Shown here: positions 1 through 58,919 of the stretch, one piece after another
Position numbering within the stretch: position 1 is the stretch's first letter
How the letters are laid out: each line of letters starts with the position of its first letter
From: Acidobacteriota bacterium
Lineage (GTDB): Bacteria; Acidobacteriota; Vicinamibacteria; Vicinamibacterales; UBA8438
Direction of reading: 5' to 3'
Assembly: GCA_021296475.1 (NCBI GenBank)
Contig: JAGWAJ010000004.1
Coordinates: 1 to 58,919, forward strand
Length of the DNA: 58,919 nucleotides
Notes under the pieces: model-generated
The model's database searches: none
What the model was told of the DNA's origin: nothing
Seen by the model: only the letters and a program-made list of their open reading frames with translations
Translations under genes and position numbers: made by a program

Positions 1-38
1 CCGCCGCCGTTCCCGCCGTTCCCGCCGTTCCCGCCGTT
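1..38. repeat. 9-bp tandem repeat encoding Asn-Gly-Gly
   Basis: About four copies of CCGTTCCCG in tandem. On the minus strand they read as Gly-Gly-Asn triplets inside the edge fragment, a low-complexity linker that probably continues beyond the window. Confidence 0.6.
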
Positions 39-212
39 GGCGACAACGCGTACACCCACTCTGCCCACGCCGTGTAGGGGGCAGTTCGACTCGTGGTCCC
101 AGACCTCGTGGGTGATGGACAGGCTTGTGGCCGACGCGTCCTCGTCAGCGTAAATCGTGACCGGATACCACCGGTTGGGATCCCAAAGTTTCGGCCAGAC
201 GTGTCGAATTTG
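1..212 (-). pseudogene. Fragment of a repeat-bearing surface protein, running off the left edge
   Basis: Read leftward from 212, the frame stays open to the window edge. It gives a coherent stretch with WDPNRWYPVTIYADED and later HEVWDHESNCPLHG, followed by at least four Asn-Gly-Gly repeats. An in-frame stop (TGA, 215-213) lies just upstream and no ATG, GTG or TTG precedes the conserved-looking part. I therefore read it as a broken or truncated piece rather than an intact start. The residue pattern resembles beta-sandwich (Calx-beta/cadherin-like) units of large extracellular proteins followed by a Gly-rich linker, but that family call is tentative. The rest of the gene would lie to the left of the window. 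Confidence 0.35.
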
Positions 213-284
213 TCAGACGCCACGCTCTGCGGCACGCCCTCGCCCCGCGGGGGCGTGCAACCGTCAACCCGCGGGCGGTCTGGC

Positions 285-1919
285 TCAGTCCGGGGCGACG
301 CAGGCGAAGCTCGCGGCGTCGTCGATGCTGCCGGTGCCCTGATAGCGCGCTACCTGCGGGTAGGGGCAGAGCGGGCGCGTGCGCTGCACGGCGCCGTCGA
401 CCACCTTGGAGGCGACGAGTCGGTCGGGCGCGACGCCCTCCTCGACCCAGCGCTCGAGGGCAGCCACGGCGTCGAAGCGATCCGGACCCGGCCCCCCGCG
501 GCAATGGGCGACGCCGGGGGCCATGAACAGGCGGTAGAAGTCGGTCGTCGCGGCCGGACCGCCCATGGCCTCGGTGACGCTGCCGTAGTAGTCGACCGCG
601 TACTGCCCGGGGATCAACGCGTCGGCCCACCCGTGGTAGCTGATGAGCCGGCCTCCGGCGGCCTTGAACGCGGTGAGGTCGGCATCGACGGCGTTCAACG
701 CCGAGCCGAGCGTCTCGTCCGCGCCGATCGGCCGGTTGTTGGCCAGATCCCAGTCACCGTCGAAGTCGAAGCCGCGCAGGTCGTAGTCCGGATCCCGGAA
801 GACGCTGTAACGCATGAAGTCGATCGCGCTGCCGCCCGGCTTCTCCACGCCCGACCAGTAGCGCGCCCAGCCGCCGAGGCCGTCGGGCGATTCGAAGTGC
901 TCGCTGCCGAGCGCGTAGCCGGGGAAGATCCGCTCCCCCGTACCGGGCCGCGTCGGGCCCGCGTAGATCGCACGCGCCGCCGCCACCTCGCCCCCGGTCA
1001 GGCAGTCCGGCCGGTCGCCGCCGTCGCACAGGAGCACCGCCGGATCGAAGTCGCAGGCCCGCGGATCGTCGATCAGGCCGTCCTCGAGCCCGTCGAGGGC
1101 GTCGCAGGCGGCCATCACCGCCGCACCCAGCACGGGCAGCTTGGCGCGGGGAAGATCCTGCGCCGGGTCGCGCGTCGTGGCGAGGCCGGACCAGAGCTCC
1201 CCCGTCATCAGGCCGATCCAGTAGTTGGCCGGGGCTCCCGCCACGATCCCGTCGTAGTCGTCTGGATAGCGCTGCGCTTCCATCAGCGCATGGTGCCCGC
1301 CCTGCGAGCAGCCGACGAAGTAGGCGTAGTCCGCCGGACGGCCGTAGTAGGCGGCGGTGACCGCCTTGCCCGCGACCGTCGCCTCGTGCTGGGCGCGGTA
1401 CCCGAAGTCCACGAGGCGTTCCGGGTGCCCGAGCGCCCAGCTCCCGTCGAACCCGCTCGAGCTGGTGTGGCCGTTGTCGGTGGCCACCGCGGCATAGCCC
1501 GCCGCAACCGCCGCGGCGAGCTGCGGGTAGCGGATGGCGCCGGCAGAACCGCCCGACCCGATCCCCTGGAAGCGGCCGTTCCAAGCCTCCGGCGCGGGCA
1601 GCCAGACCTCGAAGCCGATCTCCGACCCGGCCTCGGGCCGCGACACCCCGGCCACGCGGCAGAAGGCAACGTCCTCGACCGTGAAGCCGCGCGAGCTGAA
1701 GGTCTCGGGCGGCGTGAACGGGGGCGTGACCTCCTCCGCCGCCGTGAACGTGACATGGGGCAGGCCCAGCGTCACCGGCGCCAGCGCCGCACACGCCGTG
1801 CCGGCCGCGGCAGCCCCCTGGCCGCTTGCGGGCTCGGACGCGCCGCCCGCGCCCGGCGTCCCGCCGGCCGCCATGAGAGGGAGCAGAAGAAGGAACGTCA
1901 ACCGGCGCGTCTCGATCAT
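285..1919 (-). CDS. Tannase/feruloyl esterase family secreted hydrolase
   Basis: Predicted secreted alpha/beta-hydrolase of 544 aa that would cleave ester bonds of plant phenolics such as galloyl or feruloyl esters. An N-terminal hydrophobic signal segment follows MIETRR. The nucleophile motif GCSQGG sits near residue 203 and AHCRGG near residue 471. Together these form the CS-D-HC arrangement of the tannase family, where the two Cys flanking the catalytic Ser and His pair in a disulfide. The start at 1919 is chosen because GGGAGG lies just upstream and the signal peptide follows directly; a longer in-frame start at 2036 would run into the neighbouring gene. It is 13 bp downstream of the PDLQGVW gene and probably co-transcribed with it. 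The exact substrate cannot be told from sequence. Confidence 0.85.
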   Translation of the reverse strand: MIETRRLTFLLLLPLMAAGGTPGAGGASEPASGQGAAAAGTACAALAPVTLGLPHVTFTAAEEVTPPFTPPETFSSRGFTVEDVAFCRVAGVSRPEAGSEIGFEVWLPAPEAWNGRFQGIGSGGSAGAIRYPQLAAAVAAGYAAVATDNGHTSSSGFDGSWALGHPERLVDFGYRAQHEATVAGKAVTAAYYGRPADYAYFVGCSQGGHHALMEAQRYPDDYDGIVAGAPANYWIGLMTGELWSGLATTRDPAQDLPRAKLPVLGAAVMAACDALDGLEDGLIDDPRACDFDPAVLLCDGGDRPDCLTGGEVAAARAIYAGPTRPGTGERIFPGYALGSEHFESPDGLGGWARYWSGVEKPGGSAIDFMRYSVFRDPDYDLRGFDFDGDWDLANNRPIGADETLGSALNAVDADLTAFKAAGGRLISYHGWADALIPGQYAVDYYGSVTEAMGGPAATTDFYRLFMAPGVAHCRGGPGPDRFDAVAALERWVEEGVAPDRLVASKVVDGAVQRTRPLCPYPQVARYQGTGSIDDAASFACVAPD

Positions 1920-1932
1920 GGCGTCCTCCCGG

Positions 1933-2979
1933 CTACTGCCCGTCCGTTTCCCGTTCCTTCGCCCGGGCGCCCGACAGCAGGTTGAACAGGCCGTAGTTCC
2001 CTTCGTGGCAGGCGTACTCGAACAGGGGCGCGGCACCGCGCTTCATCGGGATCGCGGCCGTGAACGGACGGGTGAAGCTGGTCGCATCGTCGACCGTGAA
2101 CTCGTACAGAAGCGTGTCGTCGGCTACGCGCCGGAAGCGCTCCGTCAGCGTCATCGTGGCGCCCGTCCCCACCGCCGATCGGACCGACGGACCGAAGCTC
2201 GCGGTCCGGTCCGTGAAGTTTGTCGTTTCGACCACCAGCGTGTCGCCGTCCCAGTAGCCGCGCGAGTCCCCCATCCACTGCCGCACGCCGCCGGGCAGGT
2301 GCGCCCGTCCGTCGAGAGGGACGATGCGCGCGTCGTGCACCATCTCGTTCAGGATGACTACGTGGTCCGGCGTCTGGAAGAGCTGCAGGTTCTGGTTGTA
2401 GCCGCCGGGGACGATGGGCGGACCGGTGTTGAAGCCGAGCAGACAGCGCTCCGCGAGACCGCGGTCCTCGGGTCCGTGGGTCCCGATGCCGCCGACGCGG
2501 AACCGCACGGGCCGGTCGGGAAGCGACGTGTCGTCGGTCGTGGTCTGCTGCCGCCTTGCGCCGGGCCGCGGCTCGGGCAGCCGCCCGTCGGGCGGGTCGG
2601 TGATGAGCGAGGTGCGCCGGTCGTCCACGACCCCCGCGCCCCGGTCGAACCAGAAGTTGTTGTAGCCGCCCACGTTCCCGCCGCGCGGCAGCGGCTCGGT
2701 CCGGACCTCGCTCGGCCGGTCGGCCTCGATCGCCCGCTGAACCGCCTGCGCCTCGATCTCGGCCGCCTCCTCCGGGCTCAGCAGAGCCTGCTCGGCGCGA
2801 TCCTCCGGCCGCTGGAGCGGCGTCAGGGTACGGAAGTCCCACACTCCCTGCAGGTCCGGCCTGCCGTCGGCGAGGCGAGGCGGCTCGAACGGTTCCGCGT
2901 CCTGGGCACCGGCGGGCGCGGCGAGGCCGAGTGCAACGGCGGCTGCCGCCGGCAGTGCGAGGAGTCGTCGGCTGGTCAT
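1933..2979 (-). CDS. Conserved secreted protein, acidobacterial PDLQGVW type
   Basis: 348-aa exported protein of unknown function. The signal peptide ends near PAGAQDAE, and the mature chain begins with the PRLADGRPDLQGVWDF block typical of a large uncharacterised secreted family abundant in Acidobacteriota. Later conserved-looking blocks are WMGDSRGYWDGDTLVVETTNF and a C-terminal ACHEGNYG. The start at 2979 follows a clear AAGGAG site (2985-2993 region, minus strand) and immediately precedes the signal sequence. Its stop is 13 bp from the tannase-family gene, which suggests a two-gene operon for extracellular degradation, although no enzymatic role is proven for this family. Confidence 0.8.
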   Translation of the reverse strand: MTSRRLLALPAAAAVALGLAAPAGAQDAEPFEPPRLADGRPDLQGVWDFRTLTPLQRPEDRAEQALLSPEEAAEIEAQAVQRAIEADRPSEVRTEPLPRGGNVGGYNNFWFDRGAGVVDDRRTSLITDPPDGRLPEPRPGARRQQTTTDDTSLPDRPVRFRVGGIGTHGPEDRGLAERCLLGFNTGPPIVPGGYNQNLQLFQTPDHVVILNEMVHDARIVPLDGRAHLPGGVRQWMGDSRGYWDGDTLVVETTNFTDRTASFGPSVRSAVGTGATMTLTERFRRVADDTLLYEFTVDDATSFTRPFTAAIPMKRGAAPLFEYACHEGNYGLFNLLSGARAKERETDGQ

Positions 2980-3040
2980 GTCGGGGCTCCTTCGTGGGAG
3001 AACCATCGTCGCGCCAAGCCTACCGCCCGCGGGCCCGGCG

Positions 3041-3167
3041 CGCAACGGCGAGCCCCACCGGACGGGTTGGGAGTTTCGCGGCACGCAACGGCGCGCCCCG
3101 CCGGGCGCGTTGGGATTTCGCGGTGCGCAGACGCACGCCCTGGCGGGCGCGTTGGGATTTCGAGGAG
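3041..3167. repeat. Three tandem 42-43 bp REP-like units
   Basis: Units at 3041-3083, 3084-3125 and 3126-3167. Each begins CGCA and carries a small hairpin followed by GTTGGGA and TTCG. In the second unit the hairpin is CGCGCCC-cgcc-GGGCGCG. The first unit is the most diverged. The block fills the gap between the leftward PDLQGVW gene and the amidase stop. A related hairpin plus GTTGGGA occurs inverted at 58236-58261. Confidence 0.75.
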
Positions 3168-3181
3168 ACTCCTGCGCCGCC

Positions 3182-5086
3182 CTACCCCGCAGGCGCGGCG
3201 ATGGGGAGCGCGAGGTCGACGCGGATCGCCCCGGCCAGGTTGTCCGCGGTATGTACAGCGAGGTACAGGCGCCCATCGTGCAGTGCCCGCATCTCGGCTC
3301 CGGACATCCGCCACTGCCCCGCCGCGCGTGCCCCGCCGCGCCGCTCCAGGTCGCGCAGCACCGGGCCGACCGCGGCGGCGTCCTCGCCGTCGCGACGGTG
3401 GAGGGCCGTCAGCAGCACGTCGTCGTCGTGCAGGCCGAACGCGGCCACGCGGTAGCGCACGACGCGGGTCGGGGGATCGAGCACGAAGCGGACGTCGGCC
3501 GAGAGCCCGGCCGCGGCCAGCACCGCCGTCGTCAGCTCGACGGGCGCCGGCGGCGTCACGACGCTCGGCGTGAAGTCGGGCGGCCGGCGGTGGCGGGTCG
3601 CCTGCTCGTAGGCATATCCCAGCTCGATCAGCCGCGGCTCCGACCAGGGACGTCCGAGCAGCTCGACGCCGACCGGCATGCCGTCGTCCGCGAATCCGGC
3701 CGGCACGGTGATCGCGGGCGTTCCGGAAAGCGCGCTCAGCGTGCAGTTGCTGCCGGGCTGGACGGCCCCGATCGGCTGCGCGGTCCGGCGGATGGTCGGG
3801 TAGACCAGCGCGTCGAGGTCGTGCTCGTCCAGCACCGCCACGACGGCGCGGCGAAGTTCGTCCCGCCGGGCGATGCGCTCGCGGTACTCGTCAGTGTCGA
3901 GCGTCTCCACGTCGAGTGACGATGCGAGCCCCCCTTCGAGAATCCGGTGGTAGAGCCCGGTCTCGACGATCTCGGCGAGCGACCGGACGTGGGCGCCCGG
4001 CGTCGCCTGCAGGTAGTCGTCGAGGTGGAAGCGAAACTCCTGGCCGATGACGGAGACGTCCTGCGTGAGCTCGGTCAGGTCCGGCTCCTCGATCTCGATC
4101 GCCGTCGCGCCGTGGCTCTCCATCTCCTCCACCGCACGCTCGATGACGTCCCGCACGGGACGCTCGGCGCCGCCCTCGCCAAGCAGCGCAGTCACCACCC
4201 CCAGCCGTGCCCCCTCGAGTCCGACCGCGCTCAACGAGTCGGTGTAGGTAGCCGGCACGTTGCCCGCGGCGAGGCTCGTTGCGGGATCCGCCGGGTCGGC
4301 GCCCACCGTCGCGTCCAGAGCCAGCGCCAGGTCCTCGACCGAGCGCGCGAGCGGCCCCCCGATGTCCTGCGTCCGAGAGAGGGGCACGATGCCGTCGCCG
4401 CTGGCCAGTCCGCGGGTGCCCCGCAGCCCCACCAGCGCGTGGTGCGCGGAGGGGATGCGGATCGATCCGCAGGTATCGCTGCCCATGCCGAAGGCGCCGA
4501 AGCTGGCCGCGACGGCGGCGCCCGTGCCCCCGCTCGACCCACCCGGATTGCGCTCGGGATCGTACGGGTTCCGGGTCTGGCCGCCGAGAGAGGCGATGGT
4601 GGTGATCCCGCGCGCCAGCTCGTGCATGTTCGTCTTGCCGAGGATGATCGCGCCCGCCTCGCGCAGGCGCCGTACCTGCGTCGCGTCGTCGGGCGGCACG
4701 GACGTCGCGAGGGCTATCGAGCTGGCCGTCGTGGGCATGTCCGCGGTGTCGTAGTTGTCCTTCACCACGACCGGAATCCCGTGCAACGGCCCCCGCACGG
4801 TGCCCGCGGCTCGCTCGGCATCGAGCTCCGCCGCGCGCTCCCGCGCCCGCGCGTTGACGGCGATCATCGCGTTGATGGCCGGGCCGCGCTGGTCGAAGGC
4901 CTCGATGCGCGCCAGGTATCCGTCGACGAGGTCGGCGGAGGTGACGATCCCGGCGTCGAGGGCGGCGCCCAGCTCCCGCACGGACTTCTCCGTCACGTCG
5001 AACGGGACCGGCGACTCGCCCGACCCACCGCCGCAGCCGACACCGAGACACCCGGCGACGCCGAGCGCGCAAGCAACACGTCGCAT
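3182..5086 (-). CDS. Lipoprotein amidase (amidase-signature family) with C-terminal CHRD-like domain
   Basis: 634-aa amidase-signature enzyme that hydrolyses amide bonds with a Ser-cisSer-Lys triad. The triad is visible as Lys109 (VVVKDNYD), Ser184 (PGGSSGG) and Ser208 (GSDTCGSIR). The N-terminus has a lipobox-like GVGCGGG, so it is probably membrane-anchored outside the cytoplasm. After the catalytic domain, the last ~120 residues contain LTALHRRDG and LYLAVHTADNLAGAIR. These resemble the CHRD (chordin-type) beta-strand repeat found in extracellular proteins, and I infer a fused CHRD-like domain. The start at 5086 is supported by GGAGGGAAGG seven bases upstream. It is divergent from the M28 peptidase gene 64 bp away. 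Substrate unknown. Confidence 0.85.
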   Translation of the reverse strand: MRRVACALGVAGCLGVGCGGGSGESPVPFDVTEKSVRELGAALDAGIVTSADLVDGYLARIEAFDQRGPAINAMIAVNARARERAAELDAERAAGTVRGPLHGIPVVVKDNYDTADMPTTASSIALATSVPPDDATQVRRLREAGAIILGKTNMHELARGITTIASLGGQTRNPYDPERNPGGSSGGTGAAVAASFGAFGMGSDTCGSIRIPSAHHALVGLRGTRGLASGDGIVPLSRTQDIGGPLARSVEDLALALDATVGADPADPATSLAAGNVPATYTDSLSAVGLEGARLGVVTALLGEGGAERPVRDVIERAVEEMESHGATAIEIEEPDLTELTQDVSVIGQEFRFHLDDYLQATPGAHVRSLAEIVETGLYHRILEGGLASSLDVETLDTDEYRERIARRDELRRAVVAVLDEHDLDALVYPTIRRTAQPIGAVQPGSNCTLSALSGTPAITVPAGFADDGMPVGVELLGRPWSEPRLIELGYAYEQATRHRRPPDFTPSVVTPPAPVELTTAVLAAAGLSADVRFVLDPPTRVVRYRVAAFGLHDDDVLLTALHRRDGEDAAAVGPVLRDLERRGGARAAGQWRMSGAEMRALHDGRLYLAVHTADNLAGAIRVDLALPIAAPAG

Positions 5087-5139
5087 TGGCCTTCCCTCCC
5101 CGCTGCTGCCGCCGCCCGGGGCGGATCCGCTGACCGGGA

Positions 5140-5145
5140 CATAAT
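5140..5145 (+). promoter_or_regulatory. -10 element CATAAT for the M28 peptidase (leaderless)
   Basis: CATAAT begins 11 nt before the GTG start at 5151. The expected transcription start falls on the start codon, and no Shine-Dalgarno sequence is present. Confidence 0.45.
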
Positions 5146-5150
5146 AGTGC

Positions 5151-6860
5151 GTGCCTGCCGACCGTTCGGTGCCCGCCCCCTCGCCGGTTTCCGCGGCGCC
5201 CCTCGCGCACCGGCCGCCGGATCGCCGGTTCCCGCGCCAGCGCCCGGCGCTGCTCGTCCTCCTGCTCGCGGCGGCGGCTCCGGCGCTGCTCGAGGCGCAG
5301 GACCCTGCTCCCGGGCGCGCGACGATCCGCGCCACCGAACTGCGCCGCGACGTGGCTGATCTCGCCTCGGACGCTCGACGCGGGCGGCTGACCGGCACCC
5401 CGGAGAACCGCGCGACGGTCGAGCTCATCCGGTCGCGCTTCGAACGGCTCGGCCTCGCTCCACCGGCCGGCGACGGTTTCCTGCAGCCGTTCGACCTGAT
5501 TGTGCCGTCCCTCGGACCGGCCGACGCCAACTCCTTCACCGTTCACGCACCGGGCGAGCCGCCCGCCCCGGCGCGGCTGGGGAGCGACTACTACCCCGAG
5601 CGCTTCAGTGCCGCGACCGCCGTCCGCGGCGCGGTCACCTTCGTCGGATTCGGAATCTCCGCCCCCGCTCTCGGCCACGACGACTACGACGGAGCGGATG
5701 TCGCAGGCCGGATCGCCCTCGTTCTGGCGCACGAGCCGGCCGAGTACGACCCCGCGAGCCCGTTCGACGGCACTTTCCTCTCGGACCACGCGCGCAACGT
5801 CCTCAAGGCGCGCGAGGCGGCGCGGCGCGGCGCCACGGCCATCCTCGTGGTGACCGATGTCCACAACCACGGCAGAGGCGAAGCGCTCGCCGGCCGCATG
5901 GGCCGCGCCTGGCCCGCCGCGCCGCGGCGACCCCCCCGCTACGAGCTGGGCGTCTGGGTCGACGCATCCGGGATCCCGGCCGCCCGCATCGCCCCGCGCC
6001 TCGCCGCGCGCCTCCTCGGCGTGACGGAGCGCGGATTCGAACGGCTGGCCGAGCGCGCGGAGGAGCCGGCGTTCACGCCGATCGCAAGCGACGTCGAGGT
6101 CGCCCTCGACGTGGCCGTCACCGGGCGCCGAATCACCCTGCACAACGTCGTCGGGCTCCTCGCGGGGTCCGATCCGGAGCTCCGGGAGGAGTGGGTGATC
6201 GTCGGCGCGCACCTGGACCACGAAGGGGCACGGGGCGCGCGCGTCTACGCGGGGGCGGACGACAACGCGTCCGGGGTGGCGGGGGTGCTGGCCATCGCGG
6301 CCGCCGCGGCCCGCGCCGCCCGGGGTGGTGCTCGGCCGCGACGCTCGATTCTGTTCGCGGCCTGGAACGCGGAGGAACGCGGGCTTCTCGGCTCGTGGTC
6401 CTACGTCGAGCGGCCGCTCGCCCCGCTCGCCCGCACCGTGGCCGCGCTGAATCTCGACATGATCGGCCGCGACGAGGAGGTGCCGGCTCGCGGCGGGAGC
6501 CGGTTCCGGGGTCTGCCGGTGCAATCCGCGGCGGCGAACCGGAACGCCGTCAACGTGCTCGGCTACAGCTTCAGCCGCGACCTGTGGGACGCGGCGGAAG
6601 CGGCCGACTCCCTGGGGCTGACGGTGCGCTTCCGGTATGACGACAACCGCTCCAACCTGGTGCGGCGCAGCGACCACTGGCCCTTCCTCGCGCGCGGCGT
6701 CCCGGCGCTCTTCATCCACACCGGCCTGCACCCGGACTACCACACCCCCGGCGACCGGCCCGACAAGCTGAACTACGACAAGATGGCGCGCATCGTGCGC
6801 TGGACCCACCAGCTCGCCTGGAACCTGGCGAACGCCGACGGCCGGCCGTCGCTCGACTGA
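5151..6860 (+). CDS. Secreted M28-family zinc aminopeptidase with PA domain
   Basis: 569-aa exported metallopeptidase expected to remove N-terminal residues from peptides outside the cytoplasm. A hydrophobic segment near residues 33-50 (ALLVLLLAAAAPALL) ends in ALLEAQ and looks like a signal peptide. A protease-associated domain region lies around residues 150-290. The M28 metal-site motifs follow in order: GAHLDHEG (~350), GADDNASG (~370), NAEERG (~407), NLDMIGR (~435) and DYHTPGD (~530). The GTG start is the only one that keeps the full signal region, and a -10 hexamer lies directly ahead of it. The gene is followed after 61 bp by the PLP decarboxylase on the same strand. Confidence 0.88.
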   Translation: MPADRSVPAPSPVSAAPLAHRPPDRRFPRQRPALLVLLLAAAAPALLEAQDPAPGRATIRATELRRDVADLASDARRGRLTGTPENRATVELIRSRFERLGLAPPAGDGFLQPFDLIVPSLGPADANSFTVHAPGEPPAPARLGSDYYPERFSAATAVRGAVTFVGFGISAPALGHDDYDGADVAGRIALVLAHEPAEYDPASPFDGTFLSDHARNVLKAREAARRGATAILVVTDVHNHGRGEALAGRMGRAWPAAPRRPPRYELGVWVDASGIPAARIAPRLAARLLGVTERGFERLAERAEEPAFTPIASDVEVALDVAVTGRRITLHNVVGLLAGSDPELREEWVIVGAHLDHEGARGARVYAGADDNASGVAGVLAIAAAAARAARGGARPRRSILFAAWNAEERGLLGSWSYVERPLAPLARTVAALNLDMIGRDEEVPARGGSRFRGLPVQSAAANRNAVNVLGYSFSRDLWDAAEAADSLGLTVRFRYDDNRSNLVRRSDHWPFLARGVPALFIHTGLHPDYHTPGDRPDKLNYDKMARIVRWTHQLAWNLANADGRPSLD

Positions 6861-6921
6861 CCGCCGACCCGGGCCACGCCCGGCGCCGGAGGCCGCGCGC
6901 CCGGCGGAAGAAATCGAGACG

Positions 6922-8385
6922 ATGGACCCACGAGATCTCGCGAACCTGGAATACACGCCCGCGGAGATGGCGGCTATGGGCCGCGCGGCGCTCGACCGCG
7001 TGGTCGCCCACGTCGCCAGCCTTTCCGATCAGCCGATCTGCGGCGACGTCGAGGTGGACGACCTCTGCCGCGCCATGCGGGAGCCGCCACCGGAAGCAGG
7101 CGAAGACCTCGAGGCGCTGCTCGACCGTCTGTACCAGGAGTGGATACCGCGCTCCTTCACCACGAGCGCCCCCGGCTACATGGCCTACATCCCCGGCGGC
7201 GGGCTCTTTCCGGCGGGCCTTGCCGACCTGATCGCCGACACGTCGAACCGCTTCACCGGCATCTGGCGCGCCGCGCCGGCGCTGGTCCAGCTCGAGGCCA
7301 ACGTCCTGGCCTGGTTCCGAACGTGGATGCAGTTTCCCGACACCACAGCCGGGCTCCTGACCGCCGGGGGCTCGATGGCGACCTTCAACGCCATCCTCTG
7401 CGCGCGCGAGCGGCACCTGGGAGCAGACCTCCGCGACGGCACGGCCTACGTCTCGAGCGAGGTGCACCACTGCGTCTTCAAGGCGGCGCGGCTTGCGGGC
7501 ATCATGCCGGATCGCGTCCGGCGCATTCCCGTCGACGCCGGCTTCCGGATGCGGGTCGACACGCTCCAGCAGGCGATCGCACGCGACCGTGCGGCGGGGC
7601 TGCGGCCGTTCCTCGTCGTCGGTTCGGCGGGCACGATCAACACCGGCGCCGTCGATCCCCTCGACGAGCTCGCCGACCTCGCCGCGCGCGAGAGCGTCTG
7701 GTTTCACGTCGACGGCGCCTACGGCGCCTTCTTCCACGCCTGCCCCGAGCTGCGGCCGATCCTCTGCGGGCTGCCGCGCGCCGACTCGCTGGCCCTCGAT
7801 CCGCACAAGGGCCTCTTCCTTCCGTACGGCACCGGGGCCCTGCTGGTGCGCGACGGCGCGGCACTCCGCGCCGTGCACGCGATCGACGCCAGCTATCTCC
7901 CGCGGCCCGCCAGCGAAGACCTCTACGACCCGGCACGCCACGGCCCGGACCTCTCGCGCGGCTTCCCGGGCCTGCGGGTCTGGTTGTGCGTCAAGCTCTT
8001 CGGCGCCGCGCGCCTGCGCGCCGCCATCGCGGAGAAGCGGCAGCTCGCCGTCGACGCCGCGCGGCGCCTCGGCGCGCTCCCCGGCATCCGCGTGCTGGCG
8101 CCGCCGGCGCTGTCGCTCTTCGCGTTCCACCTGCGCCTGCCGGGGGCCTCCGTGGCCGACGAGAGCACCGCCACGCGGACCTTGATCGACCGGGTGCGGG
8201 CACGCGGCAGGGTGATGATCACCGGCTGCGAGACCGGCGGCCGTTTCGTGGCCCGGGTCTGCGTTCTCAGCTTCCGCACGCGCCAGGCGCAGGTCGACAC
8301 GCTCGTGGACCACGTCACCCAGGAGACGGCGGCGATTCTCGGCGAAGCCGGGCGCGGTGGCCGAACCGCGGGGGTCGCTGGGTGA
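6922..8385 (+). CDS. PLP-dependent decarboxylase (aromatic-L-amino-acid/glutamate decarboxylase group II)
   Basis: 487-aa group II decarboxylase that removes the alpha-carboxylate of an amino acid using pyridoxal phosphate. The cofactor lysine is in LDPHKGLFLPYG (Lys ~296). Other family features are YMAYIPGGGLF near the N-terminus, TAGGSMATFNAI and the HVDGAYGAFF block. Length matches aromatic amino acid decarboxylases, with a typical N-terminal helical swap region (LDRVVAHVASL). The ATG at 6922 follows GGAAGAAA. Substrate preference (Trp, Tyr, DOPA or another) cannot be assigned. It converges on the methyltransferase gene with a 42-bp gap that shows no clear terminator. Confidence 0.88.
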   Translation: MDPRDLANLEYTPAEMAAMGRAALDRVVAHVASLSDQPICGDVEVDDLCRAMREPPPEAGEDLEALLDRLYQEWIPRSFTTSAPGYMAYIPGGGLFPAGLADLIADTSNRFTGIWRAAPALVQLEANVLAWFRTWMQFPDTTAGLLTAGGSMATFNAILCARERHLGADLRDGTAYVSSEVHHCVFKAARLAGIMPDRVRRIPVDAGFRMRVDTLQQAIARDRAAGLRPFLVVGSAGTINTGAVDPLDELADLAARESVWFHVDGAYGAFFHACPELRPILCGLPRADSLALDPHKGLFLPYGTGALLVRDGAALRAVHAIDASYLPRPASEDLYDPARHGPDLSRGFPGLRVWLCVKLFGAARLRAAIAEKRQLAVDAARRLGALPGIRVLAPPALSLFAFHLRLPGASVADESTATRTLIDRVRARGRVMITGCETGGRFVARVCVLSFRTRQAQVDTLVDHVTQETAAILGEAGRGGRTAGVAG

Positions 8386-8427
8386 GTACCGCCGCGCAAG
8401 ACCTCGCCTCGCGGAGCGGAGCCGGGA

Positions 8428-9873
8428 TCATGCCCGTCGGGTCGCAACAGCCGCGTAGTCCTGCTCGGCGAATATCAGGTCGTTCAATCGATCCGCATTG
8501 CGATTGACAGTCTCGGCCAGCTCGCAGACCGCGGCCCCGGCCGGGGTCGCGGCGAGCTCCCGGTCGACGGCAACCCGCTCGAGCCGGCTGGATGCGGGGG
8601 GCGGCGAGCTGTAGACGACCTGGACGTCTCGGAATCCGCCGGCCCGCAGCAGATGTTCGAGCGTGTCGGGGTGCAACGGATGCCGATGGGTGACGTCGCG
8701 CAGGTAGGCGCTGAAGAACGCGATCCACGACGTCGGGTTGATCGTCTCCACGACGACACGGCCGCCCGGGCGCAGCACGCGGTACATCTCCTGCATCAGC
8801 CGGACGAGGTAGGCCGCCTCGAGGTGCTCGACCACCTGGGCCGAGAAGATTCCACCGAGCGCACCCTCCGGGAGCCCGCCCAGATGGCGCAGCGCATCCG
8901 CCTGGATCGCCGGGAGCCCGCGCTCGCCGCAGCGCGCCACCATCTCGGGGTTCGTGTCGATGCCGCGGGCCGCAACGCCGCGCTCGCGCAGCAACTCGAG
9001 AAACTCGCCGCGGCCACAACCGATGTCGAGCACGTCCGACGCGCCTTCGAAGTAACCGAGGTACGAGCGCTGGCGCTCGGCGATGTCGCCGTGGGAACCC
9101 CGGAACGCGTCCTCGAACGCGACGTAGACGGGCGCCGCGTCCTCTCCGCCCTCGTCGACGCCGGCGCCCCCGAGGGCGCGGGCCGGCCGATCCTCGGTGG
9201 CCTGCGCCACCTTCCCGCCGGCAGCGGCGGATTCGTCCCGCAGCCTGGACATCTCGCGCTTCATGACCCGCACCGAGGCTTCGAGCAGGTCGAACGAATC
9301 TTCCAGCGCGCGCTGGGCCGCGGCCACCGCCTCGAGTCCGGCCGCCACCCCGGCGGATGCCACGGTGCTGTCCTCGGTGATGCGCCGCGTGAGGGCGGAC
9401 GCCTCGCGATGCCTCGTGTCGATGTACGGCGTGATCTGCTGCACGTACTGGACCAGCCGCGACTGAAAGGTCGTCAGGGCGTCGAGCTCGTCGCCGAGGC
9501 GCGAACGCATCCGCTCCGACGCGTTGCCCTCCTCCCGGCGCCTTGCCTCTGCTCGCGCCAGGTGGCCGACCAGAGTGCGGTTGAATTCCGCCTGCCGCTC
9601 GAGCGTGGGGAACATCACCGGACGCAAGAGGCTGCGCAGCCACCGTCGCCAGAACCGTTCCCGCGGCGGGCGTGCATCCGCGGTGCGCGCCGCGAGGGAC
9701 TCGAGCGTCGTCAACTCGTCGGCGCGCGATGCGGAGCCGATCTCCGGCAGTGCGGCCCGCGGCCGAATCGCCGCGTCGAGGCGTGTCAGCGCATCGTTGT
9801 AGGCGAGGTCGCCCGCCTCACGCTCGCGCCGCAACCGCTCGAGGTCCTGGCCGTGTACGGTTCGGGTGAACAT
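8428..9873 (-). CDS. SAM-dependent methyltransferase with N-terminal coiled coil
   Basis: 481-aa protein. The first ~250 residues are highly charged and helical, with runs of Arg, Glu and Ala suggesting coiled coil. A class I methyltransferase domain follows with motif I LDIGCGRGEFLELL, then SAQVVEHLE and LRPGGRVVVETINP. Coiled coil plus methyltransferase next to glycosyltransferases is reminiscent of O-antigen chain-terminating methyltransferases of the WbdD type. No kinase domain is visible, so that is only an analogy. It lies 34 bp after the glycosyltransferase gene and is likely the last gene of a three-gene operon. The hydroxyl or sugar group it methylates is unknown. Confidence 0.8.
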   Translation of the reverse strand: MFTRTVHGQDLERLRREREAGDLAYNDALTRLDAAIRPRAALPEIGSASRADELTTLESLAARTADARPPRERFWRRWLRSLLRPVMFPTLERQAEFNRTLVGHLARAEARRREEGNASERMRSRLGDELDALTTFQSRLVQYVQQITPYIDTRHREASALTRRITEDSTVASAGVAAGLEAVAAAQRALEDSFDLLEASVRVMKREMSRLRDESAAAGGKVAQATEDRPARALGGAGVDEGGEDAAPVYVAFEDAFRGSHGDIAERQRSYLGYFEGASDVLDIGCGRGEFLELLRERGVAARGIDTNPEMVARCGERGLPAIQADALRHLGGLPEGALGGIFSAQVVEHLEAAYLVRLMQEMYRVLRPGGRVVVETINPTSWIAFFSAYLRDVTHRHPLHPDTLEHLLRAGGFRDVQVVYSSPPPASSRLERVAVDRELAATPAGAAVCELAETVNRNADRLNDLIFAEQDYAAVATRRA

Positions 9874-9907
9874 GATGACCCGAGCTCCGGAGTGGGTCGA
9901 GTGCCGC

Positions 9908-11266
9908 CTACGAACGCCCTGCCGGCGTCAGGCCGAACAGGTCGCCGGCGAGTCCGCAGTCCTCCCCGATCCCCCGCGCCAGCTCCATCCCGTCCGCTCG
10001 GAAATGCGCGGGAAGACCGGCCGCCGGCGCCGGCCTCTCCCGGACAAGCTCGTGGAGGAGGCGGCGGTAGTCGTCGACCATCTCCGCCTGCCGCCCGCTC
10101 CGCGCCTTCCACCAGGATAGTGCCCGCCGCCCCAGCGCCTGCCGCAGATTGCCGTCCACGGCAAGGCGCCGCATCGCGAGCCAGAGCGTCTCGTCCTCGT
10201 GACGAGGATCGACCCCGACGGCAACACCCTCTTCGGGACCGCCGTGCAGGTTGCGCCACGAGCGCGGGTCGAGGAGGGGGACATCGACGAGACGCGCGCG
10301 CGCGCTCACGATGGTCGGCCGGCCGGCGGCCAGGCAGCGTAGCCAGGAATCGGTCACTTCCCCCGGGCGCTCCTGCAGGGCGACGCAGATGTCGCAACCG
10401 CGCAGCGAAGCGGAATCCGGACCGTCACCCGCCGGCCCCCGCTCCGGAAGAATCACGGCCTCCGCGTCGAGGCCCGCTGCGAAGGCCCTTGCCATCACGC
10501 CCGCGGCGTTCTCGACCGCGCCCAGAATGCGCAGCGTCGCCGGCCTCTCGCGCCGGACGCGCCCGAGGGCGCGCAACAGGTTCTCGACGCCGCCGACGCA
10601 GGTGGAGTGCGCGACCGCCGCGAACACGACGGGATCGGGGTTCGTCGGCTGCGGCTCCGGGTCGGAACGGGCAACACCGAACCGCAGCACGTCGACCCGA
10701 CATCCGGGGTATCGCCGGCGGAGGTCGTCGGCTGCGTCGGGATCGTGCACCGCCGTGCAGCGCGCCGTCTCCAGGATTGGCCGCAGAAGGGGCCACTGGG
10801 CAAGCAGATGCGGAACGCGTAGACCTGCGATGCCACCGACGCCGTCATGGAGCTCCGGCCGATCGTACCGCAGCTCCGCCCGGTACTCTCCGGGGCGGCG
10901 GCTCGCGGCCCCGTATCGGTTGCGCGCGTGATGCAGCCGCGCGTGATGGAGCACCGTGTCGTGCAGGACGGCGAGCCCCGGATAGCGGACGACGTATCCC
11001 CACAGGTAGGCGTGGGACCCGGCGTTCGCCAGCTGATAGACCGTGAGGTCGTAGCGACGCAGCGAGTTCCTCCAGACGAAGTCGTGGGCCGCCCGAACCG
11101 TCATTCCGTGGCCGCGACGCGGCGCGAGGAGCGCGGGATCGCCGTCGTCCACGTAGACGTCGACGTCGAGATCGGAGTCGCGGGCCAGCGCATCCAGGAT
11201 GGGAGCACTGTGGGCGGCGACCCCGGACAATCGGGTCGAGAGGGGTGTGAACCACGCGAGGCGCAT
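9908..11266 (-). CDS. Glycosyltransferase, GT4-like
   Basis: 452-aa protein with the two-Rossmann layout of GT-B glycosyltransferases. It starts MRLAWFTPLSTRLSGVAAHS and carries AVAHSTCVGGVENLLRAL and EVTDSWLRCLAAGRPTIVS in the C-terminal donor-binding half. Its ATG overlaps the stop of the upstream glycosyltransferase as TGATG, showing translational coupling and deciding the start at 11266. It probably adds a sugar to a surface polysaccharide or glycolipid together with its two neighbours. Donor and acceptor are not predictable. Confidence 0.78.
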   Translation of the reverse strand: MRLAWFTPLSTRLSGVAAHSAPILDALARDSDLDVDVYVDDGDPALLAPRRGHGMTVRAAHDFVWRNSLRRYDLTVYQLANAGSHAYLWGYVVRYPGLAVLHDTVLHHARLHHARNRYGAASRRPGEYRAELRYDRPELHDGVGGIAGLRVPHLLAQWPLLRPILETARCTAVHDPDAADDLRRRYPGCRVDVLRFGVARSDPEPQPTNPDPVVFAAVAHSTCVGGVENLLRALGRVRRERPATLRILGAVENAAGVMARAFAAGLDAEAVILPERGPAGDGPDSASLRGCDICVALQERPGEVTDSWLRCLAAGRPTIVSARARLVDVPLLDPRSWRNLHGGPEEGVAVGVDPRHEDETLWLAMRRLAVDGNLRQALGRRALSWWKARSGRQAEMVDDYRRLLHELVRERPAPAAGLPAHFRADGMELARGIGEDCGLAGDLFGLTPAGRS

Positions 11267-12318
11267 CAGTCCGCCGCGCCGCCGGCGCCGACCAGCGCGT
11301 CGACCGCGCCGTCCCACGTGATGGCGCGCGCACGCTCGAATCCTGCCTCGCCCAGGCGCGAGGCCCGCGAGCGGTCGGACGCCAGCTCGTCGATGGCCGA
11401 GGCCAGCGCCTCGGGATGCGGGGGGCACACCGAACCGGTGATCCCGTGCGTGACGAACTCCAGCGGGCCGCCGGAGTCGTCGGTCGTGACCACCGGCCGG
11501 CGGGCGAGGAACGCCTCCAGCGTCACGTACCCGTAGTCCTCGTCGTACGGCGGATAGACGACGGCGAGGGCGCCGGCGTACAGGTCGACCAGCGCATCGG
11601 TGTCGACTTCCCGACGGACGGCCACGCGGTCGTCGAGTCCCAGCTCGGCGACCAGGCGCCCAATCGCCGGCCGTTCGCTCCCCTCGCCGGCGATGACCAG
11701 ACGGAGCGGCGCCCGCACGTGGCGCATGGCGCGCACGACGAGATCCACCCGCTTGATCGACTCCAGCCGCCCGACGGACAGCACGTAGTCCCCCAACGGC
11801 CCGGCGGACAGCAGGCCGGCAAGGGGCGGCGGGTGATAGAGCGGGGTCGCCTCCAGGCCGGTGAACCTCCGCAGGCGCGTGGCGACGTTGCGGGAATTGC
11901 TGAAGATCCGGCGGGACTCCGCCAGCATCCGCCGGTCCAGCGTGAACAGCGTATCCCGGATTCCCACGTCCCTGTCGCCGTGCGTGAAGTCGCTGTAGGG
12001 AGTCCCGCAGAGGTCGTAGGCCGGCCGGTGCTGGTGGATGAGCCAGGTGACCTTGTTCGGATGCCGCACGAAGTAGCTCGGGAACCGTGTGGCGATGACC
12101 AGATCCACGGGGTGCCGTCCGGCGTAGCTCAAGTTCAGCATGCGCCATGCGGCGGCGTGCGCCAGGAGCTCGCTTCGCGGATGCCAGGCGAACGGTAGAG
12201 CGACGAGCTCGGCACGATGTCCCCGCCGGCGTAGTTGCTCGACGAGATTACGAGTGTGCGCCTCCGCGCCACCGGCTACGAAGGGAACCTGCACAGCGCA
12301 GACGATAATCCGTTTCAC
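11266..12318 (-). CDS. Glycosyltransferase family 4
   Basis: 350-aa retaining glycosyltransferase of the GT-B fold. N-terminal VPFVAGGAEAHTRNL is a typical acceptor-side glycine loop. The C-terminal half has LSVGRLESIKRVDLV, GEGSERP and YPPYDEDYGYVTLEAFLAR, matching the GT4 donor site including the E-x7-E-like pair. The GTG start at 12318 has a TAGGAT -10-like hexamer ending 9 nt upstream and no Shine-Dalgarno, suggesting a very short or absent leader. First gene of the three-gene glycan cassette (GT4, GT, methyltransferase). Confidence 0.85.
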   Translation of the reverse strand: MKRIIVCAVQVPFVAGGAEAHTRNLVEQLRRRGHRAELVALPFAWHPRSELLAHAAAWRMLNLSYAGRHPVDLVIATRFPSYFVRHPNKVTWLIHQHRPAYDLCGTPYSDFTHGDRDVGIRDTLFTLDRRMLAESRRIFSNSRNVATRLRRFTGLEATPLYHPPPLAGLLSAGPLGDYVLSVGRLESIKRVDLVVRAMRHVRAPLRLVIAGEGSERPAIGRLVAELGLDDRVAVRREVDTDALVDLYAGALAVVYPPYDEDYGYVTLEAFLARRPVVTTDDSGGPLEFVTHGITGSVCPPHPEALASAIDELASDRSRASRLGEAGFERARAITWDGAVDALVGAGGAAD

Positions 12319-12327
12319 CCGGTGGGA

Positions 12328-12333
12328 ATCCTA
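12328..12333 (-). promoter_or_regulatory. -10 element TAGGAT for the glycan cassette
   Basis: TAGGAT reads leftward with its first base 15 nt before the GTG at 12318. Transcription would begin about 3 nt upstream of the start codon. Confidence 0.35.
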
Positions 12334-12429
12334 CCACCGCATCAATCCGCCGGCCTGACTGACACCGCGACCGTGCGTCGGCCCGCCGGTTCCGGGGTGG
12401 CCGCGCGGACGGCTTCCCCCCTGGCAGGG

Positions 12430-13005
12430 TCAAGCGAAGCTGCAGTCCTTTCGCATCGCCCGCTTGAGCAGGGCCCGGTATCGCCACTGCGAGACGTCCA
12501 CCGCACCGAGCCGGGCCAAGTGCGGCGTCCGCCACTGAACGTCGAGCAGCTCGTAGCCGCGCGCCCGCAACCGCTCGACGAGCGCGCAGAGCGCGACCTT
12601 GGAAGCGTCGGTGAGGCGATGGAACATCGACTCGCCGAAGAACGCCCCCTGCAGGCTCACCCCGTAGAGGCCGCCGACGAGTGCGCCGTCGCGCCACGTC
12701 TCGACGGAGTGCGCGTAACCCTTCTCGTACAGTCCGGTATAGCTCTCGACGATCTCGCCGTCGATCCACGTGCCGCCGCGCCCGCGGCGTGAGGCGCAGG
12801 CAGCGATGACCTCCCCGAACGCGCGGTCGACGCTCACCTCGAAGCGCCCGGAGCGGAGCGTTCGCCGCAGGCGGCGCGGCACGTGAAACGTGTCGAGCGG
12901 CACGATCCCGCGGCGCACAGGGAAGAACCAGCGAATGCGTCCCTCCACCGCCATGGGGAAGAAGCCGGCCCGGTAGGCCCCGAGCAGCGTGGTGGCCGGA
13001 ATCAT
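12430..13005 (-). CDS. aat: Leucyl/phenylalanyl-tRNA--protein transferase
   Basis: 191-aa transferase that moves Leu or Phe from aminoacyl-tRNA to N-terminal Arg or Lys of proteins, marking them for ClpS/ClpAP under the N-end rule. It has YRAGFFPMA, the FHVPRRLRR block, GLYGVSLQGAFFGESMF and ASKVALCALVERL, all Aat hallmarks. It is shorter than the E. coli enzyme because it lacks the first ~40 residues. The start at MIPATTLLGAYR fits short-form Aat proteins and is supported by a -10-like TATACG just upstream. The usual WFSP motif is WFFP here. Divergent from apaG with only 23 bp between starts. Confidence 0.9.
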   Translation of the reverse strand: MIPATTLLGAYRAGFFPMAVEGRIRWFFPVRRGIVPLDTFHVPRRLRRTLRSGRFEVSVDRAFGEVIAACASRRGRGGTWIDGEIVESYTGLYEKGYAHSVETWRDGALVGGLYGVSLQGAFFGESMFHRLTDASKVALCALVERLRARGYELLDVQWRTPHLARLGAVDVSQWRYRALLKRAMRKDCSFA

Positions 13006-13014
13006 CCCAAATGT

Positions 13015-13022
13015 CGTATATC
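13015..13022. promoter_or_regulatory. Overlapping divergent -10 elements between aat and apaG
   Basis: TATATC (13017-13022, rightward) begins exactly 12 nt before the apaG GTG. TATACG (13020-13015, leftward) begins 15 nt before the aat ATG. Two divergent promoters therefore appear to share the same eight bases, both giving leaderless or nearly leaderless transcripts. Confidence 0.5.
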
Positions 13023-13028
13023 TGAGGC

Positions 13029-13439
13029 GTGAGCAGCGACCAGACCCCCGCGCCGGGCTCGCAGGCGCTCACGCACGGCGTCCGCATCGAGGTGACGACC
13101 CGCTACGCGCCCGAGCGGTCCCAGCCGCAGGGCCATCGTTGGGAGTTCCACTATACCGTCACCATCTCGAACGAACGCCGGGAGGCGGTGCGGCTCCTCA
13201 GCCGCCACTGGGTCATCACCGACGCGGCCAACAAGGTGCAGGAGGTGCGGGGACTGGGCGTCGTGGGCCGCCAGCCGACCCTGGCGCCGGGCGAATCGTT
13301 CGAGTACACGTCGAGCTGCCCCCTCGGCACGCCGTTCGGGTCGATGCACGGCAGCTACCAGATGATGTCGGCCAGCGGCGAGCGGTTCGACGCGGCGATC
13401 GCGCCCTTTGGGCTGTCCGCGCCGTACACCGTCCATTGA
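13029..13439 (+). CDS. apaG: ApaG domain protein
   Basis: 136-aa ApaG protein, a small immunoglobulin/fibronectin-like fold of uncertain role that has been linked to Co2+/Mg2+ resistance and stress phenotypes in Proteobacteria. Diagnostic strands are FHYTVTISNERREAVRLLSRHWVITDA, the GVVGRQPTLAPGESFEYTSS block (GxGxxG-like) and GSMHGSYQMM. Full length for the family. GTG start with a -10-like hexamer at -12 and no convincing Shine-Dalgarno. It ends at the edge of a repeat-filled gap facing pxpA. Confidence 0.92.
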   Translation: MSSDQTPAPGSQALTHGVRIEVTTRYAPERSQPQGHRWEFHYTVTISNERREAVRLLSRHWVITDAANKVQEVRGLGVVGRQPTLAPGESFEYTSSCPLGTPFGSMHGSYQMMSASGERFDAAIAPFGLSAPYTVH

Positions 13440-13483
13440 CGGCGCGGGACATGCGACTCCGGGCAGCCGGCCGAGCCCCCCGG

Positions 13484-13646
13484 CCCGGAAAACGTCGCCT
13501 CCGGCTCCGATTCCCGCCCAGCCGGCCTGCAGGAGTCCGCGCCGTTCTACCGCGCCGACTCCTGCCCCGGAAACCGACCTCCGGCTCCGATTCCCGCCCA
13601 GCCGTTCCTGCAGGAGTCCGCGCCGGTTCTACCGCGCCGACTCCTG
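13484..13646. repeat. Tandem pair of ~80-bp palindrome-bearing elements
   Basis: Two near-identical units, about 13484-13564 and 13565-13646. Each has CTCCGGCTCCGATTCCCGCC then an inverted repeat with arms CAGGAGTC and GACTCCTG (13530-13537/13557-13564 and 13611-13618/13639-13646). The second unit's right arm lies inside the 3' end of pxpA and supplies its last codons. Members of the same family occur at 56293-56365 and 58817-58919. Confidence 0.85.
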
Positions 13647-14426
13647 GCCTGCGCCGACGGGCCGCACGTCGACCCCGGCGGCCTCGAGCCCGGCGCGCAG
13701 CCGACCCGCCAGGGCCGCCGCGCCGGGGGTGTCGCCGTGGACGCAGATCGTATCGGCATCCAGGGCCAGACGCTCGCCCGTCACCGCGGTGACGGTGCCT
13801 TCGCGGACCATCTCGAGCGCGCGGTCGAGCACGCGGTCGGGATCGTCGATCACGCTTCCCGGCTCCGCGCGGGGCGCGAGCGATCCGGCGGCCGTGTACG
13901 CGCGGTCGGCGAACACCTCCGATGCGACCCGCAGCCCGGCCGCCCGCCCCGCGTCGATCAGGGCGGAGCCGGAGAGTCCGAAGAAGATCAGGCCGGGATC
14001 GACGCTCGCCGTGGCTCGCGCGATCGCGTCGGCCAGCTCCCGGTTCCGCGCCGCCATGTTGTACAGCGCGCCGTGGGCCTTCACGTGCCGCAGCCGTCCG
14101 CCCTCCGCGCGGGCGACGGCCGCCAGAGCGCCGATCTGCACCAGGACGAGGTCCTCGACCTCGCCCGCCGGCATGGCGATCTCCCGGCGCCCGAAGCCGG
14201 CGCGGTCGCTGAAGCCGGGATGGGCACCGGCGGCCACGCCCGCCGAGAGCGTGAGCCGCACCGTCGACCGCATGACGCTCGGGTCGCCGGCGTGCGCACC
14301 GCAAGCGATGTTGGCAGAGGTGATGCAACCCATCACGCCGCGATCGTCGCCGAGGGTGTAGGCGCCGAACGACTCGCCGAGGTCGCAGTTCAGGTCGACC
14401 CGCACAGCCTCTTCCCGCGCATTCAC
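13629..14426 (-). CDS. pxpA: 5-oxoprolinase subunit A (LamB/YcsF family)
   Basis: 265-aa LamB/YcsF protein. In other bacteria PxpA works with PxpB and PxpC to convert 5-oxoproline to glutamate using ATP. Clear motifs are VDLNCDLGESFG at the N-terminus, TSANIACGAHAGDP, GAHPGFSDRAGFGRR, VKAHGALYN and the CVHGDTPGA block near the end. The GTG start at 14426 overlaps the stop of the TRAP binding-protein gene (GTGA), so the two are translationally coupled. The final residues QESAR are encoded by the right arm of a dispersed palindromic repeat, so the native C-terminus may have been replaced. pxpB and pxpC are not in this window. Confidence 0.88.
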   Translation of the reverse strand: MNAREEAVRVDLNCDLGESFGAYTLGDDRGVMGCITSANIACGAHAGDPSVMRSTVRLTLSAGVAAGAHPGFSDRAGFGRREIAMPAGEVEDLVLVQIGALAAVARAEGGRLRHVKAHGALYNMAARNRELADAIARATASVDPGLIFFGLSGSALIDAGRAAGLRVASEVFADRAYTAAGSLAPRAEPGSVIDDPDRVLDRALEMVREGTVTAVTGERLALDADTICVHGDTPGAAALAGRLRAGLEAAGVDVRPVGAGQESAR

Positions 14427-15562
14427 GGGCGGTCCGCCGGCGCCTCGTCGCGCGCCGCCGCTATCGCCCGCTCCGCATCGGCGATCGCGCCCTCGAGCCA
14501 GACCAGCCACTCGTGACCGTGCGTCTCGACGTAACCGGTGGCGACGCGGCCCGCGGACATCAGAAACGCCTTCCGCTCGTCTGGCGAGAGCACGTGCACG
14601 GCGCCCCCCGCGGCCTCCACGGCGCGAACGGCGGCCGCGTGCCGATCCGCGGGCACGGCCAGCGTCAGCCGCGCCAGCTCGGCGAACCCCGCCTCCACAA
14701 CCTGCCTCAGCGGTGCCGGCAGGGCCTGGTGGGAGGCGTCGCGCATCCACCAGAGCGCGGCATCGTACGCGTGCCGGTCCAGCGTGACGTGCCGAATTCG
14801 CTGATGGAGCCCCAGGTCCACGATCTCGGTGAGCGGCAACGTCACGCCGTCGACGATGCCGCGGTCGAGTTCCGCCGCCAACTCCTGCCGCCCCACGGCC
14901 GGCACCGCCCCGAGCGCCGCCACCAGCTCGGCTTCCATCGGGGAGTGCGCGGTCGAGAGCGTCAACCCTCTCAGGTCGGCCGGCGCACGCACCTCCCGAC
15001 CCACCGTCGCCAGCGTGCGCCAGCCGGCGGTCGTCCCGATCGCCATCGGCCGCAGGCCGGTGCGGTCGACCAGCGCATCCCGGAGCCGTGCGTAGAACGG
15101 GCCGTTGAACACCCGATCGACGACCGCCGCGTCCTCGAAGAGATACGGGACGTCGAGAATCCGGACCTCCGGGAAGAGCGCGGCGATGTCCTCCGCGGCC
15201 GTGCGGGTGACATCGAGCGTGCCGGCCCGCAGGGCGTCAAGGCATTGACGCGGGTGCCCGCAAGCCTCGTCACGGTCGGCGACCTCGACGGCGACCGCAC
15301 CACCGGAGAGACCCTCGACGAGCGCCTCGAACGCCGCGGCGCCCGCGTGCTCGGCGTCCGCCGCGGCAGCGGGCAGGGCCAGGGTGAGGGTATGGGCGGC
15401 CAGAGGCTCGGCGGTTGCGGCCGTCGCGGCGCCGGTGGTCGACTCGGCATCCGACCCGGGGGCCTCGACGCCGCAGGCGGACCCGGCCGCGGCCACAAGG
15501 CCCCCCGCGAGCAGGCCCGCCGATCGCCACCCCCGCCGCCGCATCACGTCGATCGTGCTCAT
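14423..15562 (-). CDS. TRAP transporter substrate-binding protein, DctP type
   Basis: 379-aa periplasmic solute-binding protein of the DctP (TAXI/TRAP) class that captures organic acids for a membrane permease. The N-terminus has a hydrophobic segment ending GSAC, an imperfect lipobox. The body shows VPYLFEDAAVVDRVFNGPFYARL, an IGTTAGWRTL block and the ADLRGLTLST region containing the conserved carboxylate-binding area. MSTID at 15562 is chosen; MRRRG six codons on is an alternative. No DctQ or DctM permease gene is nearby. The overlap with pxpA suggests its ligand could be 5-oxoproline or a related acid, which is inference from context only. Confidence 0.82.
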   Translation of the reverse strand: MSTIDVMRRRGWRSAGLLAGGLVAAAGSACGVEAPGSDAESTTGAATAATAEPLAAHTLTLALPAAAADAEHAGAAAFEALVEGLSGGAVAVEVADRDEACGHPRQCLDALRAGTLDVTRTAAEDIAALFPEVRILDVPYLFEDAAVVDRVFNGPFYARLRDALVDRTGLRPMAIGTTAGWRTLATVGREVRAPADLRGLTLSTAHSPMEAELVAALGAVPAVGRQELAAELDRGIVDGVTLPLTEIVDLGLHQRIRHVTLDRHAYDAALWWMRDASHQALPAPLRQVVEAGFAELARLTLAVPADRHAAAVRAVEAAGGAVHVLSPDERKAFLMSAGRVATGYVETHGHEWLVWLEGAIADAERAIAAARDEAPADRP

Positions 15563-15880
15563 CCCCACGCCGGCTTCTCGTCCCCGAACCGCCCCCCGGG
15601 CAGGCCCATCGCCCTCAACCGTAGCACACGGGCTACCCTGTGCAGGATGGGACGTGCTCCGGACGACTCGCCGCTTCCCACCGCGTCTCGATCGCCGTCC
15701 CCGTGGCACTCACGACCCTGGGCTTCGGCGTCCTCCCATCGCAGGCATGCCCGGCGTCCGGACCCACGGCTTCGTCGACAGGTGGACTCCCGGAATCTGC
15801 ACAGACGGCGGGGAGGAAACGGAAGCCGGCGGGGCGTAGCCCACGAACGTATCCCAAGCGACTCCTACTATACTACCAGC
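15563..15880. other. Intergenic region without a supported gene
   Basis: 318 bp between the divergent TRAP binding-protein and VapB-like genes. I see only a small hairpin (GTAGC 15621-15625 with GCTAC 15632-15636) and, at the right end, the -10 element of the toxin-antitoxin operon. Open frames here have no family-like residue pattern. Confidence 0.5.
15869..15874 (+). promoter_or_regulatory. -10 element TATACT for the VapBC-like operon (leaderless)
   Basis: TATACT begins exactly 12 nt before the ATG at 15881, in a locally AT-richer stretch. No Shine-Dalgarno is present, so the transcript likely starts at the A of the ATG. Confidence 0.55.
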
Positions 15881-16126
15881 ATGAGTATGCGACTGCAGGT
15901 CGTCATGGACGAGGCGGAGGTGGAAGCGTACCGCCGGCTCGCCGCACGCGACGGGCTGACCCTGTCGGAGTGGGTCCGCCAGAAGCTGCGGCACGCCGAA
16001 CGGGACGAGGCGTCGGGCAGCGCGGACCGCAAGCTGGCGGCCATCCGCGCGGCGGCCCGCAACGACTTTCCCACCGCAGACATCGATCGGATGCTGCGCG
16101 AGATCGAATCGGGTTACCGGACGTGA
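15881..16126 (+). CDS. VapB-like antitoxin
   Basis: 81-aa protein beginning [21 protein letters not shown] with [12 protein letters not shown], a ribbon-helix-helix pattern as in CopG/Arc-type antitoxins. The C-terminal half ([15 protein letters not shown]) would wrap the toxin. Its stop overlaps the downstream PIN gene's GTG start, the standard antitoxin-first arrangement. It is expected to neutralise the toxin and repress its own promoter, whose -10 box abuts the start codon. ATG at 15881 is preferred over the in-frame ATG two codons later because of the exact -12 spacing of the -10 hexamer. Confidence 0.82.
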
Positions 16127-16521
16127 TTCTCGTCGACTCGAACGTTCCGATGTATCTCGTGGGAATCGCCCATCCCCACAAGACCGACGCACAACGGCTC
16201 CTCGAGGGCCTGGCGATCCGCAACCGGCGGCTGGTGAGCGACGCGGAGGTCCTGCAGGAGATCCTGCACCGGTATGTCGCAATCGGACGGCGCGACGCCA
16301 TTCAGCCGGCCTTCGAAGCACTGCTCTCCACGGTGGACGATGTCCTTCCGATCACGGTGGCGACGTTGCAGCGGGCACGCGACGTCGTGCTCGGCTCCAC
16401 GACGCTCTCCGCCCGCGACGCCATTCACGTCGCCGTGATGCAGGAACATGACATCCGGGAGATCCTCTCGTTCGACCGCGGCTTCGACGACGTGCCCGGG
16501 ATCCACCGCCTCGGCGATTGA
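16123..16521 (+). CDS. VapC-like PIN-domain ribonuclease toxin
   Basis: 132-aa PIN-domain protein, predicted Mg2+-dependent RNase toxin. Acidic residues in the expected positions are Asp5 ([10 protein letters not shown]), Glu42/43 region ([10 protein letters not shown]), Asp99 ([12 protein letters not shown]) and Asp118 ([13 protein letters not shown]). GTG start at 16123 overlaps the antitoxin stop (GTGA). Length and order match VapC. The RNA target is unknown. It converges on the UbiD-family gene across a strong hairpin. Confidence 0.88.
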
Positions 16522-16533
16522 CGCCAGGGCCGA

Positions 16534-16573
16534 GAGCGAGCGTTGTTTCAGTTCAGGTCAGGGACGCTCGCTC
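16534..16573. terminator. Bidirectional terminator hairpin between convergent genes
   Basis: Perfect 10-bp stem GAGCGAGCGT (16534-16543) with ACGCTCGCTC (16564-16573) around a 20-nt loop. It sits 13 bp after the PIN gene stop and includes the last codons of the UbiD-family gene. There is no long T-tract, so termination may need Rho or rely on the stem alone. Confidence 0.55.
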
Positions 16574-18367
16574 GGAGTCTCCCATCTCGACCCCGCCGGC
16601 CGGGAAGTACTCCCGCCAGCGCTCGGTGACCCGCCGTGCGATGTCGGGCCGGCAGGTGAGCTCCCGCGGGTAGGAGGGCTTCATGCGGGCGTCGAGGACG
16701 ACCGGGGGCGTGTACGAAAGGTGGTGGCGCACCACGCGGGTCGCGCGGGCGTGGAGGTCGCTGGCGGGCTCGAAGCGCGTGAACGTCGTCCAGAGGAAGT
16801 TCATCACCGACGCCACGGCGCGGTCCGGCTCGTCGGAGACGACGACGAGCGGCCAGTCGGAGAACGCCGAAGCCGCGGCCAGCCGCTCGGCCGCTCGCGG
16901 CTCGGTGGCATACGGCGGCGCATCGATCACGAGGCAGCCGGGACAGAAGACGCGCACCGTGGTCACGCCGCGCGGCAGCTCCGCGGCCCGGAACTCGGCA
17001 GGGAGCGTCCGCACGGCGGGTCCCAGGCCGAGCCAGATCCCCTTGGAGCCCTCGTTGACGGACGGTCCGGTGTAGTCGAGCGTGTCCATCGACAGGTTCG
17101 ACACGACGTAGAGATCGGTCTCCGGGCGGGTGCGCTCGAGCAGGTGCACGAGCGTGCGGCGGAAGTCGCGCAGGTCGACCCGCTGATCGGTCACGAGCAG
17201 GAACTTGGTCAGCGAGAGCTGCCCCTCGCCGAGGATCCGGAAGGCGCTGGCCATCGCTTCGCGGGCGTAGCGTTGCCGCACCACCGCCGCGCCCAGCGAG
17301 TGGTAGCCGGTCTCGCCGTAGGACCACAGGTCGACTACGCCGGGCATGACCAGGGGGAACAGCGGCGAGAGCAGCTCCTGCAGGAGGTCGCCGATGAAGA
17401 AGTCCTCCTGGCGCGGCTTGCCGACCACCGTTGCGGGATAGATCGCGTCCTGGCGGCGCGCCATCCGATCGACGGTGAACACCGGGTAGTCGTGGGCCAG
17501 CGAGTAGTACCCGTAGTGGTCGCCGAAGGGCCCCTCGGGGCGGCGGACGCGGGGGGCGACCGATCCGACGAGGGCGAACTCGGCGCTGCCGATGAGGCGG
17601 TGCGGCCCGATGCCGCCCGCGACAGGCAGTCGCTCGCCCGCGATGAGCGACGCCAGCATCAGTTCGGGGACGTTCTCGGGCAACGGCGCGATCGCGGCCA
17701 GCATCAGGGCCGGCGGGCCGCCCAGAAAGACGGTGGCGGGAAGCGGCTCGTCCCGGCCCTCGGCGACGGCATAGTGGAAGCCGCCCCCCTTCCCGATCTG
17801 CCAGTGCATGCCGGTCGACCGCGAGTCGTGCACCTGCAGGCGATACATGCCGAGGTTGTGCCCCGGCCGCTCCGGATGCTCCGTGTAGACGAGCGGCAGC
17901 GTGATGAACGGCCCGCCGTCCTCCGGCCAGCAGGTGACGGCCGGCAGGCGGTCGAGCCGCACGTCGCGGGTGACCACTTCCGTCACGGGGGCGCGCTTGC
18001 GGGATCGCGTCCCGATCCGGAGGAGCGCGCCGGCCATGTCCCGCGCCCCCCAGAGCTTCGCTGGCGTCGGCGGGAGGAGCGTCTCCGCCAGCTCGACGAC
18101 CCGGCGGATGAGCTGCAGGGGGCGCGTCCCGAACGCGAGCTCCGCCCGCCGCGCCGTCCCGAAGAGATTCGTGACGAGCGGAAACGACGCCCCGGTGACG
18201 TTCCGGAAGAGCAGCGCCGGCCCGCCGGCCGCAATCACCCGGCGGTGAATCTCCGCCGCTTCGAGCACGGGGTCTACCGGCGCCTCGATCACGGCGACGT
18301 TGTCGTCGCGCCGCAGTTGGTCGAGGAACGCGCGGAGGTCCGGAAAGCCGTGTTGACCCACGAACAT
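16553..18367 (-). CDS. UbiD-family (prenylated-FMN) decarboxylase
   Basis: 604-aa UbiD-type enzyme that reversibly decarboxylates aromatic or unsaturated acids with prenylated FMN. Family blocks are LFRNVTGASFPLVTNLFGT near residue 55, GMYRLQVHDSRSTGMHWQIGKGGGFHY in the middle, GSAEFALVG and RRPEGPFGDHYGYYSLAHDYP containing the conserved catalytic-site Glu/Arg region. The overall size is near the usual ~500 residues plus a C-terminal extension. ATG at 18367 is preceded by a TATCGT -10-like hexamer and no Shine-Dalgarno; a GTG three codons earlier is an alternative. No UbiX prenyltransferase is in the window. Whether it acts in quinone synthesis or aromatic degradation is open. Confidence 0.88.
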   Translation of the reverse strand: MFVGQHGFPDLRAFLDQLRRDDNVAVIEAPVDPVLEAAEIHRRVIAAGGPALLFRNVTGASFPLVTNLFGTARRAELAFGTRPLQLIRRVVELAETLLPPTPAKLWGARDMAGALLRIGTRSRKRAPVTEVVTRDVRLDRLPAVTCWPEDGGPFITLPLVYTEHPERPGHNLGMYRLQVHDSRSTGMHWQIGKGGGFHYAVAEGRDEPLPATVFLGGPPALMLAAIAPLPENVPELMLASLIAGERLPVAGGIGPHRLIGSAEFALVGSVAPRVRRPEGPFGDHYGYYSLAHDYPVFTVDRMARRQDAIYPATVVGKPRQEDFFIGDLLQELLSPLFPLVMPGVVDLWSYGETGYHSLGAAVVRQRYAREAMASAFRILGEGQLSLTKFLLVTDQRVDLRDFRRTLVHLLERTRPETDLYVVSNLSMDTLDYTGPSVNEGSKGIWLGLGPAVRTLPAEFRAAELPRGVTTVRVFCPGCLVIDAPPYATEPRAAERLAAASAFSDWPLVVVSDEPDRAVASVMNFLWTTFTRFEPASDLHARATRVVRHHLSYTPPVVLDARMKPSYPRELTCRPDIARRVTERWREYFPAGGVEMGDSERASLT

Positions 18368-18374
18368 CGCGCTG

Positions 18375-18380
18375 ACGATA
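18375..18380 (-). promoter_or_regulatory. -10 element TATCGT for the UbiD-family gene
   Basis: TATCGT reads leftward with its first base 13 nt before the ATG at 18367, in a region without a Shine-Dalgarno. The spacing predicts a leaderless transcript. Confidence 0.4.
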
Positions 18381-18450
18381 CACCGCGGGCTCGCCACCGG
18401 TCGTGGCGGGCCTCCCTCGCCCGCAGGGAGACGACGGTCACCAGGCCCGT

Positions 18451-18479
18451 TGATCCCGTCATGCTGCTTCGGTAGATTC
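18451..18479 (+). promoter_or_regulatory. Candidate sigma70-type promoter upstream of glcB
   Basis: TTGATC (18451-18456), a 17-bp spacer and TAGATT (18474-18479). It could drive the possible small ORF at 18481 or, at a distance, glcB. Confidence 0.35.
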
Positions 18480-18687
18480 CGTGCATGGGAGCTACTACCG
18501 TCTGACCGCCCCTCCCACGCGAGGACCCGAGGCGTGACGGCCCGAGGCTCGCTGTTCTGGATCAGGTATCGAAGGCCCGGCTGGCCGGTTTCGTCGGCGT
18601 GGCGTCGAGCCCCTTCCTGCAGCGTCTGGACGCGGCCATGGCGCTCTATCTCGGTGATTGACCGGTTCCCGATCCGCACCTCCGGAG

Positions 18688-18693
18688 TAGAAT
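18688..18693 (+). promoter_or_regulatory. Candidate -10 element TAGAAT for glcB
   Basis: TAGAAT lies 53 nt upstream of the glcB ATG and would give a leader of about 45 nt that includes the AGCAGGGGG ribosome-binding site. No convincing -35 is visible at 16-18 bp. Confidence 0.35.
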
Positions 18694-18745
18694 CACCCGG
18701 CCGGGTGCGGCGGCGCGCCCACGGGTCACGAAGCAGGGGGACGGC

Positions 18746-20920
18746 ATGACGGAGCGGATGGCGGCCGGGGGGCTGCAGGTCGACAAGGAGCTGTACGACT
18801 TCATCAACGACGAGGCGCTGCCGGGCACGGGCGTGTCCCCGGAGGCGTTCTGGTCCGGGTTCGACCGGCTCATTCACAGCCTCGCGCCGCGGAACCGCGA
18901 GCTGCTGGCCAGGCGGGACGAGCTCCAGCGGCGCATCGACGCCTGGTACCGGGAAAACCACGACGAGCCGATCGACCTCCCCGAGTACCAGGCAATGCTC
19001 CGCGAGATCGGCTACCTGGTGCCCGAGGGCGAGGACTTCGCCGCAGAGACCGCCAACGTCGACCCGGAGATCTCGACCGTCGCCGGCCCGCAGCTCGTCG
19101 TGCCCGTCACCAACCCGCGCTACGCCCTGAACGCGGCGAACGCTCGCTGGGGCAGCCTCTACGACGCGCTGTACGGCACGGACGTCATTCCCGAGGACGA
19201 CGGCTGCGAGCGCACGGCGAAGTACAACCCCGTCCGGGGCGCCCGCGTGATCGCGCGCTCCCGCGGGTTCCTCGACGCCGCGGCCCCGCTCGCCGGGGGC
19301 AGCCACAAGGACGCGACTGCGTATGCGGTGGCCGGCGGCGCGCTCGCCGTCACCCTGAAGGACGGGAGCACGACGGGACTGGCCGATGCCTCGAAGCTCG
19401 CCGGCTACCGCGGAGACCCCGGCGCGCCGTCGGCCGTCCTGCTGCGCAACAACGGCCTCCATATCGAGATCGCCATCGACCGCGGCCACCCCGTCGGTCG
19501 GGACGACGCCGCCGGCGTCAAGGACATCGTGCTCGAGGCGGCGACCACGACCATCATGGACCTGGAGGACTCGGTCTCCTGCGTCGACGCCGAGGACAAG
19601 GTGCTCGCCTACCGGAACTGGCTCGGCCTGATCAAGGGCGACCTCACCGACCGGTTCGAGAAGGGCGGCCGGATGGTCGACCGGGCCATGAACCCGGCCC
19701 GCGAGTACACGGCGCCCGACGGCTCCCCCGTGACCCTTCCGGGAATCAGCCTGATGCTGATCCGCAACGTCGGCCACCTGATGACGAACCCGGCGGTCCT
19801 CGATCGCGAGGGCAACGAGGCGCCGGAGGGAATCCTCGACGCGATGATCTCGTCGCTGATCGCCGTCCACGATGTCAAGAGCGGCAGGAACAGCCGCGCG
19901 GGGTCCATCTACATCGTCAAGCCGAAGATGCACGGGCCCGAGGAAGTGGCCTTCTGCGATCGGACGCTCGCGCAGGTGGAGGACGTCCTCGGCCTCGACC
20001 GCCACACGATCAAGATCGGGATCATGGACGAGGAACGGCGGACGACGGTCAACCTCAAGGAGTGCGTGCGCGCCGCTAAGGACCGCGTCTTCTTCATCAA
20101 CACCGGCTTCCTCGACCGGACCGGCGACGAGATGCACACCGCGATGGAAGCGGGGCCGATGATCCGCAAGAAGGACATGAAGACGGCCGACTGGATGGTC
20201 ACCTACGAGGACTGGAACGTCGACATCGGCCTCGAGACCGGCCTGCCGGGACACGCCCAGATCGGCAAGGGCATGTGGGCCATGCCCGACCTGATGGCCG
20301 ACATGATGAAGGCGAAGATCGGCCACCCGCAGCAGGGCGCCAACACGGCCTGGGTGCCCTCCCCCACCGCCGCCACCCTGCACGCGACGCACTACCACCA
20401 GGTGGACGTCACGGCCCGCCAGGCCGAGCTCCGCTCGCGCCCGCGGGCCGATCTGGACAAAATCCTGACGATTCCGCGCGCCGAGCGACCCGCCTGGTCG
20501 CCGGAGGAGATTCAGCAGGAGCTCGACAACAACGCCCAGGGCATCCTGGGCTACGTCGTGCGCTGGGTCGAGCAGGGAATCGGCTGTTCCAAGGTGCCCG
20601 ACATCAACAACGTCGGGCTGATGGAGGACCGCGCCACCCTGCGCATCTCGAGCCAGCACATCTGCAACTGGCTGCACCACGGAATCTGCACGGAGGCGCA
20701 GGTGCGCGAGACGCTCGAACGCATGGCCGCGGTGGTCGACGGGCAGAACGCCGGCGACCCGCACTACCGGCCGATGGCGCCCGACCTGGGCGCGAGCGTC
20801 GCCTTCCAGGCGGCCTGCGACCTGGTGTTCAAGGGACGCGAGCAGCCGAGCGGCTACACCGAGCCGATCCTCCACGCCCGGCGCCAGGAGGCAAAGGCCA
20901 GGTTCGGCGGGCGCGGCTGA
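18746..20920 (+). CDS. glcB: Malate synthase G
   Basis: 724-aa malate synthase G, which condenses glyoxylate with acetyl-CoA to malate in the glyoxylate bypass or glycolate use. Length matches the monomeric G isoform. Hallmarks include [35 protein letters not shown], the [16 protein letters not shown] block and the [17 protein letters not shown] segment. The ATG follows AGCAGGGGGACGGC. Its stop overlaps the GNAT gene start (TGATG), and acetyl-CoA synthetase follows, forming an acetate-to-malate unit. Isocitrate lyase is not in the window. Confidence 0.96.
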
Positions 20921-21486
20921 TGGCGCCCGAGACGGGCGGCGCCGCCGCCGTCCTGGCCCGCTACCCCCGCGCGGTCACGGCGGCCGACGGCCGCCCCGTG
21001 AAGCTCCGGCTGATGACCCGGGACGACAGCGAAGCGGTGCTGGCATTCGCGAACAGCCTGGATGAGGACGCGCTGCTCTACCTGCGGGTCAACATCACGG
21101 AGCCGGGCGTCGTGGAGCGCTGGGCCGAGTACATCGAGGCGGGGCGGACCCACACCGTGCTCGCCGTCGACGGCGACTCGGTCGCCGGCGAGGGGAGCCT
21201 GCTCCACAACCGGACCACGTGGACCCGGCACCTCGGCGAGATCCGGGTCCAGGTGGCTCCGTCCCAGCGCCGGCGCGGTCTGGCGCGCCTGCTGGCCGAG
21301 GAAGTGGAGTGGATCGCGCATTCCCTCGATCTCCGAATGCTCACCGCCCGCATGACGCTCGATCAGGTCGCCGCGCAATCGGTCTTCCGGCGCCTCGGCT
21401 TCCAGCGCGAGGCGGTGCTCTGGGACTACGTGATGACGGCGGACGGCAAGACGCGGAACTTGCTCGTCGCCACGAAGCGGCTATGA
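20920..21486 (+). CDS. GNAT-family N-acetyltransferase between glcB and acs
   Basis: 188-aa single-domain GNAT. The acetyl-CoA loop is [19 protein letters not shown], matching the RRxGxA/G motif, followed by [12 protein letters not shown] and a C-terminal [17 protein letters not shown]. Its ATG overlaps the glcB stop, so it is translationally coupled. Position directly before acetyl-CoA synthetase recalls acuA-acs and Pat-Acs systems, in which a GNAT acetylates the catalytic lysine of Acs and switches it off. That role is inferred from context, and a small-molecule acetyltransferase is equally possible. Confidence 0.8.
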
Positions 21487-21574
21487 TCGACGCCGCTCCG
21501 GCGGGTTCGCGGGCGCCGACCGCGCGCCCGGGCCCGCGCGGATGCGGTCCGTCGCCGACGAAGGGGAGGATGCT

Positions 21575-23539
21575 GTGGCCGACGAAAAGCCGACCGATGG
21601 ATTCGATGCGCTGCTGACCGAAGACCGCGTCTTCGAGCCGCCGGAGGAGTTCCGCAGGAACGCCAACATCAACGACCCCGGTATCTACGAGCGCGCCGAC
21701 GCGGATCCGGAGGGCTTCTGGGCCGACTTCGCGAAGGAGCTCGACTGGAGCCGACCGTGGGACCGCGTGCTCGACTGGCAGCCGCCGGACGCGAAGTGGT
21801 TCATCGGCGGCAAAATCAACGCCAGCGTCAACTGCGTCGACCGCCACGCTCTCGGGAGCCGCCGGGACAAGCGGGCCATCGTCTGGGAGGGCGAGCCGGG
21901 CGACCAGAAGACCCTGACCTACGGCGAGCTGCACGTCGAGGTGCAGAAGTGCGCCAACGTGCTCCAGAAGCTGGGCGTCGGCCACGGCGATCGCGTTGCC
22001 GTCTACCTGCCGATGATCCCCGAGCTACCGATCGTGCTGCTGGCGTGCGCCCGCCTCGGCGCCGTCCACAGCGTCGTCTTCGGCGGCTTCAGCGCCGAGT
22101 CGCTGCGTGACCGAATCAACGACATGCAGGCGAAGCTGCTCGTCACGGCCGACGGCGGCTATCGCCGCGGCAGCGTCGTGCCCCTAAAGCAGATCTCCGA
22201 CGAGGCGCTCGACGGCTCGCCGAGCGTCGAGAACGTGCTGCTCGTCAAGCGCGAGGGCCTGGAGACGCCGTTCAACGTGGTTGCGGGACGCGACCACTGG
22301 TACCACGAGGTGATGGCGCAGGTGTCCGACACCTGCCCGCCGCGGGAGAACGACGCCGAGGACCTGCTCTTCACGCTCTACACGTCCGGCACCACCGGCA
22401 AGCCGAAGGGAATCGCGCACACCACCGGCGGGTACCTGGTCGGCACCTACGCCACCGCCAAGTGGGTCTTCGACCTCAAGGAGGACGACATCTACTGGTG
22501 CTCCGCCGACATCGGCTGGGTCACCGGCCACAGCTATCTGGTCTACGGGCCGCTGTTGAACGGCGCGACCTGCGTGATGTACGAGGGCGCACCCGACACC
22601 CCCGGCCGCGACCGCTTCTGGGACATCTGCGCGCGGCACAAGGTGACGGTCTTCTACACCGCCCCGACCGCCATTCGCGCGTTCATGAAGTGGGGCCCGG
22701 AGCACATCCGCAAGCACGACCTCAGCTCGCTCCGCCTGCTCGGCTCGGTCGGCGAGCCGATCAATCCGGAAGCCTGGATGTGGTACTACCACCACGTCGG
22801 CGGCGAGCGCTGCCCCATCGTCGACACCTGGTGGCAGACGGAGACCGGCAGCATTTTGATCACGCCGCTCCCCGGCATCACCCCGCTCAAGCCGGGCTCT
22901 GCGTCGCGCCCCTTCCCGGGCCTGAAGCCGGCCATCGTGACCGAGAGCGGCGAGCCGGTCGAAGTGGGCGGCGGCTACCTGGTCCAGACCCGACCCTGGC
23001 CGTCGATGCTGCGCACCATCTACGGCGACCACGACCGCTTCGTGGCCACCTACTGGAACCGCTGGGGACGCGACGTCTATGTGACCGGAGACGGCGCGAA
23101 GGTTGACGAGGACGGCTACTTCTGGCTGCTCGGCCGCGTCGACGACGTCCTCAACGTCGCCGGCCACCGGGTCGGCACCATGGAGGTCGAGAGCGCCCTC
23201 GTCGATCACCAGGAGGTGGCCGAGGCCGCCGTGGTCGGCAAGGCGCACGAGATCAAGGGGCAGGCCGTCTGCGCCTTCGTCACCCTGAAGGAAGGGGTGC
23301 AGGCGTCCGACGCCAAGCTCGAGGAGCTGCGGCAGCACGTGGCCCGGAAGATCGGGGCCATCGCCAAGCCCGACGAGATTCTCTGGACCGCGGACCTCCC
23401 GAAGACCCGCTCCGGGAAGATCATGCGCCGCCTGCTCCGCGACATCGCGGCCGGCAAGGCCCTGGGCGACGTCACCACGCTGGCCGATCCGTCCATCGTC
23501 GCGAAGCTGCGCGAGCAGTACGAGGAGAAGGAAGGGTAG
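21575..23539 (+). CDS. acs: Acetyl-CoA synthetase (AMP-forming)
   Basis: 654-aa Acs that activates acetate to acetyl-CoA through acetyl-AMP. It has the adenylation P-loop [64 protein letters not shown] and the C-terminal [11 protein letters not shown] whose lysine (~615) is the conserved catalytic, acetylatable residue. The GTG at 21575 is chosen because GGGGAGG (21563-21569) precedes it by five bases; an ATG eleven codons earlier lacks such a site. Together with glcB and the GNAT it funnels acetate into central metabolism. Confidence 0.95.
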
Positions 23540-23649
23540 GAACCGGTGCTCCGTGCCGCGGCGAGGTCCACACTTGCCGCGGTGCGGGCATCCTGCTACG
23601 GTCGAAAATCAGTGGTGAGGATCTGGAAGGGTTGGCTGCCCCTCTCTCA

Positions 23650-23790
23650 GTGGCCGGCAGAAGCATAGAGAGGCGTCGCTCGTTCAGTTCGTTCCTCAAG
23701 ACGGCGACCGGACTGCGGACAGGTCCGCACGAGTACCAGGCCGCCTCGCCGACCACGACGCGTATCCGATCCTCCTGATCGCCGAGCGTG
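23650..23790 (+). pseudogene. Possible remnant of a helicase N-terminus, frameshifted
   Basis: From GTG 23650 the frame reads VAGRSIERRRSFSSFLKTATG and soon GPHEYQ, then drifts into nonsense and a stop. Shifting one frame at EYQ continues with GRLADHDAYPILLIAERVIE. The joined pattern F-x2-xATG-x-PxxYQ-x-RLA-x-PxLL resembles the start of superfamily 2 helicases such as Cas3-like proteins, before their Walker A motif. Only ~45 residues remain and the Walker A itself is absent. This is a weak, pattern-based call; it may be chance. Confidence 0.25.
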
Positions 23791-23800
23791 TGATCGAGAC

Positions 23801-25243
23801 ATGCTTGGCGCCGACTCCGTCACGGCCGACTCGCATACCAGAGTTCTCCTCCTGACGAGGAGATATTCCGCTATAATTCTCCTTTTCAGGAGGATAGAAA
23901 TCTCCGAGCCGACGCCAAGCCTGCGGCTGCAGCAGGCTCTCCGCGAGCAGCTCGCCGACTCGGTGCGGAAGCCCCTGCCCCCCCTCACACGGCGCCGCGT
24001 ACTCGGCAGGGTACGGTTTCCCGGGAAGGTCACGGCCGTGGTCGGCATGCGCCGGGCCGGCAAGACCACGTTCCTGCATCAACTGCGCCAGGATCGCCTT
24101 GATCACGGCACGCCCAGGCAACGACTGCCCTACATCTCGTTCGAAGACGAACGGCTTGCGGGTCTCGAGGCGACAGACCTCGGACTGCTGTTGTCGAGCT
24201 ACGATCGCGAGTTCGCGGACGCCGACCGCACAGCGACGGTGACCTGGCACTTCGACGAAATCCAGGTCGTACCCGGATGGGAACGGTTCGTCCGGCGATT
24301 GCTGGATGCCGAGCGTGCCGACGTGCTGATCACCGGGTCGTCCGCGGCGCTTCTCTCCCGAGAGATCGCGACGGCGCTACGCGGCAGGGCGTGGCAGGTG
24401 CTGATCCACCCCTTCAGCTTCGAGGAAGCGCTCCGCCACCAGGGACTGGCACTTCCCGGCGATCCGGGGGTTCTCACCCGCCGGGAACGCGGGCGGCTCG
24501 AACGCGCGCTGCTGGACTGGCTCGCGGCCGGCGGCTTTCCGGAGGCGCAGGGACTGGACCCGGCGTCGCGGCATCAACTCCTTCGAGATTACGTCGACGT
24601 CGCCATGCTGCGCGACGTGGTCGAGCGGCACGACGTGCGCAACGTGGCTGCCCTGCGCTGGCTCGTGAGGCACCTGCTGGGAAACGCGGGCGGCCTGTTC
24701 AGCATCGAGAAGTTCCACGCGGCACTGAAGTCGCAGGGCCTGCCCATCGCGAAGGACACCCTGCACCAGTTCCTCGGGTACCTGGAGGACTGCTTTCTCG
24801 TGCGGATCGTCTGGATGGAATCGACGTCGGAACGCCAGCGGATGGTCAATCCGCGCAAGGCGTATCCCGTCGACCCGGGGCTCATTCCCGTCTTCGATCG
24901 CACCGGCCGAGCGAACCTGGGACACGCGCTGGAAGCGGCGGTGCTGGTGGAGCTGGAGCGCCGCCGATTCGAGGTGACCTACGTGCGGACGCCGGCCGGC
25001 TACGAAGTCGACTTCCTCGCCCGCGGCGCGGGAGGGGAAGTGGAGCTGATCCAGGTATCCGCCGACCTGACGGACCCGGCCACCGCCGCGCGCGAGAGTC
25101 GGGCGCTTGCGGCGGCGGGAAGCCGGTTCCCGCGGGCGCGCAAGCGACTGCTGACGCTGACGCACGAGGGCGTTTCCGCCGAACTGCCCGCCGGAACGGA
25201 GGTGCAGACCGCCTGCGAGTGGCTGCTGGAAGGAGCGCGGTGA
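23801..25243 (+). CDS. ATP-binding protein of the AAA/DUF4143 family
   Basis: Up to 480 aa. It contains an AAA-type P-loop VVGMRRAGKTTFLHQL (~80-95), Walker B-like WHFDEIQVVPGW and sensor ITGSSAALLS, then the C-terminal DUF4143 part with YPVDPGLIPVFDR, LEAAVLVELERR and YEVDFLARG. The last is a nuclease-like E-x-D-x-L pattern common to this family. Function of the family is not settled; DNA-linked or toxin-like roles have been proposed. The ATG at 23801 precedes an AT-rich promoter-like segment with TATAAT (23872-23877) that lies inside the frame, so the true start is probably near 23897-23900. No ATG, GTG or TTG exists there; ATC at 23900 sits 7 nt after an AGGAGG. Start therefore uncertain. 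Confidence 0.8.
   Translation: MLGADSVTADSHTRVLLLTRRYSAIILLFRRIEISEPTPSLRLQQALREQLADSVRKPLPPLTRRRVLGRVRFPGKVTAVVGMRRAGKTTFLHQLRQDRLDHGTPRQRLPYISFEDERLAGLEATDLGLLLSSYDREFADADRTATVTWHFDEIQVVPGWERFVRRLLDAERADVLITGSSAALLSREIATALRGRAWQVLIHPFSFEEALRHQGLALPGDPGVLTRRERGRLERALLDWLAAGGFPEAQGLDPASRHQLLRDYVDVAMLRDVVERHDVRNVAALRWLVRHLLGNAGGLFSIEKFHAALKSQGLPIAKDTLHQFLGYLEDCFLVRIVWMESTSERQRMVNPRKAYPVDPGLIPVFDRTGRANLGHALEAAVLVELERRRFEVTYVRTPAGYEVDFLARGAGGEVELIQVSADLTDPATAARESRALAAAGSRFPRARKRLLTLTHEGVSAELPAGTEVQTACEWLLEGAR
23845..23895 (+). promoter_or_regulatory. Tandem palindromic operator and TATAAT ahead of the DUF4143 ATPase
   Basis: TCTCCTC-ctgac-GAGGAGA (23845-23863) is a perfect 7-bp inverted repeat. 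A second copy, ATTCTCCT-tttc-AGGAGGAT (23876-23895), follows with one mismatch. TATAAT at 23872-23877 overlaps the second. The arrangement looks like a promoter with two operator sites, and the second palindrome also carries the AGGAGG ribosome-binding sequence. Confidence 0.5.
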
Positions 25244-25272
25244 AGAGCCTTCGCTGCCGGCACCGCGGCGCG

Positions 25273-25497
25273 TCAGGAGGTGAAGCGGGCAGCGGACGAG
25301 ACGAGCCCCTGCATCGCCTTCTCAAGGCGCGTCAGCGACTCGGTGACCCTCCGGCGAACCGCCGCATCGACGTCCGGTCCGGCTTGCGCGGCCAGATCGG
25401 CGACGGCGGGAAGGGCGTCAGCCAGAGCGCGCTCCGTCTCCCCGATCGCCACGAGCATCGCGTCGTGCAGGTCGGCGTCGACGACGCGGTGCGGCAT
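25273..25497 (-). CDS. Small protein of unknown function
   Basis: Possible 74-aa protein starting MPHRVVDADLHDAMLVAIGE and continuing as a mainly helical, acidic-to-basic chain ending LEKAMQGLVSSAARFTS. The residue pattern is protein-like, but there is no recognised domain and no strong Shine-Dalgarno. It lies between the DUF4143 gene and exonuclease III, on the opposite strand to both. Confidence 0.4.
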   Translation of the reverse strand: MPHRVVDADLHDAMLVAIGETERALADALPAVADLAAQAGPDVDAAVRRRVTESLTRLEKAMQGLVSSAARFTS

Positions 25498-25615
25498 GCC
25501 CGTTGGCCCTCGGAGGCGGCCTGGCCGAGCCGGCCGCTGGAGTGTCAGTCGTGACACGATACACGATGCCCCGCCGCGGCGTCGCTGCGCCCCACTCCGA
25601 CACAGGCCTTCCGCC

Positions 25616-26389
25616 ATGCGCGTCGTGAGCTGGAACGTCAACGGCCTGCGGGCGTGCGCCAGGAAGGGGTTTCTCCGTTTCCTCGCCGACTCGCAGGCCG
25701 ACATCGTCGGCATCCAGGAGGTGCGCGCCTACGAGCACCAGTTGGAGCCGGGCGTGCGCGCGCCGGACGGGTGGCACGCGGCCTTCTCCGCCGGTGAGCG
25801 TCCCGGGTACAGCGGGGTCGCCCTCTACTCCCGGGAAGCTCCCACGCGGATTGAGACGGTGCTGGGCGAGCCGCGGTTCGACTCCGAGGGCCGCCTTCTC
25901 GTCGCCCACTTCGGGCGGCTGGCCGTGGCGTCGGTGTACTTCCCCAAGGGGAGCGGCCGGGACCGGAGCAATCGCCGCGTGCCCTACAAGCTCGACTTCT
26001 ACGCGGCGCTCTTCGACCGCATGCAGGTGCTGCGCCGCCGCGGGCCGGTTCTCGTCGTCGGGGACTACAACACGGCGCGCGAGCCGATCGACCTGGCGCG
26101 ACCCGCCGCCAACACGAGAACGAGTGGCTTCCTGCCGGAGGAACGGGCGGAGCTGACACGCTGGATCGACGCCGGTTGGGTCGACACCTTCCGCAGGCTC
26201 CATCCCGGCGAGGCCGGCCACTACACGTGGTGGCGGCAGTGGGGCGAGGCGCGGCGCAACAACGTCGGCTGGCGGATCGACTACGTGCTGGCCTCGCCGT
26301 CCGCCGCGCGGCGGGTCGCCGATGCCTTCATCTGGCCGCACGTCACCGGCTCCGACCACTGTCCGGTCGGCGTCGATCTGTCCGGCTGA
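25616..26389 (+). CDS. xth: Exodeoxyribonuclease III family AP endonuclease
   Basis: 257-aa exonuclease III-type enzyme of base excision repair that cuts at abasic sites and digests 3' ends. It begins MRVVSWNVNGLRACARKGF. It contains the metal-site glutamate in DIVGIQEVRA, the central VVGDYNTAREPIDL motif (Asp/Asn pair) and the terminal GSDHCPVGVDL carrying the catalytic Asp-His. Full family length. The start follows no strong Shine-Dalgarno but sits precisely at the conserved N-terminus. It converges on the CMD-like gene across an imperfect hairpin. Confidence 0.95.
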   Translation: MRVVSWNVNGLRACARKGFLRFLADSQADIVGIQEVRAYEHQLEPGVRAPDGWHAAFSAGERPGYSGVALYSREAPTRIETVLGEPRFDSEGRLLVAHFGRLAVASVYFPKGSGRDRSNRRVPYKLDFYAALFDRMQVLRRRGPVLVVGDYNTAREPIDLARPAANTRTSGFLPEERAELTRWIDAGWVDTFRRLHPGEAGHYTWWRQWGEARRNNVGWRIDYVLASPSAARRVADAFIWPHVTGSDHCPVGVDLSG

Positions 26390-26403
26390 AGGCGGCGCCG
26401 CCC

Positions 26404-26455
26404 GGCGCGCTCAGCCCGACGACGCCCGAAGGCCGTGGGGCTGTCGTCGCGCGCC
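26404..26455. terminator. Imperfect hairpin between convergent genes
   Basis: CGACGAC (26417-26423) pairs with GTCGTCG (26443-26449). An outer GGCGCGC (26404-26410) can pair with GCGCGCC (26449-26455), with one side bulged. No T-tract. Probable shared terminator for exonuclease III and the CMD-like gene. Confidence 0.4.
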
Positions 26456-26475
26456 CGTCAGGCTCCGTCCCGCGT

Positions 26476-27237
26476 TCAGGGCAGCGGCGGGAGCGTGAGC
26501 CGGCTGCCGGGCGGACGCTGCACGTCGAACGCCTTGAGCGTGTAGTTGACCAGCGTGTAGTGGCCGACGAGGCCGGCGATGTCCATCAGGCCCTGGTTGC
26601 CGAAGATGCGCTGCGCGGCCTCGAACGCCTCGCGGCTCAGCTTCGGCTCCCGGATCAGCTCGCGGACGACGCGGATGATGGTCCGTTCCGGCTGATTCAG
26701 TCCGGCCACGTCGCCGGCGTCCGCCAGCGGAGTGTCCCACCGGAGCAGCTCGATGATCTCCTCCTCGAGCCCCGCGTTCAGCCCCAGCGGCTCGTGGGCG
26801 GACCATTCGTACTGGCTGTTCAGCGCCCGCGCCGCGGTCAGGATGGCGAGCTCGGCGAGCCGCTGGTCCCGGTTGCCGTCGGCCCCGAAGCGCAGGTAGG
26901 TGCTGGCCGGGAACAGGTGCTCGGCCATGGGCGGGCTGTACATCCACATCCCGATAGGGCCGCGCAGGCCGGTGGCGTAACGGCTGTCCGGGTGCACGAT
27001 GACGTCGTAGGCCCGCCGGCCGTCCGCGTCGAGCGATTCGCGCGCGATCCGCGGCAGCCGCGCCCAGGAGTCCTCGTGGACGTCCGGCGGGATGTCCTCG
27101 GGCGTCACGACGTGCGGCGTGAAAGTCTCGCCCTGGGCCGCCGCGGCGGCGGCGCCGGCCGCGCCGACGACGACGACGGAATCGCAGGCGGCGAGCACGG
27201 ACAGGGAGAGCACAAGGGCGGAGAGCCTCAGAATCAC
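26476..27237 (-). CDS. Carboxymuconolactone decarboxylase-like lipoprotein
   Basis: 253-aa protein with a lipobox LSVLAACD, so probably exported and lipid-anchored. The body fits the carboxymuconolactone decarboxylase/AhpD-like helical fold: RLAELAILTAARALNSQYEWSAHEP followed by ERTIIRVVRELI and a C-terminal YTLVNYTLKAF. The AhpD redox CxxC is absent, so peroxidase activity is unlikely. It may act on a small cyclic or aromatic acid. AGGAGG lies upstream of the ATG. Divergent from the radical SAM gene. Confidence 0.8.
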   Translation of the reverse strand: MILRLSALVLSLSVLAACDSVVVVGAAGAAAAAAQGETFTPHVVTPEDIPPDVHEDSWARLPRIARESLDADGRRAYDVIVHPDSRYATGLRGPIGMWMYSPPMAEHLFPASTYLRFGADGNRDQRLAELAILTAARALNSQYEWSAHEPLGLNAGLEEEIIELLRWDTPLADAGDVAGLNQPERTIIRVVRELIREPKLSREAFEAAQRIFGNQGLMDIAGLVGHYTLVNYTLKAFDVQRPPGSRLTLPPLP

Positions 27238-27334
27238 GGATAGCCTCCTTCGGGAAGAGACGGCCGAGTTTCGACCAGCTGCTATGCTGCGCTGCGGCGC
27301 CGCCTCGGCGCAAGCCGCGGCACGCCGCAGGTCG

Positions 27335-28696
27335 ATGTCGCTGAATCATCTCGCCACCCGCTTCGGTTGCTCCTGGCCCTGGAGCACGCTCGTGCTCTCC
27401 TGCGACGGGCGGGTGGTCTGCGGCTGCGCCGACCCGTACGTGCAGCGCGTGCTGGGCGACGCGCGCGCACAGACGCTCACCGAGATCTGGAACGCCCCGA
27501 CGATTCGGGGCCTGCGGGCCGACCTCAACGCGGGCGGCTCCCGGTTCTGCGGCGACTGCCCCCTCAAGCTGCCGCTGACCGGAGACGCGGCGCCCCGCGT
27601 CCGTGCGGTCGACGCAGGGCCGCTGCCCTCCCGCCTCTACGTCGAGTGCACCGCGGCGTGCAACATCTCGTGCTTCGAGGCCTGCTGCGCACCGGAGACC
27701 GGGATCACGCGGACCCGGCAGGCCGGCATGCTCGACTTCGATCTCTTCGCGCGCGTGGTCGACGAGGCCGGTCCGGGGCTCGCGCGGATCGACTTCTTCA
27801 ACTACGGCGAGGCGTTCCTGCACAAGCGTGCCGTGGAGATGTGCGAGTACATCAAGCAACGGTTCCCGCAGACCTATCTCTACACGAGCACCAACGGACT
27901 GGCCCTGAGCGAGGCGCAGGCCATCCGGCTGGTTCACTCCGGCATCGACGAGGTCACCTTCTCGATCGACGGCGCGTTCCCCGAGAGCTACGCCCGCTAC
28001 CGGCAGCGCGGGCGACTCGACGTGGCGCTACGCACCCTGCGGACGATGGCGGACGAGAAGCGCCGGGCCGGCCGGGACCTGCCGTTCCTCAACTGGCGGT
28101 ACATCCTGTTCCGCTGGAACGACAGCGCGACCGAGATGGACCACGCCCGCCGGCTGGCGGCCGAGATCGGCGTCGACCGCCTGACGTGGGAGATCACCGA
28201 CCATCCCGAGTCGGCCTACTCCCGCCGCTTCGCCCCGGGCACGCCGGGGCATGCGGCGATTCGACGCGAGATCTGGGACGACAACAACCTGGGCAACGCG
28301 ATACCGGGCGCCACCCCGCGCGCCCGCATCGACCTGCCGGCGCGCGTCCCGGGGCTGCCCCTGCTCGGGCGGCGCGGTGGCCGGATCCGCCTGCGAACGC
28401 GCGTCCGCAACCTCTCGAGTCGGCCGTTCCCGGCCCAGGCGACCTACGGCCGCCGCCTCGTGCGGCTCGGCGCCCAGCTCTGCACGCCCGACGGAGCGGT
28501 GGCGAACCGCGATCACGCGCGCGCCTGGCTCCCTGCCACGCTCCCGCCGCACGGCGCGACCGAGGTGCCGATCGAGGTCCCGGTGCCGGACGTGCCGGGG
28601 CGCTACCGGCTGAAGCTCGACCTCGTCGCCGAGGGCATCGACTGGTTCGAGGCGTGCGGGTCGCCGACGACGAGTCGGCCGTTGCTGGTCTGGTAG
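27335..28696 (+). CDS. Radical SAM protein with N-terminal SPASM-like domain and C-terminal beta-sandwich
   Basis: 453 aa. Residues 1-~80 look like a SPASM-type auxiliary Fe-S module: CDGRVVCGCADPY, TLTEIWNAPTIRGLRADL and FCGDCPL. The radical SAM part follows, beginning YVECTAACNISCFEACC, then FFNYGEAFLHK and TSTNGLAL, the usual GGEP-like and beta-strand 4 regions. Cysteines fall at 105, 109, 113, 117 and 118, so the standard CX3CX2C spacing is not met; CX3CX3C is. The last ~110 residues (VPGRYRLKLDLVAEGIDWFE) resemble beta-sandwich domains appended to glycan-processing enzymes. ATG at 27335 chosen; an ATG at 27284 is possible. Substrate unknown; modification of a peptide or glycan is the likeliest class of role. 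Confidence 0.78.
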   Translation: MSLNHLATRFGCSWPWSTLVLSCDGRVVCGCADPYVQRVLGDARAQTLTEIWNAPTIRGLRADLNAGGSRFCGDCPLKLPLTGDAAPRVRAVDAGPLPSRLYVECTAACNISCFEACCAPETGITRTRQAGMLDFDLFARVVDEAGPGLARIDFFNYGEAFLHKRAVEMCEYIKQRFPQTYLYTSTNGLALSEAQAIRLVHSGIDEVTFSIDGAFPESYARYRQRGRLDVALRTLRTMADEKRRAGRDLPFLNWRYILFRWNDSATEMDHARRLAAEIGVDRLTWEITDHPESAYSRRFAPGTPGHAAIRREIWDDNNLGNAIPGATPRARIDLPARVPGLPLLGRRGGRIRLRTRVRNLSSRPFPAQATYGRRLVRLGAQLCTPDGAVANRDHARAWLPATLPPHGATEVPIEVPVPDVPGRYRLKLDLVAEGIDWFEACGSPTTSRPLLVW

Positions 28697-28709
28697 GCCG
28701 CCTTATACT
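28682..28709 (+). promoter_or_regulatory. Promoter TTGCTG-16-TATACT for the PDZ-hupE pair
   Basis: TTGCTG (28682-28687), 16-bp spacer and TATACT (28704-28709), whose first base lies 14 nt before the ATG at 28718. The leader would be zero to two nucleotides, and there is no Shine-Dalgarno. It overlaps the 3' end of the radical SAM gene. Confidence 0.55.
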
Positions 28710-28717
28710 GTCCTGCG

Positions 28718-29176
28718 ATGCAGAGACGCGACTGGCGTGCGGTGGCCGCGCTGACCGCCGCCTTTACGCTGACGGCCGGGGTCGCCTTCACCGTCGCCGC
28801 CTCTCCGCCGGCTGGCGGCCGGAGCGTGCAGGCCGCCGCAGCGCCGCTCTACCGCTGCACGGACGCGACGCGCGTCGAGGCGGGGCCGGTCGGCTTGACG
28901 CTCTGCGATGCCGAACCGACCGGGGAGCTTGTCGATCGCGCCGAACGCGACAACCTGCAGGTGCGCTCCGGCGCCCTCGTGGTGACGGTCGCGCCCGGCG
29001 GAGTCGCCGCCCGCGAGGGGTTGGTGCCGAACGACATGATCTTCCGCGTGGCCGGGTCCGACGTGGATGGAGGCGGGCCGGCGGGCGCGCGCCTCTCGGA
29101 CGTCGGGGCGGCGAGCGACACCCTCGTCAACTTCCTCCGCGCAGGGCGCCCCTACCGCGTCAAGCTGCGGCGCTGA
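28718..29176 (+). CDS. Secreted protein with PDZ-like domain
   Basis: 152-aa exported protein. The N-terminal hydrophobic stretch (residues ~9-30) is a signal peptide or membrane anchor. The rest carries a PDZ-like fold: GALVVTVAPGGVAAREGLVPNDMIFRVAG resembles the substrate-binding half of HtrA/C-terminal protease PDZ domains, then TLVNFLRAGRPYRVKLRR. No protease domain is present. It is 5 bp upstream of the hupE-like gene and likely co-transcribed, perhaps assisting assembly of a membrane protein or metal transporter, which is inference. Confidence 0.72.
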   Translation: MQRRDWRAVAALTAAFTLTAGVAFTVAASPPAGGRSVQAAAAPLYRCTDATRVEAGPVGLTLCDAEPTGELVDRAERDNLQVRSGALVVTVAPGGVAAREGLVPNDMIFRVAGSDVDGGGPAGARLSDVGAASDTLVNFLRAGRPYRVKLRR

Positions 29177-29181
29177 TCGGC

Positions 29182-30360
29182 GTGCATCGCCTGCCGGCCT
29201 CCCTCCTGCCGACCTCCCTCCTGCCGACCCTTTCGCTCGCCGTCGCCACCGTCGGGCTCACGCTGCTGGCTGCGGCGGGACCGCTCGTCTCGACTGCGCT
29301 TGCCCACCCGTTGGCGTTCACCGAGGTGACGCTGACGCTCGGCCCCGGCGGCGCCTTCTCGGCCGACATCCGGTACGACCTCGACGCGCTCGCGCTCGGC
29401 GTTCCGATCGACACCGACGACGCCGCGCTGGCCGCGGCCCTCGCGGCGCTGCCGCCGGACGAGCTCGACGAGCGGCTGGGGCGCCTGCGGCGCCTCTTCG
29501 AGCGACGCGTGCGGGTGCGCTTCGACGGCGATCCCGTGCCCTTCGAGGTCGAGTTCCCCGACTACGGAGCGCCGGAGACCACGACCGCCGCCATTCCGAC
29601 CGTGCTCGGGCTGACGGCACGGCTCACGGGGACGATTCCCCCCGAGGCCGCGACGGTCGGTTTCTTCGCCTCCCGCGCGTTCGGAGAGGTGCATCTGACC
29701 ATCGTCGACGCCTCGCGCGGCGAAGAGACCCGCTCGATCCTCGAGCCGGGTGCCCGCAGCGAGCCCCTGGACCTGACCGGACCGATCCTCCCGCCCGGCC
29801 CGTGGGAAACCGCCTGGCGCTACCTGCGTCTCGGATTCGTCCACATCCTGCCGGCGGGTGCGGATCACATCCTGTTCGTGCTGGCGCTGTTCCTGCTGAG
29901 CGCGCGGCTTCGGCCCCTGGTCTGGCAGGTCACGGCGTTCACCGTCGCCCACGCCGTGACGCTCACGCTGGCGGCGCTCGGCGTGGTCGCCCTCGCTCCC
30001 CGCATCGTCGAGCCGCTCATCGCGCTGTCGGTCGCGGGCGTCGCCGTCGAGAACGTCCTGACCGACCGTCTCACGCGCTGGCGTGCGGCCGTGGTGTTCG
30101 GGTTCGGCCTGCTGCACGGCCTCGGCTTCGCCGGCGTGCTCGGCGAGCTGGGCCTCCCGGAGCAGGGGCGGCTTCTCGCGCTCGCGGCGTTCAACGGGGG
30201 TATCGAGCTCGGGCAGCTCGCGGTTATCGCGGGGGCCGCGGCGGCGCTCGGATGGTGCCGCGCGAAGCCGTGGTACCGCCGCCGCGTGACCGTACCGCTC
30301 TCCTGCGGCATCGCGCTTACCGGCCTGGCCTGGGCCGTGGAGCGCACCCTCGGCGGCTGA
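29182..30360 (+). CDS. HupE/UreJ family membrane protein
   Basis: 392-aa protein. After a signal-like N-terminus ending in ALAHPLAFTEV there is a ~200-residue extracytoplasmic domain, then about six hydrophobic segments. The HupE/UreJ motif block is FVHILPAGADHILFVLALFLL, followed by AHAVTLTLAALGVV and GLLHGLGFAGVLGELGLP, with the His residues thought to bind metal. Proteins of this family are linked to Ni2+ or other metal uptake, and long acidobacterial versions have an extra periplasmic domain. GTG start 5 bp after the PDZ gene; no hydrogenase or urease genes are nearby. Confidence 0.85.
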   Translation: MHRLPASLLPTSLLPTLSLAVATVGLTLLAAAGPLVSTALAHPLAFTEVTLTLGPGGAFSADIRYDLDALALGVPIDTDDAALAAALAALPPDELDERLGRLRRLFERRVRVRFDGDPVPFEVEFPDYGAPETTTAAIPTVLGLTARLTGTIPPEAATVGFFASRAFGEVHLTIVDASRGEETRSILEPGARSEPLDLTGPILPPGPWETAWRYLRLGFVHILPAGADHILFVLALFLLSARLRPLVWQVTAFTVAHAVTLTLAALGVVALAPRIVEPLIALSVAGVAVENVLTDRLTRWRAAVVFGFGLLHGLGFAGVLGELGLPEQGRLLALAAFNGGIELGQLAVIAGAAAALGWCRAKPWYRRRVTVPLSCGIALTGLAWAVERTLGG

Positions 30361-30378
30361 CCCCGCGAGCCCGTGTCA

Positions 30379-30396
30379 GGGCGGCCAGGGCCGCCC
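30379..30396. terminator. Terminator hairpin between hupE-like and DUF6787 genes
   Basis: GGGCGGC (30379-30385), loop CAGG, GCCGCCC (30390-30396). A compact 7-bp GC stem between convergent genes, with no T-tract. Confidence 0.5.
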
Positions 30397-30407
30397 GGCC
30401 CCACGAT

Positions 30408-30710
30408 CTAGGCACCCGCCACGCTGCGGCTGATCAGGCGCCCCATCGCCCGCATCTTGCTCCAGAAGAAGTCGAATTGCCCCAGCAGCGTGCCGTACGC
30501 GAGCAGGAGGACCTGGTAGATCGGGAGCATGATGATGAGATAGATCGTCCACTGCAGCCAGCCGGGCGCCACCGTGGGCAGGAGGTACCCCATGACCGGC
30601 TCCTTGACCCACAGCGTCGTCGTGCCGGCAAGGGCGAAGGCCGCGAGAATGGCGACCACCCCGACCGGCCCGACACCCCAGCGACTCCGCATGCGCTCGA
30701 CAATCGGCAT
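30408..30710 (-). CDS. Small membrane protein, DUF6787-like
   Basis: 100-aa protein (MPIVERMRSRWGVG...). A hydrophobic helix follows with VAILAAFALAGTTTL, then WTIYLIIMLPIYQVLLLAYGTLLGQFDFFW, giving at least two membrane spans and a basic tail. The pattern P-x-Y-Q-x-LLL-x-YG-x-LLGQ-x-FFW is that of the small DUF6787 family, whose function is unknown. A TTG three codons upstream is an alternative start; ATG is preferred with GAGG nearby. Short inverted repeat TGAGA/TCTCA at 30730-30744 lies upstream. Confidence 0.7.
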   Translation of the reverse strand: MPIVERMRSRWGVGPVGVVAILAAFALAGTTTLWVKEPVMGYLLPTVAPGWLQWTIYLIIMLPIYQVLLLAYGTLLGQFDFFWSKMRAMGRLISRSVAGA

Positions 30711-30866
30711 CTTCGTCAACCGCCTCGATTGAGATCGAGTCTCACTTTTCCGCGGCGATCCTACACCGCCGCCGCTCGGCCCGCCAAATGGAGGCCCGCG
30801 GAGCGCCGCGTGCTAAGATTTTGGGGCTGCAACGGACCGGGCATTTCATCTCAGAGAGGTTCGGCG

Positions 30867-33074
30867 ATGACGATGGCGAAACACGGCGCGGTCGCGCGCA
30901 TGGCGCTTGCGGCACTGTGCACGACGCTGCTGGCCGGCTCCGCGCAGGCGCAGGACTGGCCGAGCTGGCGCGGCCGCTCCCAGACCGGGGTCTCGACCGA
31001 CACCGGGCTCGTCTCGAGCTGGTCGGTGGACGGGGACAACCTCATCTGGTTCCAGGAGTACATCGGCCGCTCCACCCCCGCCGTCTTCGACGGGCGCGTC
31101 TGCGCCAACGGGCGCACCGGCGACGGCGTCTCCAAGAAGGAGATCGTCACCTGCTGGGACGCGGAGGACGGCACCAGGCTCTGGGAGCACGCCTTCAGCA
31201 TCGTCAACACGACGGTCCCGTTCAATCGCGTCGGGTGGGGCAGCGTGACCGGCGACCCGGAGACCGGCTACCTCTACGCGATGAACATCGACGGCCATCT
31301 GCACTGCTTCGATCGCGACGGGGCAATCGTATGGAGCTGGCGGCTCGGTGAGGATCTCGGCCGCGCGTCGGGCTACGGGGGCCGGACGTCGACCCCGATC
31401 ATCGACGAGGACCGGCTGATCCTCGGAGTCATCGGCTCCATCTGGGGCGATCTCGGAGGGCCTCCGACGCATCGTTACGTCGCGTTCGACAAGGCGAACG
31501 GCCGCATCCGGTGGATCTCCACCCCCGGCGGCCGCCCGGCCGACCTCAACACGCAGTCGGTGCCGATCGTCGCCGTCGTCAACGGCCAGCGTCTCATCAT
31601 CGACGGCAACGCCGACGGGCACATCTACGCCCTCCAGGCGCGCACCGGACGCAAGGTGTGGGGATTCCGCCTCAGCCAGCGCGGCATCAACGTCTCCCCC
31701 GTCACCGACGGCTCGACGGTGTACGTGGCCCACAGCGAGGAGAACATCGACCAGGGAACGATGGGCCGCGTCGTCGCCATCGACGCAACCGCCGAGGGCG
31801 ACATCACGGCGACCGGCGAGAAGTGGCGCATCAACGAGCTGGCGGTCGGGTTCGCGTCGCCGTTGCTCAAGGACGGCACGCTCTACGTCATCGACAACTC
31901 CGCCAACCTGTTCGCCATCGACGCCGCCGACGGGACGGTGCGGTGGGAACATAGCGTGGGCACGGTCGGCAAGGCGTCGCCCGTCTGGGCCGATGGCAAG
32001 CTGTTCGTCACCGAGGTCAACGGCAACGTGCGCATCCTCGAGGCGGGGGAAGACGGCGCGACGGAGTTGGACCACGACGAGCTCGAGGTGTCGGACGGAC
32101 GCTACGCGGAGATCTACGGCTCGTTCGCCTCCGCCTACGGCCGCCTCTACGTGACGGCGGAGTCGGGCATCTACTGCATCGGCGACCCTGATGCGCCGTT
32201 CGAGCCGGCGCCCGCCGAGACGCCGCCCCTCGCGCCGGAGACGCCGGCCGACGGTGTCGTCGCGAGCATTCAGGTGGTGCCCGCCGAGGTGATCGCCGGG
32301 GCCGGGCAGCCGGTCCGCTTCCGCGTGCTCGCGTTCGACGCCAACGGGCGGGCGCTCGGCGAACGGGACGCGGTCTGGACCCTCGACGGCCTGACGGGCG
32401 CGCGCCTGCGCGTGAACGGCGAGTTCACGTCGCCGCCGCAGGCCGCCAACCAGGCCGGGCGCGTAATCGCCACCGTCGGAGACGTCTCCGCCGCGGCGCG
32501 CATCCGGGTCTTCTCGCCGCTGCCCTGGACGGAGACGTTCGAGAGCGGCCGGCCGCCGTACTGGATCGGCGGGGGCGGCAGCCTGCAGGTGGTCGACGAA
32601 GGGGGCGAGCAGCTCTTCCGCAAGGGAGCCTCGCGCACCGGCATCCACCGGCACGCGATCTACATGGGGCCTTCGTACCTGTCGGGTTACACCGTGCAGG
32701 CGGACGTGATGTCCACGCAGCGCGGCCGACGGCGCCCCGATATCGGTCTCATCAACGCCGGCTACACCATGGACCTGCAGGGCAACCACCAGCGCATCGA
32801 GGTTCGCTCCTGGGCGGCCGAGCTGCGCATGGCGGAGCGGTTCCCCTTCGCGTGGGAGCCGGACACCTGGTACACGCTCAAGCTGCGCGTCGACGCCGAC
32901 GAGGAGCGGGCCGTCATCCGCGGCAAGGTCTGGCCGCGCGACGATGCCGAGCCCGACGAGTGGACGGTGACGGTGGAAGACCCCGAACCGGTGCAGAACG
33001 GCAGCCCGGGCCTCATCGGCTACTCACCCATAGACATCTTCTACGACAACGTCCGCGTGATGGAGAACCGATGA
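30867..33074 (+). CDS. PQQ-type beta-propeller protein with Ig-like and C-terminal sugar-binding-like domains
   Basis: 735-aa secreted protein with signal peptide MAKHGAVARMALAALCTTLL...AQAQ. Repeated blade motifs such as DWPSWRGRSQTGVS, YLYAMNIDGHLHCFD, YALQARTGRKVWG and LFAIDAADGTVRWEH define a PQQ-like WD propeller (~25-440). A linker rich in Pro and Ala leads to an Ig-like strand set (IQVVPAEVIAGAGQPVRFRV) and a C-terminal jelly-roll-like region (TFESGRPPYW ... FYDNVRVMENR). The catalytic Asp/Glu and Trp-dock residues of true PQQ dehydrogenases are not recognisable, so it may be a structural or binding propeller. The stop overlaps the next gene start. Confidence 0.82.
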   Translation: MTMAKHGAVARMALAALCTTLLAGSAQAQDWPSWRGRSQTGVSTDTGLVSSWSVDGDNLIWFQEYIGRSTPAVFDGRVCANGRTGDGVSKKEIVTCWDAEDGTRLWEHAFSIVNTTVPFNRVGWGSVTGDPETGYLYAMNIDGHLHCFDRDGAIVWSWRLGEDLGRASGYGGRTSTPIIDEDRLILGVIGSIWGDLGGPPTHRYVAFDKANGRIRWISTPGGRPADLNTQSVPIVAVVNGQRLIIDGNADGHIYALQARTGRKVWGFRLSQRGINVSPVTDGSTVYVAHSEENIDQGTMGRVVAIDATAEGDITATGEKWRINELAVGFASPLLKDGTLYVIDNSANLFAIDAADGTVRWEHSVGTVGKASPVWADGKLFVTEVNGNVRILEAGEDGATELDHDELEVSDGRYAEIYGSFASAYGRLYVTAESGIYCIGDPDAPFEPAPAETPPLAPETPADGVVASIQVVPAEVIAGAGQPVRFRVLAFDANGRALGERDAVWTLDGLTGARLRVNGEFTSPPQAANQAGRVIATVGDVSAAARIRVFSPLPWTETFESGRPPYWIGGGGSLQVVDEGGEQLFRKGASRTGIHRHAIYMGPSYLSGYTVQADVMSTQRGRRRPDIGLINAGYTMDLQGNHQRIEVRSWAAELRMAERFPFAWEPDTWYTLKLRVDADEERAVIRGKVWPRDDAEPDEWTVTVEDPEPVQNGSPGLIGYSPIDIFYDNVRVMENR

Positions 33075-34504
33075 CTCGATACGGGCTGATAACTGCAGTC
33101 GCCGCGCTGGCCGCGGTCACCGCCATGCCGGCATCCGCGCAGGATGTCGCGATGTTCGGCAACACGCCGTCCCGCAACATGGTGTCGGACGAGACCGGCA
33201 TCGTCAGCGAGTGGGACGCGGACGCCGGAATGAACGTGCTCTGGTCGCAGCCGGTCGGCTCGCAGGCCTACGGCGGCCCGGTCGTCGCCAACGGCCGCGT
33301 CTACGTCGGCCGCCGCGACCCGTCCATCGAGGGCGACAAGGGCGTCGTCATGGCGTTCGAGGCGGATACCGGCGAGTTCATCTGGCAGATGGTGCACCCG
33401 AAGCTCTCGGCCGGACGGGTGAACGACTGGCCGCTCCAGGGCGTCTGCTCGACGGCGTTCATGGAGGGGGACCGGATCTACTACGTCTCGAACGAGGCGC
33501 ACGTCATCTGCCTCGACGCCAAGGGCTTCGCGGACGGCAACGACGGGCCGTTCACAGAGGAGATCGACACCGGCGCCATTGCCGGCGACATCGTCTGGTC
33601 CTACGACATGATCGGCGAGCTGGACGTCTTCCCTCACAACCTCGCCACCGGATCGCCGCTCATCGTCGGCGACGTGCTCTTCACGGTGACCAGCAACGGC
33701 GTCGACGAGGGGCACGTGAACATCCCGTCGCCCTTCTCCCCCGACTTCATCGCCCTCGACAAGAACACCGGCGAGCTGCTGTGGGAGAGCAACCCGGTGG
33801 GCGAGAACGTTCTGCACGGCGCCTGGACGAACCCCGCCTACGGCGTCATCGACGGGCGCCCGCAGGTCGTCTTCGCCGGCGGCAACGGCGTCGTCTACAG
33901 CCTCGACCCCGCCACCGGGGAACTCCTCTGGGAATTCGACTGCAACCCCGAGGACTCCGAGTGGATCCTCGGCGGGCGCGGGACCCGCAACAACATCCTC
34001 TCGACGCCGGTCATCTACGACGACAAGGTCTACATCGGCGTCGGGCAGGATCCGGAGCACGGCGAGGCCCCCGGCCACTTCTGGGTGATCGACGCCACCG
34101 GCAGTGGCGACGTCACCGACACGCATGCCGTGTGGCATCGGGGCGGGGAAGACTTCTACCGCACCATGTCGACCGCGGCCATCGCGGACGGTGTGCTCTA
34201 CATCCCGAGCCTCTCCGGCTTCCTGCACGCCCTCGACCCGCAGACCGGCGAGGAGTTCTGGACCTACGACACCTTCGCCGCCGTCTGGGGCTCTCCCTTC
34301 GTCGTCGACGGCAAGGTCTTCCTGGGGGACGAGGACGGCGACGTGGTCGTCCTGCGCGCCGGCAGGGAGATGGAGGTCATCGGCGAGTACAACCTGGGCG
34401 CCGCGGTCTATTGCACTCCGATCGCCAAGGACGGCGTGCTCTACATCCTGACCCGCAACCGCATCTGGGCCTTTCAGGAGGGCGCCCAGTCCGACCCGCT
34501 GTAG
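33071..34504 (+). CDS. PQQ-type beta-propeller secreted protein
   Basis: 477-aa exported propeller. A signal peptide ends ASAQD, then blade repeats include YVGRRDPSIEGDKGVVMAFEADTGEFIW, FIALDKNTGELLWES, YSLDPATGELLWEFD and FLHALDPQTGEEFWTYD. ATG overlaps the previous stop (ATGA), so the two propeller genes are translationally coupled and likely act together outside the cytoplasm. Redox activity cannot be confirmed because PQQ-site residues were not clearly found. It converges on the M28-PDZ peptidase. Confidence 0.82.
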   Translation: MTRYGLITAVAALAAVTAMPASAQDVAMFGNTPSRNMVSDETGIVSEWDADAGMNVLWSQPVGSQAYGGPVVANGRVYVGRRDPSIEGDKGVVMAFEADTGEFIWQMVHPKLSAGRVNDWPLQGVCSTAFMEGDRIYYVSNEAHVICLDAKGFADGNDGPFTEEIDTGAIAGDIVWSYDMIGELDVFPHNLATGSPLIVGDVLFTVTSNGVDEGHVNIPSPFSPDFIALDKNTGELLWESNPVGENVLHGAWTNPAYGVIDGRPQVVFAGGNGVVYSLDPATGELLWEFDCNPEDSEWILGGRGTRNNILSTPVIYDDKVYIGVGQDPEHGEAPGHFWVIDATGSGDVTDTHAVWHRGGEDFYRTMSTAAIADGVLYIPSLSGFLHALDPQTGEEFWTYDTFAAVWGSPFVVDGKVFLGDEDGDVVVLRAGREMEVIGEYNLGAAVYCTPIAKDGVLYILTRNRIWAFQEGAQSDPL

Positions 34505-34520
34505 ACCCGCGGTCGCGGGG

Positions 34521-34554
34521 CGGAGCATCGCCCGACGCGGAGCATCGCCCGACG
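34521..34554. repeat. 17-bp tandem direct repeat
   Basis: CGGAGCATCGCCCGACG occurs at 34521-34537 and again at 34538-34554, exactly adjacent, right after the propeller gene stop. Confidence 0.75.
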
Positions 34555-34572
34555 CCCGCCGGCGGCGGGTTT
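34555..34572 (+). terminator. GC stem plus short T-run after the propeller operon
   Basis: CCCGCC (34555-34560), loop GGC, GGCGGG (34564-34569), then TTT. Position 50 bp after the stop fits an intrinsic-type terminator. Confidence 0.5.
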
Positions 34573-34682
34573 GCGGGGCGCGGCTTCCCGCGGGGAGGGG
34601 GCGGCGGCTCCGATAGTAGATCCGTCTGCCGCTCCCGGCGGCGACGCGATCGGACGCGGCGCGCCGTCGGCCGCAACCACAG

Positions 34683-34716
34683 GCTGGTGGTTTCGGTACC
34701 AACCGCAACCACCAGC
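34683..34716. terminator. Hairpin between convergent propeller and M28-PDZ genes
   Basis: GCTGGTGGTT (34683-34692) pairs perfectly with AACCACCAGC (34707-34716) across a 14-nt loop, 23 bp from the M28 stop at 34740. It likely ends transcription from the leftward peptidase gene and could work both ways. Confidence 0.5.
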
Positions 34717-34739
34717 GACCCCGGGCGCTCGCGGCGCCG

Positions 34740-36803
34740 CTACTCCCGCACGCGCGGTACGAGCTCGAGGACGATCCGCTCGCCGTTGCGCAGTACGACG
34801 ACCTCGGTCGGCTCGCCGACCTTCAGCAGGTCGAGCGCGTACATGTAGTCGTAGATGTTGGTGACCGTCCGGCCTGCGAGGCCGACGATGACGTCGCCGC
34901 CCTCGAGCCCCGCCTCGTCGGCCGGTCCGCCCCCGACGACGCCGGAGATCGCCAGCCCCTCGACGTCCTGCGAGTAGTCCGGGATCGTGCCGGTGAAGAT
35001 CCGCATCGTCGCGCCGCCGCCGCGCTGCTGGACCTCCTCCACGCGGACGAAGTCGGGCGCGTCCGGCCGCTCCACCAGGTCGGCGGCCACCGCCGTGGCG
35101 AGCTCGACGATGCGATCGAGCCCCTCGTAGTTGAGCGTATGGGCGTCGTCCGTCGGCCGATGGTAGTCCTCGTGGCTCCCGGTGAAGAAGTTGAGGGTCG
35201 GCACCTCTACCGCGTTGAGGCTCCGGACGTCGGTCGGCAGGTAGGGATCGGCGACCAGCGCCAGGTCGAACCCGGTCCGCCCGTTCAGCTCCGTGACCAG
35301 GTCGGTCCAGATCGAGCTGCTGCCGACGGCCTGCAGCGTCAGCGCGTTGTCACGCAGGCGGCCGACCATGTCGAAGTTCAGGTAGGCGGCGATGTCCCCC
35401 ATCGGGACCGGCGCCTGCGCGACGAAGTCCGCCGATCCGAGCAGCCCGAGCTCCTCGCCCGACCACAGGGCCAGGATGACGCCGCGGTCGCGCTCCCCCG
35501 ACGCCAGGCGGGCGCCCGCCGCGAGCACCGCGGCCACTCCCGAGGCATTGTCGTCGGCACCGTTGTGAATCTGGCCCGCCTCGTCGTCGCGCGCCAGCGA
35601 GTCCCCGCCGCGCCCGCGGCCCAGGTGGTCGTAGTGCGCTCCGAGCAGGACGTAGGGCGCGTCTGCGGCGGCCTCGCGGGTCGGCGGCAGGTAGCCGATC
35701 ACGTTGTGCCCGGTCGCCTCCTGCGTCTCGACCCGGACGTCGAGGGTCGCTTCGAGCGGGAGGTCGAACCCGGCGACGTGCGGGTTGGCGGTGTCGAAGG
35801 ACGCCTGCACCTCTTCCAGCGATCGGCCGGCGCTCTCGATGATGGCCGCCCCCAACGCGCCGTTCACGGTCGCGGCGACGATGTCCGAATCGCTCACGGC
35901 GGTGTCGAAGCGCAGCGGAACCAGTGCCCCCGCGTTCGGGGAGCGGGGCCCGGTCACGACGATGAGCCCCCGAGCGCCCCGCTCGCGCGCCGCCGTCGCC
36001 TTGTACCGCAGGCCGGCGTAGCGCGCCAGCATCGCCCGCAGCTCCCCTTCCGTGTCCTCGGGGAAGTAGCGCAGGACGACCACGATCTTGTCCGTCACGT
36101 CGAGCGTGGCGTAGCTGTCGTAGCTGAAGTCATCCGTCTCCGGCACGGTCAGCCCGTAGCCCGCGAAGACGAGCGGCCCTTCCACCGTCCCGGATTCCGA
36201 GAAGGACAGGGCTCTCACGACGGGGCCGTCCGGCACCGACGGCGGCGCGGGAGGCGCGGTCGCGGTCGTGCCGCCGGGTGGCGCGGGAGGCGCGGGAGGC
36301 GCCGGCGGATCCGGCGGCGTCACCGGCAGGGGCTCCGGAACCGCCGGCTCGCCCCCGGAGGTCGCGGTGAGCACCACGCTTCCGCTGGCCGTGGTCCGCG
36401 ACTCCGCGGAATCGAAGCGGATCTGCTGCGCGACGATCTGCCACCCGCCGGTGTCCCCCCCCGGGCCGACCGCGATCTCGTCGCCCTCGATCCGCAGCGT
36501 GGTGCCGGCGTCGGTGACGCCCGCGGTGTAGCGGAACGGTTGCCGGAAGTCGGCCAGCGCGGGGAGCGGGACGGCGCCGATGGCCTCGAGCTGCTCGATG
36601 ATGTAGTCGGCGGCCAGGCGAATGCCCGGCGACCCGGTCAGCCGACCCTCGAGCGCGTCGTCGGCGAGGTGCTCGACGATCGAGCGCGTGTCCAGCCCCA
36701 CCGGCTCCGGCGTCCCCGGGCTCTGCGCCGCGGCAGGCGGTGTGGTGGCCAGCAGCAGGCCGGCGGCGCAGGCGAACGGCAGGATTCCCAGCTTCATTTG
36801 CAT
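34740..36803 (-). CDS. Secreted M28-family peptidase with PA and C-terminal PDZ domains
   Basis: 687-aa zinc peptidase. Signal peptide ending AAAQ, an N-terminal half with a Pro/Ala-rich insert (TPPDPPAPPAPPAPPGG region), and a PA domain around VEGPLVFAGYGL...GLIVVTG. M28 motifs are GAHYDHLGRG, GADDNASGV, SGEELGLLGS, NFDMVGRL and EDYHRPTDD. The C-terminal ~90 residues form a PDZ domain (ISGVVGGGPADEAGLEGGDVIVGLAG). It would trim N-terminal residues of peptides in the periplasm or on the surface. ATG at 36803 chosen for nearby GAGGA; an ATG at 36824 is possible. It is the second M28 enzyme in the window. Confidence 0.88.
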   Translation of the reverse strand: MQMKLGILPFACAAGLLLATTPPAAAQSPGTPEPVGLDTRSIVEHLADDALEGRLTGSPGIRLAADYIIEQLEAIGAVPLPALADFRQPFRYTAGVTDAGTTLRIEGDEIAVGPGGDTGGWQIVAQQIRFDSAESRTTASGSVVLTATSGGEPAVPEPLPVTPPDPPAPPAPPAPPGGTTATAPPAPPSVPDGPVVRALSFSESGTVEGPLVFAGYGLTVPETDDFSYDSYATLDVTDKIVVVLRYFPEDTEGELRAMLARYAGLRYKATAARERGARGLIVVTGPRSPNAGALVPLRFDTAVSDSDIVAATVNGALGAAIIESAGRSLEEVQASFDTANPHVAGFDLPLEATLDVRVETQEATGHNVIGYLPPTREAAADAPYVLLGAHYDHLGRGRGGDSLARDDEAGQIHNGADDNASGVAAVLAAGARLASGERDRGVILALWSGEELGLLGSADFVAQAPVPMGDIAAYLNFDMVGRLRDNALTLQAVGSSSIWTDLVTELNGRTGFDLALVADPYLPTDVRSLNAVEVPTLNFFTGSHEDYHRPTDDAHTLNYEGLDRIVELATAVAADLVERPDAPDFVRVEEVQQRGGGATMRIFTGTIPDYSQDVEGLAISGVVGGGPADEAGLEGGDVIVGLAGRTVTNIYDYMYALDLLKVGEPTEVVVLRNGERIVLELVPRVRE

Positions 36804-36961
36804 CGTTTTGCGTCCTCGCGTCATCGCAGTGCCGCCACGGCCGGCGGTCGCGCCGGGTCCGGCGGAGGCCCGCCAAGCGCACCCACAGTAGCAGAGCGGC
36901 CGCCGGTCGGGCGAACCATCCTGCATCGCTCCCCCGCAATCCGGTATTCGGTTTGAGAGAC

Positions 36962-39900
36962 TCACCCTGACGCGGCGGCGGCGACCTCCGCGACCGCCGC
37001 CTGTTCCGATGCCGTGCCCGGCGGCAGCAGCTCCACCGTCTCGCCCGACAGGGCGCTGATGCGCGCTCCCGGGGTCACGATGCCGGCCAGGTTCAACGGG
37101 TCGGCGGCGGCAACCCGCACCGCCGGGCCGGAGCGCCCCTCGCGGCGGACGATGCGCAACAGCTCGACTGCGTCCGGCCGGGCGAACTGCTCGCCCACGA
37201 AGCCGGCCACGAAGCGTCCGCCGCGCACGTCGCCGCACGCCTCCATTCGCCGCAGCGCCTCGAGCACGTCCCGCCAGGGAGGCATGAGCGACTCGCGCCG
37301 AACGAGATCGCGGAAGACGACTCCCCACCGAAGCAGCAATTGCCGCGCGAAGGCGTCCGCGCGGGCCCGACGGCGAGCCCCGTCAGCCGCGGCGCTCCCG
37401 GCCGCGGGGCCGCTCCCGACCGCCTCCGGCGAGGACTGCGAGGCGCCGGAGGACGGAGCGAGCAGAGCCCACCGCCCCGCGGCGTGTCGCGGCCGCGCGG
37501 CCCGGAATCTCCCCTCGCCTCTCCGCCGCCGCGGGTCGATCAGCGCGCGAAGGTTGTCGAAGCCGTCAGCGGTAACGAGCCCCGCCGCCACCAGCTCCCA
37601 CAGGCCGTCCTCTACCTCGCTCGCAAGCCGCCCGGTCTGTTGCACCAGGTCGCGCAGGAACGACGCGCCGCGGCGCTGGAGCGCGTCGAGGACCGCCTCG
37701 GCCGGATGCGACAGAACGCAGGCCGGCCCCGACCGGGCTCCGCCTTCTTCGTTTCCGGCATCGACCAGCCACTCGAGGTCCTGCCGCAGGAAGAGCGCCA
37801 CCGGCGCGACCCGGGTGGGGCGCACGCGCCGTCGCCGGGCCGGCGCCCGCGACGCGTCCGGCTCGCCGGCAGCGCCCGCGAATGCCGGATGGGGCGACAG
37901 GCGTCCCCACATCACCTCGCCCGACAGGCAGAGCTGGTCGAGCATCTCCGGCTCGTAGCCCTCCAGCCGGGCCGCGAGCACGTCGCGTTCCCAGGCTGCG
38001 GCCGAGACCTCGCACCCCTGAAGCTGCCGGACGATCTGCAGCAGCCCGGCCGTCCCGTGCTGGCGGGTGCCCGCGGCGAGATGCTGCCAGCGCACCAGGA
38101 AGCGGACCAGGTCCGCGCTCGAAACCGGCTCGATCTCCCGGCGCAGGCGGCCCAGCGTCAGGCGGTGGATGCGGGCGAGCACGCGCCGGTTGCACCACTC
38201 GATCTCGGCGCCGTCGGCGCGGCCGGCGGCCGTGAAGCGCCCGCGCAGGACCTGCCCCTCCCCCTCGAGCCGGGTCAGGCCCGCCTCGACCTGCGGCAGC
38301 GGCACGCCGAGCGTGTCCGCCAGCCACGACGCCCGGAGCGGGCCGCTGGAGTCGAGCCAGCCGCGCAGAACCTCGGCCACGGCCCCCTCGGCGCCCTCCG
38401 GCACCGGCTGCCCGACGTCGGGAACCGGCGGTGCCAGCCGGCCGCCGGGGTGCATCGCCTGCGCCAGGCGCGTCCGCTCGGTCGCCACCCAGAACGTCGC
38501 CGCGCCGGACGCCGCGTGCAGACGCGTCGCTCGGCGCGAGGCTACGAGCGGCCCGAGCCAGGGCTCCCATTCCGGGCGGGGCGGGACCAGGCCCAGCGTC
38601 AGCAGCGCATCGTGCAGCTCCTCGGGATCGCGCACGACCGGCCACACCTCCTGGGCGACCTCGGCGATCGCCGCCTCGTCGAGCGCTCCGATCTCTCCGC
38701 CGTCCGTCCCCAACGTGCGGCGGAGCTGGACCGCCCGCGCCCTCCGCTCCTCCAGGGGGGCATCATCGAGAAAGGCGTAGGGGTTCGCGTTCAGGATCTC
38801 GTGACCGAACGGCGACGGCTCCGCGGTATCGATCGCCCGTGTCGCGACGGTGCCCTGCTCGAAGCCCACGACCAGCGCCCGCAGCCCGTCGACGTCCATC
38901 GCCTCGTGCAGGCAGTCGCGGATCGTCTCGTCGACGAGCGGGTGATCGGGTATCCGGATCTCGCCGCTCAGGTTCTCCTGGCACGCCACCTGATCCGGGA
39001 AGACCGCGGCCAGCAGGTCCTCCGTGCGCATGCGCAGGATGGGCGGCGGCACCTTGCGGCCGCCGGCGAAGCGGAGCACTGCGAGCGCGCGCGCCGCATT
39101 CCAGCGCCAGCGGGCTCCGAACATCGGCGCCGGCAGCATCGCCTGGGTGAGGACGTCCGCCAGCGTCTCCGGATGGAGGAAGCGGAACACGATCTCCAGC
39201 GGAAAGCTGTGCTGTTCGGCAAGCGAGATCACGATGCCGTTGTCGGTGGCCGCGGCCTGCAGCTCGACGTTGAAGCTGCGGCAGAAGCGCTTGCGGAGCG
39301 CGAGTCCCCAGGCGCGGTTGATGCGCGCCCCCAGCGGCGCGTGCAGCACGAGCTGCATGCCGCCCCCCTCGTCGAAGAAGCGCTCCGCCACCACCGTTCG
39401 TCGCGACGGCACGGCGCCGAGCGCCGCCACCCCGGCCCGCACGTAGGCGACCAGTTGCTCCGCTCCCGAGCGATCGACGCCGCACTCCCGCGCAACGAAG
39501 GCGACCGGGTCCGCCCCGTCCCGCGGCGCGTCGTCGGGCGCCGCGACGCGCTCGCGCAGCTCCGAGATCTCGTCGGAGAGCTCCCGCGTCCGCCCCGGCG
39601 CCTCGCCGAGCCAGAACGGCACCGACGGCGCCGCGCCCCGCGCATCCTCGACGCGCACGCGCCCCGCCTCCACGCGGCGGATGCGCCACGAGGTGGTGCC
39701 GAGCAGGAAGATGTCGCCCGCCATGCTCTCGACCGCGAAGTCCTCGTCGACGGTGCCGACGGTCGTTCCTTCCGGCTCGGCCACCACCAGGTAGTTGGCG
39801 TTGTCCGGAATCGCGCCGCCCGAGGTGATCGCGGCCAGCCGCGCCCCGCGTCTCCCCCGCAGAACGCCGTTCACGCGGTCGCGGTGAAGCCACGTGCCGT

Positions 39901-41359
39901 GCCGCCCCCGGGGCGACGCGATGCCGTCCGAGAGCATCGCGACCAGCGCATCGAACTCCGCCCGCGGCAGATCGCGGTACGGCGTGGCGGTCCGCACCAG
40001 CGCGAACAGGTCGTCCTCGCTCCACGGCCCCGTCGCGGCGGCGGCGACGATCTGCTGGGCGAGCACGTCGCGCGGCCAGGGACGCATCCGCCGCTCGTCG
40101 AGAACGCCGCGGCGGATGGCACGGACGATCGCCGCGCACTCGACCAGCTCGTCCCGCGTCGTGGCGAAGAACCTCCCCTTCGGCACGAAGGAAGGGTCCA
40201 CCTTGTGTCCGGACCGTCCGACGCGCTGCAGCGCCACCGCGATCGAGCGCGGCGTGCCCACCTGGCACACCAGCTCGACCGATCCGACGTCGATGCCCAG
40301 CTCGAGCGACGCGGTCGCGACCACCACCCGCAGCCGCCCCTCCTTCAACTCCAGCTCCGCCGTCTGCCGGAGCTGTCGCGACAGGCTGCCGTGGTGGGCC
40401 AGCACGGCGTCTGCCCCCAGGCGCTCCGCAAGGTTGTGGGCGACCCGCTCGGCCAGCCGCCGCGTGTTGACGAAGACGATGGTGGTGCGATGCGCGAGCG
40501 CGAGCTCCGCGATGCGGTCGTAGATCTCGCCCCACATCTCGTTGGTGGCGACGACGCCGAGCTCCTCCTGCGGCACCTCCACCGCGAGGTCGAGCGCCCG
40601 CCGGTGCCCGGAGTCCACGATCGAAACCGGCGGCCAGACCCGTCCGGGGGCCGGCAGCGGCCGGGGCGTCGCGGGTGGGTCCTCCCCGGGCGCTCCGGTG
40701 AGGAAGCGCGCCACCTCCTCGATCGGCTTCACCGTCGCCGAGAGCCCGATCCGCTGCGGCTTCGATCCCTCGTTCTCCGCGACGAGGCGGTCGAGGCGGG
40801 CGAGGGTCAGCGCGAGGTGCGAGCCCCGCTTGTCGTCGATCAGGGCGTGGACCTCGTCGACGATGACCGTCTCCGTCGTCGACAGCATCCGCCGGCTGCG
40901 CTCGGCCGTCAGCAGGATGAACAGCGACTCGGGCGTGGTCACCAGGATGTGCGGCGGGCGGCGCACCATCTGCTCGCGATCCCGGGTGGGCGTATCACCC
41001 GTCCGGACCGCCGTCCGGACCTCCTGAACCGGCTCGCCGCCGGCTTCCGCCAGCTCGGCGATCTCGCCGAGCGGCCCGTCCAGGTTCCGCTGGATGTCGC
41101 TGCTGAGCGCCTTGAGGGGCGAGACGTAGACGACCGACGTGCGGTCCGCCAGGGCATCGCGGGCGGAGCGCGCAACCAGCCGGTCGATGCAGATCAGGAA
41201 CGCCGCGAGCGTCTTGCCGGAACCCGTCGGGGCGGAGATGAGCACGTCTCCTCCGTCCCGGATCCGCGGCCAGGCCTCCAGTTGCGCGGTCGTCGCACCG
41301 GCGAACCGCCCTCCGAACCACGCCGCGGTGATCGGGTGGAAGCCCTGCAACGGTCTCAC
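36962..41359 (-). CDS. lhr: ATP-dependent helicase Lhr
   Basis: 1465-aa long-form Lhr. Helicase core: Q-like TAQLEAWP, Walker A SAPTGSGKT (~43-50), TPESLFILL, DEVHALI, LSATVKP and VFVNTRRLAERVAHNLAERLG with HHGSLSRQLR and QRVGRSGH (motif VI). It is followed by the Lhr winged-helix and beta-sheet bundle, and the large C-terminal extension typical of bacterial Lhr (E. coli ~1538 aa). Lhr unwinds DNA or RNA:DNA hybrids in repair. GTG start with TAGACT at exactly -12 and no Shine-Dalgarno. Near the C-terminus are Arg/Ala-rich stretches (PARRRRVRPTR, DGARRRARA) consistent with nucleic-acid contact. The antisense strand is open for a long way but is a composition effect. Confidence 0.93.
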   Translation of the reverse strand: MRPLQGFHPITAAWFGGRFAGATTAQLEAWPRIRDGGDVLISAPTGSGKTLAAFLICIDRLVARSARDALADRTSVVYVSPLKALSSDIQRNLDGPLGEIAELAEAGGEPVQEVRTAVRTGDTPTRDREQMVRRPPHILVTTPESLFILLTAERSRRMLSTTETVIVDEVHALIDDKRGSHLALTLARLDRLVAENEGSKPQRIGLSATVKPIEEVARFLTGAPGEDPPATPRPLPAPGRVWPPVSIVDSGHRRALDLAVEVPQEELGVVATNEMWGEIYDRIAELALAHRTTIVFVNTRRLAERVAHNLAERLGADAVLAHHGSLSRQLRQTAELELKEGRLRVVVATASLELGIDVGSVELVCQVGTPRSIAVALQRVGRSGHKVDPSFVPKGRFFATTRDELVECAAIVRAIRRGVLDERRMRPWPRDVLAQQIVAAAATGPWSEDDLFALVRTATPYRDLPRAEFDALVAMLSDGIASPRGRHGTWLHRDRVNGVLRGRRGARLAAITSGGAIPDNANYLVVAEPEGTTVGTVDEDFAVESMAGDIFLLGTTSWRIRRVEAGRVRVEDARGAAPSVPFWLGEAPGRTRELSDEISELRERVAAPDDAPRDGADPVAFVARECGVDRSGAEQLVAYVRAGVAALGAVPSRRTVVAERFFDEGGGMQLVLHAPLGARINRAWGLALRKRFCRSFNVELQAAATDNGIVISLAEQHSFPLEIVFRFLHPETLADVLTQAMLPAPMFGARWRWNAARALAVLRFAGGRKVPPPILRMRTEDLLAAVFPDQVACQENLSGEIRIPDHPLVDETIRDCLHEAMDVDGLRALVVGFEQGTVATRAIDTAEPSPFGHEILNANPYAFLDDAPLEERRARAVQLRRTLGTDGGEIGALDEAAIAEVAQEVWPVVRDPEELHDALLTLGLVPPRPEWEPWLGPLVASRRATRLHAASGAATFWVATERTRLAQAMHPGGRLAPPVPDVGQPVPEGAEGAVAEVLRGWLDSSGPLRASWLADTLGVPLPQVEAGLTRLEGEGQVLRGRFTAAGRADGAEIEWCNRRVLARIHRLTLGRLRREIEPVSSADLVRFLVRWQHLAAGTRQHGTAGLLQIVRQLQGCEVSAAAWERDVLAARLEGYEPEMLDQLCLSGEVMWGRLSPHPAFAGAAGEPDASRAPARRRRVRPTRVAPVALFLRQDLEWLVDAGNEEGGARSGPACVLSHPAEAVLDALQRRGASFLRDLVQQTGRLASEVEDGLWELVAAGLVTADGFDNLRALIDPRRRRGEGRFRAARPRHAAGRWALLAPSSGASQSSPEAVGSGPAAGSAAADGARRRARADAFARQLLLRWGVVFRDLVRRESLMPPWRDVLEALRRMEACGDVRGGRFVAGFVGEQFARPDAVELLRIVRREGRSGPAVRVAAADPLNLAGIVTPGARISALSGETVELLPPGTASEQAAVAEVAAAASG

Positions 41360-41365
41360 CGGAAT

Positions 41366-41371
41366 AGTCTA
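41366..41371 (-). promoter_or_regulatory. -10 element TAGACT for lhr (leaderless)
   Basis: TAGACT reads leftward with its first base exactly 12 nt before the lhr GTG. No Shine-Dalgarno between. Confidence 0.5.
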
Positions 41372-41459
41372 CGCGCTGCGGCCCAACCAGAGGGGCCCGC
41401 GAGTTCCGCTGATCGGATCGGCCGCGCGCGGGGTAGGATGCCCTCGAGGAACGGCACAG

Positions 41460-43508
41460 ATGGCCATGGAGAGCGAGGAGCACTACCTCAAGACGGAGCT
41501 CTACGATCTGGTCCGCAAGGACCCCGCCATCTTCGAGTTCCTGCAGGCGGGCTCGCTCGACGGCATCTGGTACTGGGACGTCGAGCGGCAGGAACAGGAG
41601 TGGATGAGCCCCCGCTTCAAGGAGCTCTTCGGCTACCGCGACGACGAGATTCCCAACACCTCCGCCTGGTGGATGGAGAACATCTTTCCGGAGGACCGCG
41701 CCGTCGCCCTCGAGAACTTCGGCCGCCATCTGGCGGACGCCAGCCATCCGTACGACCAGATCGTCCGCTACCGCCATCGGGACGGCAGCACCGTATGGGT
41801 CCGCTGCCGCGGCCTCGCCATCCGCGACTCCCGCGGCGAGGCGATCCGCCTGCTCGGCTGCCACACCGACGTCACGGCTCTCAAGCGGGCGGAGGAGGAC
41901 CTGCGCCGGCAGGCGGCCGATCTGCGCGACGCGCGCGACGCAGCCGAGCGCGCCAGCAGCGCCAAGAGCACCTTCCTGGCCAACGTCAGCCACGAGATCC
42001 GCACTCCGCTCAACGGCGTGATCGGCATGGCGGAGCTGCTCCGGGACACCGACCTCGACGCCGACCAGCGGGAACAGGTCAGCGCCATCCGCGAGTCGGC
42101 CGAAGCGCTGCTGGAGATCATCAACGACATCCTCGACTTCTCGAAGATCGAAGCCGGCCGCCTCGTCGCGGAGCCGCGCCCCTTCCGCCTGCGCGAACGC
42201 CTGGGCACCCTGGTGAAGGCGTTTTCGCCGCGCCTCCACGGCCGGGACGTCACGCTGACCGCCGACATCGCTCCCGACGCCCCGGACGCGCTGGTCGGCG
42301 ACGCGCGTCTCCTGCGGCAGGTCCTCGCCAACCTGTTGTCGAACGCCGTCAAGTTCACCGAGCGCGGCGCCATCACCCTCCGGGTCCGGCTTCGAGAGCA
42401 GGCCGGAGACGAGGTCACCCTGGAGTTCGAGGTCGGCGACACCGGCATCGGGATTCCGGCGGAGAAGCAGCGGGTCATTTTCGAGGAGTTCGTGCAGGCC
42501 GACGCCTCGACGACGCGCCGCTACGGCGGAACGGGGCTCGGCCTCGCCATCGCCACGCGCCTCGTCGACGCGCTCGGCGGCGAGATCGGCCTGACGAGCG
42601 AGCCGGGCGCCGGCAGCACGTTCCGCATCACCGCGAGGTTCGGGCAGGACGCGGACGGAGCCGCGGCGGCGACCCCCGCCCCGGAAGCGGTCGTCGAGCT
42701 CCGGCCGCTGCGCATCCTGCTCGTGGAGGACAGCGTCGCGAACCAGCGCGTCGCCACCGGCATGCTGCAGAAGACGCGGCACACCGTGCGCGTCGCCTCC
42801 GACGGCGCGGCGGCCGTGGAGGCCTGCGCGGCCGAGCGGTTCGACGTGGTGCTGATGGACCTGCAGATGCCCGACATGGACGGCTACGCCGCCACCCGCG
42901 CCATCCGCAGCCGGGAGCAGGAACGGAACGCGGAGCGCACCCCCATCGTCGCCCTGACCGCCCGCGCCTCGCGCGGCAGCGAGGCGGCCTGCCTCACCGC
43001 CGGCTTCGACGGCTATCTCCTGAAGCCGTACCGCTCGCGAGAGCTGCTCGAGGCGATCGGGGCCGGCCTGAGCCGCGCCGCCGCCGGCCGCGACCCGGCG
43101 GCGGCAGAGGCTCCGGAAGTGCCGGTCGCGGAGATGCCGGCCGCGGGGCGGTCGCCGGCCACCGGAGCCCGCCTCGACTGGGAGTCCGCGGTCGAGTCTC
43201 TGGACGGTGACCGCGAGCTGCTGCGGGCCGTGCTCGACGGGTTCCTGGGACAGCATCCCTCGCTGTTGCTCGAGCTCCGGGATGCGATCGCCGCGGACGA
43301 TCGGCCCGTGGCGCGACGGGTCGCGCACACCATCGGGGGCTCCCTGCGGATGTTCCGCGACGCCCGTGTCGTCTCCCTCGCCGAGGCGCTCGAGGACGCG
43401 TGCGGGGATGCCGGACCGGAACAGGTGACCGCCGCCTGGCGAGCCCTCGCGCCGGAGCTCGACGCCACGGTTGCGGAGCTCCGTGCCTGGGTCGGGGAGA
43501 ACCGATGA
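41460..43508 (+). CDS. Hybrid sensor histidine kinase with PAS, receiver and HPt domains
   Basis: 682-aa soluble phosphorelay kinase. Order: PAS with PAC (~25-145; FKELFGYRDDEIP ... LLGCHTDVT), short coiled coil, HisKA with NVSHEIRTPLNGVIGM (His ~178), HATPase with LLSNAVKFTERG and GDTGIGIPAE and GGTGLGLAIA, receiver with VLMDLQMPDMDGY (Asp ~467) and an HPt region with RRVAHTIGGSLRMF (His ~622). No membrane segment, so it senses an intracellular cue. Its stop overlaps the RR-HATPase start (ATGA), pointing to that protein as the phosphate recipient. ATG at 41460 follows GAGGAA. Confidence 0.92.
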   Translation: MAMESEEHYLKTELYDLVRKDPAIFEFLQAGSLDGIWYWDVERQEQEWMSPRFKELFGYRDDEIPNTSAWWMENIFPEDRAVALENFGRHLADASHPYDQIVRYRHRDGSTVWVRCRGLAIRDSRGEAIRLLGCHTDVTALKRAEEDLRRQAADLRDARDAAERASSAKSTFLANVSHEIRTPLNGVIGMAELLRDTDLDADQREQVSAIRESAEALLEIINDILDFSKIEAGRLVAEPRPFRLRERLGTLVKAFSPRLHGRDVTLTADIAPDAPDALVGDARLLRQVLANLLSNAVKFTERGAITLRVRLREQAGDEVTLEFEVGDTGIGIPAEKQRVIFEEFVQADASTTRRYGGTGLGLAIATRLVDALGGEIGLTSEPGAGSTFRITARFGQDADGAAAATPAPEAVVELRPLRILLVEDSVANQRVATGMLQKTRHTVRVASDGAAAVEACAAERFDVVLMDLQMPDMDGYAATRAIRSREQERNAERTPIVALTARASRGSEAACLTAGFDGYLLKPYRSRELLEAIGAGLSRAAAGRDPAAAEAPEVPVAEMPAAGRSPATGARLDWESAVESLDGDRELLRAVLDGFLGQHPSLLLELRDAIAADDRPVARRVAHTIGGSLRMFRDARVVSLAEALEDACGDAGPEQVTAAWRALAPELDATVAELRAWVGENR

Positions 43509-44401
43509 GCCGGGACTCGGCCCCGGCGTGCATCCTCGTGGTGGACGACTCGGCGGCGGACCGGGAGCTCGCCGGGCGCCTGCTGCGCCGCGCGCAACTC
43601 GACGTGCTGCACGCCGAGAACGGGCAGGAGGCGCTGGCCCGCCTGGCCGCGCACGAGGTCGACCTCGTCCTCACCGATCTCGTCATGCCGACGCTCGACG
43701 GGCTGGCGTTCGTGGAGCGCGCGAAGTCCGAGCATCCGCTCGTCCCGGTGGTCCTGATGACCGCGCGCGGCAGCGAGGAGATCGCCGTGCAGGCGCTCGA
43801 GGCGGGAGCCGCGAGCTACGTTCCCAAGAAGTCGCTCCCCCGCGACCTCGTGGAGGTGGTCCAGCGCATGCTCGACGCCTCGCGCGAGCAACGCAGCTAC
43901 ACGCGCCTCCTCGGGCGCATGCGGGCGGCGTCGTTCGCGCTGGAGAACGACCCGGAGCTGATCTCGTCCCTCGTCAGCTATCTGACGCGGGTCCTGCGGG
44001 ACTCGGCCATGTTCGACGAGTCGGACTGTCACCGAATCTCGACCGCTCTCGACGAGGCGCTGACGAACGCCTACTACCACGGCAACCTGGAGGTGCGCTC
44101 CGAGATCCGCGAGCACGATCCGCGCGCCTACCGGATGCTCGCCGAGCAGCGCCGCCAGCTCGCGCCCTATCGGGATCGGCAGATCCTCGTGCGCGCAAGC
44201 CTCACCTCCGACGAGGCGTCGTTCGTCATCAAGGACGAAGGGCGGGGCTTCGACGTCGACGCCGTGCGCGATCCGACGCGCCCCGAGAATCTCGAGAGTC
44301 CGAGCGGCCGGGGGATCTTCCTGATGAGGACGTTTCTGGACGACGTGCGCTACAACGCCGCCGGCAACCAGGTGACGCTGCTCAAGCGGCGCCGCGCCTG
44401 A
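43505..44401 (+). CDS. Response regulator fused to an anti-sigma-type histidine kinase-like ATPase
   Basis: 298-aa protein. N-terminal receiver with ILVVDDSAADRE, VLTDLVMPTLDGL (phospho-Asp ~61), MTARG and PKK. After a ~40-aa helical linker comes a HATPase_c_2 domain: STALDEALTNAYYHGNLE (N-box), VIKDEGRGFDVDAV (G1) and GRGIFLMRTFLDDV (G2), as in SpoIIAB/RsbW-type switch kinases. Expected to phosphorylate or bind an STAS protein under control of receiver phosphorylation. Start overlaps the hybrid kinase stop, and the STAS and SpoIIE genes face it on the other strand. Confidence 0.9.
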   Translation: MSRDSAPACILVVDDSAADRELAGRLLRRAQLDVLHAENGQEALARLAAHEVDLVLTDLVMPTLDGLAFVERAKSEHPLVPVVLMTARGSEEIAVQALEAGAASYVPKKSLPRDLVEVVQRMLDASREQRSYTRLLGRMRAASFALENDPELISSLVSYLTRVLRDSAMFDESDCHRISTALDEALTNAYYHGNLEVRSEIREHDPRAYRMLAEQRRQLAPYRDRQILVRASLTSDEASFVIKDEGRGFDVDAVRDPTRPENLESPSGRGIFLMRTFLDDVRYNAAGNQVTLLKRRRA

Positions 44402-44417
44402 CCGGGGCACGCAGCCT

Positions 44418-45578
44418 TCATGGCTCCCTGGCCCGGATCACGACCACCGTCTTGTCGTCCCCGGGGTCGGGGTTGCCGCGTTCGAACCGCTCGGCGGCGT
44501 GGCAGATGTGCCGCGCGAGCTCGGCCGCCGGGCAGTCCGGATGCTCGGCCATCACCGCGCGCACGCCCTCGAGGTCGAAGAACCGCTCGTCCGCGTCCTG
44601 GGCCTCGGTCACGCCGTCGCTGTAGACGACGAGTCGGGCGCCCGCGCGCAGGCGAACCGTCCGTTCCTCCCACGCCGCGTCGGTGAAGAGGCGCAGCGGC
44701 GGCCCGGTCGACTTGAGAGCCGATTCCGTCCCGCCGTCCTGCAGCACAGCCCGCGGATGGCCGGCGTTGACGAACGTGAACTCGCCGGTCGGTACCTCGA
44801 GCACGCCGTAAAAGAGCGTGACGAAGCGGTCCTGGCTGCGGTCGTGCAACAGCGCACGGTTCAGGGTCCGCACGAGCTCGAGCGGCGTGGCGCAACCGGC
44901 CGCCTCGGCCCGCAGGACGCCCTGGGTCTCGGCCATGAGGATGGCGCCCGGAATCCCCTTGCCCGACGCGTCGCCCAGCGCCAAAGCGACGCGGTCGCCG
45001 CCGAGCTCGATGAAGTCGTAGAAGTCTCCCCCGACCTGACCGCTGGCGTGCAGGTGCGCCCCGATGTCGTGGCCGGGAGCGACCGGCATCCGCGACGGCA
45101 GGAACGACTGCTGAACGAAGGCCGCGATCTTGAGCTCGTGCTCCAGGCGGCGGGTCTGCTCGGCCAGGAGCCGGTGGCGCTCGCGGGCGTACCGCATGCT
45201 GCGGGCGAGCAGATCCGGCGTGAGGCGGTCCTTGACCAGGTAGTCCTGGGCGCCGCGCTGCACGGCCCGCACCGCGACGTCCTCGTCATCGAGGGCGCTC
45301 AGCACGACGACCGGCGCCATCCGGTCCAGTTGCTGGATGACGTCGAAGCCGGCCCCGGACCGCGCCACGGCGCTGGACAAGCCGAGCAGCACCACGTCGT
45401 ACCGCCCGCCGTCCAGCTCGGCCAGCGCCGCGCGGGCCTCGGGGACCGACACGACCTCGGCCGACCCGAAGGCCGGCGCGGCGGCCTGCTCGAGGAGGAT
45501 GGACACCCGGGCGGCATGTTCCGCGTCGCTCTCGAGGAGCAGCACCCGCACGTCCGTTGCGGCGGCCTGACTGGACAC
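44418..45578 (-). CDS. PP2C/SpoIIE phosphatase with a degenerate receiver domain
   Basis: 386 aa. The first ~120 residues have a receiver fold (VRVLLLESDAEHAARV ... DYLVKDRLTPDLL) with the switch Lys116. Position 66, where the phospho-acceptor Asp should stand, is Gly (DVVLLGLSS). A helical linker precedes the SpoIIE-type PP2C domain: SGQVGGDFYDFIEL, LGDASGKGIPGAIL, YSDGVTEAQ and DDKTVVVIR, carrying the metal-binding Asp residues. It would dephosphorylate an STAS anti-anti-sigma factor, regulated through its pseudo-receiver by binding rather than phosphorylation. GTG start, 7 bp after the STAS gene stop. Confidence 0.9.
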   Translation of the reverse strand: MSSQAAATDVRVLLLESDAEHAARVSILLEQAAAPAFGSAEVVSVPEARAALAELDGGRYDVVLLGLSSAVARSGAGFDVIQQLDRMAPVVVLSALDDEDVAVRAVQRGAQDYLVKDRLTPDLLARSMRYARERHRLLAEQTRRLEHELKIAAFVQQSFLPSRMPVAPGHDIGAHLHASGQVGGDFYDFIELGGDRVALALGDASGKGIPGAILMAETQGVLRAEAAGCATPLELVRTLNRALLHDRSQDRFVTLFYGVLEVPTGEFTFVNAGHPRAVLQDGGTESALKSTGPPLRLFTDAAWEERTVRLRAGARLVVYSDGVTEAQDADERFFDLEGVRAVMAEHPDCPAAELARHICHAAERFERGNPDPGDDKTVVVIRAREP

Positions 45579-45585
45579 GCTCAGC

Positions 45586-45945
45586 TCAATCCGGGCCCGC
45601 GCCCGAGCGAAGGCTCCGAATGGCCTCCGCCTCCGAACGGAACGTCTCGAACACCAGCTCGAGCTTCGTCGTCACCATCAGGTCCCACACGCGATCGGTG
45701 AGATGCAGGAGCTTGAGCTGCCCGCCGGCGTCCCGCAGGGCACTGTGCTTCGACAGCAACTCGCCGAGGGCGGCGCTGTCGATGAACGACACCTCGCGGA
45801 GATTGAGTATGACGCGCGTGCGGCCTACGGCGATGAGATCTTCGATCCGCTGCGCGAGCGCTTCGCCCGCCTCTCCGGCCAGCTTGCCGCGAACGTCGAG
45901 AATGGTCAGCCGGTCGAGTTCCCGCTGGCCGATCCGAAGCGCCAT
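45586..45945 (-). CDS. STAS-domain anti-anti-sigma factor
   Basis: 119-aa STAS protein of the SpoIIAA/RsbV type. Core strand LTILDVRGKLAG and the phosphorylation loop NLREVSFIDSAALGELL, with the conserved Ser after Asp. A phospho-switch between this serine, the RR-HATPase kinase and the SpoIIE phosphatase would relieve or impose sigma-factor inhibition. No sigma factor is encoded nearby. Start at 45945 is supported by GGGAGGCGGAG upstream. First gene of a two-gene leftward operon with the phosphatase. Confidence 0.9.
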   Translation of the reverse strand: MALRIGQRELDRLTILDVRGKLAGEAGEALAQRIEDLIAVGRTRVILNLREVSFIDSAALGELLSKHSALRDAGGQLKLLHLTDRVWDLMVTTKLELVFETFRSEAEAIRSLRSGAGPD

Positions 45946-46009
45946 CGCTCCGCCTCCCGTCGCATGCTGACCCAAGTCGGGGCGGAAACGCAACACGGGC
46001 GCAGCATCG

Positions 46010-48360
46010 TCACCGCTCCCGGCCGCCGTGGATGATGCGCCAGAGCTTCTCGGGGCGCAGCAGCATGTCGACGTGGCGTACGCCGAATCCGCTCAGGGCA
46101 TCCACCGCGGCCGAGACGACGCAGGGAGTGGACCCTATCGTGCCGGCCTCGCCGATTCCCTTGGCTCCCAGCGGGTTCAGCGGCGTCGGCGTCACCGTAT
46201 TGTCCAGCTCGAAGCGTGGAAGGTCGCTTGCGCGGGGCAGGGCATAGTCCATCAGCGACCCGGTCAGCGGCTGACCGTCGCTGTCGTAGGCCACTTCCTC
46301 GACCAGCGCCTGACCGATCCCCTGCGCCAGGCCTCCGTGAACCTGGCCCTCCACGATAAGCGGGTTGATCAGGCGACCTGCGTCGTCGACGGCCACCATC
46401 CGCAGGAGCCGCGGCTCGCCGGTGTCGCGATCCACCTCGATCATCGCGATGTTGCAACCGAACGGGTAGGTGTTGCCGGTCGGCTCGAAGAACGCCTCCT
46501 CGCTCAGGCCCGGCTCGAGCCCCTCGGGCAGCCGGATCGGCCGGTAGGCGTACGCGGCGACCTCGGCGAACGTCCTCGCGGCCGACGGGGCGCCCCGGAC
46601 GCCGATGCGCCCGTTCTCGAACACCACGTCGGCCTCGTGCGCCTCGAGCAGCAGCGCGGCGAACTTCGCCATCTTGCCCTTGACCCTGCCGCCGGCGAGC
46701 AACATGGCGGTCCCGCCCACGGCCTGCGAGCGGCTGCCGCCCGTGCCGAGGCTGCCCTGCTTCACGACCGCGGTGTCGCCGTGGTGGATCCGCACGTGTT
46801 CGAGCGGCACCCCGAACTGGTCGGCCAGGAGTTGGGCAAAGGTGGTCTCGTTGCCCTGTCCGTGCGGCGACGCGCCGGTCGTGGCGCTGATCCGCCCGTC
46901 GCGCTCCACGGTGACCTCATCGGCAGCGACGCCGAGGGGCCCACGCCGCAGACCTCGACGTACATCGACAGACCCAGCCCAATCAGGCGGCCCTCGGCGC
47001 GCGCGGCGTCCCGCTCGGCCTTGAGCTGATCCCAGCCGGCCTTCTCCAGCGCGCGGTCGAGGGCCTTGCGGTAGTCGCCCGAGTCGTACACCGCCCCGGT
47101 CTCGGTGGTGTAGGGAAACTGCTCCGGCCGGATGAAGTTCTTCCGGCGCAGCTCGGCCGGATCCATCTCCAGCTCGCGGGACAGCATGTCCATGGCCCGC
47201 TCCAGGAAGTAGATCCCTTCCGGCCGTCCCGCGCCGCGATAGGCATCCGTCGGGGTCTTGTTGGTGAACACCTCGGTGAGCGTCGCGCGGATGGCCGGGA
47301 TGGCGTAGTTGCCGCTCGCCATCATCATGGTGGAGGTCGGAATGGCAGCGGTGAACAGGTGGTTGTAGGCCCCGACGTCGGCAATGATGCGGAGCTTGAC
47401 GCCGAGCACGGTCCCGTCCCGCCTGGCCGCCAGGTCGACATAGCCGATGAGGTCGCGGCCGTGGGTCGTGGCGAGAAACGCCTCCGAGCGCTCCTCCACC
47501 CACTTGACCGGCACACCCAGCCGCCGGGAGACCGCGGCCGTCACGAACTCCTCCGCGGAACCCCCCGCCTTGCAGCCGAAGCCGCCGCCGACTTCGGGCG
47601 CGATTACCCGCACCTGGTCCTCGCCCATGTCGCTCATGGCGGCGATGAACGTGCGGAGCAGGTGCGGGGACTGGGTGGACGACCAGACGGTGAGCGTGTC
47701 CTTGCCCGGCTCATGGTGGGCCACGACGCCGCGCGGCTCGAGCGGCGTCGGGGCTAGCCGCTGATTGACCATGCGCTGGGAGATCACCACCTCGGCATCT
47801 GCGAAGGCCCGCTCGATGGCCGTGTCGTCGACCTGTCCGTTCGCCCCGACGCCGGTCCCCATCGGCAGCGACGCGAGCATCAGGTTGTTCGGAAACTCGG
47901 CGTGCAGCAGACCCGGTTCACCGGTCATCGCCTGTTCGGGATCGACCACGGCCGGCAGCGGCTCGTAATCGACGGTGATGGCGTCGGCCGCGTCCCGCGC
48001 GATGTAGCGGTCGCGAGCCACCACGACCGCTACCGGCTCGCCGACGAAGCGGACGACGCCGCTCGCGACCGCGCGGCGCTCCGGAGCGGGGAACGGCAGC
48101 AGGGTCGGCAGCGGGCCGACCATCTCCGCCATCTGCGGGCCGGTGAACACGGCCTCGACGCCGTCGAGCGCTTCCGCGGCGCGCGCATCGATGGACAGGA
48201 TGCGCCCGTGCGCGACGTCGCTGCGCTTGAACGCGAGGTGCAGCATGCCCGCCACCTTGACGTCGTCGACGTAGGTCCCGCGCCCCTGGATCAGGCGCGG
48301 GTCCTCGCGCCGCTTGACGCGCTGGCCGACGAGCTTCGGCAGGACGGGCGACAGGCTCAT
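46010..48360 (-). pseudogene. CoxL-like molybdenum hydroxylase large subunit, frameshifted
   Basis: Together the two frames make a xanthine dehydrogenase/CO dehydrogenase large-subunit protein of ~780 aa. Frame A (48360 to ~46920) has RREDPRLIQGRGTYVDD, the form II active-site loop AYRGAGRPEG and ends near SMYVEVCGVGPSASLP. Frame B (~46920 to 46010) continues with EVTVERDGRISATTGASPHGQG, LNPLGAKGIGEAGTIGS with the catalytic Glu, and the C-terminus. The break is close to 46920, where homologues usually have some six more residues, so a deletion with frameshift is likely. AYRGAGR instead of AYXCSFR marks it as form II, not a true CO dehydrogenase. The small and medium subunits are absent nearby. 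Confidence 0.85.
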
Positions 48361-48401
48361 GGAATCCGACCTGGAACGACTCGGCGCCCCGTCGCGGCAC
48401 C

Positions 48402-51400
48402 TCAGGTCGTTGCGGCCCGGCTGCGCTGCAACGCCCGGTCGCAGGCACGCTGGAACCGGGCTCCGAACTCACGGGCGGCGTCGCCCGGAATCTGGCCGAG
48501 ACGGCGCCGCTCGACCTGCAGCCGCTTGATCTCCTCGACGGCGGCTCTCCGCCGCGCGCCTTCGTCCACCCGGACGCCCATGGTGTTGTTGGCGAGCTGC
48601 TCGCGCCAGCGGCGGGCGAGCAGTTCCGCCGGCGACGCCTTGGCGGCGGTCTCCGGTGCATCCGAGACCAGCGCCTCGGCACGCTGGCACAGCCGCTCCA
48701 GTTGCTTCAACTGCCGCGCCGGATCGAGATCCGTGTCGCGGAACGCCTCCGGGCGCGCTTCGACCAGCCGCGCCACGGCGCGACCGAAACGGACCGACAG
48801 CCGGCGCCGGTCGTCCGCCGGAACCTCCGGCGCCTGGCGCCAGCGGGCCTGAATCTCGCGAACCGTTTCGAGCAGGGCCGCCGGCTCCAGGGGCGCCCGG
48901 GCCGGTTCCGGCTCCAGAGGCGGCCGGGCCGGTTGCGATGCCGTGGCTGGCTCCGTGGCCGAGGCCGGCTCCGTTGCCGAAGCCGGTTGCGATGCAGTGG
49001 CTGGCTCCGTGGCCGAGGCCGGCTCCGTTGCCGCGGCCGGCGCCGATGGTTCCGCCGTAGCGCCCCGCTCGACGTCCGGTACCGGTTCCCCGGACTCCGG
49101 CGCGGCGGCTGCTGGCGCTTCCACCGAAGGATCCGAAGCCGGCTCCCCGGACGTCGCCGGCGCGGCATCCGTGTCCGCTGCGGACTGCTCCACGTCGGCC
49201 GTCGTCTCCACCTCAGCCGGGGCGGCCTCCGGCTCCCCGATCGCAGGCGCCGCTGCCGCGGCGGGTTCGGAGGCATCGGTCTCCCCGCCCGCCGTGTCCG
49301 CTCCGGGCTCCGGAGCAACGGTTGGTGGCACCGCGGAATCGGCCACCCCACCCACCGCGTCCACACCCGTCTCCCCGGCAGCGGCGGGTGGCGCCGCGGC
49401 GGGCACGGCGGAATCGGTCACCCCACCCACCGCATCCACACCCGTCTCCCCGGCAGCGGCGGGTGGCGCCGCGGCGGACGGCGCCCCGGACGGTAGGAGA
49501 GCCTCCAACTCGGCGCACAGTGCCTCCCGGGCCGCGATCCGCGCCCCTGCCGCGGCGCGCTCGCCTTCGCGGGAACGGTCGATTACCGCCTCGCACGCCT
49601 CCCGGAACCGTTGCCAGAGCACGTCTGACTTCGACCGGCGGACGGCACCGATCGTGCGCCATTCGCGCTGCGTCCGCTTGACTTCCTCGATCGCCGCCAC
49701 CACGTCGGTCGCATCCGCCAGCGCCTCGACGCGCGCGCAGAGCGCTTCTTTCTGCTCCAGGTTCTTCGCCCAGACCTTCTTGCGCTCGGCCAGGTCGGCC
49801 TTGCGGCGCGTGAAGAACAGGCTGCACGCGCCGTGGAAGCGCTTCCACAGCGCGCGCTGCTCCCGCCGCGGCACCGGTCCGAGGGCCTTCCATTCCGCCT
49901 GCAGCGTCGTCAGGCGCTGGGCCGTCTTGATCCAGTCGGTCGACTCGCTGAGGCGCTCGGCCTCGTCGGCCAGCGCCCCGAGAGCGTCCAGGTTGCGCGA
50001 GCGGGCCGTGCGTTGCGTCTCGAAGTAGGCCTCGCAGCGCGGATAGACCACGTCGTGCGCCGCCTTGAAGCGCCGCCACAGTTCCTCTCCGCGGTCCTTG
50101 GGGACGTCCGCGGCCTGACGCCAGCGGTCTATCAGGTCGCGAAACTTGCGGGCGAGCTCCGCTTCGTCCGTCTCGACCGCCCCTTCGCTGCCGTCCGGCG
50201 GGGCCGCAACGGTCGCACCCAGCGCCTCCATCTCCCGGCAGAGCTCCTCCTGGACGCCGAGATTGGCCCACCGTTGCCAGTCCGCGAAGTCCCGGAGCTC
50301 CCGCACGCGTCCGAGAAGAGCTGTCTGCGCGTTGCGCAACCGCCGGCCGAGCGCTGCGCGGTCGGCGTCCGCGAGCAGCGGACGTGCCTCTTCCAAGGCC
50401 TGGCGGGTCCGCCGCAGATGGCGCTCCGCGTCCGCCAGCACGAGCTTCTCGTTCGCAGCTTCGGCTTCCACCCGCGCCGCCAGCCGATCGAGGCGCGCGA
50501 GCCGATCCCGGAGGCGACGGTCGTCCTCGGCGTGCGCCCGGGTCTCCACCGCGCGCTTCGTCTCCTCCGCCGCCGCGCGCCGCCCCGTCACGGCGGCGAC
50601 GCCCTCCGCGACCTCCGCATCGCCGGCTGCGCCACCGCTCGCGAGCCGTGCGACCTCGGCGCGCCAGCGCTCGTCGAGTGCCGGCCAGCGGGCCCGGATT
50701 GCTGCCGCGTCGCCGCCCGACGCCAGCGTCTCGAGCTCGGCCGTCAGCCCCTCCAGGTGCTGCAGGTGCTCGCGCCGGGACGCCCACTCCCGGTGGCGCC
50801 GCTCGCACGCCGTCGCGGCCGCCGCGAACCGCCGGGCCAGGGCCTCGACCTCGGCGGCCAGCCCGTCGTCCCCGTCGCCGGCGGCGGGAGGCGCCAACGC
50901 ACTCCATTCCTCGCGCGCCGCCTGCAGCTGATCGAGCGCGAGCGGGCCGCCGCTGCGCTCCACCCGCTCGCACAGCGCCGCGTACGGGGCGAGGGCCGCA
51001 ACGCGGCGGGCTTCCGCCTCGCGCGCGTGGCTCGTCGCTCGGTCGAGCTCGAGCAACCGATCCTCCGCTGCGCGGCGCGCCGACGCGAAGCGGGCCGCCA
51101 CCGCCGCGTCCCCCGGCGCCTCGAGCGTCGCCCACCGCTGGACGAGGGCCTCGATCTCCCGCCGGCCGGCGTCGAGGTCCGTGATTCCGACCAGCGCCTC
51201 GGCCGCCTCGCACAGCGACACCGCGTTGGACGGATCGGTCGGCGCCGCCTCCGGAGCGTCTCCCTCCCGCCCGGCCAGCTCCGAGCGGGCTCGGCGGGCC
51301 ACTGCCTTGTGGCTCGCCCGCCGGGCGATGTCGGTCAGCGTTGCCGCCGGCAGCCCCGCAGGCTCCGCCGAGAGCCGGTCGAAGGCTGCGAAAGCGATCG

Positions 51401-51917
51401 TCTTGCTCTCCGCCTTGAGCACTACGGTCAGCAACTCGCCCCGATCGGCAAGGCGCTCCAGCGCCTGCCGGGCCACCTCGGGATGCTTCGCCCGGCGCGC
51501 GACACCGCCGAGCACCTTCGCGTCCCTCAGGCGGGCCACCGCGCGCTCGCTCACCGCCTCGCTCACCGCCAGGCGGGCCACGGCCGCCACGTCCCGATCC
51601 TCCGGCAGAACGGCCAGAACCGCGTCCGCCCCGGAAGCGTCGGCGGCGCCGATGAGCAGGTCGCGCGCCGTCGCCACCGCGGCGGCCCGGACTTCCGGGT
51701 CGCCCTCGCCGCCGCTGCCGAGCAGCTCGGCGATCGACGCCGCGTCCGTCAACCGCTCGATCGCGGCTCGCCGCACCCCCGGGGCGTCGTCGTGGCGAGC
51801 GATCTCGAGCAGCAGATCCTGCTCCGCGTTCGTCAGCGCACGCACGGCGCTGGCACGTACCGCGGGATCGTCACTCCGCCATTCCGGCTGCGAGCGGAAT
51901 CTGTCGAGCAGCTTCAT
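48402..51917 (-). CDS. Large DUF349-domain protein with HEAT-like N-terminus and repetitive linker
   Basis: 1171 aa. Residues ~15-220 form HEAT-like helical pairs (AVRALTNAEQDLL, PEVRAAAVATARDLL). The middle contains several DUF349 helical repeats, with RDLIDRWRQAADVPKDRGEELWRRFKAAHD and WKALGPVPRREQRALWKRFHGACS and WRTIGAVRRSKSDVLWQRF. A ~200-residue Ala/Pro/Glu/Thr-rich stretch with two tandem repeats follows, then a final DUF349-like helical region. DUF349 proteins are poorly understood; some bind ribosomes or RNA. The start at 51917 (MKLLDRF) lies in a 32-bp duplication that also creates an upstream ORF. Confidence 0.85.
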   Translation of the reverse strand: MKLLDRFRSQPEWRSDDPAVRASAVRALTNAEQDLLLEIARHDDAPGVRRAAIERLTDAASIAELLGSGGEGDPEVRAAAVATARDLLIGAADASGADAVLAVLPEDRDVAAVARLAVSEAVSERAVARLRDAKVLGGVARRAKHPEVARQALERLADRGELLTVVLKAESKTIAFAAFDRLSAEPAGLPAATLTDIARRASHKAVARRARSELAGREGDAPEAAPTDPSNAVSLCEAAEALVGITDLDAGRREIEALVQRWATLEAPGDAAVAARFASARRAAEDRLLELDRATSHAREAEARRVAALAPYAALCERVERSGGPLALDQLQAAREEWSALAPPAAGDGDDGLAAEVEALARRFAAAATACERRHREWASRREHLQHLEGLTAELETLASGGDAAAIRARWPALDERWRAEVARLASGGAAGDAEVAEGVAAVTGRRAAAEETKRAVETRAHAEDDRRLRDRLARLDRLAARVEAEAANEKLVLADAERHLRRTRQALEEARPLLADADRAALGRRLRNAQTALLGRVRELRDFADWQRWANLGVQEELCREMEALGATVAAPPDGSEGAVETDEAELARKFRDLIDRWRQAADVPKDRGEELWRRFKAAHDVVYPRCEAYFETQRTARSRNLDALGALADEAERLSESTDWIKTAQRLTTLQAEWKALGPVPRREQRALWKRFHGACSLFFTRRKADLAERKKVWAKNLEQKEALCARVEALADATDVVAAIEEVKRTQREWRTIGAVRRSKSDVLWQRFREACEAVIDRSREGERAAAGARIAAREALCAELEALLPSGAPSAAAPPAAAGETGVDAVGGVTDSAVPAAAPPAAAGETGVDAVGGVADSAVPPTVAPEPGADTAGGETDASEPAAAAAPAIGEPEAAPAEVETTADVEQSAADTDAAPATSGEPASDPSVEAPAAAAPESGEPVPDVERGATAEPSAPAAATEPASATEPATASQPASATEPASATEPATASQPARPPLEPEPARAPLEPAALLETVREIQARWRQAPEVPADDRRRLSVRFGRAVARLVEARPEAFRDTDLDPARQLKQLERLCQRAEALVSDAPETAAKASPAELLARRWREQLANNTMGVRVDEGARRRAAVEEIKRLQVERRRLGQIPGDAAREFGARFQRACDRALQRSRAATT
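48931..49038. repeat. Two 54-bp tandem repeats inside the DUF349 gene
   Basis: Units at 48931-48984 and 48985-49038 starting GGTTGCGATGC encode TEPASATEPATASQP-like segments of the linker. Confidence 0.75.
49336..49485. repeat. Two 75-bp tandem repeats inside the DUF349 gene
   Basis: Units at 49336-49410 and 49411-49485 are nearly identical over their first 66 bp and encode PPAAAGETGVDAVGGV twice, a 25-residue period in the disordered linker. Confidence 0.8.
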
Positions 51918-51959
51918 TGTGGAACCGGGAATCTGTCGAGCAGCTTCATCGTGGAACCG
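51896..51959. repeat. 32-bp tandem duplication spanning the DUF349 start codon
   Basis: 51896-51927 and 51928-51959 are identical except for one base (T at 51918 versus C at 51950). Each copy carries ATGAAGCTGCTCGACAGATT on the minus strand. Confidence 0.9.
51914..51949 (-). CDS. 11-codon upstream ORF overlapping the DUF349 start
   Basis: The duplicated start codon at 51949 opens MKLLDRFPVPQ and then TGA. That stop overlaps the ATG of the DUF349 gene at 51917 as ATGA. Because 32 is not a multiple of three, the copy is out of frame with the main gene. It could couple translation or act as a leader peptide; neither copy has a strong Shine-Dalgarno. Expression is not demonstrated. Confidence 0.45.
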   Translation of the reverse strand: MKLLDRFPVPQ

Positions 51960-52144
51960 CCCGTCCTCTCTGGACAGGGCGTTTCGTATTATGCATACTC
52001 GGGACCGGATTGCGAGAGCCGACGGGGTCTGCGGATCGCTTTGTCACAGGCGGTCCGGTACCACGGGGACTCGTCTCCCAGACCGACCAGGAATTCCAGA
52101 TCTTGGATCCTCGATTCTGCATATTGGACGCCAGGTGGATCGTC

Positions 52145-52162
52145 GCGGCCGCTCCCGGCCGC
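52145..52162 (+). promoter_or_regulatory. 5'-UTR hairpin ahead of the first cyclophilin gene
   Basis: GCGGCCG (52145-52151), loop CTCC, CGGCCGC (52156-52162), directly followed by AGGGGG and the ATG at 52177. A 7-bp all-GC stem next to the ribosome-binding site could restrain initiation. The rest of the 51960-52176 gap is relatively AT-rich, with CATAAT (51993-51988) as a possible -10 for the leftward DUF349 gene. Confidence 0.4.
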
Positions 52163-52176
52163 AGGGGGCCCGAGCC

Positions 52177-52767
52177 ATGGCGCTGCGCAAGCTCGTACTC
52201 GCGGGAGTCGTCGCCGCGATGACCCTCGGACCGGCCGGCCCGGTCGGCGCCCAGGACAATCCGGTCGTGGTGATGGAGACCAGCCTCGGCGGCATGACGA
52301 TCGAGCTCTATCGCGACCAGGCGCCGATCACGGTCGACAACTTCCTGCGGTACGTCGAGGACGGCTTCTTCGAGGGCACCGTCTTTCACCGGGTGATCCC
52401 GAACTTCATGATACAGGGGGGCGGCCTCACGCCGACCCTGGTCGAGAAGGCGACGGACGAGCCGATCCGGAACGAAGCGACCAACGGCCTGACCAACGAC
52501 CGGGGCACGATCGCGATGGCGCGCACTCCGGTCGTCGACAGCGCGACCGCCCAGTTCTTCATCAACCTCGTCGACAACCCGACCCTCAATCACCGCGGCA
52601 CCGACCCGCGCAGCTTCGGGTACGCCGTCTTCGGGCGCGTCACCGAAGGCCTCGACGTGCTCGACGGCATAGGCGCCGTCCGCACCACGCGTCAGGGCCC
52701 GCACCAGGACGTGCCGGTCGAGCCGGTCGTCATCAGCTCGGTGACCCTCCAGGGAGGGATCCCGTGA
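52177..52767 (+). CDS. Secreted cyclophilin-type peptidyl-prolyl isomerase
   Basis: 196-aa exported PPIase. Signal peptide MALRKLVLAGVVAAMTLGPAGPVGAQ, then the cyclophilin core METSLGGMTIELY, VFHRVIPNFMIQGGGLT (Arg, Phe and Gln of the active site present), RGTIAMAR, SATAQFFINLVDN and FGYAVFGRVTEG. It would speed proline isomerisation of folding proteins in the periplasm. AGGGGG upstream of ATG 52177. It is followed by a second cyclophilin gene with a GTGA overlap. Confidence 0.93.
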   Translation: MALRKLVLAGVVAAMTLGPAGPVGAQDNPVVVMETSLGGMTIELYRDQAPITVDNFLRYVEDGFFEGTVFHRVIPNFMIQGGGLTPTLVEKATDEPIRNEATNGLTNDRGTIAMARTPVVDSATAQFFINLVDNPTLNHRGTDPRSFGYAVFGRVTEGLDVLDGIGAVRTTRQGPHQDVPVEPVVISSVTLQGGIP

Positions 52768-53369
52768 AGGCACTGCGACACGCACCGGCTCTCCTCGCCG
52801 CGGTGGCACTTCTCCTCGCCGGCGCCCCGCTCCCGGCCGGCGCGCAGCAACCGCCGCCGAACCAGCAGGTCGTCATCGAGACCTCGATGGGCGACATCAC
52901 CGTCGAGCTGTTCCGCCCCGAGGCACCGGTCTCGGTCGTCAACTTCCTCACCTACGTGCTGGCCGGCTACTACGACGGCACCATCATCCATCGCGTCCTT
53001 CGCAACCAGATCATCCAGGGGGGCGGGCTGAACCAGGATCATACGCCCCGCATGGAGGGCCTGCGGGGCGGCATTCTCAACGAGGCGACCAACCGCCTGC
53101 GCAACGACCGCGGCACGATCGCGATGGCCCGGGTCGCCAGCCCCAACTCCGCGCGCGCGCAGTTCTTCATCAACGTGCGCAACAACCCGTCGTTCAACCA
53201 CCGCGACCGGTCCCGCAACGGCTTCGGGTATGCCGTCTTCGGCCGGGTCGTCGAAGGGATGGACGTCGTCGACGAGATCGCTGGCGTTCGCGTCACCCGC
53301 GTGAACGGGATGCGCAACGTGCCTCGCGAGAACGTCGTCATCCGCACGATCCGCCGCCTCGAGCCGTAG
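52764..53369 (+). CDS. Second secreted cyclophilin, altered active site
   Basis: 201-aa exported cyclophilin with signal peptide ending PAGAQQ. The core is METS-like IETSMGDITVELF, IIHRVLRNQIIQGGGLN, RGTIAMARVASPNSARAQFFINVRNNPSFNH and GYAVFGRVVEGMDV. In the first active-site block the Phe of FHR and the next Phe are replaced (IHRVLRNQI), while Arg and Gln remain, so activity or substrate range may differ from its neighbour. GTG start overlaps the previous stop (GTGA) with AGGGAGG upstream. Tandem arrangement suggests duplication and divergence. Confidence 0.9.
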   Translation: MKALRHAPALLAAVALLLAGAPLPAGAQQPPPNQQVVIETSMGDITVELFRPEAPVSVVNFLTYVLAGYYDGTIIHRVLRNQIIQGGGLNQDHTPRMEGLRGGILNEATNRLRNDRGTIAMARVASPNSARAQFFINVRNNPSFNHRDRSRNGFGYAVFGRVVEGMDVVDEIAGVRVTRVNGMRNVPRENVVIRTIRRLEP

Positions 53370-53473
53370 ACGGCGTGAGCGAGCCGTGGCCTCTCCCCGG
53401 CGGCGCGTGGCGCGCGCAGCCGTCCGCCGAGCTCCGCCCCCACCGGGTCGATGGCAGCCCCGCCCGCGCGGGC

Positions 53474-53479
53474 GACAAT
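53474..53479 (+). promoter_or_regulatory. -10 element GACAAT for the ACP-FAAL-acyltransferase gene
   Basis: GACAAT begins 13 nt before the ATG at 53487 with no clear Shine-Dalgarno, consistent with a leaderless transcript. Confidence 0.4.
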
Positions 53480-53486
53480 AGGCGGG

Positions 53487-56282
53487 ATGTCGACAGCGCC
53501 ACGAACTCCGGCCGTCGCCGGCATCGAGGAACGCGTGCTCGCCGTCGTGGCCGAGCTGGTCGGCGAGTTGCGCGGGGAGAACGCGCCGGCCATCGATCCC
53601 GGGGACTCGCTCGAGCGCGACCTGGGCATCAACAGCCTGGAACGGGTAGAGCTGTTGGTGCGCCTCGAGCGCGCGTTCGGGGTGCCGCTGGGCGAGGCGG
53701 TCCTGGCGGCGGCCGAGACACCCTCCGATCTTGCCGCCGGCGTGGCCGCGGCCGACGCGCCGCCCACCGAGTCGCCGCCCTCGGGCGGGGGCAAGCGCGC
53801 GCCGGAACGCGCCGCGGCCGGCTCCCCGGCCGGTGCGCGCACCGTCGTCGAAGTGCTCGCCTGGCAGGTGGAGCGCGGCGCGGACCGCACGCACATCCAC
53901 CTGCGGGAGGAGGACGGCCGCGAGACGCCGCTCAGCTACGGCTGGCTCTGGAACGAGGCGGCGCGAGTGGCCGGAGGAATCGCTGCGCGCGGCCTCGGGC
54001 GCGGCGACACCGTCGCCATCATGCTGCGCACGGAGCAGCGCTTCTTCCCCACCTTCATCGGCGTTCTCATGGCGGGATGCGTGCCGGTACCCCTCTACCC
54101 TCCGTTCCGCCCCGACCGGATCGCCGAGTACGCCACCCGGCAGACCGCCATTCTCGAGAACGCCGGTGTCCGGCTGCTCGTCACGTTCCGGGAAGTGGAA
54201 CGCCTGGCGAGCCTCTTGCGGCGCCGCGTCGCAACGCTGGACGCCGTCGTCGCCGCCGACGCGATCGGTGCCGAGCCGCGGCCGCTGCGGCCCGGCTCGG
54301 CCGACGACTCCGCGCTCATCCAGTACACGTCGGGCAGCACCGGTCACCCGAAGGGCGTGCTCCTGTCGCACGGGAACCTCCTCGCCAACGTCCGCGCCAT
54401 CGAGCAGCGGCTCGAGGTCGGCCCCCACGACGTCGCCGTGAGCTGGCTGCCGCTCTACCACGACATGGGACTGATCGGCGCCTGGCTGGGCGCCCTGTAC
54501 TTCGGGGTGCCCCTGGCTCTCATGTCGCCCCTCGCCTTCCTCTCGCGTCCGATCCGCTGGCTCCGGGCACTCGACGCACACCGCGGGACGCTCTCGCCCG
54601 CGCCCAACTTCGCGTTCGACCTCTGCACGACGCGCATCCCCGACGACGAGCTCGACGGACTGGACCTGAGCTCGGTGCGCGTCCTGCTGAACGGCTCCGA
54701 GGCGGTGCTGCCCGAGACGATCCGACGCTTCGCCGAGCGGTTCGAGCCGTACGGACTCGATCCGGCGGCCGTCCTCCCCGTCTACGGCCTCGCCGAGTGC
54801 ACGGTTGGACTGGCCGCACCGTCGCCCGGCCGGGCACCGCGCATCGATCGCGTCCGTCGCGCGACGTTCCAGTCCTCCGGGCACGCCGTGCCGGCACCGG
54901 ACGGCGACCGGCAGGCGCTGAGCTTCGTCTCCTGCGGCCGGGCGCTCTCCGGCCACGAACTCGAGGTCGTGGACGCCGGTGGAACCCAGACCCCCGAGCG
55001 CCGCGAAGGACGGATCCGCTTCCGCGGGCCGTCGGCGACGTCCGGCTACTACCGCAACCCGCGCGCCACGCACGCGATCGCAGGCGACGAGGGCTGGCTC
55101 GACACCGGCGACCTCGGATACCTCGCCGACGGCGAGCTCTTCCTCACCGGACGGTCCAAGGACCTGATCATCAAGGGCGGCAGCAACCTCTACCCGCACG
55201 AAGCGGAGGCGGCGGCGGGAGCGGTTTCGGGCGTGCGCGCCGGGTGCGTCGCCGCGTTCGGTGCCGCGGATGCCGAGCGCGGAACGGAGCGGTTCGTGAT
55301 CGTGGCCGAGAGCCGGCTCACCGATCCGGCCGAGCTCGCCGCGCTGAGGCGCTCAGTGACGCAGGCGGTGACCGACGCCCTCGGCATCGCCCCGGACCGC
55401 ATCGTGCTGGCGCCGCCCGGCTCGGTCGCGAAGACCTCGAGCGGCAAGATCCGCCGTGCGGCGACGCGCGAGGCGTGGCGGACCGGGCGGCTCCGACGCC
55501 CTCGCGGCGGTGCAGCCGGGCAGTGGATCCGGCTCGCGGCGTCCGCGGCGCGGGCGACCGCCGCGGAGTGGTCCTCGCGCGGGGGAAGCCTCTGCTTCAC
55601 GGCGTGGGTGGTCGCGCTCGTGCTGGCGACGGGCCCGTTCGCCTGGGCGCTCGTGCTCGCCGGGGCGGCCGGCCGGCGCGTCGATCGCATCGTCGGCCGC
55701 TGGACACGCCTCCTGATGGCCCTTGCCGGCTGCCGCGTCGAGGTGTCCGGCCGTGAGCGGGTCCCGGCCGCCGGTCCCGTCGTCTTCGTCGCCAACCACG
55801 CAAGCTACCTCGACTCGCCGCTGCTGATGAGTGTGCTTCCGGCCGGAGCGCGCTTCGCCGCGAAGGCCCGCCTGGCGCACCGTCCCGTTCTGGGGCTGGT
55901 CATCCGGCGCGCCGGTCACATCCCGCTCCGCAAGGACGATCAGGCGCAACGGATCGAAGGCGTCGAGGACCTCCGGGCGCCGCTCTCACGCGGCGAGCCC
56001 CTCTGCATCTTCCCCGAGGGGACGTTCGACGATGTGCCGCGCCTGCTCCCGTTCCGGCTCGGCGCGTTCCGCGCCGCCGTCGACGCCGGTTGCCCGGTGG
56101 TACCGGTGGCCATTCGCGGCGCCCGCCGCGTCTTCCCCGCCGGGACATGGCTGCTCCGTCCCGGCCGCATCGCGGTGACCTTCGGCCCCCCCCTGCTCCC
56201 GATCGGAACCGACTGGTCCGAGATCGTCCGGCTCCGCGACGAAGCGCGCGCCTTCATCGCGGAGCACTGCGGCGAGTCGTAA
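53487..56282 (+). CDS. ACP - fatty acyl-AMP ligase - 1-acylglycerol-phosphate acyltransferase fusion
   Basis: 931-aa three-domain enzyme. Residues 1-~85 are an acyl-carrier domain with GINSLERVELLVRLE; Ser50 is the expected phosphopantetheine site. Residues ~115-675 are an AMP-ligase of the FAAL/FACL type: YTSGSTGHPKGVLLSHGN, LPLYHDMGLIG, PVYGLAECTVGLA and LDTGDLGYLADGELFLTGRSKDLIIKGG. After a hydrophobic segment (~700-730) a PlsC-type domain has NHASYLDSP and FPEGTFDD. A plausible flow is acid activation, loading on the carrier and transfer to a lipid acceptor, all within one membrane-associated chain. Product unknown. ATG 53487 chosen over an ATG at 53451. Confidence 0.9.
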   Translation: MSTAPRTPAVAGIEERVLAVVAELVGELRGENAPAIDPGDSLERDLGINSLERVELLVRLERAFGVPLGEAVLAAAETPSDLAAGVAAADAPPTESPPSGGGKRAPERAAAGSPAGARTVVEVLAWQVERGADRTHIHLREEDGRETPLSYGWLWNEAARVAGGIAARGLGRGDTVAIMLRTEQRFFPTFIGVLMAGCVPVPLYPPFRPDRIAEYATRQTAILENAGVRLLVTFREVERLASLLRRRVATLDAVVAADAIGAEPRPLRPGSADDSALIQYTSGSTGHPKGVLLSHGNLLANVRAIEQRLEVGPHDVAVSWLPLYHDMGLIGAWLGALYFGVPLALMSPLAFLSRPIRWLRALDAHRGTLSPAPNFAFDLCTTRIPDDELDGLDLSSVRVLLNGSEAVLPETIRRFAERFEPYGLDPAAVLPVYGLAECTVGLAAPSPGRAPRIDRVRRATFQSSGHAVPAPDGDRQALSFVSCGRALSGHELEVVDAGGTQTPERREGRIRFRGPSATSGYYRNPRATHAIAGDEGWLDTGDLGYLADGELFLTGRSKDLIIKGGSNLYPHEAEAAAGAVSGVRAGCVAAFGAADAERGTERFVIVAESRLTDPAELAALRRSVTQAVTDALGIAPDRIVLAPPGSVAKTSSGKIRRAATREAWRTGRLRRPRGGAAGQWIRLAASAARATAAEWSSRGGSLCFTAWVVALVLATGPFAWALVLAGAAGRRVDRIVGRWTRLLMALAGCRVEVSGRERVPAAGPVVFVANHASYLDSPLLMSVLPAGARFAAKARLAHRPVLGLVIRRAGHIPLRKDDQAQRIEGVEDLRAPLSRGEPLCIFPEGTFDDVPRLLPFRLGAFRAAVDAGCPVVPVAIRGARRVFPAGTWLLRPGRIAVTFGPPLLPIGTDWSEIVRLRDEARAFIAEHCGES

Positions 56283-56292
56283 CCACCCATCC

Positions 56293-56365
56293 TCGCCTGA
56301 CGGCTCCGCTCGGTGCCCAGCCAATCCTGAAGGAGTCCGCACCATTCCACGGGCGCAGACTCCTT
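56293..56365. repeat. Dispersed palindromic element copy
   Basis: TCGCCTGACGGCTCCGC (56293-56309), then CCAGCCAATCCTG and an inverted repeat AAGGAGTC (56330-56337) with GACTCCTT (56358-56365). It fills the gap between the convergent acyltransferase fusion and alcohol dehydrogenase genes, where it may also terminate transcription. Confidence 0.8.
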
Positions 56366-56388
56366 GGCGCCGCTCGCGATCGGCAGCG

Positions 56389-57468
56389 TCACGGGCGCAG
56401 CACTACGCGCCCGAGCACCGCACCCGCGCGGAGGTCGTCGAGCGCCGCCTGGGCCTCGGCCAGCGGGCGCTCGTCGATCGGCAGCGGGGCGACCGCACCG
56501 CCGCGGACCAGCGTCATCAGCTCCGCCATCTCCGCGAGGCTGCCGACGTACGACCCGCGAATGGTGAGCTGTTTCAGCGGCAGGAGCGGCACCGAGAGCT
56601 TGAAGGCACCCCCGAAGAGCCCGACCACGACGAGCGTCCCGCGCGGAGCGAGCGCACCGAGCGCGAACTCCGCCGACTGCGGCGACCCGACGAAGTCGAT
56701 GGCGGCGGAGACCCCGCCCCCGGTGCGGCGCCGGACCTGCTTCACCGCGTCCGCAGCCGCCGCGTCGACGGTCCCGGCCGCCCCGCGGCCCGCCGCAGCA
56801 TCCAGCTTGGCCGCATCGACGTCGGCCGCGATGAGGTCTGCGGTGACGACGGACGGCGCCAGGCCCAGCGCGGCCATGCCGACTCCCCCCAGGCCCACGA
56901 GGAGCAGATGCGGCGTCGGCGCCTCGCGCGCCGCCACCTTGCGGAGAGCGCCGTACGCCGTCAGCCCCGAGCAGGCGCAGGTCGCGGCGGGAGCCGCGGC
57001 AACCGGACCCGGGTCGAAGAGGTAACGCGCGTGCGGCACGAGGACATGGTCGGCGAAGCCGCCGGCCCGCGTGATGCCGAGCGCGCGCGGCGCGGCGCAC
57101 ACGTGCTCCTCGCCCGCATCGCAGGTCGAGCACGCACCGCATCCGATCCAGGGATACACGACGCGGCGGTCGCCGATCGCCACGCCGGCGGCGCGGGGCC
57201 CGCAGGCGACGACGACGCCGGAGATCTCGTGGCCGAGGGTGAACGGCAGCTCCCGCCCCCCGCTCAGGTCGAGCCGCCGCGCGTCTCCCAGATCGAAGTA
57301 GCCGTCGGCGAGGTGCAGGTCGCTGTGGCAGACCCCGCACGCCTCCACCGCCAACAGCACCTCGTCGCCGGACGGCTCCGGACGCGCCGCCTCGAGGCGC
57401 TCGAGTGGCGCTCCATAGCCGGTCAACTGGTAGCTGTCCATCCAAGCTCCCGGCGCGGGTGCGGTCAT
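56389..57468 (-). CDS. Zinc-dependent medium-chain alcohol dehydrogenase
   Basis: 359-aa NAD(P)-dependent alcohol/aldehyde oxidoreductase. Catalytic zinc site ACGVCHSDLH and FTLGHEISGVV, structural zinc-like cysteines GCGACSTCDAGEEHVC, and the Rossmann nucleotide site LLVGLGGVGMAALG. The C-terminal region GTLVVVGLFGG and RGSYVGSLAEM is typical. ATG at 57468 has AGGGGTG upstream. It follows the methyltransferase gene by 19 bp and may share its transcript. Substrate not assignable. Confidence 0.92.
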   Translation of the reverse strand: MTAPAPGAWMDSYQLTGYGAPLERLEAARPEPSGDEVLLAVEACGVCHSDLHLADGYFDLGDARRLDLSGGRELPFTLGHEISGVVVACGPRAAGVAIGDRRVVYPWIGCGACSTCDAGEEHVCAAPRALGITRAGGFADHVLVPHARYLFDPGPVAAAPAATCACSGLTAYGALRKVAAREAPTPHLLLVGLGGVGMAALGLAPSVVTADLIAADVDAAKLDAAAGRGAAGTVDAAAADAVKQVRRRTGGGVSAAIDFVGSPQSAEFALGALAPRGTLVVVGLFGGAFKLSVPLLPLKQLTIRGSYVGSLAEMAELMTLVRGGAVAPLPIDERPLAEAQAALDDLRAGAVLGRVVLRP

Positions 57469-57487
57469 CGGCGCACCCCTGCCCCTC

Positions 57488-58213
57488 TTACGGCCCCGGC
57501 CCCTTCACGGCCGTCCCGTGGAGAAAGAACGTCTGCGTACCGCGCACCCGCGCCCGCCAGCCGAGTGCCGTCAGTTGCGCCTCCAGCTCGTCGGGCCGAT
57601 GATAGACCTTGACGATCGTGAACTCGCGGCCGTCGGCGAGACGGCGCCGGCTGCGGGAGAGTCGGCCGAAGGGCTCGGCGTCGACCGGCGACCCGTCCGG
57701 CGGACGCCGATTGTCCGCGAAGAAGACCCGGCCGCCCGGCACCAGGCACTGCGCCACCAGGCTCCAGAACGGGATGAACGACCCGGCCGGGACGTGGGAC
57801 AACCAGAAGCCGAAGAAGACGAAGTCGTAGCGCGCGGGCGGCCGCCAGCGAAAGAGGTCGGCGCACACGTAGCCGATGCCCGCATCCCCCATCCGCTGCC
57901 GGTTCAGCTCGAGCACCTCGGGCGCGGCGTCGACGCAGGTCAGCGTCGCGGCGTACGGCGCCAGGCGCTCCGTCCACAGGCCCGTCCCGCATGCCAGCTC
58001 CAGGATGCGACCGGACGGACGGGCGGCGTCGAGCGCTGCTGCCAGCTCGCCGATCTCCGCCCGCCACCGGCGATTCCACTCCACGCCCTGGTCGAAGGCC
58101 CCGCGACGGTAGAACCAGTCGTCGTACTCCGGCGCACGGGCACGGTAGTACGCCACCTGCTCGGCGAGGAGGCGTTCGTCGTCGCCAGGAGTCTGCGTCG
58201 TAGTACTCGCCAT
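57488..58213 (-). CDS. Class I SAM-dependent methyltransferase
   Basis: 241-aa methyltransferase. Motif I region ILELACGTGLWTERLAP, acidic loop CVDAAPEVLEL, then CADLFRWRPP, a post-I FFGFWLSHVP and VPGGRVFFADN. The N-terminal YYRARAPEYDDWFYRR block is common in small-molecule methyltransferases. Start at 58213 is preferred because GGAG lies close upstream; the longer frame overlaps the repeat-rich gap. Likely operon partner of the alcohol dehydrogenase. Substrate unknown. Confidence 0.85.
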   Translation of the reverse strand: MASTTTQTPGDDERLLAEQVAYYRARAPEYDDWFYRRGAFDQGVEWNRRWRAEIGELAAALDAARPSGRILELACGTGLWTERLAPYAATLTCVDAAPEVLELNRQRMGDAGIGYVCADLFRWRPPARYDFVFFGFWLSHVPAGSFIPFWSLVAQCLVPGGRVFFADNRRPPDGSPVDAEPFGRLSRSRRRLADGREFTIVKVYHRPDELEAQLTALGWRARVRGTQTFFLHGTAVKGPGP

Positions 58214-58265
58214 GGAGAACTCCGTGCCGGGCGCAGACTCCCAACGCGCCCGGCAGGGCGCTCTC
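58214..58265. repeat. Inverted REP-like hairpin related to the 3041-3167 units
   Basis: GCGCCC (58246-58251), loop GGCA, GGGCGC (58256-58261), next to CCCAACGCG, the complement of the GTTGGG flank seen in the left tandem array. The adjoining GCAGACTCCC also matches the arm of the dispersed palindromic element, linking the two repeat types. Confidence 0.65.
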
Positions 58266-58281
58266 GCGCCCACCCGCCGGC

Positions 58282-58788
58282 TCACCCCACCCGGGCCTCC
58301 GCGGCCAGCGCGCGCAGGGCGTCGCCGGTCAGCCGGTAGACCGTCCATTCGTCCATCGGGACCGCCCCGGCGCGCCGGTACGCCGCGATCGCCGGCGCAT
58401 TCCAGTCCAGCACGGACCATTCGAAACGCCCGCAGCCGCGCTCGACCGCGAGCGCGGCCAGTTGCGCGAGCAGCCGGCGACCGATGCCCCGGCCGCGAAA
58501 CGCCGGCCGCACGTACAGGTCCTCGAGGTAGAGGCCCCGCCGGCCCAGGAAGGTCGAGAAGGTATGGAAGAAGAGGGCGAAACCGACCGCCTCGTCACCG
58601 GCCCGGGCGATCACCGCCTCGGCGCAGGGGCGCTCCCCGAAAAGCGCGCGCTCGATGTCGGCCTCCGTCGCCTCCACCTGATCCGCCATCCGCTCGTACT
58701 CCGCGAGATCGCGAATCAGGCCCAGGATCAGCGCCACGTCGGCCGCGGTCGCCGCGACGATGCGCACCGGCGCGTCCGGTTCGTCCAT
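58282..58788 (-). CDS. GNAT-family acetyltransferase, diamine acetyltransferase-like
   Basis: 168-aa GNAT. FFHTFSTFLGRRGLYLEDLYVRPAFRGRGIGRRLLAQLA contains the acetyl-CoA loop (RGRGIG), and FEWSVLDWNAPAIAAYRRAGAVP is the typical SSAT-like C-terminal motif. The family acetylates polyamines or thialysine, and the precise amine is unknown. ATG at 58788 is preferred; 58797 is also possible. Its stop is 68 bp from the methyltransferase start, separated by a repeat. Confidence 0.88.
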   Translation of the reverse strand: MDEPDAPVRIVAATAADVALILGLIRDLAEYERMADQVEATEADIERALFGERPCAEAVIARAGDEAVGFALFFHTFSTFLGRRGLYLEDLYVRPAFRGRGIGRRLLAQLAALAVERGCGRFEWSVLDWNAPAIAAYRRAGAVPMDEWTVYRLTGDALRALAAEARVG

Positions 58789-58816
58789 CGCTCTCATTCC
58801 CCGCCGGGCCCACCGA

Positions 58817-58919
58817 TCGCCTGACGGCTCCGCCTGGCCCGCCAATCGTCGCCTACGACTCCCGCTTGGCGCCCGACCAATCGTGCCAGGAGTCTGCGCC
58901 GTACTACGGTGCAGACTCC
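58817..58919. repeat. Dispersed palindromic element copy at the right edge
   Basis: TCGCCTGACGGCTCCGC (58817-58833) as at 56293, two CCAATCGT-like motifs, then GGAGTCTGC (58889-58897) facing GCAGACTCC (58911-58919), a perfect 9-bp stem. The window ends at the last base of the stem, so the element may continue. Confidence 0.8.

Follow-up and report, generated by a model that had tools for sequence, protein, structure and literature searches.

A permuted twitch radical SAM protein with a putative CX3CX4C cluster motif in Acidobacteriota

The gene located at positions 27335-28696 of the window, that is, of the whole 58,919-nucleotide stretch of Acidobacteriota DNA under analysis, encodes a radical SAM protein in which a SPASM/twitch domain stands ahead of the barrel and in which the conserved cysteine triad C109/C113/C118 points to a CX3CX4C motif, two residues longer than CX3CX2C. 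The reading that we consider somewhat probable is that of an active twitch radical SAM enzyme, with a domain order swapped compared to the BtrN type, that would catalyze a BtrN-like oxidation. A broader proposal, in which a permuted twitch family coupled to an FW/Ig-like domain would have a cluster loop varying between X2, X3, and X4 with an active CX3CX4C site, and would act on a new substrate, is put forward as possible but rather doubtful.

Domain layout and cluster cysteines

The features of the gene, with the basis of each assignment, are the following:

27335..28696, + strand: permuted twitch radical SAM protein, 453 aa (translation; full-length orthologues at 64-89% identity)
27368..27562, + strand: N-terminal SPASM/twitch domain, residues 12-76 (PF13186, cysteine conservation, BtrN twitch alignment)
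27647..28057, + strand: radical SAM domain, residues 105-241 (PF04055, Foldseek)
27647..27649, + strand: C105, a lineage-specific cysteine, not a conserved ligand (homologue conservation)
27659..27688, + strand: CX3CX4C motif, with C109 at 27659-27661, C113 at 27671-27673, and C118 at 27686-27688 (close and distant homologues)
27683..27685, + strand: C117, a variable position (homologue conservation)
27797..27823, + strand: FFNYGEAFL... at residues 155-163, which corresponds to the GGE motif of SAM binding (conservation)
28316..28693, + strand: C-terminal beta-sandwich, putatively NBR1/FW Ig-like, residues 328-453 (PF16158, model, Foldseek)

A longer open frame starts upstream, at 27092, but the start was set at 27335, at the MSLN start common to the orthologues. 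The reversed domain order claimed in the original prediction was borne out, since the SPASM match (residues 12-76; E 2.3e-9, 37.8 bits vs a cut-off of 21.5) and the following Radical_SAM match (residues 105-241; E 1.5e-8, 35.4 bits vs a cut-off of 29.5) both lie above their Pfam thresholds, the latter domain being matched in 48/48 orthologues. The C-terminal position usual for the auxiliary domains of SPASM/twitch enzymes, which are described as C-terminal extensions (PMC9012708), is thus not the one found here. The barrel itself extends past the Radical_SAM match, to about residue 320, and its fold matches viperin, HydE, NifB, and AprD4 in Foldseek searches. Besides, the SAM-site motifs NYGE and STNG are intact in this family: in homologue alignments, N156, Y157, and F161 are invariant, and G158 and E159 nearly so.

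Regarding the cluster site, the cysteines read in the original prediction at positions 105, 109, 113, 117, and 118 are all present, and no spacing among them gives CX3CX2C. Their conservation was scored in 59 homologues, 51 close and 8 distant. C113 and C118 are each kept in 51/51 close and 8/8 distant sequences, and C109 in 50/51 and 8/8, respectively. C105 is found in 49/51 close homologues, being Ser or Thr in the two others and Pro in 8/8 distant ones, while C117 is replaced in 11 of the 59 (Ile in 5/51 close homologues, Val or Ala in 6/8 distant ones). Because both C105 and C117 vary in this way, the motif is read as CX3CX4C, and the alignment proposed along with the original prediction as a way of finding the three conserved cysteines singles out C109, C113, and C118. 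The CX3CX3C spacing of the title of that prediction fares differently. A cluster ligated by C105, C109, and C113 would be in agreement with a spacing that does exist in the window protein and with the frequency of C105 in close homologues, but it is hardly probable at all, given that C105 gives way to Pro in every distant homologue and to Ser/Thr in two close ones, that C118 never varies, and that the first motif cysteine of canonical relatives aligns with C109 and not with C105. This motif was rejected on conservation. In addition, CX3CX2C, whose presence in close homologues would speak against the odd motif, was not found in any of these, and a sequence error behind the motif was rejected as 82 genomes agree.

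The conserved spacing is therefore not the canonical CX3CX2C of the radical SAM superfamily. Nevertheless, this motif is only described as "usually" present (PMC9692996), exceptions such as ThiC being known, so that CX3CX4C is compatible with membership of the superfamily. No papers on CX3CX4C or on an N-terminal SPASM/twitch domain were found in the open-access literature, subscription papers lying outside the search, and no CX3CX4C protein was encountered among published or solved ones either, so that binding of the cluster by this loop is a prediction. The AlphaFold2 model, structure prediction of the cluster site having been suggested with the original prediction, is good overall (pLDDT 84.7) but falls below 50 in the loop, at residues 109-112 and 116-127. 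Among more remote homologues in which the twitch likewise precedes the barrel, CX3CX3C occurs in two (L102, L104) and CX3CX2C in three (L101, L103, L111); the order of these spacer changes was left unsettled by the radical SAM domain tree because of its long branches.

Distribution, gene loss, and neighbourhood

An orthologue is present in 82/193 genomes of the class, a count that includes G175/L110 (39-41% identity) and a few fragments at contig ends. This distribution, together with the fact that the window gene differs from its nearest relatives mostly at codon position 3 (113 of the 170 differences from the L032 locus), indicates that the gene is not a product of chance, and purifying selection on it is, judging from these sequence comparisons, intact. 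Homologues in other Acidobacteriota classes show roughly 42-48% identity. Outside the phylum, the data come from a scan for close relatives, in which 84,980 species genomes were searched with short exact peptides; it yielded 39 loci, which with two exceptions bear the label Acidobacteria or that of one of its subgroups. The loci L060 and L066, titled Cyanobacteria and Acidimicrobiia, have an acidobacterial gene order and are probably mislabelled bins.

Broken copies also exist. The gene carries an in-frame TAG in G155 and a C109Y replacement in the related G156 (locus L050, the sole C109 exception), which suggests that this lineage may be losing it. Fragments of the gene lie between lpxC and the gene for an 88-aa protein in the sister genomes G169, G170, and G174 (L153, L154, L155), while G168 has none there, which shows repeated loss. 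Such copies, in addition to the abnormal cysteine spacing, would fit a degenerate radical SAM fold devoid of a functional cluster. This is, however, very unlikely for the family, as the three cysteines and the SAM-site motifs are kept among proteins at 64-89% identity as well as in distant homologues, the broken copies being exceptions.

In the usual locus, ECF sigma and STAS genes precede the 88-aa gene, behind which stands the radical SAM gene; next come lpxC and uvrA, both assigned from sequence, in the opposite orientation. The 88-aa gene stands directly upstream on the same strand in 68/82 class genomes carrying the radical SAM gene, mostly 1-205 nt away. This proximity raises the question of whether the radical SAM protein could be a peptide- or protein-modifying maturase of the upstream protein, as SPASM/twitch enzymes often are peptide maturases; PqqE, SuiB, and MftC have been reviewed (PMC9012708). 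Yet the 88-aa gene occurs in 168/193 genomes of the class, many of them without the radical SAM gene, and is therefore unlikely to be an obligate partner. Its own company is that of the ECF sigma and STAS genes, and no copy of it was found next to the second-tier homologues of other classes. Moreover, in the genus of the window (G000, G163, G164) and in G185, the 88-aa locus is present and the radical SAM gene lies elsewhere: in this genus, the radical SAM gene has moved away from the 88-aa locus. The two genes are likewise apart in G086 and G145. Weakened by both the presence/absence pattern and the relocation, the maturase explanation is considered unlikely. The 88-aa family is conserved and without a Pfam match, an example being the gene G000:C78:23673-23933 (-) of locus L128 (G000:C78:14000-32000).

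More generally, no operon partner common to the whole radical SAM family was found, the neighbours differing by lineage. In L107-L109, the homologue sits behind recR-like, roadblock, and Arf/Gtr-like GTPase genes, the last two of which resemble an mglB-mglA pair in all three loci. It is accompanied by anti-sigma-like and CpxP-like genes in L105, some of these neighbour assignments resting on sequence alone, and preceded by a polysaccharide deacetylase-like gene, assigned in the same manner, in L099. Downstream of the gene in the window (28718-34504), a PDZ-like protein, a HupE/UreJ protein, and two PQQ/BamB-like beta-propellers are encoded; no aminoglycoside genes were seen nearby. Because no neighbour is common to the family, a soluble metabolite or a glycan-type molecule is the most likely substrate, more so than something encoded by a constant neighbour.

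The C-terminal domain and the proposed reaction

The original prediction also assigned to the C-terminus a beta-sandwich of the kind that glycan enzymes carry. The sandwich is supported by AlphaFold2, which models the isolated domain with a pLDDT of 91.8, and glycosidase accessory sandwiches are indeed among its Foldseek matches. The identity appears, however, to be that of an NBR1/FW Ig-like domain: the FW domains of NBR1 (4ole, top match) and ILRUN (6vhi) were retrieved with TM values of 0.56-0.64, and PF16158 (N_BRCA1_IG) gives weak matches in 28/48 orthologues and none in the window protein at E 1. Nor are its carriers mainly glycan enzymes, since 9/10 of those sampled in Acidobacteriota are class I methyltransferases and one is glycosidase-like. 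Three tandem copies of the domain are found in L137, L138, and L139, the last two of which Pfam assigns to the class I methyltransferases.

These data bear on the possibility that the enzyme modifies a cell-surface polysaccharide or a lipid-linked glycan, recognition of the glycan falling to the Ig-like domain. It would be consistent with the action of BtrN, AprD4, and cytosylglucuronate decarboxylase on sugars or cyclitols, with the glycosidase accessory sandwiches among the fold matches, and with the deacetylase-like gene ahead of the L099 homologue. On the other hand, most copies have no glycosyltransferase or polysaccharide cluster around them, their neighbours being housekeeping genes, and the NBR1/FW domain is mainly carried by methyltransferases, while its eukaryotic counterpart binds protein (PMC9233695). 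We regard this possibility as rather improbable.

In the favoured reading of a BtrN-like oxidation, a [4Fe-4S] cluster held by the three cysteines of the CX3CX4C loop would cleave SAM to give the 5'-deoxyadenosyl radical, which would abstract a hydrogen atom from the substrate. An auxiliary cluster fully ligated by cysteines would then take up an electron, thereby completing a two-electron oxidation as in BtrN. Among the twitch cysteines, C12, C29, C31, and C72 are present in 59/59 homologues and C75 in 58/59, C29 or C31 being the candidate for the fourth auxiliary ligand. As a guess, the Ig-like domain may hold the substrate or a partner. The twitch fold is also found in non-oxidative enzymes such as MoaA.

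If true, a CX3CX4C active site would be one for which we found no published precedent. The spacer between the last two cysteines, usually of two residues, has four here and three or two in relatives, and would offer a direct test of how far the loop tolerates insertion. In the same line, the permuted twitch would test the function of an auxiliary cluster from either end of the barrel.

Comparison with known families

Reversed order, the cluster cysteines, and the C-terminal sandwich were taken together in the original prediction as marks of a separate subfamily with an unassigned substrate. Both the separateness and the lack of an assigned substrate stand; the window protein lies below every NCBIfam cut-off. 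The best scores, both over the radical SAM core, are those of TIGR04317 (W_rSAM_matur, a tungsten cofactor oxidoreductase maturase; 86 bits vs 380) and TIGR04311 (rSAM_Geo_metal; 83 bits vs 400), whose models place the radical SAM part first. The order itself is not unique, since NF033640 (N_Twi_rSAM) also has an N-terminal twitch followed by the radical SAM part, although no characterised protein with this arrangement was found. The L094 homologue matches this model weakly but co-linearly over most of its length, while the window protein reaches 26 bits vs a cut-off of 170, with a pairwise E of 0.017 to one true member, and the members found in the phylum carry canonical CX3CX2C motifs (CNLMCRMC, CNFKCRSC). 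The reversed order is therefore already covered by NF033640, and the CX3CX4C family is separate from it. Remote relatives with the canonical order, barrel then SPASM, also exist (L112, by Pfam, and L118).

Among solved structures, viperin, HydE, and AprD4 with paromamine are further fold relatives. AprD4, a radical SAM diol dehydratase (PDB 6fd2), matches over 280-315 columns at 19-20% identity; its cluster motif is a non-canonical CX3CX3C, a spacing unlike CX3CX4C, and we know of no N-terminal twitch in this enzyme. The C-terminal domain resembles the NBR1/ILRUN FW domain (PF16158) by its fold and a weak sequence match, and differs from it by the protein context.

When the family HMM was compared with PDB sequences, BtrN, a 2-deoxy-scyllo-inosamine dehydrogenase (PDB 4m7s/4m7t), was the best match (E 4.6e-11), with cytosylglucuronate decarboxylase, NifB, and SkfB as other solved relatives. 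The BtrN match covers the radical SAM part (chain 21-135) and the twitch part (186-256) in swapped order. BtrN differs by this order, by its lack of an FW/Ig-like domain, by its known aminocyclitol substrate, and by its catalytic cysteines C16/C20/C23, which form a CX3CX2C motif (PMC9012708); the similarity in sequence is weak. Like the present family, BtrN combines a barrel with a single-cluster twitch, of which four cysteine positions could be aligned. Its auxiliary cluster has four cysteine ligands and is the likely electron acceptor in the two-electron oxidation (PMC9012708), and this ligation is matched by the predicted ligands C12, C29 or C31, C72, and C75, plus one extra cysteine.
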